The notes under the pieces are model-generated. The model made no database searches. It was given only the letters and a program-made list of their open reading frames with translations, and was not told the DNA's origin. The position numbers were made by a program, and so were the translations under genes. From Thermoplasmata archaeon (GTDB lineage: Archaea; Thermoplasmatota; Thermoplasmata; Thermoplasmatales; Thermoplasmataceae): a stretch of 43,578 nucleotides of DNA. This document shows, in pieces, positions 1 through 43,578 of the stretch (the first letter of the stretch is position 1; each line of letters begins with the position of its first letter). The stretch is from contig JAJZLU010000079.1 of assembly GCA_021850545.1 (NCBI GenBank), positions 1 through 43,578 on the forward strand, in the 5' to 3' direction.

Positions 1-258
1 ACGATCACGCTTTTCCCTCAAGTCATGGCCGTCCCATTCACCAGGATAATCAGGGAAATATGCAGCAATTTCATCCTTGGGAATATGCCAGGAAACCTGA
101 CCTGTTGGGAGATCGATGTAAAGAATGGACCATTCATCCTCCCGGTTCCTGATCCCTGTTTGATATCCAAGTTGCCTGGCCAGGGCTGCCAGAACCTGGA
201 CTGCAAGGTTGCGGTCAAGGTATGCTTCATCGGATGTGGACTCGTATTTGTCGTTCAA
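1..258 (-). CDS. Hypothetical accessory protein, partial, TTG start
   Basis: An open frame of 86 codons runs from a TTG at 258 off the left edge, so the C-terminus is missing. A GAGGTG ribosome site lies five bases before the TTG, and the TTG overlaps the TGA of the upstream gene in a TTGA arrangement, which points to coupled translation. The product is rich in charged residues and carries the motif PGEWDGHD near residue 76. I recall WDGH-type motifs in phage and plasmid proteins, but I cannot confirm the family. Function unknown. The setting is a run of small accessory genes. Confidence 0.6.
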   Translation of the reverse strand, partial: MNDKYESTSDEAYLDRNLAVQVLAALARQLGYQTGIRNREDEWSILYIDLPTGQVSWHIPKDEIAAYFPDYPGEWDGHDLREKRDR

Positions 259-443
259 GATAGCACCTCACTGTATGTCTTGAGAACTGCGTTGCTGAAT
301 GTTTGAGCATGGCTTTCACACAATACCCTGTGAAAGCCCGGGACATGCACGTATCCTGTTGCAAAAGAATCACAGCCTTCTATCTCGCATACCTGCTTTA
401 TTCCCAGCAGGACACAAAGCCAGTTGCGTTTCGTAATTGCCAT
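255..443 (-). CDS. Small Cys/His-rich protein, probable zinc binder (62 aa)
   Basis: A 62-residue protein with a CEIEGC motif (about residues 19-24) followed some 15 residues later by HRVLCESH. This C-x3-GC ... C-x2-H spacing suggests one zinc-binding knuckle. The start at 443 has a GAGGA site six bases upstream. The gene begins two bases after the stop of the preceding gene, and its own TGA overlaps the next TTG start. It shares the same two half-motifs, in the opposite order, with the protein encoded just upstream. The family is not recognised; zinc binding is inference from the cysteine and histidine pattern. Confidence 0.6.
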   Translation of the reverse strand: MAITKRNWLCVLLGIKQVCEIEGCDSFATGYVHVPGFHRVLCESHAQTFSNAVLKTYSEVLS

Positions 444-445
444 TT

Positions 446-637
446 TCAGTCCTCCTCAAAAAATCTGGAATCGATCATAACGAAACTGATTGGTTTATGT
501 TCACATCCGTCAACGTCACACCCGATCCCCTCAGGGGAACAATGCTGCAATGCCGGGTGATCCTCTACGATGAATTTGCCTTCCTTTTTGCATTCTGCCA
601 GGTGTTTGTCGCAAAGAAATACATATTCTCCTGTCAT
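446..637 (-). CDS. Small Cys/His-rich protein, probable zinc binder (63 aa)
   Basis: A 63-residue protein. It starts with YVFLCDKH (residues 5-12) and has CDVDGCEH near residues 40-47, so the half-motifs LC-x2-H and C-x3-GC occur in the reverse order to those in the downstream neighbour. The start at 637 lies four bases after the stop of the 280-residue gene, and a GAGAGG stretch just upstream can serve as ribosome site. Probably a metal-binding accessory protein of a plasmid or virus-like element. No family is recognised. Confidence 0.6.
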   Translation of the reverse strand: MTGEYVFLCDKHLAECKKEGKFIVEDHPALQHCSPEGIGCDVDGCEHKPISFVMIDSRFFEED

Positions 638-641
638 CTTA

Positions 642-1484
642 TCAATCCTCTCCGCTGTACGGTTTCTCTATCCTGGTCTTAGCTTCATCCACCGATATCT
701 CTGGAGGATTCTGGTAGAATGGCATCATCTTCTGCTTTGTCTCACGCTTGATGCTGTCCTCTCTTTCCTGTGTGTTTCCCCTAATCATTGGCGAGAACTG
801 CCTGAAGTAATCAAGTGGAAGGTCGTCAATGTGCGGATTGTTGACGTATTCCTTCTCAAACATCTTATAATCAAGCCTGAGGGAATATCTGTCATAGAGG
901 TCATTTTCAGACGGTGCAAGCCATGTTTCAGGTTCACTTGGAATCAATAGGTTGTTCTTTCCAATGTGTCTTCTAAGTATCCTGAATGTGCTGTTAGATG
1001 CTTTATCTGTTAACCTGAAACCTTCCTCTGTTTCTTCTACCTCATAGGCATGGATCCTTTTCTCAGCCATGAGCTGTTTCACGATTGGTGTTGGATCTAT
1101 TGGATCTCTTTTCAGAACTCTAAAAATGCCTGCCTGCACCAGTGAACGGAAATACCAGGCATGGCAATCCTGTTCAAGCTTCATGTCCAGTTGGAGCTTT
1201 TCCCTGTCATCCACTCTGGTCTTGAGGCTGTTGTATTCTGCCTCCTTGATTGAGAGTTCCACCCTCAAGTCGGAGATCTCCTGGGCTAGCTTGCTGAGCC
1301 TTATGGTATCAGGATCCTTTGGCATAATTGCATGAATGGCACGCCTGTACACCAGTGATGCATTTATCTCAGGATGCTCCTTGAGGAACTGTTCGGCTTC
1401 ATAGTCGCTTGATATCTGCCTTACTGGTGCCTTCTTGTCTCCCATGGAAGGTCTCCCGACATTCTTCTTTGACTTTCCCCTCAT
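642..1484 (-). CDS. Hypothetical 280-aa accessory protein with coiled coil
   Basis: The N-terminus is basic and contains a GRPS tetrapeptide (about residues 11-14) reminiscent of an AT-hook, followed by a short acidic/helical stretch and a heptad-rich predicted coiled coil at roughly residues 60-100. The C-terminal half is mixed and polar. No enzymatic motif was seen. A GGAAGGTGATC ribosome site precedes the ATG at 1484. The gene is the largest of the minus-strand accessory train and lies directly downstream of an AT-rich perfect palindrome and two repeated operator-like sites. A DNA-binding or structural role for a mobile element is possible, but this is inference. Confidence 0.65.
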   Translation of the reverse strand: MRGKSKKNVGRPSMGDKKAPVRQISSDYEAEQFLKEHPEINASLVYRRAIHAIMPKDPDTIRLSKLAQEISDLRVELSIKEAEYNSLKTRVDDREKLQLDMKLEQDCHAWYFRSLVQAGIFRVLKRDPIDPTPIVKQLMAEKRIHAYEVEETEEGFRLTDKASNSTFRILRRHIGKNNLLIPSEPETWLAPSENDLYDRYSLRLDYKMFEKEYVNNPHIDDLPLDYFRQFSPMIRGNTQEREDSIKRETKQKMMPFYQNPPEISVDEAKTRIEKPYSGED

Positions 1485-1726
1485 GAGAGATCACCTTCCA
1501 TTCCTTTTCTAGAAGAGAGATAAGAAAAAGAAAAATGAAAAATAAATAAATATTTTAAATATTTATTTAATTCAAGCAAAAAGAGAGTAGAGCGGGATTT
1601 CTGGAAAGTGCTGTCCTGAATTTCGATATGTATTGAAATTCCTGAAACAATCTCTGAGCGGTTCTGTGTGCTATAAAGTAATCCTGAAATTTGATATGTA
1701 TTGAAATTGATGACATCAGAATTCAA
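1481..1726 (-). CDS. Possible small coupled gene (81 aa), uncertain
   Basis: For: the TTG at 1726 has the best ribosome site in the region, GGAGGT seven bases upstream. The TTG overlaps the previous stop (TTGA), and the frame's TGA overlaps the ATG of the next gene (ATGA), the signature of coupled genes. Against: the protein is low in complexity, with a Phe/Tyr/Ser-rich C-terminus, and the same DNA contains repeats and a long AT palindrome. It could be a real leader-type gene or an accidental open frame through a regulatory region. No homologue is recognised. Confidence 0.35.
   Translation of the reverse strand: MNSDVINFNTYQISGLLYSTQNRSEIVSGISIHIEIQDSTFQKSRSTLFLLELNKYLKYLFIFHFSFSYLSSRKGMEGDLS
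1543..1569. repeat. Perfect AT-only palindrome (13+1+13)
   Basis: Positions 1543-1555 are the exact reverse complement of 1557-1569 around a central T at 1556. The whole 27-base stretch is A and T only. It lies 59 bases before the ATG at 1484. It may act as a TATA/operator region for the downstream accessory genes or as a replication or melting element. Confidence 0.7.
1614..1640. repeat. Operator-like repeat, copy 1
   Basis: A 27-base sequence repeated at 1682-1708 with 25 of 27 bases identical. Its 3' part (1619-1640) is itself an imperfect palindrome, AATTTC ... GAAATT, matching its own reverse complement at 18 of 22 positions. Repeated imperfect palindromes at a fixed 68-base offset are typical of regulator or replication-initiator binding sites. 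Confidence 0.65.
1682..1708. repeat. Operator-like repeat, copy 2
   Basis: Second copy of the 27-base repeat of 1614-1640, differing at two positions. The core GATATGTATTGAAATT is identical. The two copies fall in different reading frames of the possible small gene spanning them, so selection appears to act on DNA rather than protein. Confidence 0.65.
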
Positions 1727-2052
1727 TGTCTAAACCTCCTTTGGCTTTGGTTTGCCTTATGATTCCCATACTTCAAGTGTCTCTCTTGAACGTACTTCTC
1801 CCTCTGGACTTTCTGTTCAGGATCCGGAAAAAATGTTGTTTTGATATCAAGGGTCAAAGGATTCTTGCTTACAATGATGCAATCATTCTGGTGCCTTGAC
1901 TGCCAGATTGATAATTGCCTTTCAGCCTCAGGAAGATCATATTCCACTATTCCCATTATTTCAGGGCTGTTGGCAGAAAGTGAATAGATTCTCCCAACCA
2001 GGATGACACCGGTGATCTTCTGTTGAATCAAGTTATCCTGACCGGAGATCAT
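1723..2052 (-). CDS. Hypothetical accessory protein (109 aa)
   Basis: A 109-residue protein with a hydrophobic, strand-like N-terminal half (ITGVILVGRIYSL, about residues 13-25) and a basic, Gln/Arg/His-rich tail. No known domain is recognised. The ATG at 2052 overlaps the TGA of an upstream open frame in an ATGA arrangement, and its own stop overlaps the next TTG, so it sits inside a coupled accessory operon. The 3' end of the gene contains the strong GGAGGT used by the next frame. Confidence 0.55.
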   Translation of the reverse strand: MISGQDNLIQQKITGVILVGRIYSLSANSPEIMGIVEYDLPEAERQLSIWQSRHQNDCIIVSKNPLTLDIKTTFFPDPEQKVQREKYVQERHLKYGNHKANQSQRRFRH

Positions 2053-2267
2053 TCAAGGACCTCCAGCAATTCTGCAAAGGTTTCTACATCAGGATAATAA
2101 TCTGCAACGGAGGAGGCAATAGATGGAGCGAAACCGAGTCTTATAAGTTGGAATTGAAGGAAAGAATCGCATTGCAGAGACGAACCCGGGGTTAAATCCG
2201 GTCGGCCCCACTCCGTTCTAGGGGTATAGATAAGGCCGAAAAGTCCTTCGATAATTTGACCGGCACT
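2049..2267 (-). pseudogene. Truncated C-terminal gene fragment at element boundary
   Basis: A minus-strand frame without a convincing start is open from about 2267 to a TGA at 2051-2049 that overlaps the next ATG. The last 40 residues look protein-like: LIRLGFAPSIASSVADYYP followed by an acidic Leu-rich end, loosely resembling a helix-hairpin-helix tail. The 5' part runs through a sequence that looks like the antisense of a tRNA 3' end. This suggests a gene cut by integration or recombination, with only its tail left in front of the accessory operon. The assignment is tentative. Confidence 0.35.
2183..2210 (+). pseudogene. Degenerate tRNA 3'-end-like segment
   Basis: On the plus strand CCGG-GGTTAAAT-CCGG resembles a T arm. 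It is followed by CGGCCCC (2203-2209) and an A, which would be the acceptor 3' strand and discriminator base. Stem pairing is imperfect and no 5' half is visible, so this is not a functional tRNA. It may be the leftover 3' end of an integration target at the right border of the accessory operon. Confidence 0.3.
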
Positions 2268-2386
2268 CTATATACTGGCGAAGCAGAAGATCTGTGTGCA
2301 ATTTGTAAGAAAGAATGAAAAGCTGAAAAATGGTCTATTGAATCAATAAAAAATGAAATTGGATTTGTTTCAAAGGTTCTGGGCAT

Positions 2387-3265
2387 TCAATAATGTTGGT
2401 CAATCATGCCGGACAACTGCGTAAGTGATTTTCCAATTTCTGTTGCAGCCCAGTCACTGTGTCCGTTTGATGGCAGACCCCTATAAATTAGGTTTATCCT
2501 TGTCCAATCCTGGAAAGGCTCAAATGTTATTTCGCACAGCCTCTCAGTGGGAATGTCATAATCTAAGCCAAATTCGGGTCCTGAAATCATGTTTCCCTTC
2601 TCATCAGCAAAAGAGTTCGTGTAGACCAGCTCTTTTAGAGGGATGATCTTCTTGTAAATGCCTGTGAGGTATTGCACTTTTGACCATGGAGTAACTGACC
2701 TGAGAAGATATCTCCCACCAACCCTTAGATCGTGCTCCAAAAATTCTAACTCTGTGGAACCAACTGGTACTAGACATCGCGCCCACTGTACCTCAATCTT
2801 TGGGTCAGTGAATGCGTTCCATACCATCTCGACAGGTGCATTAAAATTCCACACTATTTCCACATCTTTCAGCCCCACTTCCTTTTCGTTCACTTCTTTG
2901 TCAACTCCCATTTTGTTTAAGTCTCTTTTTTGCGCTTCAAGGACCTTCTCTAGAGTATTGAAACTGGTTTCCCACATTTTCCTGACTTGTGTCGTCCACT
3001 CTTCAAGTTCTAGTATAGTTTCCGCGTTTAGGCTGTACATCCTATATTGTGCCTTCTTCTCTACTTTCAATATTCCCGACTCCCGCAGTACACTCAAATG
3101 CTGCGAAATGGCAGGCTGACTTACACGGAAGTGCTCGTATATTTTGGCCGCAGATTGTTGGCCTTCGTTTGACAAGATCTGAACGATCTCCTGCCTTGTC
3201 GGGTCTGCCAATGCACGTAGCAGGTTGTTTACAGACTCAGGTTTCACTCTCTTGGTAGTGGTCAT
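2387..3265 (-). CDS. ArsR-type HTH regulator fused to SRPBCC (AHSA1-like) domain
   Basis: Residues about 8-110 form a winged-helix ArsR domain: LLRALADPTRQEIVQIL, then a recognition helix SQPAISQHLSVLRESGIL and a wing around VEKKAQYRMY. After a charged linker, residues about 135-292 form an SRPBCC/AHSA1 domain (VWNFNAPVEMVWNAFTDP ... GGRYLLRSVTP ... ITFEPF), a hydrophobic-cavity fold. In bacteria these two domains are commonly separate neighbouring genes; here they are one chain. The cavity may sense a small hydrophobic ligand that controls DNA binding. The ArsR part shows no clear metal-binding cysteine pair. A tandem operator abuts the start codon, so autoregulation is likely. Confidence 0.85.
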   Translation of the reverse strand: MTTTKRVKPESVNNLLRALADPTRQEIVQILSNEGQQSAAKIYEHFRVSQPAISQHLSVLRESGILKVEKKAQYRMYSLNAETILELEEWTTQVRKMWETSFNTLEKVLEAQKRDLNKMGVDKEVNEKEVGLKDVEIVWNFNAPVEMVWNAFTDPKIEVQWARCLVPVGSTELEFLEHDLRVGGRYLLRSVTPWSKVQYLTGIYKKIIPLKELVYTNSFADEKGNMISGPEFGLDYDIPTERLCEITFEPFQDWTRINLIYRGLPSNGHSDWAATEIGKSLTQLSGMIDQHY

Positions 3266-3297
3266 TTAAGCATTTGCTTAATTAAGTACTTGCTTAT
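3266..3297 (-). promoter_or_regulatory. Tandem 16-bp palindromic operator with TATA-like box
   Basis: Two adjacent 16-base units fill the space just before the regulator's ATG. Unit 1 (3266-3281) is TTAAGCA-TT-TGCTTAA, a perfect inverted repeat. Unit 2 (3282-3297) is TTAAGTA-CT-TGCTTAT, with one mismatched pair. The minus-strand TTATAAG at 3293-3299 can be the TATA box, so a bound dimer would block it. The regulator gene itself is the obvious candidate ligand. Beyond this, 3300-3663 contains only the tRNA-derived remnant at 3569-3603. Confidence 0.7.
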
Positions 3298-3568
3298 AAC
3301 CTTTTGTGCAGTTTGAAAGAAGCATTTTGAATGCTTTCATTCTGCTATCTATCACTAGAGCAGAAAACGGATCAAAACTAAATTGCTCCGTAAATAACAA
3401 TGTCGTGATCATGCTTCAGGGAGACAGCTTCTATTTTACTCCAAAAGAACTCAGGATGCCACACCCCTTTGATGTTTCGGTATAGTATTGGTTGGATTAA
3501 CAACACATGGCGAAGGAGAGTCCTATGCTTCCAGGTGATGTTGGAGCGGGATTGATCAAAACTAAAAG

Positions 3569-3603
3569 CAGGTCCGGAAAAGTTCGAACTCCCGACCTGT
3601 GGA
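3569..3603 (-). pseudogene. tRNA-Lys-like 3' remnant, copy 1
   Basis: Read on the minus strand the order is anticodon-stem 3' strand TCCAC, variable AGGTC, T stem GGGAG, T loop TTCGAAC, T-stem 3' strand TTTTC (wobble pairs), acceptor CGGACCT and discriminator G. The lengths 5-5-5-7-5-7-1 are exact tRNA geometry. It matches the remnant at 6191-6232 in most positions of variable loop, T arm and acceptor. No 5' half precedes it, so it cannot be a working tRNA. Confidence 0.6.
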
Positions 3604-3663
3604 GGCAGTTTATGACCTAAAAAGCCCTAAAATTATTGGCAGAATATGAATGACCGCCATCGT

Positions 3664-4056
3664 TCAATAAGACTCAACGGTGAGTCTGTCAATGTTTGAG
3701 AAATGGTTAACATTTCTGGTCAGAATGGGTTCTTCATTGGAGATGCATATCCCTGCTATCATGGCGTCTTCTGGATCAATGGTTAGTCCCCTGCTTTTTT
3801 TGTCTGCAAATATTTCTCCAGCCTCTCTTGCAGATTCAAAATCTAAGTGGTGAACGACAATATTTCGAAGAACTTTGTCGATTTTGGTCTTCTCCTCTAT
3901 TGGCCTGATACTCAAGTTAAGTCCCACATAAAGTTCAAAGACGGAAACTGTAGTTATGTTGACCTGCACTCCTTCTCTTTCCAATTCCTCTCCCTTTCCT
4001 ATGGCTGAACGGTCGCCCCTCATTACATCTATAAGGAAAGTGGTATCAGCAATCAT
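3664..4056 (-). CDS. vapC: VapC-type PIN-domain toxin ribonuclease
   Basis: A 130-residue PIN-domain protein. The acidic residues expected to hold Mg2+ are visible: D4 in MIADTTFLID, E41 in SVFELYVG and D97 in IDPEDAMIAGI. The fourth position is in LTRNVNHF, where an Asn stands where many homologues have Asp. VapC toxins cleave RNA, usually tRNA. The ATG shares its first base with the stop of the antitoxin gene (TAATG), as usual for vapBC. The gene sits between two tRNA-derived remnants. Confidence 0.9.
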   Translation of the reverse strand: MIADTTFLIDVMRGDRSAIGKGEELEREGVQVNITTVSVFELYVGLNLSIRPIEEKTKIDKVLRNIVVHHLDFESAREAGEIFADKKSRGLTIDPEDAMIAGICISNEEPILTRNVNHFSNIDRLTVESY

Positions 4057-4292
4057 TAACGTTCCAGCCTCTCGCTCATGTCTTGGTATCTTTTTCCGCT
4101 CAACTTCCTAGCTTCGTTTATATTTTTCAGCATTGATTCTGCCTCTTCTTGTGTTAGTGTTCCCCTGAGGTCCAGCAGAGTGGCTTTGTTTGTCAACCTG
4201 TTTATCACATCTGTGAAACTCTCATTCTTTCCCTTGAACTTTTTCAACCTGGAATAAGCTTCGTCTGAGATAGAAATATTCTTGCTTCCCAT
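4056..4292 (-). CDS. vapB: VapB-type antitoxin (78 aa)
   Basis: The short protein starts MGSKNISISDEAYSRLKKF, a typical N-terminal strand and helix of archaeal VapB (DUF217-like) antitoxins, and ends in a charged helical tail that would wrap the toxin. I chose the ATG at 4292 over the in-frame start at 4346 because homologues begin at this point and a palindromic operator lies immediately upstream. There is no Shine-Dalgarno site, so the message is probably leaderless. It overlaps vapC by one base. Confidence 0.8.
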   Translation of the reverse strand: MGSKNISISDEAYSRLKKFKGKNESFTDVINRLTNKATLLDLRGTLTQEEAESMLKNINEARKLSGKRYQDMSERLER

Positions 4293-4300
4293 GCTATCAT

Positions 4301-4312
4301 ACACATATGTGT
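4301..4312. promoter_or_regulatory. Palindromic operator of vapBC
   Basis: ACACATATGTGT is a perfect 12-base palindrome eight bases upstream of the vapB start. Antitoxins of this kind usually repress their own operon by binding such sites, so conditional autorepression is likely. Confidence 0.55.
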
Positions 4313-4382
4313 GTGTACTATTAAGATTTTCTAATCTGTAATGCATCAGGGAAACCTACTCGAATTTTATGATTTCAATCAA

Positions 4383-4415
4383 TATTTAAACCGTTATTTT
4401 CTGGGGCGAGACAAA
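4383..4415. repeat. 33-bp repeat upstream of the vapBC module, copy 1
   Basis: Matches 5262-5294 at 27 of 33 positions, including an identical 12-base start TATTTAAACCGT and an identical end GACAAA. Both copies lie upstream of a toxin-antitoxin operon, 90-145 bases from the antitoxin start. The rest of 4313-4667 contains the long flank repeat at 4437-4613 and no gene. Confidence 0.6.
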
Positions 4416-4436
4416 CTGTTGAGAAGTTCTCATATA

Positions 4437-4613
4437 AAATTACTCTCTAATTTGTATTACCCGTATTACCTATAATACAAGGATTATTTTCATGCAGACA
4501 TCATCTTATATCCTCCCACATTAATAATTGAAAGATGGATACCTTCCTGACAAACTACAAAATTCCAATATAGAAAAAGTTCCCAGAAGCAAACCGGGGT
4601 TTAGCGAGTCCGA
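4437..4613. repeat. Diverged direct repeat next to tRNA remnant, copy A
   Basis: About 160-175 bases aligning with 6030-6199 at roughly 70 percent by eye. Landmarks shared by both are ATTACCCGTATTACCT, the TTTTCATG/CTTTCATG step, CCCACATTAA, AGATGGA and AGCG(A/G)GTCCGA. The right end (minus-strand CGGACTC at 4606-4612) corresponds to the acceptor 3' strand of the tRNA remnant in copy B, but the T arm is not preserved. It represents a duplicated tRNA 3' flank. Confidence 0.6.
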
Positions 4614-4667
4614 ACGAGTCAGGTCAAAACATTAAGCGTACATTTTGTGTTAAAATATTGTCAATTA

Positions 4668-4946
4668 CTAATCCAACCAGGAATAGACATCAGATCTCTT
4701 AGCTATCCTTACAACTTTTATGCTCATTTCCTCCAGGAAAAATATGATTCTATATTCACCTACGCGGAGCCTGCTATAATTTCTTCCAGTTGCTGAAAGC
4801 TTCTTTACGTCCAACCTTCCATTTTTGTTGCTGGGATCATTTGCAAGCTCCCTGAGTTTTTCTTTTATCCTTTCCTGCAGAGATTTCTCCAGAGCTCTCA
4901 ACTCTGTTGCTGCAGTCTGGGACACCAGAATTTCATAGTTCGTCAA
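4668..4946 (-). CDS. RelE/ParE-family toxin
   Basis: The product has the small RelE fold pattern: an N-terminal strand NYEILVS, two helices with SLQERIKEKLREL, then KKLSATGRNYSRLRVGEYRIIFF and a final strand IKVVRIAKRSDVY. RelE-type toxins cleave mRNA on the ribosome; ParE types act on gyrase, and sequence alone does not decide between these. I prefer a TTG start at 4946, which has GAGGAG ten bases upstream inside the antitoxin gene. An ATG at 4964 in the same frame is the alternative. It overlaps the antitoxin gene, so the two are translationally coupled. Confidence 0.85.
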   Translation of the reverse strand: MTNYEILVSQTAATELRALEKSLQERIKEKLRELANDPSNKNGRLDVKKLSATGRNYSRLRVGEYRIIFFLEEMSIKVVRIAKRSDVYSWLD

Positions 4947-5118
4947 GAGGTATGAACTCCTCATCGTCAGAAATCCTATCGAGTTCGTTGAAAAATGATA
5001 CTTTTTGGCCGATCTCCAGAAGTTTCTCTATTATTTCGTCGTATGTCTGGCCTTTGCCACCTATCTTCTTGAGTTTCTCTCTTGTCTCCCTGGACACCTG
5101 GATGGTAGTTTGCACCAT
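4933..5118 (-). CDS. RelB-like antitoxin
   Basis: About 61 residues beginning MVQTTIQVSRETREKLKKIG, a ribbon-helix-helix-like DNA-binding start, followed by GQTYDEIIEKLLEIG and an acidic tail (DRISDDEEFIPLDEL) suited to neutralise a basic toxin. In-frame ATGs at 5148 and 5133 also exist; 5118 fits the family best. The gene precedes and overlaps the RelE-like gene. Confidence 0.75.
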   Translation of the reverse strand: MVQTTIQVSRETREKLKKIGGKGQTYDEIIEKLLEIGQKVSFFNELDRISDDEEFIPLDEL

Positions 5119-5261
5119 GTGCACACATCCCATTATCGTATATAGCAATTATTGATAACTATATGATGCGTATAACAATGCTCAATTATGCATAAGACTT
5201 TTCGACTGCCTATTTCCTTTTGTAGGCTTTTCTTTTGCAATGCAATATTATTAAGAGATGT

Positions 5262-5294
5262 TATTTAAACCGTAAATTTCTAGGGTTGGACAAA
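5262..5294. repeat. 33-bp repeat upstream of the RelBE-like module, copy 2
   Basis: Second copy of the sequence at 4383-4415 (27 of 33 identical). It lies between the antitoxin start and the divergent methyltransferase gene. It could be a shared promoter element or a trace of duplication of the toxin-antitoxin upstream region. Confidence 0.6.
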
Positions 5295-5347
5295 TTTCTT
5301 GTTAGCTATAACAAATAATACATATCAAACCAGATCTTGAACAACCA

Positions 5348-5974
5348 ATGGAACATTACAACTCAAGAAAAGTAGCTGAAGATTATCACAGGGCATTTGC
5401 AAATGACATGGACAATCCAGAATCTAAGAGAAAAGCAATTGAAAGATATGTCAGGTTCACTTCTAGGCTGAATCTGGGTGGACACATTCTGGATGCAGGT
5501 TGTGGCACTGGTAGATTTGTGCAGTATTTCATCAAGAATGGCTTTAGAGTGACTGGGATTGATAGTTCAAGCTCAATGATCGAAATAGCTGTCAAGAATA
5601 ACCCAATGGCTGAATTCAAGGTCATGGATATATGCAAATTGGATTTCCCGTCTAATTACTTTGATGGCATATGGAACGTTGCAACTCTCCTTCATTTAGA
5701 TGAATATCACGCCAAGATGACACTTCAGGAATCCAGGCGAGTTCTAAAGGCTAACGGAATCCTATATCTAGCCACAAGAACTAAAGACGCCAGCGTAAGC
5801 ATAGTGGAGGAGTCAACAGAAGGGGGAAAGATGGTTGTAAATTACTATTCTCCAAGTAAATTACGGGAGCTGTTAATGCATTCCGGTTTCGAAACAATTG
5901 GAATAGATGTTGAACCAGATGATTATTCAAGGCCCTTCGATTATGCTTATTCACTTGCCAAGCCAACTATTTGA
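5348..5974 (+). CDS. Class I SAM-dependent methyltransferase
   Basis: A 208-residue Rossmann-type methyltransferase. Motif I is ILDAGCGTGRF at residues 47-57, motif II acidic loop GIDSSSSMIE at 70-79, a motif III-like VMDICKLDFPSNYFDGIW follows, and the C-terminal region has SRRVLKANGILYLATR. It belongs to the methyltransferase 11/25 group that methylates small molecules, proteins or RNA; the substrate cannot be told. It stands alone on the plus strand between the RelBE-like pair and a tRNA remnant, so it is probably island cargo. Start at the first ATG; no clear ribosome site. Confidence 0.85.
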   Translation: MEHYNSRKVAEDYHRAFANDMDNPESKRKAIERYVRFTSRLNLGGHILDAGCGTGRFVQYFIKNGFRVTGIDSSSSMIEIAVKNNPMAEFKVMDICKLDFPSNYFDGIWNVATLLHLDEYHAKMTLQESRRVLKANGILYLATRTKDASVSIVEESTEGGKMVVNYYSPSKLRELLMHSGFETIGIDVEPDDYSRPFDYAYSLAKPTI

Positions 5975-6029
5975 GATGTGAAGCCATAAACTTGGACACT
6001 CCATCATGAAATCTCTGCACAAATTTGCC

Positions 6030-6199
6030 TTTTAATCTGCATTACCCGTATTACCTGTAATAAAAGAATTACTTTCATGTGGATGCTATCCTAATTTCCC
6101 CCACATTAAAAACTGAGAGATGGACACCTTTCCCACAATATCCAAAAATCAAGAAACAAAAGTCCTCACAGGACTAACCAGAGATTAAGCGGGTCCGAG
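6030..6199. repeat. Diverged direct repeat next to tRNA remnant, copy B
   Basis: Partner of 4437-4613. On the minus strand it is the downstream flank of the tRNA-Lys remnant that follows, so the pair marks a duplicated integration-site flank. The gap 5975-6346 holds this repeat, the remnant and the promoter region of the transporter, with no gene. Confidence 0.6.
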
Positions 6200-6232
6200 G
6201 GTGTTCGGACCCCCGACCTATGGATTAAGAGC
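6191..6232 (-). pseudogene. tRNA-Lys(CTT) 3'-half remnant
   Basis: On the minus strand: anticodon loop CTCTTAA (anticodon CTT), stem strand TCCAT, variable AGGTC, T stem GGGGG, T loop TCCGAAC, T-stem 3' strand ACCCT, acceptor CGGACCC, discriminator G. The bases before the loop (TCGGG) cannot pair with TCCAT, and no D arm follows, so similarity begins exactly at the anticodon loop. The C at the usual G53-C61 pair is A here. This is what a tyrosine-recombinase integration at the anticodon loop leaves behind. Confidence 0.65.
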
Positions 6233-6346
6233 CCGATTCGAATTTAAATAGAAATGTGTGTAGAATTCCATAAAAACTGCAATGTTAATGCAATTCAGTA
6301 AAACCAACCTTTAATAAAATAGCTCAATCCCTTACGCGAACTAAAA

Positions 6347-7540
6347 ATGATGCCAGGGTTTGACTCCAACCAGAAACACATGATAGGTTCAGTAGCCGTT
6401 ATTGAAGTCATGCGTATGTTTGGGATTTTTCTTGTAGTTCCTGTTTTCACGCTTTACGGAAAGGAATTTACATCATCTTCGTTGCTGATTGGCATTGCAC
6501 TCGGAGCCTACGGCCTGACAATGGCCCTTTTCCAGGCTCCCTTTGGCATATTATCTGACAGGTTTGGAAGAAAGAATGTTATCTTGCTGGGGATGATACC
6601 GTACATAATTGGAAACCTCATCGCCTGGCATCCTTTCAACATTTATGGCTTGATTATTGGTAGGCTCGTAGCTGGCTCCGGTGCAGTTACTTCCTCAGGA
6701 ATGGCAATGGTGCAGGAAAGCGTCCCTCCGGAAAGGAGGAACCTTGCAATGGCACTTCTTGGAATACCAATAGGATTTGCCTTTATGGCAGGAATAATAC
6801 TTGGCCCGATTATATCCAGTGAACTCGGGACTGATTCTCTTTTCCTCCTTTCAGCCATTCTGGGTGCCCTTTCACTCGTGCCCTTTTCAAGGGTCAGGTA
6901 CCAAAAGCCCGATTATTCTGCAGAAGAGCGCAGGAATGCAGGCAGGATCGAAAGAAAGGCATTCTTTGTGGGTGGTGTTGGTTTCCTCATTTCCCTATAC
7001 ATGATGGTTTTCTTCTTCTATCTCCCGGTATATGGCACTATGGCATTCGGCGCAGACGGCTATGAATTCCTTCTCCTAATTCCTGTGATCATTGGGGGAA
7101 TAATAGCAGTGGCTGCCTCAGGCTTTGCTGACAGGAACCACAGCACACTCTTCTCAATAATTTCGCTTGTGGTCATGCTAGCAGCTGTGCCATTTGTGTT
7201 CTTCTTTCCAACATCAAGCGGAAACCGGGAGCTTTTCATCATCGGAACTGTTGTTTTCTTTGCCGGGTATTCCATATATGAGATCGTCTTCACCCCACTT
7301 CTTTCAAAGATGTCCAGAAAGGACAGTTACGGGGCCAACATCGGGATATATAACACAATGCAGTTTTTTGGGCAGTTTCTAGGCGGAGTTGCGGGAGGAG
7401 TGCTTGTAACACTTAAGCTGGATCAAGCCACCGTGCTGAGGACCACACTGTTCCTCTCCATTTTAGTGATAGCTTCCCTGGTTCTCCTTTACATACCGAC
7501 AAGATTCAGGGAAGTCAGGAAACAGGCTCCTTCGGTCTGA
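6347..7540 (+). CDS. Major facilitator superfamily transporter (DHA1-like)
   Basis: A 397-residue membrane protein with about 12 hydrophobic helices. The MFS signature motif A is visible in the loop between helices 2 and 3 as GILSDRFGRKNVILLG (residues 67-82), and a weaker counterpart, SGFADRNHSTLFS, occurs in the second half. An internal hydrophilic loop around residues 185-205 separates the two six-helix bundles. The closest group is drug/sugar efflux by proton antiport; the substrate is unknown. A TATA-like run (TTTAATAAAATA, 6310-6321) lies about 30 bases upstream, and no ribosome site is present, so leaderless translation is likely. Convergent with the kinase gene, five bases apart. Confidence 0.9.
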   Translation: MMPGFDSNQKHMIGSVAVIEVMRMFGIFLVVPVFTLYGKEFTSSSLLIGIALGAYGLTMALFQAPFGILSDRFGRKNVILLGMIPYIIGNLIAWHPFNIYGLIIGRLVAGSGAVTSSGMAMVQESVPPERRNLAMALLGIPIGFAFMAGIILGPIISSELGTDSLFLLSAILGALSLVPFSRVRYQKPDYSAEERRNAGRIERKAFFVGGVGFLISLYMMVFFFYLPVYGTMAFGADGYEFLLLIPVIIGGIIAVAASGFADRNHSTLFSIISLVVMLAAVPFVFFFPTSSGNRELFIIGTVVFFAGYSIYEIVFTPLLSKMSRKDSYGANIGIYNTMQFFGQFLGGVAGGVLVTLKLDQATVLRTTLFLSILVIASLVLLYIPTRFREVRKQAPSV

Positions 7541-7544
7541 AAAA

Positions 7545-8519
7545 TCATATTTTCCTCATGAAAATTTCCTTGACGGAATGGTCCCTGTCCTTGCTGAGAA
7601 TCAGGTGGGCATGGAATTTGGAAGGCTCAATGTTCTGCTTAAGGTTAGGGCCGTTAATCTCGCCCCATATTCTTGCTGCAGTTTCCACAGCGCTGTCAAC
7701 AGGAAGGTCTCCGTACTTCCTGAAGAACGACCTGCTGTCCCTGAACGCTGTTTCCCTGAAAATGAGGAAACGGTCGATATACCACTGCATGATGTCTTTT
7801 TCCAATGCATCGACGTAGATAGAGAAATCGAAGAAATCTGAAACTAGCAGTTCCCCTGATGGGGGAAGTGCGTCCATTCTTCTAGTCTGAAGCACGTTCA
7901 GGCCCTCAAGTATGAGGACGTCTGGATTCTCAATGGTCTGGTGCTGGTTGGGCACAATATCATAGATCAGGTGCGAGTAAAGGGGAATGTCAATGCTCTT
8001 CTTACCCGATTTGAGCTCGTAAAGGAACCGTATGAGTGCCTTCAGGTCATAACTTTCCGGGAACCCTTTCCTGTTCATGAGGTTCCTTTCCTCAAGTATC
8101 CTGTTTGGATAAAGGAAACCGTCTGTGGCGATTAGCCCAACCTTTGGATTTCCGGGCCACCGCGATATGAGAGTCTTGAGGACTCTTGCAGTGGTGCTCT
8201 TTCCAACCGCGACGCTGCCTGCGATGCCAATAACGTATGGAACTCTCTGGCCTCTTGCGCCCAGGAAGGTTCTCCTGGCATCATAGAGGCCTTTTGAGGC
8301 AGAATAATAGAGGTTGAGCAGCCTTGAAAGAGGCAGATAGACTTCCTCAATCTCCTTGATTGAAATCTTTTCGTTGATGCCTCGTATAGTCGCAAGGTCC
8401 TCCTCATTGATTGTCATTGGGGTGGAATTTCTCAGCTTGCTCCATTCCTCCCTGTTGAAGGATATGTAAGGCGAAACGGAGCTGTCATCAAGTGCTTTCA
8501 GCAAATTTTCTCCCTTCAT
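7545..8519 (-). CDS. coaA: Pantothenate kinase, bacterial type I (CoaA-like)
   Basis: A 324-residue kinase that phosphorylates pantothenate in CoA synthesis. The Walker A P-loop is GIAGSVAVGKST at 98-109, followed by LIATDGFLYPNRILEER and GFPESYDLKALIRFLYELK, then YSHLIYDIVPNQ and LILEGLNVLQT, all characteristic of type I CoaA. Most archaea use pantoate kinase plus phosphopantothenate synthetase instead; Thermoplasmatales are known to carry this bacterial-type enzyme. The start ATG at 8519 gives the usual length. It stands alone, divergent from the ABC transporter genes. Confidence 0.93.
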   Translation of the reverse strand: MKGENLLKALDDSSVSPYISFNREEWSKLRNSTPMTINEEDLATIRGINEKISIKEIEEVYLPLSRLLNLYYSASKGLYDARRTFLGARGQRVPYVIGIAGSVAVGKSTTARVLKTLISRWPGNPKVGLIATDGFLYPNRILEERNLMNRKGFPESYDLKALIRFLYELKSGKKSIDIPLYSHLIYDIVPNQHQTIENPDVLILEGLNVLQTRRMDALPPSGELLVSDFFDFSIYVDALEKDIMQWYIDRFLIFRETAFRDSRSFFRKYGDLPVDSAVETAARIWGEINGPNLKQNIEPSKFHAHLILSKDRDHSVKEIFMRKI

Positions 8520-8659
8520 GATAGGCGCACGCAGAGACTATTCAATGCGCTGTCCTGTTCAATATCCATATTTATTATAACTCTTTTTGCAGTTTAAACT
8601 ACAGAAGAGGAAAAATCATATTTTTTAGCCATTACGTTAATAGACCAAGTTAAACTATT

Positions 8660-9421
8660 TTGATTTGGGGATGGTTCTTGTACTCAGAAAATCCTTTTCT
8701 AAGCAGGCGAGACAACTGCATAGAACTTGAAGGCATACACAAAAGCTTTGGGTCCACGGAGGCCCTAAAAGACCTGACTTTCAGCATAAAATGCGGCGAG
8801 AAGGTTTCCCTGCTCGGCCCTAACGGTGCGGGAAAATCGACCACGCTCAAGATCCTGGCGGGGCTCCTTAAACCGGACTCCGGGGATGCGTCCATAAGGG
8901 GAAATCCCCCAAACAGCATAGAGGCAAAGAGGCTCATCGGTTACCTTCCAGAGGACCCTAGCCCGTACATAAGCCTCTCAGTGCAGGAAAACCTTGAGTA
9001 CATAGGAAGCATCAGAGGAACCCCCGACCTGGAAAACAGGGTTGAATACCTCATAAATCTCCTTGACCTTGGCAGCTACAGGAAATTCAGAACCAACAAC
9101 CTTTCAAGGGGAAACCGCCAGAAACTTGCACTGGCACTTTCGCTCATCCACTCCCCGAAGATCCTTATCATGGATGAGCCGCTCAATTACCTGGACATCC
9201 CATCCCAGGAAAAGATCATGGAATTGCTCAATGACATGCAAGCGACTTTCCTGGTTTCCACACACATAATGTCCATTGCGGAGCGTCTAACCCACAGAGT
9301 AGTGATGATCTCCAGGGGCCACCACATATGGGAAGGCACAATTGAGGAGCTCAGGGAGAGGGGGACCCAGAGTGAGCCCATTGAGTCAATAGTGTCGAGG
9401 CTGATGAAAAGTGCACCGTAG
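8660..9421 (+). CDS. ABC transporter ATP-binding subunit
   Basis: ATPase of a two-gene ABC system. Walker A is GPNGAGKST at 53-61, the Q-loop region reads YLPEDPSP (no Gln; Glu stands nearby), Walker B is [12 protein letters not shown] at 168-179 and the switch His is H202 in STHIMS. The signature motif is LSRGNRQ rather than LSGGQ. The start is uncertain: the TTG at 8660 gives an N-terminal extension of some 20 residues before the usual beginning [11 protein letters not shown]. The permease gene overlaps its last 11 bases. The family layout (CcmA-like, with one long permease) suggests an exporter. Confidence 0.88.
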
Positions 9422-10829
9422 CCTAGCTATGCTTCTTGTGCGCACCAGATTCACCTGGTACTACATTCTCATCCTAGTGCTAATTGCGATCTACTCCCTC
9501 TACGCCATACCATACCAGATCTCCGGCCTGACATATGGATATGGTGCCCTTTATTTCAGCGGAATTGTCGGTGGCTATTCAATCATATCTGCAGTTGCCG
9601 GAGGAATTTCAGTATCCAAATCTGACCAGGAGTACCTGCTTGTTTCCTCCATAAACAGGAGGGATCTTGTTACCGCCCTGCTTCTAGTCCAGGCCATCGG
9701 CGCTGGGCTCCTCCTCATAGCTGTGAGCGTGTTCGTCCTGGCGCTTGTGCACTATGGGCCGCTGGGAATGGCCCTTTCCGCATTGAACTTAGTTGTGCTG
9801 GATCTCTTCCTTATTTCAATAGGGATAGCCACCTTTCACCTCAGGAAAAGATACAGGATCATTATTGCGGTTGGCATTGGGCTGTGGATCATTTCATTCT
9901 TCCTTGGCTTTCCCTATGCCCCGCAGGCTTTCATAAACGGCAATCCCCTCCATTCCCTTGCCATGACGGCGCCAATAGCTGCGGCCTCGCTTCTAGGTGC
10001 AATTAATTCACTTACCAGCGAAGACCTGCCCATCAGGATATCCGTGCCAAAGGAGAGGAAAAAGGAGTATCGGTCCCTGGTGAGGTACATCCACTATTCT
10101 CCAGAAAAATCCGTATTCCTCAATGGATTCACCAACCTTTCCTACAGCACGAATTCGATGATGGCAGGAGGGATCAAGACCATGACCTCGAGGATCAGGT
10201 TGAGAACATACTACATGATTATAATTGCAATAGCCGTGGTGTATGGATTCCTCGCATACTACCTCATTGATTTTGGCGCACAGGACCAGTACTTCAACTA
10301 TGTTGTCCTATTGGGTTCCATTTATGTGGGAGTCATACCACAGTTCGTTTTCAACTCGGGCGTCATGACTTACGAGAGGGCATGGCTATCCTTCACTTCG
10401 ATGGAGCCATGGAAATACATATCCATCATAATAGGCTCCAAGGTCGCACAATCTGTCCTCACAAGCATACCCTTCGTGGCAGTGAGCCTGGCCGATTACT
10501 ACCTGGGAGTGAAGAATTCAATAGAGGCCATCATGGTTTTCATGATTCTCGATCCCCTGCTCATAGGGCTTTACCTTTTTATAGTGTTCTCAGCAAGCTC
10601 CTACCAGATTACGGATGAAGGGTTCCTGAGCACCAGGATGAGCCTTGTTCAGTTCATACCTGCCCTTCCCCTTATTCTCTTCATGATTGTTGTAATCATT
10701 TCAATAATAGTGCCATTACTCATCATATTCACATCCATTGCAACGGCCCTGATCCTTGGTCTACTGTCTACGAGGAGGGAATACTGGGAACGCAGGGTCA
10801 ACAAGCTTGTCCAGAAAGGTTTTGTATGA
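9411..10829 (+). CDS. ABC transporter permease (472 aa)
   Basis: A membrane protein with about 12 predicted helices in two clusters (residues about 15-170 and 250-460) separated by a hydrophilic loop containing [20 protein letters not shown]. It starts at a GTG overlapping the end of the ATPase gene, so the two subunits are coupled. The substrate is unknown; such long ABC-2-like permeases export lipids, drugs or peptides. No extracellular binding protein lies nearby, which supports export rather than uptake. Confidence 0.82.
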
Positions 10830-10902
10830 TTTACTTCAAGTATGCATAAGAAAATGCACTGCATATAAGGTAAGTATTTGCCTGATAAATGTCTGATCTT
10901 CC

Positions 10903-12063
10903 ATGGATAATGTTACAAGGGATCCCCTGGACCCTTTCCCATGGTATGAAGTAATGAGGTCACAACAGCCTGTCTTTTATGATGAGCAAAATGGCATATG
11001 GCATGTGTTCAGGTATGGTGACGTCAAGAAGGTCCTTTCAGACTACAATTCTTTCTCATCCTCCGCTGGCCGGGTCGAATCAAGCAGCAACCCAATTGGG
11101 GCAAGCATTATTTCAACTGACCCGCCGAGGCATACCCATCTTAGGTCGCTTGTAAACAAGGCATTCACGCCAAGGCGTGTCCAGGAACTTGCGCCACGGA
11201 TAAGGGCAATAGCCGAGGAGCTTGCTGAAAAGATTGTGGAGGATGGGGAATGCGATCTGGTTGAGGATTATTCTGGCCCGTTGCCTGTCATTGTAATTGC
11301 AGAACTTCTGGGAATACCTGCAGAGGACAGGAAGAAATTCAAGAAATGGTCTGATGACCTTATCTCTGGGACCAGCGAGGGCATGGACGAAACAAGTGAA
11401 GAATATTTCAATCCCCAGGTGGCCATGGCGAATTACTTCAGTGAAGTCATCAGGGTGAAGAGGGGAAATCCTGGCAACGATCTCATCAGTTCCCTGCTTG
11501 AAGCTGAAGTTGACGGCGAGAAACTTTCAGGGTTTGACCTCCTTGGGTTCTGTGTTTTGCTGCTTGTTGCAGGAAATGAGACAACAACCAACCTCATCAC
11601 AAATGCAATCCTTGCGCTTTCAAACAATGAAGAACAGTACAGGAGAACCATTCAGGATCCCTCACTTATCCCTGGGATGCTGGAGGAAGTCCTGAGATTC
11701 AGGTCACCTGTACAGTCAATGTTCAGGACTTGCGTCAGGAACACAGAGCTAGGAGGGAAAACCATCCACAGAGGAGATCCTGTGCTAGCATGGATTGGCT
11801 CAGCCAACCATGACCATGAGGAGTTCGCCAAGGCTGATGAATTTCTCATCGACAGAACCCCAAACAGGCACATAGCCTTCGGAGAAGGTGTCCATTTCTG
11901 CCTCGGTGCCCCTCTGGCAAGGCTAGAGGCAAGGATTGCGCTGGAAACCCTGATCTGGAAAGCTGGCAAGGTTATGGTAAAAAAGGATGCAAAACTGGAG
12001 CCACTATCAGGCGTTATTGTGTACGGAGTGAAACATCTGCCAGTCACAGTTTCAGGAAAATAA
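10903..12063 (+). CDS. Cytochrome P450 (CYP119/CYP231-like)
   Basis: A 386-residue soluble P450. The heme-thiolate loop is FGEGVHFCLG at 326-335 with C333 as axial ligand. The K-helix ExxR is EVLR at 262-265, and the I-helix oxygen-activation motif is AGNETT at 223-228. The substrate-recognition part includes TDPPRHTHLR (72-81). It resembles the thermoacidophile P450s CYP119 (Sulfolobus) and CYP231 (Picrophilus). The natural substrate is unknown and no dedicated ferredoxin or reductase gene is adjacent. A TATA-like GCATATAAGG lies at 10860-10869. Convergent with the cytochrome b operon. Confidence 0.95.
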   Translation: MDNVTRDPLDPFPWYEVMRSQQPVFYDEQNGIWHVFRYGDVKKVLSDYNSFSSSAGRVESSSNPIGASIISTDPPRHTHLRSLVNKAFTPRRVQELAPRIRAIAEELAEKIVEDGECDLVEDYSGPLPVIVIAELLGIPAEDRKKFKKWSDDLISGTSEGMDETSEEYFNPQVAMANYFSEVIRVKRGNPGNDLISSLLEAEVDGEKLSGFDLLGFCVLLLVAGNETTTNLITNAILALSNNEEQYRRTIQDPSLIPGMLEEVLRFRSPVQSMFRTCVRNTELGGKTIHRGDPVLAWIGSANHDHEEFAKADEFLIDRTPNRHIAFGEGVHFCLGAPLARLEARIALETLIWKAGKVMVKKDAKLEPLSGVIVYGVKHLPVTVSGK

Positions 12064-12139
12064 TATTCATAGACTCATGAAAAAAAGTAAAAAAAGAGAT
12101 TGAGAAATAAGAATTTAAATTTGAGAAAAGAAATTTGGC

Positions 12140-13768
12140 TTATTCTTCCAGGACCACTGACCTGTAAAGCTTAAGGTTGGCCGCTGCGATGAGGAACACT
12201 ACTCCAATTCCAATCCCGAATAGGGCTTCCTGGAAAGTAGAAGTTGCACTGAAAGGCTGGATCACAGTTACAATGATGAAGGCACCCAGTGTGAACGCAC
12301 CTCCAAGTGTATTCCTCATTCTTCTTGAGATGGGCCTAGAAGCTTTCCTTTCAGCGGCATGCTTTGAATCCCATATCGTGTAGGCCACAAGCGTGACAAG
12401 CAGTGCAACAACCATTGCCATAACCACAGAAGGGATGTAATACACTGGATTCCTGGTCCTGACCAGTGCATCAATAAGCATTCCCAGCCCGAATCCGGAA
12501 AGCCCGAGGAAACTCAGGGAAAGTGCGAGCTGAGTAAAGTGTCTGGCATCCATCCCGGATTTCTGGTAGTTCCTGGAAAGGTAATAGACCAGGGGGAGCA
12601 CTGTCAGTATTGGAAAAAGGAAGAATGCCAGAACCTGTGGAGTCGGTATGGCAACGCCGGGAGTGAGGGCTCCCCACGCAGAAAGGCTGATGAAGAATAT
12701 TACTCCTAGAATTGCGAGCCCAAATGTTATGGGCCTATCTGTGAGCTTAAGGCTCGGGGACCTGTCAAGATACGGGAGAAGAAGCAGGTACATAACCGGA
12801 ATTCCTGCAAATATCAGCGTGGCGTAAAACGGCCCGGGGCCAGCCATGAAACTGAAGTCCACTGCCTTATATACAAAGAGGAGGAACCACGGCGGATATG
12901 CCGGCACATTTTGTGCCAGCGGGCTTGAGGGCGATACCTGTGGGAATGGCGAGAAAAGGGCGGGAACTGCGGAGCCCAGTGCTGCAACCACTGATGTTAT
13001 TATCAGGATCGCAGCAAGAGTCAGCATTCCGATCTCAAGCATATAGAGCAGGTTATGCGGATACCACGGCTTGTATTCCGGCTTCTCCTCATCAATGGCC
13101 GGAGCCTTGTAATTGGCCTCCCTGTGGGATGGCATGATGGAATTGTATTCCGCCATTATGAAATGGCCAAGGAACAGTATCCCAATTCCAGCCGCCAGGA
13201 CAATGTGCCATCCGAGCATCCTGTGGAACAGGGAAATTGGCGTGCCGTCCCCAAAGAATATCAGTGACAGGTAGTTTCCAATAAACGGGATTCCCCTTGC
13301 AATGCCCGTGCCTACATCTGTCGCATCTGCTGACAGTACATCTCCGCTCATGGAATAGCCGAAAAATCCAATTCCGACTGTGAGGGCAAGCAGCAACACC
13401 CCTGTGAGCCACTGCATCATCCTTGGCTTTTTGTACGCTGCGACAAAGAGGTTCCTCAGCAGGTGAACGTAGACCAGGACAATCATCATATATGCGCCGT
13501 AGAGGTGCGTTGTAAGTATAAGCGAGCCAAATGGAACGCTGTTCACAAAGTTTTCCGTGCTTGTATATGCCTGTGAAGGCTGGTAGTACATCAGAATCAC
13601 AAGGCCTGTTATGACCTCATAAAGGAAAGCCACCATTACCATTGCCCCGGTCCAGTACCAGGCACCGCCTTTCTTTCTCATATAGTCGGGGACCCTTCTT
13701 GGGATTGGCCTTGGCTCGTTGAGCATCTTTATAATTATGGGTGTTTCTTTCTGAGTTTTTTCGCTCAT
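12140..13768 (-). CDS. Cytochrome b of a bc-type quinol oxidoreductase
   Basis: A 542-residue membrane protein. Two pairs of heme-ligating histidines, each 14 apart, are visible: H88/H102 in THLYGAYMMIVLVYVHLL and H188/H202 in WHIVLAAGIGILFLGHF. The quinol-oxidation motif PEWY is replaced by PPWF at about 292-295, a change typical of low-potential or archaeal forms. The N-terminal cytochrome b6-like part is followed by subunit-IV-like helices and an extended C-terminus with five to six more helices. It follows the Rieske gene by 12 bases, in one operon with the cupredoxin. Confidence 0.93.
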   Translation of the reverse strand: MSEKTQKETPIIIKMLNEPRPIPRRVPDYMRKKGGAWYWTGAMVMVAFLYEVITGLVILMYYQPSQAYTSTENFVNSVPFGSLILTTHLYGAYMMIVLVYVHLLRNLFVAAYKKPRMMQWLTGVLLLALTVGIGFFGYSMSGDVLSADATDVGTGIARGIPFIGNYLSLIFFGDGTPISLFHRMLGWHIVLAAGIGILFLGHFIMAEYNSIMPSHREANYKAPAIDEEKPEYKPWYPHNLLYMLEIGMLTLAAILIITSVVAALGSAVPALFSPFPQVSPSSPLAQNVPAYPPWFLLFVYKAVDFSFMAGPGPFYATLIFAGIPVMYLLLLPYLDRSPSLKLTDRPITFGLAILGVIFFISLSAWGALTPGVAIPTPQVLAFFLFPILTVLPLVYYLSRNYQKSGMDARHFTQLALSLSFLGLSGFGLGMLIDALVRTRNPVYYIPSVVMAMVVALLVTLVAYTIWDSKHAAERKASRPISRRMRNTLGGAFTLGAFIIVTVIQPFSATSTFQEALFGIGIGVVFLIAAANLKLYRSVVLEE

Positions 13769-13780
13769 TTTTCATTCACC

Positions 13781-14527
13781 TCAGGCAGACTGGGTAGAAA
13801 CCCCCGTCTGAGAATTGGAGGGAAGCGGATTCCCGCCGGACAGATCACTGCTGTGCCCATATATTGTAGGCCCAACCATGGAAACAGCATAATACTGGTC
13901 GCTGGCCTTGTCGTATTTGAGTGCAACATTGGGAAGCGGTTTCTGAGTAGGCCCTGTTACTATGCCGAATCCCTTCCCTGGATCGTATGTGCTGCCATGG
14001 CAGTTGCAATGGATTAGCCCTGTATTCTGCGAAGCCGATGGCCCATTGGGAATACTGGTTCCAGGCTTGTAAAAGTGAATGATTGGAGGGACGCACCCAA
14101 GGTGTTCGCATATTGCGCTTGATGCCACAACAGAACCGTATGGGCCAACTCCAGCCGGAGACTGGAATGACGAACCGGAAGCAGGGATGCTTACCTTCAC
14201 TGAACTGACCTTTACGTCATTCCCGCCGGCATCCCCCATCCTCAGGAGAAAGTTAGGTTCCCCCTGTAATGGATAGTCGAAACTCACGACCGCGCTGTCA
14301 TTTACCTTGAGATCGGAAGTGCTTATGGGCTTCCCTGAAGTGGAATCCACCAGTAGCAGCTGGGGAAACCCTGTTATGCCAGCACTCTTTGGTATGATGT
14401 TCTGGAGCGTTACCCTCAATGCGCCGGCAGAAGCCGCAGCGAATGCCGCAACTGTCATGTATTTCAGGAAAGTCCTTCTAGATGGGTCCTCTACTTCCAA
14501 TATTTCTCTATTTGTTTCCTCTGTCAT
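13781..14527 (-). CDS. Rieske iron-sulfur protein
   Basis: A 248-residue protein with an N-terminal membrane anchor preceded by SRRTFLKYM (residues 17-24), resembling a twin-arginine signal that would export the folded cluster protein. The 2Fe-2S ligands are C140 and H142 in CEHLGC and C174 and H177 in CNCHGS; C145 and C176 would form the stabilising disulfide. It passes electrons from quinol to the outside acceptor, presumably the cupredoxin encoded upstream. The gene lies between the cupredoxin and cytochrome b genes; no cytochrome c1 gene is present. Confidence 0.95.
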   Translation of the reverse strand: MTEETNREILEVEDPSRRTFLKYMTVAAFAAASAGALRVTLQNIIPKSAGITGFPQLLLVDSTSGKPISTSDLKVNDSAVVSFDYPLQGEPNFLLRMGDAGGNDVKVSSVKVSIPASGSSFQSPAGVGPYGSVVASSAICEHLGCVPPIIHFYKPGTSIPNGPSASQNTGLIHCNCHGSTYDPGKGFGIVTGPTQKPLPNVALKYDKASDQYYAVSMVGPTIYGHSSDLSGGNPLPSNSQTGVSTQSA

Positions 14528-14549
14528 GCTTAATCCTCAAAGAAATGGG

Positions 14550-14570
14550 TTACTGATCAAAGATCAGTAA
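14550..14570. terminator. Hairpin spanning the cupredoxin stop codon
   Basis: TTACTGATC-AAA-GATCAGTAA is a perfect 9-bp stem with a 3-base loop that includes the minus-strand stop codon (14564-14566). It lies in the operon between the cupredoxin and Rieske genes, so it may reduce downstream expression or protect the end of the upstream message. There is no strong T-run after it. Confidence 0.45.
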
Positions 14571-15829
14571 ACGTATACCGAACCGGTCATCCATCCAGGC
14601 GAAACCATGGCTCCCTCCATGCCGTTCGTCCCTGAACCGCAAGCGTCCCAGCATGCCCAGCTGAAAGTGCCAGTCTGGTTTATGTAGAATGATGTGGAAA
14701 CGGTTGAGCTGTCTGCAATTGGGATGTTGATGTTGCTGGAGCCGAGGGCTATAGTGAATGTGTGGGAAACCTGTGCAACTGGCACAGTAGATGCCCACTG
14801 GCCTCCGCTGACTGATATCCCCGTTGGGTTTGCCTGGCTTCCTGTCACAGTCGAATTAACCATGCTGTCGTTCAGGTAGAAGACCTTCCCTCCAACTGTG
14901 CCAGTTACGTTTGCATATGAGTCCTGTGCAAGCGGGCCCCATGTGTCGAAGTTGAATATGTTGGTTTCAATCTCAGTGTTGGCGGGGAGTGAAATGTTTG
15001 CGCTTGAGGAAAGTGCACCGTTGGACAGCACAATGAATGCTGGCTGGTGCTCACCAGCGCTGGCATTCCAAGGCTGGTGCGGGACCACGATGAGATTCAA
15101 GTTATATGGCTGTTTTGAAAGGCTCATGTTAGCAACGTTCACGTACCCTGTCATCCATCCAGGGGTCGACATTGCGCCTGTAAAGCCATTAGGATCGCCG
15201 CATCCTGCCTCGCACTGCCAGTAGTATCCTCCAGGCTGGTTGAGGATGAAAGTCGTCTGCTCTACTGTAGAAGCCATTATTGGAACATTTACAACGACGT
15301 TGTGTGTTGTGTTGCTGAATATTGTAAATGTGTGTGAAATGGAGTTGTTGTCCACATATGTTGTGGTAATCCCACCTGTAATGGCTATGCCTGATGCTGC
15401 TGTAGAAGTGGGGTCAATTGCATAAGACTGTATGAGTGTCTCGTTGTAAACAGACACCTGGTCGTTGTAGGTTCCGACCACCTTGCTGTAAGTGCTGTTG
15501 GTGGCGGCAGCTCCATCGTCATAATTCCTTATGGTCAGCTGTATTGGAACATTGGCTGGCAGTTTTATGTTCTCAGAAGACAGAAGGGTGTTATTCTGCA
15601 GCACAAAGAAGGCTGGCTGCTGGCCCGCGGTTGCGTTGAAGTAATTCTGGGTAGTTATTACAAGTGTCAACTGGTAAGGCTGCACAGTTGTGGCCTGAGT
15701 ACTGCTGGATCCAGGGCTGGATGGGCTCGAGGGTGCTGCGGCCACACTATCGTGGTATGCTACCCCTATTCCAATTCCGCCAAGAACAATTATAGCCGTG
15801 ATGGCTGCGTAGAAAATCCTCTCATTCAT
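14564..15829 (-). CDS. Exported two-domain cupredoxin-like protein
   Basis: A 421-residue protein with one N-terminal anchor (residues 5-28), a Ser/Pro linker, and two homologous domains at about 48-232 and 238-421. Each begins QPY-L-L and ends with a metal-site-like loop: H166 in SHTFTI, then C206-x3-C210 and M220; and H356, C393-x3-C397, M408. The spacing resembles CuA of cytochrome oxidase subunit II, but the histidine between the second Cys and the Met is absent in both domains. Many NxS/T sites suggest glycosylation outside the cell. As first gene of the Rieske/cytochrome b operon it is a candidate electron acceptor or structural partner. I chose the ATG at 15829, where the signal anchor begins. 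Confidence 0.75.
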   Translation of the reverse strand: MNERIFYAAITAIIVLGGIGIGVAYHDSVAAAPSSPSSPGSSSTQATTVQPYQLTLVITTQNYFNATAGQQPAFFVLQNNTLLSSENIKLPANVPIQLTIRNYDDGAAATNSTYSKVVGTYNDQVSVYNETLIQSYAIDPTSTAASGIAITGGITTTYVDNNSISHTFTIFSNTTHNVVVNVPIMASTVEQTTFILNQPGGYYWQCEAGCGDPNGFTGAMSTPGWMTGYVNVANMSLSKQPYNLNLIVVPHQPWNASAGEHQPAFIVLSNGALSSSANISLPANTEIETNIFNFDTWGPLAQDSYANVTGTVGGKVFYLNDSMVNSTVTGSQANPTGISVSGGQWASTVPVAQVSHTFTIALGSSNINIPIADSSTVSTSFYINQTGTFSWACWDACGSGTNGMEGAMVSPGWMTGSVYVY

Positions 15830-15974
15830 CTTTATTGTCCTCCCACTAGTTGGTCGTACATTTACTAGGAAAAAATGTGGTTTAACAAATAGCACATACC
15901 TAAAATGTTAAGGTATGAATTGGCCCAAGTAGTAAAAAGAGGTTTCCAGAGGCTGATTAATAGGCTGATTTTCT

Positions 15975-16008
15975 ATTTTGCCAAAAATTCAAAGTTTTTT
16001 GGCAAAAT
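15975..16008. promoter_or_regulatory. Perfect 13-bp inverted repeat
   Basis: Arms ATTTTGCCAAAAA (15975-15987) and its exact complement (15996-16008) are separated by eight bases. It lies 146 bases upstream of the cupredoxin start and 165 bases after the stop of the exported-protein gene, so it could be a terminator of the latter or a regulatory site of the respiratory operon. The rest of 15830-16172 shows no gene. Confidence 0.5.
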
Positions 16009-16172
16009 GCAGTTAATATTTCTATAGAAACCCTAATATGATAAAGAACAAGTATAAACTCTGCAAGCTTAAAATATGGGTTTGGCAAATTATGTATTTC
16101 AATTGCGCCTTAAATTAAGGCTCTCACGGCCATGTTACTGCTACAAAGCATGGGAAAACAGCATTTCTTGTT

Positions 16173-18203
16173 TCATACGCGGGCCACGTAGACCCCGTCA
16201 TTTTCATACATGGATGTATAAACAACATAACCGTCAGTGCTTGCGAGCGGAGAATATACACTATGCGGGTCAGAAATAAGGGCGCCATATTGTGTGTAAT
16301 TGAGTGAAAAGTTGTTGAAGTAGGACGAAATAATCTGGCCTGTGGTGAGATTGAGTATGTCGAAACTCTGTGAGTATGATTTGTTGACTGGGAACTCATA
16401 GGCTACACTGGAACCGAATAGGGCTTCATTATTTCCTAGAAGTAATGGGGAAAATGTACTGCTGTTCATTGGGTGCGGAATAGGCTGGCTCCAGGAAACC
16501 CGACCATCGCTATTGACATAAACAGCGTTTGACCCATTGTATCCAAGGAAGCCACCATCATAACTCAATAAAGCGCTAACGGAGGTGAGGTTGACCGTTG
16601 CAGATTTCACGATTGCTCCAGTTGTTGTGTTCACTTCCATTATATCCTGTCCACCCGAGTTATTTCCGATTGTGTAGTATACATTGGAACCCTGCTGTTC
16701 AAAATTGCTGCCATAGCTGAGATGGACAGTGAAGCCCCCGAAAGACTTGTTGAGAAGTACCTTGCCAGTAGGAATCTGCAGAAAAAGCCTGTAATTCAGG
16801 TTTTGGCCGTTTGAGTTGTCAATAAACTCGATAGCGGCATAATAAAGATTGTTTGTTAATGAGCCAAATTCCCACGCAGATAGGGCATATTTGCTGTTTG
16901 AAGTCGTGATGTTGGCAGCCACCCTCACTGTTTCTTTACTGGCATCAATATATGCTACATGTACCATGCCAGGAGATATCTGACCGTAAACCACAGAGAT
17001 GTACGCAGAATCTGGTTCGTAGGAGTAGTAGAAAACATCGTTGGAGCCGTTGAACGTAAAGGTCCTGTTAGCTTCATATGATAGGTCGCCTGTTGAAAAG
17101 TTGAAACCTAATGTCTGCACATTTATGCTTGAGGATGTCCCTCCAAGTTCCTGGGTGATATATGTTGCATAGATTGCTGTACTGTTAGCAAAAAGCAACT
17201 GGACATGTGCATCGGGCAATACTGATGAAATTCCATAATCACCATATGGAACATACAGAGTTACATTCTGGCTAATAAAGGAAATATAGCCGTACTGGAG
17301 GTTAAGGCCTATAACCTGTACGCACTCATACCTTGGGTATGAGCCAAGGATGCTATTTATTGGGGATTCGGATGCGACAAAGGCAAAAATTGTGTTGTTT
17401 TGGACCAGGAATTGGGCATATTGCCGCCCAGTGAGATTCCATTGGGATGGAAGCAACCCCGAAGAATTGAACAAGTGAGCCAAGTCAGATACCATTTCGC
17501 TGTACTGTGCATCTGGATTTTGGCCATAGTTGGTTGCATAATACTTCACCCCAAGCGCAAAGAATGACCTTAATGCACTTCTCAGATAAAAATTGCTGAA
17601 GTTTTCAATGTTAACTAGAAGATGTGATGTTCCCGGCCCCTCTGCATTGCGGGTGTTTATAAAATTGGCCCATGATGAATAATTTGGCTCGCTCAGAAGG
17701 TAAAATGTATTAACTTCACCACTCAGAGTGCCTTTGAAACTGTAATTTGCCACCACAATGCCCCTGCCATTCTCGATCCTCTGAACCAGGTGCCTTAGGT
17801 TTAACGATCTATATCCTGCCGGGTTTCCATTGAGAAGAAGCCCATCAAATCCTAGGTCCGCAATAACCTGCACCTGTGAGGCGTCCAGGCTTTCATTCAC
17901 TGAATATAGCACAGATACATTTGCCCTTTCAAGAGACCTGATATTCAGCAGTGTCTCATTGTTTGGGTTAGCCCCTGAGTAAATGACTATGGCAATATTG
18001 TCAGGAATAGAAGTAAAATTGCTGGATGCATTTGATGACTGATTGTAGCTCATAAAATCACCCACCTTCTGTGGCACTGCAGCATCGCTGTTGAAATCAA
18101 TGGGAGAATTTACCATAACCCCACTCTGTATATATTGGTACAACACAATTGAGGACGGGACTGCTACAATGACTGCTAGAAGGATAGCAATTCCTTTTCG
18201 CAT
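16173..18203 (-). CDS. Large exported protein of unknown function (676 aa)
   Basis: The N-terminus MRKGIAILLAVIVAVPSSIVLYQY is a signal peptide or membrane anchor. The rest is extracellular in character, rich in Asn/Ser/Tyr with many N-glycosylation sites. Residues about 70-240 alternate strands and helices (IAIVIYSGANPN, VSVLYSVNESL, DLGFDGLLLNGNPAGY, GRGIVVANYS), hinting at a barrel-like or glycoside-hydrolase-like fold. The C-terminal 350 residues carry repeated short strands (LSAWEFGSL, VNTTTGAIVKSA, LNLTTGQIISS) like a beta-propeller. No catalytic motif could be assigned. It precedes the cupredoxin operon on the same strand; a role at the cell surface is inference. Confidence 0.7.
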   Translation of the reverse strand: MRKGIAILLAVIVAVPSSIVLYQYIQSGVMVNSPIDFNSDAAVPQKVGDFMSYNQSSNASSNFTSIPDNIAIVIYSGANPNNETLLNIRSLERANVSVLYSVNESLDASQVQVIADLGFDGLLLNGNPAGYRSLNLRHLVQRIENGRGIVVANYSFKGTLSGEVNTFYLLSEPNYSSWANFINTRNAEGPGTSHLLVNIENFSNFYLRSALRSFFALGVKYYATNYGQNPDAQYSEMVSDLAHLFNSSGLLPSQWNLTGRQYAQFLVQNNTIFAFVASESPINSILGSYPRYECVQVIGLNLQYGYISFISQNVTLYVPYGDYGISSVLPDAHVQLLFANSTAIYATYITQELGGTSSSINVQTLGFNFSTGDLSYEANRTFTFNGSNDVFYYSYEPDSAYISVVYGQISPGMVHVAYIDASKETVRVAANITTSNSKYALSAWEFGSLTNNLYYAAIEFIDNSNGQNLNYRLFLQIPTGKVLLNKSFGGFTVHLSYGSNFEQQGSNVYYTIGNNSGGQDIMEVNTTTGAIVKSATVNLTSVSALLSYDGGFLGYNGSNAVYVNSDGRVSWSQPIPHPMNSSTFSPLLLGNNEALFGSSVAYEFPVNKSYSQSFDILNLTTGQIISSYFNNFSLNYTQYGALISDPHSVYSPLASTDGYVVYTSMYENDGVYVARV

Positions 18204-18381
18204 AAAATAAACAAAGAATTATATTATTTAAGATTTGTCTAAATTGAAATTCTGCCTATTTTCTGAAACATGGGAAATGCGGCTGTCACTCAGACTTCAA
18301 AGTGTATAAATCATAGATCCGAGCAAAAGGCTGAGTAATATAGTGCAAATATGTTCCCTGGCTCAATTAATAAAATACAAG

Positions 18382-18465
18382 CGCTGGGAGGGAGATTTGA
18401 ACTCCCGATCTACTAAGAGAACAGGTTTTCCAGACCTGCGCCCTACCAGGCTAGGCTATCCCAGC
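18382..18465 (-). tRNA. tRNA-Ser(GGA)
   Basis: Minus strand, 84 bases. Acceptor GCTGGGA pairs with TCCCAGC. The D arm contains GCCTAGCCTGGTAGGGC, and the anticodon stem CAGGT/ACCTG encloses CTGGAAA with anticodon GGA. A long class II variable arm (TTCTCTTAGTAGATC) and T arm GGGAG-TTCAAAT-CTCCC follow. Discriminator G as expected for Ser. No intron and no encoded CCA. Reads UCC and UCU. Confidence 0.95.
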
Positions 18466-18512
18466 TCTGAACCTCAATCTATCCGGATTATATAAGAGTT
18501 TGATGGTGCCAG

Positions 18513-18956
18513 CTATTTTACATGATCGAATACAGGCACTGACAGAGTTTTAGAGATGCCTTCCATACCCTTCAGCCGCCCGAGAACCAAATCCGATAGT
18601 TCCTTCATGTCCTTCGCTATTGCTAGGAGTATGAGGTCCCATTGGCCAGCAATGATAGACGCAGTGAGGATGTTGTCCATCTTGCACAGGTTCCTGCATA
18701 GCTCCCTCTGGCTTACCAGCGATTTGTAATCGTATTCAATGAGAATGTAGGCCATGATGGAATATCCCAGTTTCTCATAGTCCAGGTCTATTGTATACTT
18801 CTGAATGTATCCATCCTTCCTGAGGCGCTCCATCCTTTCAAAGACAGTGGCCCTCGGAATCCCGAGCTTGGAGGATATTTCAGATATCTTGTCCCTGCCG
18901 TTTTCCTGCAGGTAAGATAAAATTTGAAGATCCTTGCTATCCAATTTTCCTTGCAC
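18513..18956 (-). CDS. Lrp/AsnC-family transcriptional regulator
   Basis: The product has an N-terminal HTH (LDSKDLQILSYLQENGRDKI, then a recognition helix GIPRATVFERMERLRKDGYI) and a C-terminal RAM/ligand domain with the usual G-x-WD (AGQWDLILLAIAKD). I chose the GTG at 18956: a TATA box TTTTATATA (18978-18986) is centred 26 bases upstream, which fits a leaderless message, and homologues start at this point. An ATG at 18989 lies before the TATA box. Probably regulates amino-acid metabolism or its own gene; the effector is unknown. Confidence 0.88.
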   Translation of the reverse strand: MQGKLDSKDLQILSYLQENGRDKISEISSKLGIPRATVFERMERLRKDGYIQKYTIDLDYEKLGYSIMAYILIEYDYKSLVSQRELCRNLCKMDNILTASIIAGQWDLILLAIAKDMKELSDLVLGRLKGMEGISKTLSVPVFDHVK

Positions 18957-18977
18957 TAATGTTAAAAAAATTCTGAG

Positions 18978-18986
18978 TATATAAAA
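18978..18986 (-). promoter_or_regulatory. TATA box of the Lrp-type gene
   Basis: Minus-strand TTTTATATA centred 26 bases before the GTG start at 18956, the distance expected for a leaderless archaeal transcript. The stretch 18990-19260 upstream shows nothing else I can identify. Confidence 0.6.
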
Positions 18987-19260
18987 CAATGTTTACAAAA
19001 TGGCGCAAAATGAAAACAATACTTAAATAGGGTTTTGAAAAATTCCGGAACCGGGTGGCACAGACAGCCATTGATGCATATTTCTATACAGAGATGTTTC
19101 TTTTAGTGGATTTTCGACGTGTATTGTAGTTATTCAAGCATCAGCTATGACCGTTAAAAATATATTTACTTAAACATCCGGGCTCATTTGCATCACGAAG
19201 CAACACTCTTCAGAATCAGTCTTGTGCCAAATCAATGCTGTGCCCTTGTATACATGAGGA

Positions 19261-19344
19261 CGCCGGGGGGGAGATTTGAACTCCCGAGCTACAAAGAGCA
19301 ATAGATCTCGAGTCTATCGCCATACCGGGCTAGGCTACCCCGGC
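19261..19344 (-). tRNA. tRNA-Ser(CGA)
   Basis: Minus strand, 84 bases. Acceptor GCCGGGG/CCCCGGC, D arm GCCTAGCCCGGTATGGC, anticodon stem ATAGA/TCTAT with loop CTCGAGA (anticodon CGA), variable arm TGCTCTTTGTAGCTC, T arm GGGAG-TTCAAAT-CTCCC, discriminator G. It decodes UCG and shares the T arm of the tRNA-Ser(GGA) less than 1 kb away. Confidence 0.95.
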
Positions 19345-19380
19345 TCCATTGACGCATTATTATGGTACACATTAAACTTT

Positions 19381-19800
19381 TCAGGATGTACTGATTCTGG
19401 CATGTTCCTTCATCATACATCGGTCCATGACTACAAGAATTGAGTTTTTCTTAGCCAGGGAAGCAGCTTCCTCGTTTATGACCCCTTCCTGCATCCATAC
19501 TGTCTTTGGGTGGATTTTGACCGCTTCCTGCACAATAGGCACAACGGCATCGGATTTCCTGAAAATGTCAACTATATCCACCTTCTTGTCCCCGGGAATG
19601 TCCATCAAGCCCTTATATGACTTGAGGCCTTCCCACTGTTCTATGCCAGGGTTCACAGGCAGTATTTCATATCCGTTCTCCCGGAGATAGTTGGCAACCC
19701 TGTAGCTGTCCCTCTCCGGTTTGTCGGAAATCCCCACAACTGCAACAGTCTTGCTTTCCTTCAGAATGGACAGGATCTTGTCCTCATCAAATGATGCCAT
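19381..19800 (-). CDS. CoA-binding domain protein (YccU-like)
   Basis: A 139-residue single-domain protein of the CoA_binding family. The Rossmann start is VAVVGISDKPERDSYRVANYLRENGY, followed by VNPG, VDIVDIFRKSDAVVPIVQEA and HPKTVWMQEGV, which are the family landmarks; CMMKEHAR closes the domain. It is related to the N-terminal domain of succinyl-CoA synthetase alpha but lacks the ligase part. The exact role is unknown. The ATG at 19800 (MASFDEDK) is preferred to 19815. Divergent from the TFS gene. Confidence 0.88.
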   Translation of the reverse strand: MASFDEDKILSILKESKTVAVVGISDKPERDSYRVANYLRENGYEILPVNPGIEQWEGLKSYKGLMDIPGDKKVDIVDIFRKSDAVVPIVQEAVKIHPKTVWMQEGVINEEAASLAKKNSILVVMDRCMMKEHARISTS

Positions 19801-19882
19801 AGCCAAAAATTCCACCTGGCATATTAAGCTTGATAGGTCCCTTAGTCAATGTATTTATAGGTTCTACAATTACTCACCTTCC

Positions 19883-20197
19883 ATGGCGATGATGTTTTGC
19901 CCTAAGTGCGGTTCTCTGATGTCACCCTCAGGCGGAAAGCTGGTTTGCGGTAGTTGCCATTTTACAATGAATCCTTCGGAAAGTGGAACAAGCCAGATCG
20001 TCAGCAAGAGCACCCAGAAAGAAGTAATAATGATCAAGGAAGAAAAGGCAGTGGAACCACTGGATTCAGATGCTGTGTGCCCAAAGTGCAAACACTTGGG
20101 TGCTTATTATCTCCTCAAGCAAACGCGTTCAGCAGATGAGCCTGAGACTAAGTTCTACACTTGCGAAGCCTGCGGGCACAGATGGAGAGAATACTGA
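19883..20197 (+). CDS. tfs: Transcription factor S (TFS, TFIIS-like cleavage factor)
   Basis: A 104-residue protein with two zinc ribbons. The N-terminal one has CPKC and CGSC (residues 6-25); the C-terminal one has CPKC and CEAC and carries the catalytic acidic hairpin TRSADEPET that reaches into the RNA polymerase active site to stimulate cleavage of backtracked RNA. The start at 19883 lies 26 bases after the centre of a TATA-like TTTATA (19854-19859), so the message is probably leaderless; longer in-frame extension upstream is not conserved in the family. Confidence 0.95.
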   Translation: MAMMFCPKCGSLMSPSGGKLVCGSCHFTMNPSESGTSQIVSKSTQKEVIMIKEEKAVEPLDSDAVCPKCKHLGAYYLLKQTRSADEPETKFYTCEACGHRWREY

Positions 20198-20263
20198 CAA
20201 TCAATTTGCCAGAATCTATGCTGCCTCAATAGGTTAAAATTACATGATTGATTTGGTGTCATA

Positions 20264-21634
20264 ATGGTTCTAGAAGGTCTTGCCGGATCTCTCAGGGAAA
20301 CACTGCGGAAGATATCCCACTCAAGTTACATCGACAGGGAGACGATAAAGGAAGTCGCAAAGGATGTGCAAAGGGCACTCCTCAAGGCCGATGTAAACGT
20401 GAAGCTTGTCCTTGAGCTTTCCTCTGCACTTGAAAGGAGGGCAAACGAGGAAAAACCCCCGGCAGGCATGACTGCACAGGACTATCTTGTCAAGATTGTT
20501 TATGAGGAGCTCCTGAAGATTCTTGGTGAGGATTCCAAACTCACATTAAAGGAGCAGACAATAATGCTCGTTGGACTTTATGGCCAGGGGAAAACCACGT
20601 CAGCTGGCAAACTGTCCAGATTTTTCCACAGGAAAGGCCTCAGTGTGGGGGTTATTGCAGCAGATGTCCACAGGCCTGGTGCATACGACCAGCTTGAGCA
20701 GCTCGCAAAGAAACTCAATGTCCCATTTTACGGCGAAAAGGGAGAGAAAAACCCTGTCAGGATCATCAGGAACGGCCTGAAAGAGCACGGTGAACTCAAG
20801 GTAAAGATTATTGATACAAGTGGGAGAGACTCACTCAATGATGACCTGATAAGGGAAATTAAGGAGATCAAGAATGCGTTCAACCCTGACGAGGTTCTTC
20901 TAGTGATAGATGCGACAGTGGGACAACAGGCGGGCCCGCAGGCACAGACCATTAACGATGCCATTGGCATCACAGGCGTGATACTCACCAAAATGGATGG
21001 AACTGGGAAGGGAGGTGGCGCCCTTAGCGCTGTATCCCAGATCCACGCACCTGTTTACTTCATCGGGACAGGAGAACATCCTGAAGACCTGGAAATATTC
21101 CAGTCCAAGAAATTCCTTTCAAGGCTGCTTGGCCTCGGTGACCTTGAAACTCTTCTCGAGGCATTCAAGGAGACCAACATATCTGAGGAAGAGGCGGAGG
21201 AATCCGTAAACAAGCTCATGTCCGGGAAGTTCAACCTTAAGGACATGTACGAAATCTGGGAAAAATTTGCCCAGCCCGGGCTTATCTCAAAGATGTTTGA
21301 CTCACTTCCCCTTGCCAGAATGCCCGGGGGGAACAAGATAGATTCCAATGCGATAGAGAGCGCCCAGGAAAAACTGAGAAACTACAGGGTCATAATGGAT
21401 TCAATGACTTACCATGAACTGGAGAACCCCGATGAGATCAACGCCAAAAGGATTGCCAGGATTTCAAGGGGATCAGGAAGAACTGAAGCAGACATAAGGG
21501 GTCTTCTCAGGGAATTCAAGGCAATGAAGAACAATCTCAAGGCCATGAAAGGAAACCGTGGTTTCAAGAAGATGATGAGGGCACAGATTAAATCAGGAAA
21601 CTTCGGCCTTGAGAATATTGAAGAGATGAATTAG
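20264..21634 (+). CDS. srp54: Signal recognition particle GTPase SRP54
   Basis: A 456-residue protein with the N domain (1-90), the GTPase G domain with P-loop GLYGQGKTT, AADVHRPGAYDQLEQLA, DTSGRD and TKMDGTGKGGGALS, and the methionine-rich M domain at the C-terminus that binds SRP RNA and signal peptides. Usual archaeal length. Stop TAG overlaps the stop of the convergent flavoprotein gene by three bases (TTAG). Confidence 0.97.
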   Translation: MVLEGLAGSLRETLRKISHSSYIDRETIKEVAKDVQRALLKADVNVKLVLELSSALERRANEEKPPAGMTAQDYLVKIVYEELLKILGEDSKLTLKEQTIMLVGLYGQGKTTSAGKLSRFFHRKGLSVGVIAADVHRPGAYDQLEQLAKKLNVPFYGEKGEKNPVRIIRNGLKEHGELKVKIIDTSGRDSLNDDLIREIKEIKNAFNPDEVLLVIDATVGQQAGPQAQTINDAIGITGVILTKMDGTGKGGGALSAVSQIHAPVYFIGTGEHPEDLEIFQSKKFLSRLLGLGDLETLLEAFKETNISEEEAEESVNKLMSGKFNLKDMYEIWEKFAQPGLISKMFDSLPLARMPGGNKIDSNAIESAQEKLRNYRVIMDSMTYHELENPDEINAKRIARISRGSGRTEADIRGLLREFKAMKNNLKAMKGNRGFKKMMRAQIKSGNFGLENIEEMN

Positions 21635-22761
21635 CTCCCGGTGCCGAGAATTTCTTCAATGTCCTTAATGGACATCCCTGATTTTCCCAAAAGTTCCCTG
21701 ACTGAAACCTCATTGAACTCATATTCCGACAGCCTGGACAAAAGTTCCTCAATTCTGCGGATATCTGATTTGGCCATAGCCTTTCTAAGGAGAAGCTGCT
21801 GATCCATTCCTGGAATCAGGTTTTCATCAACTGCCTTTGCATAATGTTTCACTGCGTCACCGCCTTCCCCGTTTGATCCCAGTATGGCCTGTGCGGCAAT
21901 TTTTCCAGAGATAAATGCCTCCCTGTAACCTGTCATAAAGAACCGGTCATAAAGCCCAGCAGCTGAACCAGCAAGCAATATCCTGCCACTTCCAAGAGCG
22001 GGTTCTTCGCTATGGATGGCTCTTCTGCTCCCGGATATGAACGCTCTCCCGATGTCTATGCCTTGTCTAGGGGATTCATTTTCTCCAGTGAACTCCTTAA
22101 TCTGGAGCCTGTTAAACTGGCCATGCCCTCTCGGCACAAGATAATTCATTGAAAGTTCCTTGCCAATCTCTATGACAGGAATTGACCCGGCAGCCTTTGA
22201 AGTGAACCGCCCGTATTGGTAACTGAATTCTGTAGCTGTATTGGATGAGTTTTCGGTGACGCTTCCGGGATTGCCCGTGGCAATAACGGCATGAGTGGCC
22301 CTTATGGTAGCCGCCTTTCCCGCAGCCCTATATGTTATTCTTACGAGGTCGCCTTCCTGGAAGTAGTTTATCAGTTCAGCCCTGATCGTCAACTTGGCCC
22401 CGGCAAGAACTGCTCCAGATATAAGCTCCTTGTCAAGACGGTCCCTTTCAACCACAGTGTTGAATGCATCACCCTCTTTTCCAGAAGGGAACATGTGCAC
22501 TGATGCCTTGCCTGCCTTCAGCTCAATGCTTTCCGGTTTAGCAAGCCTGATCCTTGGATCCTCCATGAATTCCTGAAGTTCGCCGAATCCAATATTCACC
22601 AGGTCAGCGCAGATCACTGGGGCACCCACTTCCATCTTTGAGTCGATGACAAACGTTCTCATGCCGGCTTCTGCAAGTTTGCTGGCTGCCACTGAACCTG
22701 CTGGCCCTGCACCTGCAATTGCAACGTCATATGTCATGCCCTGCTCATTTTGCCCATTCAT
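21631..22761 (-). CDS. Geranylgeranyl-reductase-family flavoprotein
   Basis: A 376-residue FAD enzyme. The dinucleotide-binding motif is VAIAGAGPAGSVAASKLAEAG near residues 11-32, with the acidic VIDSK strand end; PVICADLVN follows, and a second FAD motif is GRILLAGSAAGLYDRFFMTG. The family saturates isoprenoid chains of archaeal lipids or reduces related polyprenyl groups. It is shorter than typical lipid reductases and its true substrate is uncertain. It faces a second, longer paralogue across a 195-base divergent promoter region. Confidence 0.82.
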   Translation of the reverse strand: MNGQNEQGMTYDVAIAGAGPAGSVAASKLAEAGMRTFVIDSKMEVGAPVICADLVNIGFGELQEFMEDPRIRLAKPESIELKAGKASVHMFPSGKEGDAFNTVVERDRLDKELISGAVLAGAKLTIRAELINYFQEGDLVRITYRAAGKAATIRATHAVIATGNPGSVTENSSNTATEFSYQYGRFTSKAAGSIPVIEIGKELSMNYLVPRGHGQFNRLQIKEFTGENESPRQGIDIGRAFISGSRRAIHSEEPALGSGRILLAGSAAGLYDRFFMTGYREAFISGKIAAQAILGSNGEGGDAVKHYAKAVDENLIPGMDQQLLLRKAMAKSDIRRIEELLSRLSEYEFNEVSVRELLGKSGMSIKDIEEILGTGS

Positions 22762-22956
22762 GGGATACCAGTGATGCTACATGATTGTAAGCTGGATTTA
22801 CTATTTTGCAGCCGTGAATTGCAAACCTGTACCGAAGCCATGGATAACCATTAGTGCAACGGGAAAAGATCCCGCAATGCACAGAACTGTGCATAATAGC
22901 TTCTGCTAAACAATGTTTAAATACCGTCGAATATACAGAGAATCTAGTAGGTTCCC

Positions 22957-24402
22957 ATGAAAAGTGGCGGAGAATACGATATAATTGTTGCCGGTGCAGG
23001 TTTGGCAGGAACCCTTGCCGCGGCTGCCGCAGCTAGAAAAGGCAAGAATGTTTTATTGCTTGACAGAAACCCTGAAGCAGAGGTTGGAAAAAAGACTGTT
23101 TGGGGATGGACCTGCGGCGATGCAGTTGCAGGATCACATATTGATTTCGTTCAGAAAAAAATGGGCGTTCAATTTGGACAGCCCGAACTTGACAGGAGAG
23201 TTGACGGTGTTTACGCGCTGTCGCCCGACCTCAAGACCAAGTTCATGTTTGAAGGTGTGGGATATACTCTTGACAGGCCGGAATTTGAGGCAAAACTCCT
23301 AGAGATTGCCAAGAAGTCTGGTGCAAATTACATGAGTGAGTTTGAGGTCCAGAGCCCAATCATTGAGAACAAGAAAGTTGTTGGAATTCACGGAAGGGAC
23401 AAGAACAAGGAAGAATTCACTTTCAGGTCAAAGGTTGTGGTTGATGCCCTTGGAATTTCAACCGTGATCAGGAGAAACCTCCCCGAAAACCCTTATGTTG
23501 ACAGGGTAATCGACACAGACGACATCGAATCAACTGGAAGATACATCTATGAGTTTGAGCTCAAGGGCGAAGACCTTGCATACTTCGATCCGGACAACGC
23601 ACTCATCCACCTGAACAATGTTATGGCACCTGGCGGATACGGCTGGGTATTCCCCAAGAGTGGAAACAGAGTAAACATCGGGCTTGGAGTGCAGAAGAAG
23701 AGCCTTGACATAAGGAATGCAAAACTTGGCAAGAAGGATAACCTCCAGACCCTTATTGATGAATATGTTAAGTGGAATCCTCTCTTCAAGAACTTAAAGC
23801 TCTGGAACAAGAACAACAACGGAAAGGGCTCATGGTCTGTTGCAGTGAGAAGGAACATGGAGAGCCTTGTCTACGACGGATACATGGGTGCAGGAGACAG
23901 CATGGTCATGCCGAACCCCATTAGCGCGGGTGGCATAGGGCCAGCGTTGATTTCAGGCATTCTCGCTGGAGAGAATGCTTCAAGGGCAATAGAAGCAAAC
24001 GACACCTCAGTGAAAGGGCTATGGCAGTACAACATTGACTACAACCAGGCATATGGAAAGAAAATGGCTGGCATGGAAATATTCAGGATTTACCTCCAGT
24101 CCCTTAATAATGACATACTGAACTACGGAATGAAATCCTTCCTTACCACCAAGGAGGCATCAGATATCACACTTGGTCTCATTCCTGAACTCAGCGTAGC
24201 GTCGAAGTTCAAGATGGTCCTTAAGGGCGCCAGGAACCTGAGTGCATTCTCCAACCTCGTTTATGTAGTTGGCAGGATGAAGGCCATGAATGAAATATAC
24301 GAGCATTACCCTGAGAGCCCTGACACTTTCGTGCCATTCAAACAGAAGGTTGTCCACATGGTCGAAGAGGCGAAGGAAAGGTTCCCCTCTTCACCAATCT
24401 AA
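22957..24402 (+). CDS. Geranylgeranyl reductase family protein, probable archaeal lipid reductase
   Basis: A 481-residue flavoprotein with an N-terminal FAD motif VAGAGLAGTLAAAAAARKG (residues about 10-28), TVWGWTCGDAV with the conserved Cys region, and GYMGAGDSMVMPNPISAGGIG as the second FAD motif. The YGWVFPK motif of the family lies near residue 228. Such enzymes hydrogenate the double bonds of geranylgeranyl ether lipids. A TATA-like TTTAAATA is at 22916-22923. The C-terminal extension of about 100 residues is helical. Function by family. Confidence 0.85.
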   Translation: MKSGGEYDIIVAGAGLAGTLAAAAAARKGKNVLLLDRNPEAEVGKKTVWGWTCGDAVAGSHIDFVQKKMGVQFGQPELDRRVDGVYALSPDLKTKFMFEGVGYTLDRPEFEAKLLEIAKKSGANYMSEFEVQSPIIENKKVVGIHGRDKNKEEFTFRSKVVVDALGISTVIRRNLPENPYVDRVIDTDDIESTGRYIYEFELKGEDLAYFDPDNALIHLNNVMAPGGYGWVFPKSGNRVNIGLGVQKKSLDIRNAKLGKKDNLQTLIDEYVKWNPLFKNLKLWNKNNNGKGSWSVAVRRNMESLVYDGYMGAGDSMVMPNPISAGGIGPALISGILAGENASRAIEANDTSVKGLWQYNIDYNQAYGKKMAGMEIFRIYLQSLNNDILNYGMKSFLTTKEASDITLGLIPELSVASKFKMVLKGARNLSAFSNLVYVVGRMKAMNEIYEHYPESPDTFVPFKQKVVHMVEEAKERFPSSPI

Positions 24403-24445
24403 TTTTTTCTACCAAACATACCACACCTGAATTTTTTCCACCAAA
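24401..24445 (+). terminator. T-rich double terminator after the reductase gene
   Basis: The 16-base unit AATTTTTTCTACCAAA (24401-24416), starting inside the stop codon region, recurs as AATTTTTTCCACCAAA at 24430-24445. Each has a run of six T, the usual archaeal termination signal. Their repetition 29 bases apart suggests tandem terminators. Confidence 0.55.
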
Positions 24446-24498
24446 AAGAGTGCGACGGCATAAGGAAAGAGAGCCGCCCGGATAGGATGGCCCTTATC

Positions 24499-24750
24499 TT
24501 ATTTGGAGTGATTGGGCGTTTGGTTTGCTCCGTTCCTGTTTTTGAATGCCAGGGCGAAGAAATTCACTGAAAGCAATATAAAAACAAAACCTGAGCCGCC
24601 CATAAGGAAAATGATGAAATTCCCATGGGGTAGGTTGAAGTATATAATTGCATAATAAACAATAATAGTATAAGGCAGGAACGCTGCTGCCATAAAGATG
24701 CCGAGCAAAAGGTAGCCCCTCTTCGTTATTGTCATTTCATATCTCTGCAA
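24499..24750 (-). CDS. Small two-helix membrane protein (83 aa)
   Basis: Two predicted transmembrane helices at about residues 13-36 and 45-69, with a basic N-terminus and a polar C-terminal tail. The ATG at 24735 (MTITKRGY) is an alternative start. No family is recognised. It stands alone between the reductase terminator and the nth gene and faces 24751-24856, which shows no gene. Confidence 0.5.
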   Translation of the reverse strand: MQRYEMTITKRGYLLLGIFMAAAFLPYTIIVYYAIIYFNLPHGNFIIFLMGGSGFVFILLSVNFFALAFKNRNGANQTPNHSK

Positions 24751-24856
24751 GGTGTTTGCAACTTATTTGATAATAGATAAATAATTATGGCGATACTTAA
24801 ACATGACCATAGGGAAATATTTTGAACAGGATACTTTTCATGCAGAATTGGAAATA

Positions 24857-25549
24857 TTATGATTTAAGGGGCTTTTTCCCAGGCTTATCTCTAGGCTTTA
24901 TCCCCCGCTTCTTCTGTGAGTCACTGAAAAATCTGCAATATGCTGATATGGAGCATTCTCCGCATCTAGGGCCAATTGGCTTGCATATCTTCTTTCCGAA
25001 TTCCACCAGCATGGGGTTGAACCCAACCCAGTATTCCTGCGGTATGATTTTCTTGAGGTCTTCTTCCGTATCATCAGGATTTTTTGTCCGGGACCAGCCA
25101 AGCCTGTTGCTTATCCTGTGTACGTGTGTGTCAACCGCAATTGCCGGCTTGCCAAGTGCATCGGCGAGCACAACGTTTGCGGTTTTTCTGCCTACCCCGG
25201 GAATCACTGTCAGTTCCTCAATGGTTTCCGGAACCTTTCCGCCATAGTCCTCCATTATAATCCTGGCTGCATCGATGACCCTCTTCGCCTTCACTGTGCT
25301 GAAGCCCACTCTTGAAATTAGGGAGAGTACATCATCGTATTTAGCCTGCGAGAGCCCCTTTGCGTCGATGTACCTGTTGTGAAGGTTCCTTGCGGCCACG
25401 TCGGTAACCTCGTCCTTTGTCCTGTGGGACATAATTGTCGTTATGAGGACCCAGAATGGGTCATGGAACTCAAAATGGTGAGGTGGGGCCTGGCTCTTTA
25501 TTCCCTCATATATTGCCGGAAATGAATCCCGCGCAGCCTTGAGATTCAT
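24857..25549 (-). CDS. nth: Endonuclease III (HhH-GPD DNA glycosylase)
   Basis: A 230-residue base-excision enzyme that removes oxidised pyrimidines. The helix-hairpin-helix is PGVGRKTANVVL with the catalytic Lys, the catalytic Asp lies in VDTHVHRISNRLG, and the 4Fe-4S cluster cysteines are in CKPIGPRCGECSISAYC. Its ATG overlaps the carB stop, making it the last gene of the carA-carB-nth operon. The C-terminus is basic. Confidence 0.95.
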   Translation of the reverse strand: MNLKAARDSFPAIYEGIKSQAPPHHFEFHDPFWVLITTIMSHRTKDEVTDVAARNLHNRYIDAKGLSQAKYDDVLSLISRVGFSTVKAKRVIDAARIIMEDYGGKVPETIEELTVIPGVGRKTANVVLADALGKPAIAVDTHVHRISNRLGWSRTKNPDDTEEDLKKIIPQEYWVGFNPMLVEFGKKICKPIGPRCGECSISAYCRFFSDSQKKRGIKPRDKPGKKPLKS

Positions 25550-27315
25550 CAGGCCTCCCAGTATTCCCTGATTTCCCTGAAATCTGACTTCTCCCCTGCC
25601 CTCAGTGTCTGGACAAGGGCATCTGCCAGCTTGATGTTTGTTATGAGCGGGATATTTTTCCTGATAGCCAGTTTTCTTATCTGGTATCCATCCTTAATTG
25701 AGCCTGACCTTGAATTGGGGGTGTTGATGATGAGATCTGGCCTGTTTTCGCTCACGTACTGGTCAATCCGCGGTTCCCTCACATCCTCCATCTTGTAGAT
25801 TACTTCAGCATCCAGCCCATTTTCCCTCAGGAAATGCCTTGTTCCCGGGGTCGCAACGAGTTTGTGCCCAAGCCCAGAGAAATACCGCGCAATTTCAAGC
25901 AGCTGCTCCTTGTCTTTGTCACTTATGGACAAAACAATTGATCCCATGCTGGGAATGCGGACATTCATCATTTTCAATGCTTTCCCAAGTGCCTCCTCAA
26001 TGGTGCGGCCCGCAGTCATTCCTTCCCCTGTTGACTTCATCTCAGGGCCGAGAATTGCATCAAGGTCCAAAAACCTGTTAAACGGGAAGGCGGGGATTTT
26101 CACAAAGTAGTTCTTTGGCCCCCTTTCCTTCGCCTGGAGGCTCCCTGAAAGCATGGCGTCTATCCCCACCGATATCCAGTCCACGCCTGTTGCCTTGCTC
26201 ACAAAGGGGAGGGATCTGCTTGCCCTTGAGTTGAGCTCTATCACGAAAAGGTCATCGCCCTTAAGTGCCAGCTGAAGGTTTGAGAAACCCTTGAGGCGGT
26301 ATTTCCTGACAAAGGATGAAACCAGTTCCCTGATTTTTTCCCTTGTGCCTGAATCTGGTGCATCTGGGGCGAGAACCATTGTTGCATCCCCTGAGTGGGT
26401 ACCAGCTTCCTCCACATGAACGCTGATTCCTGCGATGACAAAGCTGTCCCCGTTTGAAACGAAATCCACATCTATTTCCGTTGCGTCCTCCACATACCTG
26501 CTCAGTAGAACCGGGAATCCTGGCCTTTCCTGAAGGAGGGCAGATACCCTGCCATAGACTTCCTCCTTCTCATTTATGATATCCATGGCCCTTCCCCCGA
26601 TTATGAAGCTGCTTCTAACAATGACTGGGAGTGGTGTTTTTTCAATCGCATCCACTGCCTCCTGCAAGGTGGTGACAGTTACAAATTCAGGCTGCTTAAT
26701 CCCGTATTCACTGAGAGCTTCGGCAAATTTCTTCCTGTCCTCAATCGCCTCTATGCTCTGCGGTGTGGTTCCGAGGAATATCCCATCCCCGAATATTTCC
26801 CTGATCTGCATGGCGAGGTTCTGCCCTGTCTGGCCAGAGAACTGGATTATGAGCCTGCAAGGAGATTCCCTTCTTATAATGTTGCAGATGTGCTCAAGGG
26901 AAAGGGGCTCAAAATACAGGATATCAGAGACATCAAAATCCGTTGACACTGTTTCAGGGTTGCTGTTGACCATTACCGTCCTGAAACCGCTTTTCCTGAG
27001 CTTCAGCACAGCTTTTACAGAGCCATAGTCGAACTCAAGCCCCTGGGAAATCCTGTTAGGGCCGGAGCCCAGGACCACCACGGTCTCTTTCTTCCTGTCC
27101 ATATCGATGAATTCACTTTCCTGGTCGTAAGTGGAATAAAGGTAGGGGGTTTCAGCGAAGAATTCTCCAGAACAGGTGTCTATGGCCTTGTAAGCAGGGA
27201 AAATCCCCTGCTTTTCCCTTTCCATGTAAATCTCTGTTTCAGCCAGGCCTGTAAATGCAGAAATAATGGAATCTGGTATTCCAGAATATTTGAGTTCCCT
27301 GAGATTCTCTGGCAT
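25549..27315 (-). CDS. carB: Carbamoyl-phosphate synthase large subunit, C-terminal half
   Basis: The 588-residue segment contains the end of the oligomerisation region (YKAIDTCSGEF), the second ATP-grasp domain (VVLGSGPNRISQGLEFDYG, VMVNSNPETVSTDFD, VIVRSSFIIGGRAMDI) that phosphorylates carbamate, and the MGS-like allosteric domain at the end (TPGTRHFLRENGL, DLIINTPNS). It is in the same frame as the N-terminal half; the only break is a TGA at 27388-27390. The ATG at 27315 has no convincing ribosome site, and 24 sense codons between TGA and this ATG still align with the family. It is therefore either a separately translated half or part of one readthrough product. Confidence 0.9.
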   Translation of the reverse strand: MPENLRELKYSGIPDSIISAFTGLAETEIYMEREKQGIFPAYKAIDTCSGEFFAETPYLYSTYDQESEFIDMDRKKETVVVLGSGPNRISQGLEFDYGSVKAVLKLRKSGFRTVMVNSNPETVSTDFDVSDILYFEPLSLEHICNIIRRESPCRLIIQFSGQTGQNLAMQIREIFGDGIFLGTTPQSIEAIEDRKKFAEALSEYGIKQPEFVTVTTLQEAVDAIEKTPLPVIVRSSFIIGGRAMDIINEKEEVYGRVSALLQERPGFPVLLSRYVEDATEIDVDFVSNGDSFVIAGISVHVEEAGTHSGDATMVLAPDAPDSGTREKIRELVSSFVRKYRLKGFSNLQLALKGDDLFVIELNSRASRSLPFVSKATGVDWISVGIDAMLSGSLQAKERGPKNYFVKIPAFPFNRFLDLDAILGPEMKSTGEGMTAGRTIEEALGKALKMMNVRIPSMGSIVLSISDKDKEQLLEIARYFSGLGHKLVATPGTRHFLRENGLDAEVIYKMEDVREPRIDQYVSENRPDLIINTPNSRSGSIKDGYQIRKLAIRKNIPLITNIKLADALVQTLRAGEKSDFREIREYWEA

Positions 27316-27387
27316 TATTCCGGGGCTGAGATCCGCAAGCTTGTCGGTTACGTTTTTCAGTTTCTCTGTGAAGTATAATGCATAATG

Positions 27388-28731
27388 TCAAAGGCTACTG
27401 ACTTCCTCAGGGCTCCATTTCCTGAGCAGGGCTTCGATAATGGCGTATATTCTAAGGTCAGATGGTGTTCTTATGAGTTCCCTCAGCTTCTCATCTGAAA
27501 CCGGAAGCCTGAGGGATTTGGATTCCTTTGTCTCGAGGGAGGCTATGGCCTTGAAGAAAGCCTCCTCAAAGGTTCTTCCAATGCCCATCACCTCTCCGAT
27601 CGACTTCATCTGGACCCCGATCTTCCTCTCCACCTCAAACTTGTCAAATGGCCACCTTGGTATCTTCACAGTTATGTAGTCCAACGACGGTTCAAAGGCG
27701 GCGTAGGTGTTCTTTGTGATTGGATTGATAATTTCCGTAAGATTATATCCCACAGCGATCTTGCTTGAAGTCCTTGCAATGGGGTATCCGCTTGCCTTTG
27801 ATGCAAGTGCTGACGACCTTGAGGTTCTCGGGTTGACCTCAACTATGTAGTATTCCTCAGTTTCCTGGTTGAGGGCAAACTGGATGTTGCATGCCCCCTT
27901 TATGCCCAGGGCCGAAATGACCTTTATCGCAGAGTCCCTGAGATTGTGGTATTCCTGGTCGCTCATGGTCTGCGACGGAGTTACTACTATGCTCTCACCC
28001 GTGTGCACCCCCATTGGATCCAGGTTCTCCATGTTACATATGGTGATGCAATTTCCGGCATTGTCCCTGATGACTTCATACTCTATTTCCATGATTCCCT
28101 CGAGGGATTTCTCAAGTTCGAGCACTTCATCCGAATAAACCCTGAAAAACTCATTGGCCAGTGCAGAGAGTTCCTCCTTGGTCCTCAGGATTTTACCACC
28201 TGACCCTCCGAGCGAAAATGACGTCCTGACTATGAGTGGATAGATGTCAAGTTTGGGTATATCATCCATATAGTTGTGAACCGTAAGCCTTGCAGAAGGG
28301 GCCACCGGCTCGTTTATCTCAAGCATGAGCCTGTGGAATTTTTCCCTGTCCTCTGCGGTATCAATAGTCTCAATTGGGGTGCCGATGATCCTCACCGGAT
28401 ATTTCTCGAAGATTCCCTCCCTCTTGAGCTTGAGTGCAAGGTTGAGTGCAGTCTGCCCACCCATTGTGGGCAAGATAGAGTCAATTTTCTCCTTTGCAAT
28501 GATCCGCTCCACAGCCTCAACGCTGATAGGCTCTATATATATCCTGTCCGCGACGCTGTGGTCTGTCTGGATTGTTGCCGGGTTTGAATTAAGCAGAACC
28601 ACTTCAATGCCTTCCTCTCTCAGGGAAAGGCAAGCCTGTGAGCCTGCGTAGTCGAATTCAGCGGCCTGGCCAATAACGACTGGCCCTGATCCGATGACAA
28701 GCACTTTCTTTATAGACTTATCCAGGGGCAT
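27388..28731 (-). CDS. carB: Carbamoyl-phosphate synthase large subunit, N-terminal half (ends at in-frame TGA)
   Basis: 447 residues holding the first ATP-grasp domain, which makes carboxyphosphate and carbamate: VLVIGSGPVVIGQAAEFDYAG, LLNSNPATIQTD, TMGGQTALNLAL, VRTSFSLGGSGG, VEVNPRTSRSSALAS. It ends SPEEVSSL then TGA, in the middle of the oligomerisation region. Downstream codons continue in frame as HYALYFTEKLKNV, which line up without gaps with E. coli CarB around LTNIDRWFLVQI. The start overlaps the carA stop by one base. Whether the protein is split or UGA is read through cannot be decided from sequence. Confidence 0.9.
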   Translation of the reverse strand: MPLDKSIKKVLVIGSGPVVIGQAAEFDYAGSQACLSLREEGIEVVLLNSNPATIQTDHSVADRIYIEPISVEAVERIIAKEKIDSILPTMGGQTALNLALKLKREGIFEKYPVRIIGTPIETIDTAEDREKFHRLMLEINEPVAPSARLTVHNYMDDIPKLDIYPLIVRTSFSLGGSGGKILRTKEELSALANEFFRVYSDEVLELEKSLEGIMEIEYEVIRDNAGNCITICNMENLDPMGVHTGESIVVTPSQTMSDQEYHNLRDSAIKVISALGIKGACNIQFALNQETEEYYIVEVNPRTSRSSALASKASGYPIARTSSKIAVGYNLTEIINPITKNTYAAFEPSLDYITVKIPRWPFDKFEVERKIGVQMKSIGEVMGIGRTFEEAFFKAIASLETKESKSLRLPVSDEKLRELIRTPSDLRIYAIIEALLRKWSPEEVSSL

Positions 28732-29780
28732 CAGCGCACCCCCAGATCCTTCCTGATGTCCTCAAAGAACCATTTCGCGTCCCTTGGCCCGGGAGAGGCT
28801 TCTGGATGGTACTGGACACTGAATATAGGCTTTTCCTCGTGCCGGACCATCTCAACACTGCCATCATTGATGTCCCACTGTGTAACCATGAGGCCAGTGT
28901 TTTCTAGGGAGTCCCTGTCAACGGCATACCCGTGGTTATGGGTTGTGATGAATATCCTCTTTCCGTCCGTGACTGCATGGTTTGAGCCCCTGTGCCCAAA
29001 CTTCATCTTCATGGTCTTCCCTCCAAGTGCAAGGGAAATGAGCTGGTGCCCAAGGCAAACCCCATAGATGTGGGTGTCCACTGACCGCTTTCTGATAAAA
29101 TCTGCAACCTTTGAAAGTGACTGGTGGGAAGGATCTCCCGGGCCATTGGAGATAAAGATTGAATCGTAATCGTATTCAATCCTGTCAAAGTCCGAGTTGT
29201 ATGGCACAACATATAGATCTGCAAGCATTGACAGTTCCTTCACCAGGCTCTTCTTAGCCCCCACGTCAATAAAAAGAACCCTGTGCCCGCTCTCGCCCTT
29301 GACATGATAAGGTTCCGAGCAGCTGACCTTTGCAACCACATCCTCGTCCATTGGGTCCGGAAATTCCCCAGGGACTTCAGGTGAAGAGGACATGTATGCA
29401 CGCATCACGCCCTTTTCCCTTATCTTTCTCACCAGGAGCCTTGTGTCCACCAGGTCTATGCCAGGTACCTTATGCTCCTCCAGCAACTGGTTAAAATAGA
29501 GCCAGCTCTGGTCTATGACAAGCTTCGCGTGCGCATCTCTTGCAACCACTCCCGCCACCTGCACTGAATCGCTTTCAAATAAACCCATTCTCAGGGGGTA
29601 ATTTGCCACGGTAGGGCTTGCAAAGGTGAGAATCTGGTTCCTGTAGGACGGGTCAGTTATGGACTCCAGGTATCCTGTCATGGAGGTTGTGAAAACAATT
29701 TCACCATAGGAATCCCCGGCGTAGCCAAATGCCACTCCCTTGAGGACCGTCCCATCCTCAAGGATCAAGTACCTGTTCAT
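28731..29780 (-). CDS. carA: Carbamoyl-phosphate synthase small subunit (glutaminase)
   Basis: A 349-residue subunit that splits glutamine and feeds ammonia to CarB for arginine and pyrimidine synthesis. The N-terminal CPSase small-chain domain has GEIVFTTSMTGYLESITDPSY. The class I amidotransferase domain shows the nucleophile Cys in YGVCLGHQLISLALGG and the His-Glu pair in VQYHPEASPGP. First gene of the carA-carB-nth operon. The upstream stretch 29781-30035 shows no gene. Confidence 0.96.
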   Translation of the reverse strand: MNRYLILEDGTVLKGVAFGYAGDSYGEIVFTTSMTGYLESITDPSYRNQILTFASPTVANYPLRMGLFESDSVQVAGVVARDAHAKLVIDQSWLYFNQLLEEHKVPGIDLVDTRLLVRKIREKGVMRAYMSSSPEVPGEFPDPMDEDVVAKVSCSEPYHVKGESGHRVLFIDVGAKKSLVKELSMLADLYVVPYNSDFDRIEYDYDSIFISNGPGDPSHQSLSKVADFIRKRSVDTHIYGVCLGHQLISLALGGKTMKMKFGHRGSNHAVTDGKRIFITTHNHGYAVDRDSLENTGLMVTQWDINDGSVEMVRHEEKPIFSVQYHPEASPGPRDAKWFFEDIRKDLGVR

Positions 29781-30035
29781 TTCATTGCCCCCACGGACTT
29801 CCTTTCCTTACATATATTCAAACTGGATTTCATGAAAATCAACTTGACTGTTTTGCATCCTGGTATCAAAACAAATAAACCGGACGGAAATACTGCGCTC
29901 CAAACTCCATTTCCGGTTCCGTATTCCAAGACTGTTCGGGCTTGAAGATACAAGAGTCAGATAAAACCATTTTGCTAAGCTATCTCCTAAAAACTGGCCC
30001 AATTTGTTGGACCCCTTTTGAAATCTGAGGTTTTA

Positions 30036-30731
30036 TCAATGCCTGCATACGCCAATAGGGCCGCCAAACTTGATATTTCCATCTTCAAAGAAAAGGCGGG
30101 GGATGAAAACTTCAACGCCATCGTTCAATGCACCATAGAATTCCCTGGAGAAGTCAGGGTCTGTCTCGCTGTTTGGAACGAAGCATTTGGCGGATTTCCG
30201 GAATGCAAGGACAATGAGCCCGGACTTGCCTCCATTGGCAAGGTGCCTCCTCAGTAGTTCCAGATGCTCCCTTCCCCTCTTAGTGGGAGCATCAGGGAAT
30301 GTAGCTGCATTGTTCCTCAGCATGGTGCAACCCTTGACCTCAATGAGAGTATCCTGCCACTGGAAATCAATCCTGTGGTTTCCGACCGCCACCTCCTTCC
30401 TTATGCCTACAGGGAGGAACCTGGATGCAATCTGGGAGTGTACCCTGGTGTCGGTAAGTATCCAGTCATTGCCGTCGAGGGCAGCGGTGACTGAGTGGGA
30501 TGTCCTGATGCCTTTTGTATTCCTGATAAGAACTTTGTTACCGGGAAAAATCAGCTCACGGAGGCGACCCGGGTCGTGGAGATGACAAGCGACAATGTTT
30601 CCATTAAAACCTACATTGACAAGAAACCGGTTTGGCCTGTCTATGACAGTGCCCTTTACAAGCGCTTCAGAAAAGCTGTAAAGGGTCTCCCCAATTCTTG
30701 GAACCTGGATGATTTCCTCCAATCCCGCCAT
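30036..30731 (-). CDS. sfsA: SfsA family protein
   Basis: A 231-residue protein with the SfsA landmarks: HLHDPGRLRELIFPG near residue 51, RIDFQWQDTLIEVKGCTM, FPDAPTKRGREHLELL and the C-terminal FIPRLFF. The E-x-K in EVKGC and the preceding Asp form a PD-(D/E)xK nuclease-like core. First described in E. coli as a sugar-fermentation stimulator; the biochemical function remains unclear. It is the second gene after the small zinc-ribbon protein. Confidence 0.92.
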   Translation of the reverse strand: MAGLEEIIQVPRIGETLYSFSEALVKGTVIDRPNRFLVNVGFNGNIVACHLHDPGRLRELIFPGNKVLIRNTKGIRTSHSVTAALDGNDWILTDTRVHSQIASRFLPVGIRKEVAVGNHRIDFQWQDTLIEVKGCTMLRNNAATFPDAPTKRGREHLELLRRHLANGGKSGLIVLAFRKSAKCFVPNSETDPDFSREFYGALNDGVEVFIPRLFFEDGNIKFGGPIGVCRH

Positions 30732-30746
30732 TTCGCACTTGGCATC

Positions 30747-30872
30747 CTAGGACTTTGAAGGTGAAGACATCAGCGTGTGCTGGCACTCGGGGCAATATTT
30801 CTGGCCTTCCTCTACCTCGCATTCGCATTCACACGTCGGGCTGCCTATTTCTAACTTGCAAAAAATGCACAT
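30747..30872 (-). CDS. 41-aa zinc-ribbon protein
   Basis: A small protein beginning MCIFCKLEIG, with CECEC around residues 14-18 and CPEC-x-H at 27-32, then a short Ser/Lys tail. Four or more cysteine pairs in 41 residues point to one zinc site. The ATG at 30872 lies 25 bases downstream of a minus-strand TATATA (30895-30900), so it is likely leaderless and the first gene of a transcript with sfsA, which starts 15 bases after its stop. Family not recognised. Confidence 0.7.
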   Translation of the reverse strand: MCIFCKLEIGSPTCECECEVEEGQKYCPECQHTLMSSPSKS

Positions 30873-30980
30873 AGTTTACAGGATTGTTTCTATGTATATA
30901 GGATTTGAATCTTAACTGCGAGTTTGTTGCCTGCGGCCTTAAAAAAAGGAAGTGTAGGGAGGCGGAAAGAACATTCACAA

Positions 30981-32174
30981 TCACTTGATGAGCCCAAGCT
31001 TCCTGCCTGACTTGCGGAATGCCTCTATCGTGTAGTTGATGTCATCCTTCGAATGGACAGCAGAAGGCATCAGCCTGATTCGTGCAGCTCCAAGTGCCAC
31101 TGTTGGGTAGACAATTGGAGATGCAAACACTTTCTCCTCTTCATATAGAAGCCTGCTGAGTTCGAGGGTCTTTTTCTCGTCACCAACCATGACTGGAGTG
31201 ATTGGTGTCTTGGTGTTTCCAGTATTGAAGCCTATTTCGTTTAGCTTCTCCCTGAGGAACCTGGCATTATCCCAGAGCTTTTTCAGCAGCGAGTCGTCCT
31301 TCTCCATTATCTCTATGGACTTTAGCACAGCAGCAGTGTCCCCTGGGTTCAGGCCACTGCTGAAAAGGAATGGCCTGGCTTTCCGCTTGAGGTATTCAAT
31401 AAGGTCCTCTGATCCTGCCACAAAGCCCCCCATTGAACCGATAGCCTTGGAGAATGTGCCCATTTCTACATCTATCCTGTCAGAAACCCCGAAATGGTCG
31501 CAGATTCCTCTCCCGTGGTCTCCCAGCACACCTTCTCCATGGGCATCGTCCACGTAGCTCATTGCCCCATATTTCTCGGCTAATTCCACAATTTCAGGAA
31601 GCGGAGCAAGATCGCCATCCATTGAGAAAACCCCATCGGATATGACAAGCGAACGCCTGTATTTTTTCACATTCTCCTCCAGTTTTGCTTCAAGATCTGC
31701 CATGTTCAGGTGTTTATAGACCCCCCTCTGGGCGCCACTCAACCTGACGCCATCTATGATGCTTGCGTGATTCAGTTCTTCGCTAAGGGCATAATCTTCC
31801 TTGCTTACGAGCGATGGTATTGTGCCGGAATTCGCTAGAAGGCCGCCCTGATAGACAAGGGCTGCTTCCATATGCTTGAATTTTGCTACCTTCTCCTCCA
31901 GCCTGAAATGGATTTCATTTGTGCCTGCAATGGACCTTACAGCGCCTGCGCCGACGCCGAATTCCTCAATCGCATCTATTGCAGCTTTCTTTACCTCCGG
32001 ATGGTTTGCCAGCCCTAGGTAATTATTGGAACACATGTTAAGGACCCTGTTGCCCTCTATCTTGACCCAAGCGCCTTGCGGCGATTGTAGAACCTTAATG
32101 GGAACAAATCTTCCTGCATCCTTCATCGCCTTTATTTCATCCCTCACCCATTGTAAAGAAGTCACATTTATCAC
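30981..32174 (-). CDS. kbl: 2-amino-3-ketobutyrate CoA ligase / glycine C-acetyltransferase family
   Basis: A PLP-dependent alpha-oxoamine synthase of about 397 residues. Landmarks are CSNNYLGLANHP, GVGAGAVRSIAGT, ELNHASIIDGVRLS, YVDDAHGEGVLGDHGRG and the PLP lysine in TFSKAIGSMGG. It joins or cleaves glycine and acetyl-CoA in threonine breakdown; other family members make 8-amino-7-oxononanoate, and no biotin genes lie nearby. The GTG at 32174 is preferred because a TATA-like TTTAAA lies about 24 bases upstream and homologues begin nearby; an ATG at 32210 is the longer option. Confidence 0.88.
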   Translation of the reverse strand: MINVTSLQWVRDEIKAMKDAGRFVPIKVLQSPQGAWVKIEGNRVLNMCSNNYLGLANHPEVKKAAIDAIEEFGVGAGAVRSIAGTNEIHFRLEEKVAKFKHMEAALVYQGGLLANSGTIPSLVSKEDYALSEELNHASIIDGVRLSGAQRGVYKHLNMADLEAKLEENVKKYRRSLVISDGVFSMDGDLAPLPEIVELAEKYGAMSYVDDAHGEGVLGDHGRGICDHFGVSDRIDVEMGTFSKAIGSMGGFVAGSEDLIEYLKRKARPFLFSSGLNPGDTAAVLKSIEIMEKDDSLLKKLWDNARFLREKLNEIGFNTGNTKTPITPVMVGDEKKTLELSRLLYEEEKVFASPIVYPTVALGAARIRLMPSAVHSKDDINYTIEAFRKSGRKLGLIK

Positions 32175-32371
32175 TGCATTAATGCATGGAAATGGTTTAA
32201 ATTTCACCATTCCCTCAGAAAAGTGTTTCCAGTGGACTTTTTTGCATTGTATCGGGAATAACCGGAAATTGCCATTTGCCCTGGAGAGGCATTAGTTGTG
32301 CCAACATCCAGTGTTGATGCTCGATGAGAAAGTTGGGGCAATCCGCATGAAGGAGGCAGAATGAAATTTGG

Positions 32372-32390
32372 GGTGCCTCAGAGAGGCACC
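32372..32390. terminator. Hairpin downstream of the MqnD-like gene
   Basis: GGTGCCTC-AGA-GAGGCACC is a perfect 8-bp GC-rich stem with a 3-base loop, 32 bases after the minus-strand stop of the MqnD-like gene. In that direction it is followed by CCAAATTT rather than a T-run, so it may act as an mRNA 3' stabiliser or weak terminator. Positions 32175-32422 otherwise show no gene. Confidence 0.45.
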
Positions 32391-32422
32391 TTTGTTCAGG
32401 TTCCCCTAAAGTTAGAACCGGT

Positions 32423-33238
32423 TTAGATGATTTCCAGGTTGAAGGGTTCTATGAGCTTCATGCTTGCTGCCCTCTTGTAGTAGAGTTCCAGAGCCTTTCT
32501 TCCCTTTTCCCCAAAGTCTATTGACAGTGGGTTCACATACATTCTGATGAATTTTCTCTCAAGCTCCATGTCAGCGTACCTGGCATACTTGAGGGAATAC
32601 CTCACTGCAGCATCCTCGTTGTCCATGGAGTATTTGATTGAATCCTCGAAATCCTTCTTGTACTTCATTGCAACATCCTTTCCAAGGGATTTCTTGATTG
32701 CATTGAAGCCAAGTGGAATCGGCAGGTCGCCTGCGTATTCCTTCCACTTCTCATACAGGTCAAGCACCTTGATGAGCCCCTTGTCCTGGAAAGTTAGCTG
32801 CTCATCATGTATGAGAATGCCAGCATCAACTTCCCCTGAAAGCACCGCCTCAGGGATCTTGTCGAACCTTACCTCCCTGAATTCTTTGGGTTCCGGGCCG
32901 AACATCTTGTACAGCAGGTAGGCGGAAGTGAATTTTCCCGGGACAGCAATAACTGCCTTTGAAAGGTCAACATTCTTCCTGGCCACAACGGCTGGCCCAT
33001 AACTGAGGCCAAAGCTTGCTCCCGAGGTTGTGAGGTAATACTTATCATGCACCTTGGCGTAACCATTTGCGGATATTGCAGTTACATCGTAGAGCTCTCC
33101 TGGTGCTTCTTTATTGAGTGTCTCTATGTCTTTTACAACCTGGTCGTATTCAAAGGCACAGGGTATCTTCTTCTCGAACATTGCGTAAAACATGAAGGAA
33201 TCGTCCGGGTCTGGGGTGTGCGCTATTACGAGTTTCAT
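32423..33238 (-). CDS. MqnD-like (1,4-dihydroxy-6-naphthoate synthase family) protein
   Basis: A 271-residue protein of the MqnA/MqnD periplasmic-binding-protein-like fold. The start IAHTPDPDDSFMFYAM and the stretch SANGYAKVHDKYYLTTSGASFGLSYGPAVVARKNV match MqnD, as do AVIAVPGKFTSAYLL and EVDAGILIHDEQLTF. MqnD acts in the futalosine route to menaquinone, which fits a menaquinone-using Thermoplasmatales and the quinol oxidoreductase here. A solute-binding role in an unrelated pathway is possible. Divergent from arcC. Confidence 0.82.
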   Translation of the reverse strand: MKLVIAHTPDPDDSFMFYAMFEKKIPCAFEYDQVVKDIETLNKEAPGELYDVTAISANGYAKVHDKYYLTTSGASFGLSYGPAVVARKNVDLSKAVIAVPGKFTSAYLLYKMFGPEPKEFREVRFDKIPEAVLSGEVDAGILIHDEQLTFQDKGLIKVLDLYEKWKEYAGDLPIPLGFNAIKKSLGKDVAMKYKKDFEDSIKYSMDNEDAAVRYSLKYARYADMELERKFIRMYVNPLSIDFGEKGRKALELYYKRAASMKLIEPFNLEII

Positions 33239-33387
33239 GAAAAGGGAAGCACTTCATTCAAGAATTGCTTTTCGCTTTATTCGCGAATAATTCAGAAGTG
33301 AAACAGTTCGAAATATCCTTGATAATAACAGGGAGTGAAATTATATAATGGATAGGAATGGCATACACCTGAAATTCTGGTGATTTC

Positions 33388-34317
33388 ATGAAGAAGATCC
33401 TCATTGCCTTCGGGGGAAATGCCCTTTTGAGAAATGGAGATGATAGCACTTTTGACTCCCAGCTTAGGAGGGCCACAGAGGCATTTGAGAGGATTGCAGG
33501 CATAATACTTGACAACAATGTTATCATCACACATGGAAACGGGCCACAGGTTGGAAACATCCTCCTGCAGAACGAAACATCCCAGAAGGTGACAAAGCCA
33601 ATGCCGCTTCATGCGTGCGGTGCAATGTCCCAGGGCCTCATTGGGGAAATCCTTGCAGAGGCCTATGACAGTGTTAAGCTGAAACATGGCCTTATGAAAG
33701 AGGCTTCCGTGATACTCACCAGGACCGTCGTGGATAAGGATGACCCGGCATTCATCAACCCTTCAAAGCCAATTGGCCCTTACTATGACAGGGAAACAGC
33801 TGATCACCTCATGGAAACCAGGAAGTGGCAGATGAAGGAGGAACCCAACAAGGGATACAGGAGAATAGTACCGTCCCCAGTGCCAATGGATATAGTTGAG
33901 CGTTCTGCCATATTCAACTGCCTCAATGATGGTTTCATGCCAATCTGCACAGGAGGCGGCGGAATACCTGTTGTGAAGTCGCAGAGAGGCTATATGGGAG
34001 TGGATGCAGTCATAGACAAAGACCTTGCTTCATCTCTACTGGCGAGGATACTTGAAGTGGACAGGTTCGTGATTCTTACTGATGTAAACGGTGTGTACAG
34101 GAATTATGGTAACCCAAACCAGGAACTTATTTCTAAAATCAGCGCAAAGGACCTTGAAAAAGAACTGGAATCCGGAATGTTTCCAAAGGGAAGCATGGGA
34201 CCAAAGGTTATGGCTGCACTTGACTTTGCCAGGTCAACAGGAAAGCAGGCAGTAATAGGATCTCTAGATGATGCTGGAAAAGTTATTGAGGGAGAAACCG
34301 GAACACTAATACAGTGA
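33388..34317 (+). CDS. arcC: Carbamate kinase
   Basis: A 309-residue amino-acid-kinase-fold enzyme converting carbamoyl phosphate and ADP to ATP, ammonia and CO2, or the reverse. Landmarks are IAFGGNALL, VIITHGNGPQVGN, PMPLHACGAMSQGLIG, RRIVPSPVP, CTGGGGIPV, VIDKDLASSLLA and TDVNGVY, with GSMGPKVMAALDFA near the end. No arginine deiminase or ornithine transcarbamylase gene adjoins, so it may serve ATP recovery or carbamoyl phosphate supply. Ends six bases from the convergent phosphoribosyltransferase gene. Confidence 0.96.
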   Translation: MKKILIAFGGNALLRNGDDSTFDSQLRRATEAFERIAGIILDNNVIITHGNGPQVGNILLQNETSQKVTKPMPLHACGAMSQGLIGEILAEAYDSVKLKHGLMKEASVILTRTVVDKDDPAFINPSKPIGPYYDRETADHLMETRKWQMKEEPNKGYRRIVPSPVPMDIVERSAIFNCLNDGFMPICTGGGGIPVVKSQRGYMGVDAVIDKDLASSLLARILEVDRFVILTDVNGVYRNYGNPNQELISKISAKDLEKELESGMFPKGSMGPKVMAALDFARSTGKQAVIGSLDDAGKVIEGETGTLIQ

Positions 34318-34322
34318 TCCGG

Positions 34323-34973
34323 CTATTTTTGGACCTTTAGGTAATTCTGTGATTCTTCTTTGAGCTTTCCGGATATTACGAAGTCCTTGAGCACCCTTTC
34401 AAGATGGCCATTTGCTATGTCCAGATCGTACTGTTCCTTCAGGAGCGCCTTTATGCCAGCTAGGTTAAGCTTGGCTGTCATGGCCTTCATTAGCAGGTTG
34501 TCGAGGTCCTCATACACATTCCATGGGAAAATGAACCATGTCCACTGGTTCTGGTCTACAAGCTCCCCGTAAAAGTCGGGCACAAATTCTGACCTTGTGA
34601 TGTGGAGCATTGTTGCAGTCTTGATGTCAGCCGGTTCCTGGCTCTTTACAAAATCATAGGCAAGCTTCATGCTCTGCCCCGTGTCAGTAATGTCGTCAAC
34701 GATGAGAATTCGCTTCCCCTTAAGGTTGAGTTTTCCCGGATCGTTGAGCACAGCCTGGCCGCTCTTTGTTGCGGTTATGCCCCAGTGCTCTGTCTTTATT
34801 GAAAGGAGATCCTTGATCCAAAGTGAATCTGATAGTATTCTGGAAGGCACTAAGCCTCCTCTTGAAAGCCCAATGATTACTTCTGGTGAAAAATTCTCAA
34901 CCACTTGCGTCCTGATGGCGCTGCACCACTTTTCTATGTCTGGCCATGATACTAAATGTGCTCTGAACTCCAT
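34323..34973 (-). CDS. Phosphoribosyltransferase (COG2236-type, probable purine salvage)
   Basis: A 216-residue protein with the PRPP-binding loop ILIVDDITDTGQS near residues 89-101 and the upstream IIGLSRGGLVPSRILSD typical of type I phosphoribosyltransferases; the C-terminus has a helical extension of about 60 residues. Related to archaeal hypoxanthine/guanine/xanthine enzymes. The base specificity cannot be read from sequence. The palindrome AGTATATACT at 34987-34996 lies 14 bases before the start and may be operator or TATA region. Confidence 0.85.
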   Translation of the reverse strand: MEFRAHLVSWPDIEKWCSAIRTQVVENFSPEVIIGLSRGGLVPSRILSDSLWIKDLLSIKTEHWGITATKSGQAVLNDPGKLNLKGKRILIVDDITDTGQSMKLAYDFVKSQEPADIKTATMLHITRSEFVPDFYGELVDQNQWTWFIFPWNVYEDLDNLLMKAMTAKLNLAGIKALLKEQYDLDIANGHLERVLKDFVISGKLKEESQNYLKVQK

Positions 34974-35164
34974 TGAATACCGATACAGTATATACTATAC
35001 CTTTTAAACATATTTCATCCAAGCTTATTTCTGGAGAGCCTGAAAATATAGGGCTTTTGGCAACTTCCTGAAACTGCATATTGCGTGAAAAATGGGTTTA
35101 CGCCTATTTATTCAACTAATTCTATTTTACAAATCTTTTTATATTCTCTTGCGGTGATCTTAGA

Positions 35165-35983
35165 ATGAGCAGCTTAGATATAGCTCTAATAATTATCTTC
35201 CTGATAATTGTCTTTATCCTGCTCTCTGGACTCCATATTCTAAAGGAGTGGGAGAGGGGAGCAGTTTTTACCCTTGGAAGATTTTCACAGATAAAAGGCC
35301 CCGGTGTCATATACGTATGGCCAATTGTAAGCAGAGTATCGTCAATCATGTCTACGAGGATACAGGTTGTTTCCTTCAAGACAGAAAGCACGTTCACCAA
35401 GGATAATGTGCCAATAAATGTTGATGCAGTCATGTATTTCCAGATCATTGATCCACAGAAGTCGGTCCTGAATGTGGAAAATTACGCAGCAGCAACAAAC
35501 TATTCTGCACAGACAACCCTCAGGGAAGTTCTTGGTAAGAGCTCTTTTGATGAAGTTCTATCAGAGAGGGAAAAAATCGGCGAAGCAGCCAGGGAAATTA
35601 TCGATGAGAAGACAGAAAACTGGGGAATCAAGGTTTCATCTGTGGAGATAAGGGATGTAATTGTGCCGCAGAACCTCCAGGAGGCAATGTCTAGGCAGGC
35701 CTCAGCAGAGAGGGAAAGGAGGTCAAGGGTTACCCTTGCCCTGGCAGAGGTTGAGGCCGCACAGAAGATGGTTGATGCGGCAAACCAGTACACTAACAAC
35801 CCCACAGCTTTCCAGCTCAGGTGGATGAATATCCTCTATGAAATCGGCCTTGAAGGAAAGGGCACGCTTATGATGATCCCTGCAAATACCCCGCCTGTGG
35901 GAGTGAGCAACCCAATGTCCATTATTGGCATGGACGAGATTGCAAAAAAGAACAGGGACATGAGGGATAAGTCTAGCCAGTAA
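35165..35983 (+). CDS. SPFH/stomatin-like membrane protein
   Basis: A 272-residue protein with one N-terminal membrane helix (residues 5-25) followed by the SPFH/Band 7 domain: EWERGAVFTLGRF, GPGVIYVWPIV, FTKDNVPINVDAVMYFQI, ALREV-type TTLREVLG, and then a coiled coil with EAMSRQASAERERRSR. It forms membrane-scaffold oligomers, often with an NfeD protease partner, which is not present here. GGTGAT six bases before the ATG is a ribosome site, and TTTTATATT at 35137-35145 a TATA-like box. Overlaps the convergent ksgA end by 11 bases. Confidence 0.92.
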   Translation: MSSLDIALIIIFLIIVFILLSGLHILKEWERGAVFTLGRFSQIKGPGVIYVWPIVSRVSSIMSTRIQVVSFKTESTFTKDNVPINVDAVMYFQIIDPQKSVLNVENYAAATNYSAQTTLREVLGKSSFDEVLSEREKIGEAAREIIDEKTENWGIKVSSVEIRDVIVPQNLQEAMSRQASAERERRSRVTLALAEVEAAQKMVDAANQYTNNPTAFQLRWMNILYEIGLEGKGTLMMIPANTPPVGVSNPMSIIGMDEIAKKNRDMRDKSSQ

Positions 35984-36722
35984 TTTCATTTAGGGCTAAC
36001 TCCAACAATTTTTCTGGAGATAGCTCATTTACCCTTTTATTTCCAATTTCTTCGGGAAGCCCTTTTAGCGACGAAGACAGTTTCTTTCTCCTGTTGGAGA
36101 ATAGTAGCCTGAATACCTCATCCGCTTTCTGGATAGCCTCTTCTTCGTACTGGTTCCTTGGAATGATTTCTAGGACAGATGAGTCAACATCCGGAACAGG
36201 GTTGAATGAATTCCTGGAAACCTTTGCAATGATAGTTATCCTGAACCTTAGCTGGGCATTTACGGAAAGCCTCGAATAATCCTCAGTGCCGGCCTGTGCG
36301 ACAAGCCTGCTGCAGAACTCCCTCTGGAGCATCAGGATTGCGCGTTTGAATGTGAATCTGCCAATGTGGAATATGATCTGGGATGAAATATGGTAGGGGA
36401 CATTGCCGATAATCCCGTCATATTCCTGTCCCGGGGTATCGAGAAAACTGGCTTTTGTTATTGTTAATGAACCTGATCTCACCTGCGCCCCAAAAGTGCC
36501 CAGAAGTTCCTCTACAAACCTATGGTCTGGCTCAATAGCGCTTACAACGTATCCCCTCTCGAGGAGCATGCCTGTGAGAAAACCCCGTCCAGGGCCAATT
36601 TCAAGTATCCTTGATCCGGGAGGGAGCTTCAGCGCCTCCACTTCAAAATTGGCAACCTTGGGGTTGCGCAAAAGAACCTGACCATATTTCTTTGTGTAAA
36701 GCCCCTTTTGACCCGGACTCAT
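35973..36722 (-). CDS. ksgA: 16S rRNA adenine dimethyltransferase KsgA/Dim1
   Basis: A 249-residue Rossmann methyltransferase. Motif I is ILEIGPGRGFLTGMLLERG, the acidic SAM-ribose contact is in AIEPDHRF, and the catalytic motif IV is IIGNVPYHISSQI, as in KsgA/Dim1. It dimethylates two adjacent adenines in helix 45 of 16S rRNA late in small-subunit assembly. The start overlaps the DUF655 gene by four bases. Last gene of the superoperon. Confidence 0.96.
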   Translation of the reverse strand: MSPGQKGLYTKKYGQVLLRNPKVANFEVEALKLPPGSRILEIGPGRGFLTGMLLERGYVVSAIEPDHRFVEELLGTFGAQVRSGSLTITKASFLDTPGQEYDGIIGNVPYHISSQIIFHIGRFTFKRAILMLQREFCSRLVAQAGTEDYSRLSVNAQLRFRITIIAKVSRNSFNPVPDVDSSVLEIIPRNQYEEEAIQKADEVFRLLFSNRRKKLSSSLKGLPEEIGNKRVNELSPEKLLELALNEITG

Positions 36723-37267
36723 CTTGCCACGAAGAGCTTGTGCTTCTCATACCTTTCCTGGAGCTCCACCACAATTCTTCCGGCGATCATTTTCTGGGGG
36801 TTGTGTACGGTCTTAACCCTCTCTGTGAGCTCATGGAATGATTCAAATGGCTTTTTCTTCCTCTCGTCGAGAACATTCCACATGGTCTTGTTTCCAAGCC
36901 CGGGAAGCAGTTCCAGTGAGTGCAGCCTTGTTGAAATGGACTCGGCCTGGTTGAAGAACTTTATGAAATCCTTTTCCCTAGAATTGATGATATTCTCTAA
37001 GGTGAAGGGGAGCTCATTCTGCGCTGCATTGGTAAGGTCAGCGTATGAAATTCTCCTCTTCACGGACATTACCTTATCCCTCTTTTCCTGTTCCTTGCCG
37101 ATGTAAATCCTCTCACCAATGGTGATCACCGCATTGGTCTTCGGAATTATTTCAAGCAGCTTGAACTCAGTTTCGCCTACTGCTATGGCCAGTGGGGTTT
37201 TATGGTAACTCTTGTCATCTGCCCTTCCCTGTGGCAGATAGTCTAGTACATATGCAAATTCTTCCAA
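36719..37267 (-). CDS. DUF655 family RNA-binding protein
   Basis: A 182-residue archaeal protein. It starts EEFAYVLDYLPQGRADD, then has an OB-like beta region (VAVGETEFKLLEIIPK, VITIGERIYIG) and a C-terminal helix-hairpin-helix (RLHSLELLPGLGNKTMWNVLDERKK). This is the DUF655 architecture, conserved next to rpoF and ksgA in archaea. A role in ribosome assembly or RNA handling is suggested by context only. Confidence 0.9.
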   Translation of the reverse strand: MEEFAYVLDYLPQGRADDKSYHKTPLAIAVGETEFKLLEIIPKTNAVITIGERIYIGKEQEKRDKVMSVKRRISYADLTNAAQNELPFTLENIINSREKDFIKFFNQAESISTRLHSLELLPGLGNKTMWNVLDERKKKPFESFHELTERVKTVHNPQKMIAGRIVVELQERYEKHKLFVAR

Positions 37268-37286
37268 AAATCAAAGCCTCCCCGCC

Positions 37287-37592
37287 TTATTCGCCTATAA
37301 AATAACTAACGAGGCTATTTAAATCTTTTTCGGAGAGCATTATACTGTATCCTGATACAATGCTTGTGACTTCTTCCTTGCTCTTTGGCACAAGGTCAAC
37401 AAGCTTCACAGCAACCTTTTCGGGTAGCTTGAATTCCTTTACCAGGTCAGCGGCTGCTTTCTTGGCATCCTTGCCCTTCATCTTGAGGAAGGCTTCACAG
37501 TAACCAAGGTTGTCGGCCTCAGTTGGATCGTGCTCTTTCTTCTTGGAGAGAATGTCGAAAACTTCCGGTATGGTGATGAATTTGCTCTTCAT
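37287..37592 (-). CDS. rpoF: RNA polymerase subunit F (Rpb4-like)
   Basis: A 101-residue mostly helical protein, the archaeal Rpb4 homologue that pairs with Rpo7 to form the polymerase stalk. LVPKSKEEVTSIVSGYSIMLS in the C-terminal HRDC-like domain is typical. It lies between L21e (two bases apart) and the DUF655 gene, the usual archaeal order. Confidence 0.93.
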   Translation of the reverse strand: MKSKFITIPEVFDILSKKKEHDPTEADNLGYCEAFLKMKGKDAKKAAADLVKEFKLPEKVAVKLVDLVPKSKEEVTSIVSGYSIMLSEKDLNSLVSYFIGE

Positions 37593-37594
37593 TG

Positions 37595-37891
37595 TTATCC
37601 TTTTATCTTCTTGAGGTGAACTGGAGCTGCAAGAATCTCCTTTGATACACCGCCGATCTTAACAGTAAGGAAATAGCAGTCGCCCTGCTTGCCGGTTATT
37701 CTGCCGGTGAGCCCCTGGAATCCATGGTAAGGCATTCCGTCGTGTATAGATGGTTCAATGTTAACTGCTGCAAGGTCCCCGACCTCAAAGTCCTTGAAAA
37801 ATCTAGTAACTGGGGGCAGGCCTCTGTCTTTGACACGCTTTGTCATTTTCATTCTGGAGCCCGCTCTTGGGCCATGAGACATCTTAACCAT
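37595..37891 (-). CDS. rpl21e: Ribosomal protein L21e
   Basis: A 98-residue large-subunit protein of the archaeal/eukaryotic type. MSHGPRAGSRMKMTKRVKDRG is the basic N-terminus, and VGDLAAVNIEPSIHDGMPYHGFQGLTGRI is the SH3-like core contacting 5S rRNA. The start at 37891 is directly next to the pus10 stop (37892). Some homologues begin at the second Met (MSHG). Confidence 0.96.
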   Translation of the reverse strand: MVKMSHGPRAGSRMKMTKRVKDRGLPPVTRFFKDFEVGDLAAVNIEPSIHDGMPYHGFQGLTGRITGKQGDCYFLTVKIGGVSKEILAAPVHLKKIKG

Positions 37892-39073
37892 TTATTCACC
37901 GTTCCTGTGAATCCAAATTACATCAAGGCTCTCAACTGCAAGTTGTTCACCGTAGGTTTCAGACAAACTTGGCTTGGTTCTTCCATCATCGCCATGAATC
38001 AATTCCTTGATGTAGGTTCCGGCCTCAGCCCTCACCTTTACCACGGCAATGTTGCCATTAGTCTCTTCGACAGTGACTTCCTGAAGTTTCTTATCCCTGA
38101 TGAGATCAGATCTTCTGGTAGATACCCTTAATGGTGTCCTTTGATAAATATGTTTTCCAGACAATTTTTGCACAGCTTTGAGCAGCCTTTCCCTATCTAT
38201 GTCTTTAAGGGCTTTCACTTTCACAAGGTATGTCTTGTCATTTGCGGCGGCCTTAAGGGTTGCAACCTCGTCCTTTGAAGCAAACCTTAGGCTTGAGATT
38301 TCAATTCCCTCCCTGGACCCATTGACCTTCTGTTCCAGCTCCCCGAGGGAAAATGTCCGGATTCTCGGCTCAGAAACTTCCATTATGAACTCCCTGCCAT
38401 TCCCGAGCATCTGCACGTCCACATCCTCCCTTCCTGCACCATGGAGGAAATAGTTCCTCGCCTGGGCCATTGGCTTAAGAATTTCCCCCAGTACCGTTTC
38501 AATGGATGTGCTGATGTCCTTCTTATGGATCCAGCGTGTCTGGGGTATGTCTCTCCTCATTTTCCTGTACACGCCGTAAATGTAAATGCTCCTTGTTTTC
38601 AGCTGGAATGAGTCATAATTGAGATCGACGACGATGTTAAGGTCAGGCTCTGAAAATTCTGCTTCCTTTCCTGTCTTTGACAATATGATTTTGCCGAATT
38701 CCCGATTGAATTCCCTCTTTATTGGTTCTCCCTGGTCGCTTCCTAGGGATCTCTGGAGGGCTTCGTCCATCTCTGAGACATCTTTCGGAAATCTTGAGCC
38801 CACAAGATATGTTTTGAATTCTATGCTTCTGGCCTGCTCATTGAATTCCTGGAAGTAATCGTCCAGCCTCTGGAAAACACCCCGGCAAATCTGGCATGCG
38901 TCTTCACCGACTATTGCCAGGCCTTCAGGTAGAGAATTGTTTTCATTTCCTTGCAAAAAGTTGTGTCCCCTCTCAGGGTTAGAAATCCCTGTGCCAACAC
39001 TGGCGAAAGCGCGTCCAATGCAGCGTTCACATATCTTCGTGGCACGGGAAGCCTGAGGGGATTCAGGGCTCAT
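37892..39073 (-). CDS. pus10: tRNA pseudouridine synthase Pus10
   Basis: A 393-residue archaeal enzyme making pseudouridine 54 and 55 in the tRNA T loop. The N-terminal THUMP-like region holds CERC and CQIC cysteine pairs. The catalytic domain shows HGAGREDVDVQMLGNGREF with the catalytic Asp, and KHIYQRTPLRVSTRR and AGTYIKELIHGDDGRTKPS near the end. I chose the ATG at 39073 (MSPESPQ), which overlaps the rpoP stop as TAATG; an ATG at 39136 would run back into rpoP. Confidence 0.94.
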   Translation of the reverse strand: MSPESPQASRATKICERCIGRAFASVGTGISNPERGHNFLQGNENNSLPEGLAIVGEDACQICRGVFQRLDDYFQEFNEQARSIEFKTYLVGSRFPKDVSEMDEALQRSLGSDQGEPIKREFNREFGKIILSKTGKEAEFSEPDLNIVVDLNYDSFQLKTRSIYIYGVYRKMRRDIPQTRWIHKKDISTSIETVLGEILKPMAQARNYFLHGAGREDVDVQMLGNGREFIMEVSEPRIRTFSLGELEQKVNGSREGIEISSLRFASKDEVATLKAAANDKTYLVKVKALKDIDRERLLKAVQKLSGKHIYQRTPLRVSTRRSDLIRDKKLQEVTVEETNGNIAVVKVRAEAGTYIKELIHGDDGRTKPSLSETYGEQLAVESLDVIWIHRNGE

Positions 39074-39204
39074 TATCTTGCTATGATTACTTTCTCGATT
39101 CCGGGCCTCTCCTTGATGAAAACCCTGGAACCGCATTCACATTCAATCTCAGCTGTTCCGAAGGATTTTTCCAAGGGCCTTCCACATCTGATGCATTTAT
39201 ACAT
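39073..39204 (-). CDS. rpoP: RNA polymerase subunit P (Rpb12-like), 43 aa
   Basis: A 43-residue zinc-ribbon subunit beginning [13 protein letters not shown], with the second knuckle CECG and the conserved tail SRVFIKERP ... VIIAR. The C-x2-C / C-x-C pairs hold one zinc. It lies exactly where archaea place it, between L37Ae (overlap of eight bases) and pus10 (one shared base). It is short and easily missed, but the motif and position leave little doubt. Confidence 0.93.
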
Positions 39205-39457
39205 TTTTGGTTTCCTCGGTCTGCAACACTACTCTGCCAAGATCAGGCGTATAGGAGCCACCGGCGAACTTGTGCTGGCAGTGCCTGCATTCCCATATAC
39301 CCGCGGCAACTCTCCTGACCTTCTTCTTTTTGCATGAAGGGCAGGTGTAGTATGCAATCTTCTGCTTGTATATTTCATTCCATGCCTTTCTGACAGTAAC
39401 TCCGTACCTTGGCCCGAATCTGCCTGCTGCGCCAACCTTAATTGTTCTCTTGGACAT
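39197..39457 (-). CDS. rpl37ae: Ribosomal protein L37Ae
   Basis: An 86-residue zinc-ribbon ribosomal protein. [19 protein letters not shown] is the family's N-terminus; CPSC and CRHC form the zinc site, followed by [11 protein letters not shown]-like [11 protein letters not shown]. The ATG at 39457 is preferred to a GTG nine bases upstream. It overlaps rpoP and follows rrp42 closely. Confidence 0.96.
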
Positions 39458-39462
39458 ATCAA

Positions 39463-40245
39463 TCACTGAAGATATTTTTCGCGGATTAGTTTCCCTGTAT
39501 CGCTTGATATCTTTATAGCTTTTCGGATTTCATCCAGTGTGAACGAACCGGAGTCGCCTTTCTGCATAGCCCTGATGTGCCCATCCTCACTGATGCTGAC
39601 TGTAACGCGGGCTGATGAGAGCTGTTCCTCCTCAACTGATGGATCAACTATAATCTCATCGCCAATCTTCACCATGGTCACTGATACAGGGAGGTTCCTG
39701 ATCGGAAGCGGGAAGTCCTTTCCGCCCTCCTTTGATCCAGGGACTATTGCTGTCTTAAGTGCGGACAGTACGCCGAGGGAGCAGGCATCAATGAGGTTCC
39801 CATCGTAATCAATGACGTTGATGTCAACAAACACAATGTAGACCTTCTTCGCTGGCTCAATGACCAGCTTTTCCAGGTCGATCATCTTGCTTTCCCTTAT
39901 TCCCCTGTCCACCACTCTTGCTATCTCAATTGAATTTTCATTTGGCGGGCCAGCTTCGAAAGTCGGGAATGCCATTGGGAGAAGTTCCACATTCGTTGTG
40001 AGCACACCCTGGTTGGGTGTGTCTGGGAAAGGTTCCCCAGACTCTATTTTCACGCCTGCGACAATCTTTGTTCTGCCAAGCTTCACAAAGGCTGAACCTG
40101 CAGCCCTTGGCACATAATTTGTCTGGATTGAGATCTCCCTGAAATCGGTTAGTCCCCTTCCGTCGTCCCTCTTTCCTTCTTTTAGCTTTCTGATTATGTA
40201 GTCCCTCTTAATCTCGGAGAGAACTCCTGCCTCATCTCTCGGCAT
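39463..40245 (-). CDS. rrp42: Exosome subunit Rrp42
   Basis: A 260-residue RNase PH-fold protein, the non-catalytic ring partner of Rrp41 in the archaeal RNA exosome. Landmarks are [57 protein letters not shown] and [11 protein letters not shown]. It starts one base inside the rrp41 stop and is part of the rrp4-rrp41-rrp42 unit. Confidence 0.96.
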
Positions 40246-40997
40246 TACTCACCACCCCTTTCAAGTGCAAGGGCCACAAACTTTCCAGCGAGCGCTTCCC
40301 TCTGGATGTCGTTGACTCTCTTGATTGCGTCAAGTATCATTTCAGTGGCCTTGTCAAACTCTTCGATTGAAAGATCGCCATCCATCTGCATTAGGACTAC
40401 CTTGCCTGATCTGGCAAGTATTCCCATAGGGAGATCGGCCTGTCCGAAGTTGTCCTCTTCCTTTCCAAGGTCCAGGACTATCTGCCCGTCAATCTTTCCT
40501 GCTGTGCATCCAACGACGAGGTCCCTCATGGGGATTCCTGCTGATGCAAGTGCAACAGAAGCTGCTGTGAGGCCGGCTATTCTTGTTCCTGCATCTGCCT
40601 GGAGCACTTCGATGAATACATCAATCTGTGCCCTGGGGAACTGTTCGACCATGACTGCGTTGGAGAGCGCCTCTGATATGACCTTTGAGATCTCAACTGA
40701 CCTCCTGTCAGGCCCCGGTCTCTTCCTCTCGTCAACTGAGAATGCGGCCATGTTGTATCTTGCCTTGATTATTGCCTTCTCTATATCCTGGGTGTGCTTA
40801 GGATAGGCTTCCCGCGGCCCGTAAACTGCAACGAGGATCTTGTTGCCGCCCCACTCTATATATGCTGATCCGTCGGCCCTATCCAGCACGTCTGTCTCTA
40901 TCTTTATTGGCCTGAGTTCCGTTGGCGACCTGCCATCTATTCTCAGCCCATTTTCGTCAATTAGCTTAATATCGCTTGCTGTTCCCAATTTATTCAC
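40245..40997 (-). CDS. rrp41: Exosome catalytic subunit Rrp41
   Basis: A 250-residue phosphorolytic 3'-5' exoribonuclease. [16 protein letters not shown] and [20 protein letters not shown] begin the RNase PH fold, [13 protein letters not shown] gives the RNA/phosphate-binding arginines, and [19 protein letters not shown] carries the catalytic Asp. It forms the hexameric ring with Rrp42. It overlaps rrp4 by eight bases. Confidence 0.97.
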
Positions 40998-41661
40998 CTT
41001 TTAGTTCCTTAAGATAACTTTGAATCCTGTCGGTTAAACCTGTCGTGTGCGCTTCCTTCTCTACCATCTTGATTGCCTTTATCGCAATCATTACATTTTC
41101 AGGGGTCCCGTCAATCCATATTAGGCCGTTCTGCCCGACTACAATCCTCGTCTCGGTGGCATCCTTGATCATGTTGACCATGGAACCGCCCTTTCCGATA
41201 ATTCTAGGAACCTTTGGCGCCGGAATTGACGTTATGTGTCCTCCCTCAAGCTTCCTGAGGCCAACATCCTTCAATGTGATCCAGCTTTCCTTGATCTCAT
41301 TGAGTGACATTACCTTTGCATATACGTAATCTCCAGGGCCAAGGTACTTCTTGATGTCTCCTGACTGTGTCCTCCACGGTGTGTCGTTCATGTGGAGAAG
41401 GGTGCTGTAAGGAGAATTTATGTCAACGACCCACATTGATGGGCCTACTTCTATAACCTTTCCAATAACCTTGTCTCCCCTCCTTGGGTAATACGGCCCC
41501 GAAAAAGGGACTACGTCTACGAATTGGTCGCTTACCTGAACTATGCCGAAAAATGATGAACAGAACTGGTTTTCACCACACTTGTATGCTCCGTTCCTGG
41601 GCTTTCCCAGACTAGGGTCCAAGAGGTCTCCCGGCATAACTATCTGTTTTGTCTCTGCCAT
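40990..41661 (-). CDS. rrp4: Exosome cap subunit Rrp4
   Basis: A 223-residue RNA-binding cap protein of the exosome. The N-terminal domain ([10 protein letters not shown]) is followed by an S1 domain ([29 protein letters not shown]) and a KH domain with [22 protein letters not shown] and [11 protein letters not shown]. It recruits substrates to the Rrp41-Rrp42 ring. First of the three exosome genes, with a GAAGGTGAAG ribosome site just before the ATG. Confidence 0.96.
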
Positions 41662-41941
41662 TTCTTCACCTTCGAAATCTCAAGCATCAATTCCCCTGTC
41701 GCTATTTGAACAGTGCTTCAAAGCTCGGAGTCGTACAAGATTTCTCCGGTATCCACTTCCCTCTTGCTGTTTGAGGAATCTGGCTTGATATGCTTTCTCT
41801 ACTCGCCATACCATATTTAAGGAATATTTAGTCTTTCCCTAGCTTACGTCCATCCATACATGAATGCTGAAAAGATCCGACCCAACATTAATTTGGATGT
41901 GCTCGTGGGAATTGTGCAAGGCACTCTTCATTATTAGAATG
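41662..41941 (-). other. 280-base gap between SBDS and rrp4
   Basis: Unusually long for this packed operon. Minus-strand TAAATATTCC near 41820-41830 could be a TATA box giving rrp4 its own promoter. Two short AUG frames begin here (from 41814, 44 codons; and a 36-codon frame from 41805); neither has a recognisable motif, so I do not call them genes. A decayed gene or small RNA cannot be excluded. Confidence 0.35.
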
Positions 41942-42643
41942 TTATTTTCCCTTGACAACCTTTATTTCAATGTTATCCTGGCCCCTTCGGCTTAGGGCAC
42001 CCATTATGTCGCTCGCCATGCCAGCGGGAACCTCAAGAAGGCCTATCCAGGAGCCGTCCTTCGACCATTCTTCCTTCATGAGGTAGCCTTCCCTGACAAT
42101 CTCCCCGTACACCTTGCCATAAGCATCGCCTGTGAGTTTCACAGCCAGCCTTGTTTTTTCCATCCTTATAGGAAGAAGCGGCTTGATCGCTTTGAGGACA
42201 ATCTGGATCTGTTCACTGACGCTCTTGAAAGGGTCAATATGTATCTTGGCGTCATCGATAGCCTGTGAAATTCGGACCGGGGGGTGGGGCGCATTTGTCT
42301 GGGGGTTTATTGATTCCCTGGCAATTGTGTCTATGATCTGCTTCCTTTTCCTCTCAGTCATCTGGTGCCTTTGTTCTGTGGTGAGCTGTATCTGGCCTTT
42401 CCTGACAATTTCAACAATTATTTCCGATGTGTCTGTTGTCTTGAATACTTCCTTGAGGGAATCTTCTCCTGCCTTTTCCCCTTTTCTTGCATCCTTGTAG
42501 ATTTCGTCGAGTGCCACATCGTTTGCCAGGTCAACCGTTCCCTTCTCCTTGATGCGATCTGCTGCCTCAGGATCTAGGAAAATTTCGAACTTGTGCCCAT
42601 GGGACTCAAGTCTGGCAACAATTGCGTCTTCAACTCGGACCAT
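41942..42643 (-). CDS. Ribosome maturation protein SBDS (Sdo1)
   Basis: A 233-residue three-domain protein. The FYSH domain is at the N-terminus (ARLESHGHKFEIFLDPEAA, LKEVFKTTDTSEIIVEIVRKGQIQLT), the helical middle domain starts near QMTERKRKQIIDTIAR, and a ferredoxin-like C-terminal domain ends IEIKVVKGK. It assists release of the anti-association factor aIF6 from the large subunit. It lies between psmA and rrp4, the conserved archaeal context. Confidence 0.96.
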   Translation of the reverse strand: MVRVEDAIVARLESHGHKFEIFLDPEAADRIKEKGTVDLANDVALDEIYKDARKGEKAGEDSLKEVFKTTDTSEIIVEIVRKGQIQLTTEQRHQMTERKRKQIIDTIARESINPQTNAPHPPVRISQAIDDAKIHIDPFKSVSEQIQIVLKAIKPLLPIRMEKTRLAVKLTGDAYGKVYGEIVREGYLMKEEWSKDGSWIGLLEVPAGMASDIMGALSRRGQDNIEIKVVKGK

Positions 42644-42701
42644 GATACAGAAATGGACTATGGCGATAAAAAAATATTGGATTGGCCGTACAGCGAAAAA
42701 A

Positions 42702-43406
42702 TCACTGCAACAGCTTTTCTACTTCTTCTTTTGAAAAGATCTTGAATTTGTTTCCCTCAACAATAGAGGCAACTTCCGGGACCTTGAACTCAGCAGGATC
42801 CTCGTAGGCTTTCTTGAGTGCCTTGATACCAAGGGCAACCGCTTCCTTCTCTGAAAGTTCTTCCTTGTATTCCTTCTCGAGTGTTTCAAGGACCTGGTTC
42901 CTGAACTCGCCTATTACTACTGCCTTGTATTCGTTGATTGTCCCTGCAGGATCACAGTCGAAGAGCCTCGGGCCAATGCTGTCAGACCCTGCAAATATCA
43001 TTGCCACACCATATGGCCTAACTCCGCCATACTGTGTGTACTGCTGCATCTGGTCTGCAACCTTCTTCACAAGATTCTCTATGTTCACAAGGGAACCATA
43101 GGTAATCTTTTCCTGCTGAACGGAAATCCTGGCAAGATCAATAAGAATCCTGGCATCGGCCACAAGGCCTGATGTTACTGTGGCCACATAATCATCAATG
43201 AGCTGAATTTTTTCCATTGAGTTCTGTTCTACCAACCTGCTTCTTACCTTCTTGTCAGAAATAAGCACAACGCCATTTTTGAATCGTATGCCGAGGGCTG
43301 TTGATCCTTTCTTTATAGCCTCTCTTGCATATTCAACCTGAAAGAGCCTCCCGTCTGGAGAAAAAACGGTTATAGCCCTATCGTAAGCCATTTGGCCCTG
43401 CTGCAT
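42702..43406 (-). CDS. psmA: Proteasome subunit alpha
   Basis: A 234-residue alpha-ring subunit of the 20S proteasome. The N-terminus [19 protein letters not shown] and the signature [17 protein letters not shown] are nearly identical to the Thermoplasma acidophilum subunit, as is [15 protein letters not shown]. Where the family has AIGSG after NEYKA, this protein has VIGEF (about residue 170), a local change in an otherwise conserved chain. AAGGTGA five bases before the ATG is a ribosome site, and TTTATAAT at 43440-43447 a TATA box. Confidence 0.97.
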
Positions 43407-43439
43407 CTAATTCACCTTGGCTTCCATAAGCTACACCAA

Positions 43440-43447
43440 TTATAAAG
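43440..43447 (-). promoter_or_regulatory. TATA box of psmA
   Basis: Minus-strand CTTTATAA/TTTATAAT about 37 bases before the ATG. With an AAGGTGA ribosome site also present, psmA probably has a short leader, unlike the leaderless genes elsewhere in the window. Confidence 0.5.
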
Positions 43448-43508
43448 GTTTTCTCAATTTTGAATTTAAATGAGGTTTCGTAGGAGTGGCATTTAGAGCC
43501 TTCAGCAC

Positions 43509-43578
43509 TTAAACATTTCCAAGCCTTAATATCTGCCTCAGGAGTGGTTTTGGCCCATCCCCCGTATCCATTAAGCGG
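43509..43578 (-). CDS. C-terminal end of an upstream gene, partial
   Basis: An open frame enters from the right edge and stops with TAA at 43509-43511. The visible 22 residues end GDGPKPLLRQILRLGNV, which looks like a real basic C-terminus. In many euryarchaea the gene before psmA encodes an RNase P protein (Pop5 or Rpp30), but too little is visible to assign it. Confidence 0.4.
   Translation of the reverse strand, partial: RLMDTGDGPKPLLRQILRLGNV

Follow-up and report, generated by a model that had tools for sequence, protein, structure and literature searches.

CuA-like cupredoxins without the second CuA histidine as candidate electron acceptors of archaeal bc complexes that lack cytochrome c1

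We have identified a large and unnamed family of cupredoxins that, judged by their sequences, are homologues of the CuA domain of cytochrome oxidase subunit II (COX2) but depart from the CuA ligand set. We propose, with a probability of roughly 0.6, that these proteins carry a CuA-derived copper centre in which the second His is replaced by Met, and that they are the outer electron acceptor of a bc complex without cytochrome c1. For Thermoplasmatales that have neither cytochrome c nor sulfocyanin/rusticyanin, the route of electrons between complexes III and IV has been called unpredictable, as in Cuniculiplasma strain PM4 (PMC5155288). The family offers a concrete, testable candidate for that carrier. 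A His-to-Met change of CuA has so far been approached through protein engineering; if the family binds copper, it would be a natural variant of this kind and likely an acid adaptation of a central respiratory cofactor. "Cupredoxin COX2 family proteins" have already been noted on a Cuniculiplasma island (PMC5155288), and the position upstream of Rieske is already known for plastocyanin-like proteins of another Thermoplasmata order (PMC9038741). No description of the altered ligand set, of how widely it occurs or of its link with bc genes was found in the open-licence PMC literature on His-to-Met CuA variants and low-pH CuA.

The window, that is, the whole stretch of 43,578 nucleotides from a Thermoplasmata archaeon that was analysed, carries the founding member at 14564..15829 on the minus strand. 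It is a single ORF with homologues that encodes 421 aa from an ATG at 15829, with an alternative in-frame GTG start possible at 15895. An earlier note on this DNA had claimed one gene for a tandem cupredoxin, and AlphaFold2 models of domain 1 and of the tandem, both built without metal, agree with this. Domain 1 (residues 46-235; 15125..15694, minus strand) was delimited from AlphaFold2, a fold search and a profile match to CuA structures, and domain 2 (residues 236-421; 14567..15124, minus strand) from the family alignment and the tandem model. Domain 1 alone was modelled from a 60-row alignment with a pLDDT of 93.7 and a pTM of 0.89, and the full tandem with a pLDDT of 81.6 and a pTM of 0.82. 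Foldseek matches comprised multicopper oxidases, CuNIR and rusticyanin, which amounts to a generic cupredoxin fold. The N-terminal hydrophobic segment, residues 3-29 (FYAAITAIIVLGGIGIGVAY; 15743..15823, minus strand), is modelled as a helix with low pLDDT and is probably a membrane anchor that would place both domains outside the cell.

Within the cupredoxins, the closest relationship is to CuA. The top PDB matches of the family profile were the CuA proteins 2lln, 2cua and other T. thermophilus COX2 structures (E ~1e-9), followed by N2O reductase and nitrosocyanin; rusticyanin was absent from the best 60 PDB rows, all with E<=0.11. The comparison with sulfocyanin and COX2 families that the earlier note had advised gave a profile-profile probability of 94-95 for COX2 of the same genomes, against 33 or less for sulfocyanin. 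The window protein alone reached 21.2 bits against Pfam COX2, where the cut-off is 22, and for the 60 domains scanned neither Pfam nor NCBIfam had a dedicated model, the matches being weak and to models for COX2, N2O reductase and cupredoxins. Membership of the sulfocyanin/rusticyanin group was considered and rejected: a type 1 site has two His, one Cys and one Met, whereas each site of the window protein has a single His with two Cys; the protein matched neither sulfocyanin nor rusticyanin models, and the profile similarity is very weak. The only TIGR03094 match in its own genome is a different gene on contig C24, far below the cut-off.

The CuA ligand motif is H-x34-C-x3-C-x3-H-x2-M (PMC6189053). 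The family departs from it in that the second His is missing and the Cys pair leads instead into C-x3-C-x(3-14)-M-x5-M, mostly with x10; the His and the first Cys are usually x34, x36 or x37 apart, and C-x3-C is unchanged from CuA. In domain 1 of the window protein, the counterpart of the first CuA His is H166 (15332..15334, minus strand), invariant in 35 full-length relatives and in a 60-domain alignment, and the counterpart of the CuA Cys pair is C206-x3-C210 (15200..15214, minus strand), invariant in both alignments. These are followed by M220-x5-M226 (15152..15172, minus strand), recognised from family conservation and from the profile alignment with COX2. M226 aligns with the CuA Met in the global profile alignment, which sets PGWM-x-G opposite Met-x-G of COX2 CuA, and M220 is an extra Met that we propose as the substitute for the second CuA His. 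Domain 2 has the equivalent H356 (14762..14764), C393-x3-C397 (14639..14653) and M408-x5-M414 (14588..14608), all on the minus strand and placed by the family alignment. The four residues C206, C210, C393 and C397 are the sole Cys of the protein, and neither half has a His in the stretch from the second Cys to the final strand. An upstream His and C-x3-C in each half, with the second His replaced, had been read from the DNA before and are confirmed here. The accompanying claim of a Met in CuA-like order stands only in so far as a conserved Met pair exists: the CuA-spaced position (C2+7) holds a Met in domain 2 only, M404 in SGTNGM, and this Met does not belong to the conserved pair. The conserved ones sit in GAM and PGWM (M220/M226 and M408/M414), and the loop from the second Cys to PGWM exceeds that of CuA by about 9 residues. 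As a control, the second CuA His was found in 29/29 full-length COX2 proteins of the same genomes, so its loss is specific to the CuA-like family.

Conservation of the site was assessed in two sets of homologues, one from related genomes (38/61 positive) collected without selecting for the motif, and one of 62 loci from GTDB species genomes, for which the scan used two peptide patterns around the motif. Residues invariant in the 35 full-length relatives include H166, W204, C206, C210, G211, M220, G224, W225, M226 and G228. The 60-domain alignment shows no exception for the His, either Cys or the last Met, and at least 90% of its domains keep the other Met. His plus C-x3-C is kept in 85/86 non-redundant domains (read from the sequences; six rows with overlapping C...C[GNDSA] matches all have C-x3-C), and M-x5-M-x-G in 83/86. 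Many of these domains are only 30-45% identical to the window protein, so the conservation of the site is not due to chance. The spacing from the second Cys to the first Met ranges from 3 to 14, mostly 10, and depends on the subfamily, with a few extremes coming from ambiguously matched rows, while the two Mets keep their constant x5 spacing as the loop varies. The sole exception of the 86, L079:4252-4848 (G038), has neither the His (DTFS) nor the first Cys (WGDMCNCG), a joint loss that fits one shared metal site. Homologues without conserved Cys and Met had been named beforehand as evidence against the idea; when sought, the Cys, the His and the Met pair proved nearly invariant. Members appear to come chiefly from microbes of acid environments, judged by the MAG and sample codes in record titles.

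The tandem arrangement, initially considered the key feature, was downgraded. Single-domain genes are the majority of homologues and carry the same site; two-domain members occur in only seven genomes, every one of them bc-adjacent. In the domain tree, window domains 1 and 2 each cluster separately with the corresponding domains of two other genomes (G001 and G005). The duplication is thus not essential, and the argument from conservation rests on the whole family. It had been claimed that a site kept through duplication is probably functional; the site is indeed in both halves, but support for function comes from its conservation throughout the family. By the alignments, the altered ligand set is a trait of the whole family rather than of the duplicated window protein. 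Two variants were observed alongside: a short-loop subfamily (L038:4506-5114, L083, L078, L064 and L065) has three Cys (C-x-C-x-C-G) and M-x5-M, e.g. WGCMCQCGIYSMDASGSM, and in one member, L076:4086-4682 (G018), a His lies close to the CuA position (CGGHGNPM) together with further Mets, so that this member is possibly an intermediate.

The window gene heads an operon on the minus strand in the order cupredoxin, Rieske, cytochrome b, with gaps of 36 and 12 bp. The Rieske 2Fe-2S protein (13781..14527, minus strand) is SoxL2-like with a TAT-type N terminus and was assigned from a profile match below the equivalog cut-off; cytochrome b (12140..13768, minus strand) is SoxC-like, with 412.8 bits against NF041076 (cut-off 740). 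SoxC/SoxL2-type partners of a bc complex are thus together in one operon. A COX2 role would imply a gene encoded with COX1, but the window gene belongs to a bc operon, and the canonical COX2 of the genome adjoins COX1 on contig C80. The same-strand order CuA-like, Rieske, cytochrome b was found at 22 loci in 21 related genomes, two of them in the window's own genome. It recurs in Thaumarchaeota MAGs, where the Rieske and cytochrome b proteins encoded beside the family gene are only 30-36% identical to those of the window: five loci (L119-L121, L126 and L137) show the window gene order, and in L125 the family gene follows cytochrome b. Many other members are lone genes outside any bc operon. 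In one acid-site actinobacterial MAG that was examined, two adjacent CuA-like genes are followed by genes for a 4Fe-4S protein and an NrfD-type membrane protein (L149:5722-9817), a set that represents another quinone-linked module; a short-loop variant, WYCSIPCGSWVMSNAGYMKG, lies near this tandem, and similar tandem and short-loop genes occur in L138 and L148. The second operon copy of the window's own genome lies at a contig edge (G000:C71:2-2821, L039), with CuA-like, Rieske and cytochrome b proteins 77%, 82% and 82% identical, and is either a strain variant or a recent duplication. Upstream of the window operon, 16173-18203 (minus strand) encodes a 676-aa protein with no Pfam match at E 0.01, and an apparent cytochrome P450 gene, read by eye at 10903-12063 (plus strand), is convergent with the cytochrome b gene.

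The absence of cytochrome c1 from the operon, pointed out in the earlier note, extends to the genomes: no c-type cytochrome was detected with PF13442 in 61 genomes, with control genomes matching as expected, nor with PF00034 in the window's own genome. On another contig of this genome, a canonical COX2 clusters with COX1 and a plastocyanin-like cupredoxin. The plastocyanin-like gene (L036:6913-7623; WCSVHYTTM) directly follows COX1; such a gene adjoins COX1 in many relatives and is absent from the four sulfocyanin genomes described below and from G010 and G028. The family is present in 18 of the 22 COX1-positive genomes with a completeness of at least 90%, and the four without it (G014, G022, G023 and G030) are exactly the four with an above-cut-off sulfocyanin. 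Such a coincidence would have a chance of 1/7315 if the genomes were independent, which they are not, as two share a genus. The four sulfocyanin genomes have only distant Rieske matches and may be one clade, so the complementarity may reflect few events. One genome (G013) has the family together with a weak sulfocyanin match and two COX1 types, and in another (G017) a single-domain member lies ~1 kb from a true rusticyanin-type gene. COX1 is missing from two near-complete genomes, G010 (L070) and G028 (L055/L082), in which the family and bc genes are present; these two must use another acceptor, so that the acceptor cannot in every case be a haem-copper oxidase. In G010, genes for a 487-aa uncharacterised protein and a NosR/CcoG-like polyferredoxin come after the CuA-like gene; nearby, next to TatA/TatC-like genes, lies a second, distant Rieske/cytochrome b pair.

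Based on these observations, we hypothesize that the window protein is a membrane-anchored carrier on the outer cell face with two CuA-derived cupredoxin domains. Copper in each domain, mononuclear or binuclear, would have as ligands one His, the two thiolates of C-x3-C and either one or two Mets, of which M226/M414 would replace the axial Met of CuA and M220/M408, in the expanded loop, the second CuA His. The carrier would accept electrons from the Rieske/cytochrome b complex encoded downstream, in substitution of cytochrome c1, and pass them on to the oxidase, probably via the plastocyanin-like cupredoxin whose gene adjoins COX1, or straight to the canonical CuA of COX2. As COX2, COX1 and plastocyanin-like genes are present in the window's own genome, a chain from quinol through Rieske, the tandem cupredoxin and the plastocyanin-like protein to CuA can be drawn. 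The tandem might provide two sites in series or a doubled capacity, neither of which would be required. Of the two His ligands in CuA, the second is more exposed, and when it becomes protonated at low pH in engineered CuA azurin, the site is disrupted. Since a thioether cannot be protonated, a Met in its place would make the site acid-proof, so that it would not be lost in very acid surroundings, and would raise its potential. The strongest consideration against this rationale, judging from alignments, comes from COX2: exposed to the same acidic surroundings, it retains its second His, at a site that faces the oxidase, so acid alone does not force the change. That the protein may be the outer electron carrier had been suggested from the window alone; the gene order at 22 loci, its recurrence in Thaumarchaeota, the absence of cytochrome c and the complementarity with sulfocyanin speak for it, but as a trait of the family and not of the duplicated protein. 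More tentatively, and at somewhat less than even odds, the family could constitute a distinct class of copper centre (H, C-x3-C, M-x5-M) that acts as a general acceptor of quinol-oxidising complexes in acidophilic archaea and bacteria, replacing cytochrome c.

Several other functions were weighed against an electron-accepting copper centre. The ligands of Cu in Sco are C-x3-C and a distal His, and the ligand set of the family resembles them; two thioethers would also favour Cu(I), and several paralogues are lone genes. The cluster could belong to a copper chaperone or buffer with a Sco- or PCuAC-like function, binding Cu(I) to supply CuA or to confer resistance and not to transfer electrons. 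Sco chemistry has been reviewed (PMC6696091), and COX2-family cupredoxins are annotated on a metal-related genomic island of Cuniculiplasma (PMC5155288). However, Sco combines its ligands with a thioredoxin fold, and the fold here is that of a cupredoxin; the conserved partners at the 22 same-strand loci are bc genes, which have no need of copper, and not cox genes, and in other phyla the family is recruited near quinol-oxidising modules. We therefore consider a chaperone unlikely. An entry point for outside electrons, e.g. from Fe(II) oxidation, that feeds the bc complex or the oxidase as proposed for rusticyanin/sulfocyanin, appears quite unlikely. Many members do come from MAGs with codes suggesting acid mine drainage, these MAGs include bacterial groups known for iron oxidation, and by occurrence the family replaces sulfocyanin, but in cultured Thermoplasmatales such cupredoxins do not track iron oxidation (PMC5155288, PMC10354927).

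A very unlikely alternative is a degenerate COX2-like domain that binds no metal; its Cys pair would form a structural disulfide, and the domain would mediate attachment to the bc complex. An extracytoplasmic C-x3-C could oxidise, the two invariant Cys of PmoD were disulfide-linked in one crystal form (PMC6189053), and a metal-free structure model is compatible with such a bond. It would leave unexplained the near-invariant His166, the near-invariant Met pair at fixed spacing and the fact that L079 has lost His and Cys together. A two-domain multicopper oxidase or NirK-type enzyme was suggested by Foldseek, as CuNIR and laccases top the list for the tandem. This reading is hardly credible and was rejected, since TM-scores are low (0.17-0.22 by query), a single domain also matches rusticyanin, and the 421 aa contain only six His, none in H-x-H clusters and none forming the inter-domain clusters that define such enzymes.

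Compared with known systems, the family is most similar to the CuA domain of COX2 (PF00116; ba3-type T. thermophilus 2cua), with which it shares the cupredoxin fold, the first His, C-x3-C followed by G, and Met-x-G before the last strand. It differs in having no second His and an extra invariant Met, in a distance from the second Cys to the Met of Met-x-G of 15-16 residues as opposed to 7 in COX2 CuA, and in not being encoded together with COX1. Sulfocyanin (SoxE, TIGR03094) and rusticyanin (TIGR03095) are likewise cupredoxin electron carriers of acidophiles, and SoxE partners a cytochrome b/Rieske pair, with an occurrence complementary to that of the family here; their type 1 site, however, has one Cys and two His, and profile similarity to the family is very weak. 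In Ca. Angelarchaeales, which belong to another Thermoplasmata order, a plastocyanin-like protein is encoded upstream of Rieske in complex III loci (PMC9038741). This protein shares with the family its position and the absence of cytochrome c, but is described as a one-domain blue copper protein and not as a C-x3-C CuA derivative (PMC9038741). AcoP, another unusual cupredoxin from the respiration of an acidophile, also has a long C-terminal loop, but its green mononuclear site is formed by a single Cys, two His and a Met (PMC4059628). PmoD/AmoD provide a precedent for a CuA-type centre with non-canonical ligands in a cupredoxin, although these ligands lie elsewhere in the fold, in a site formed by a homodimer with the motif Cx7MxHxnC (PMC6189053).
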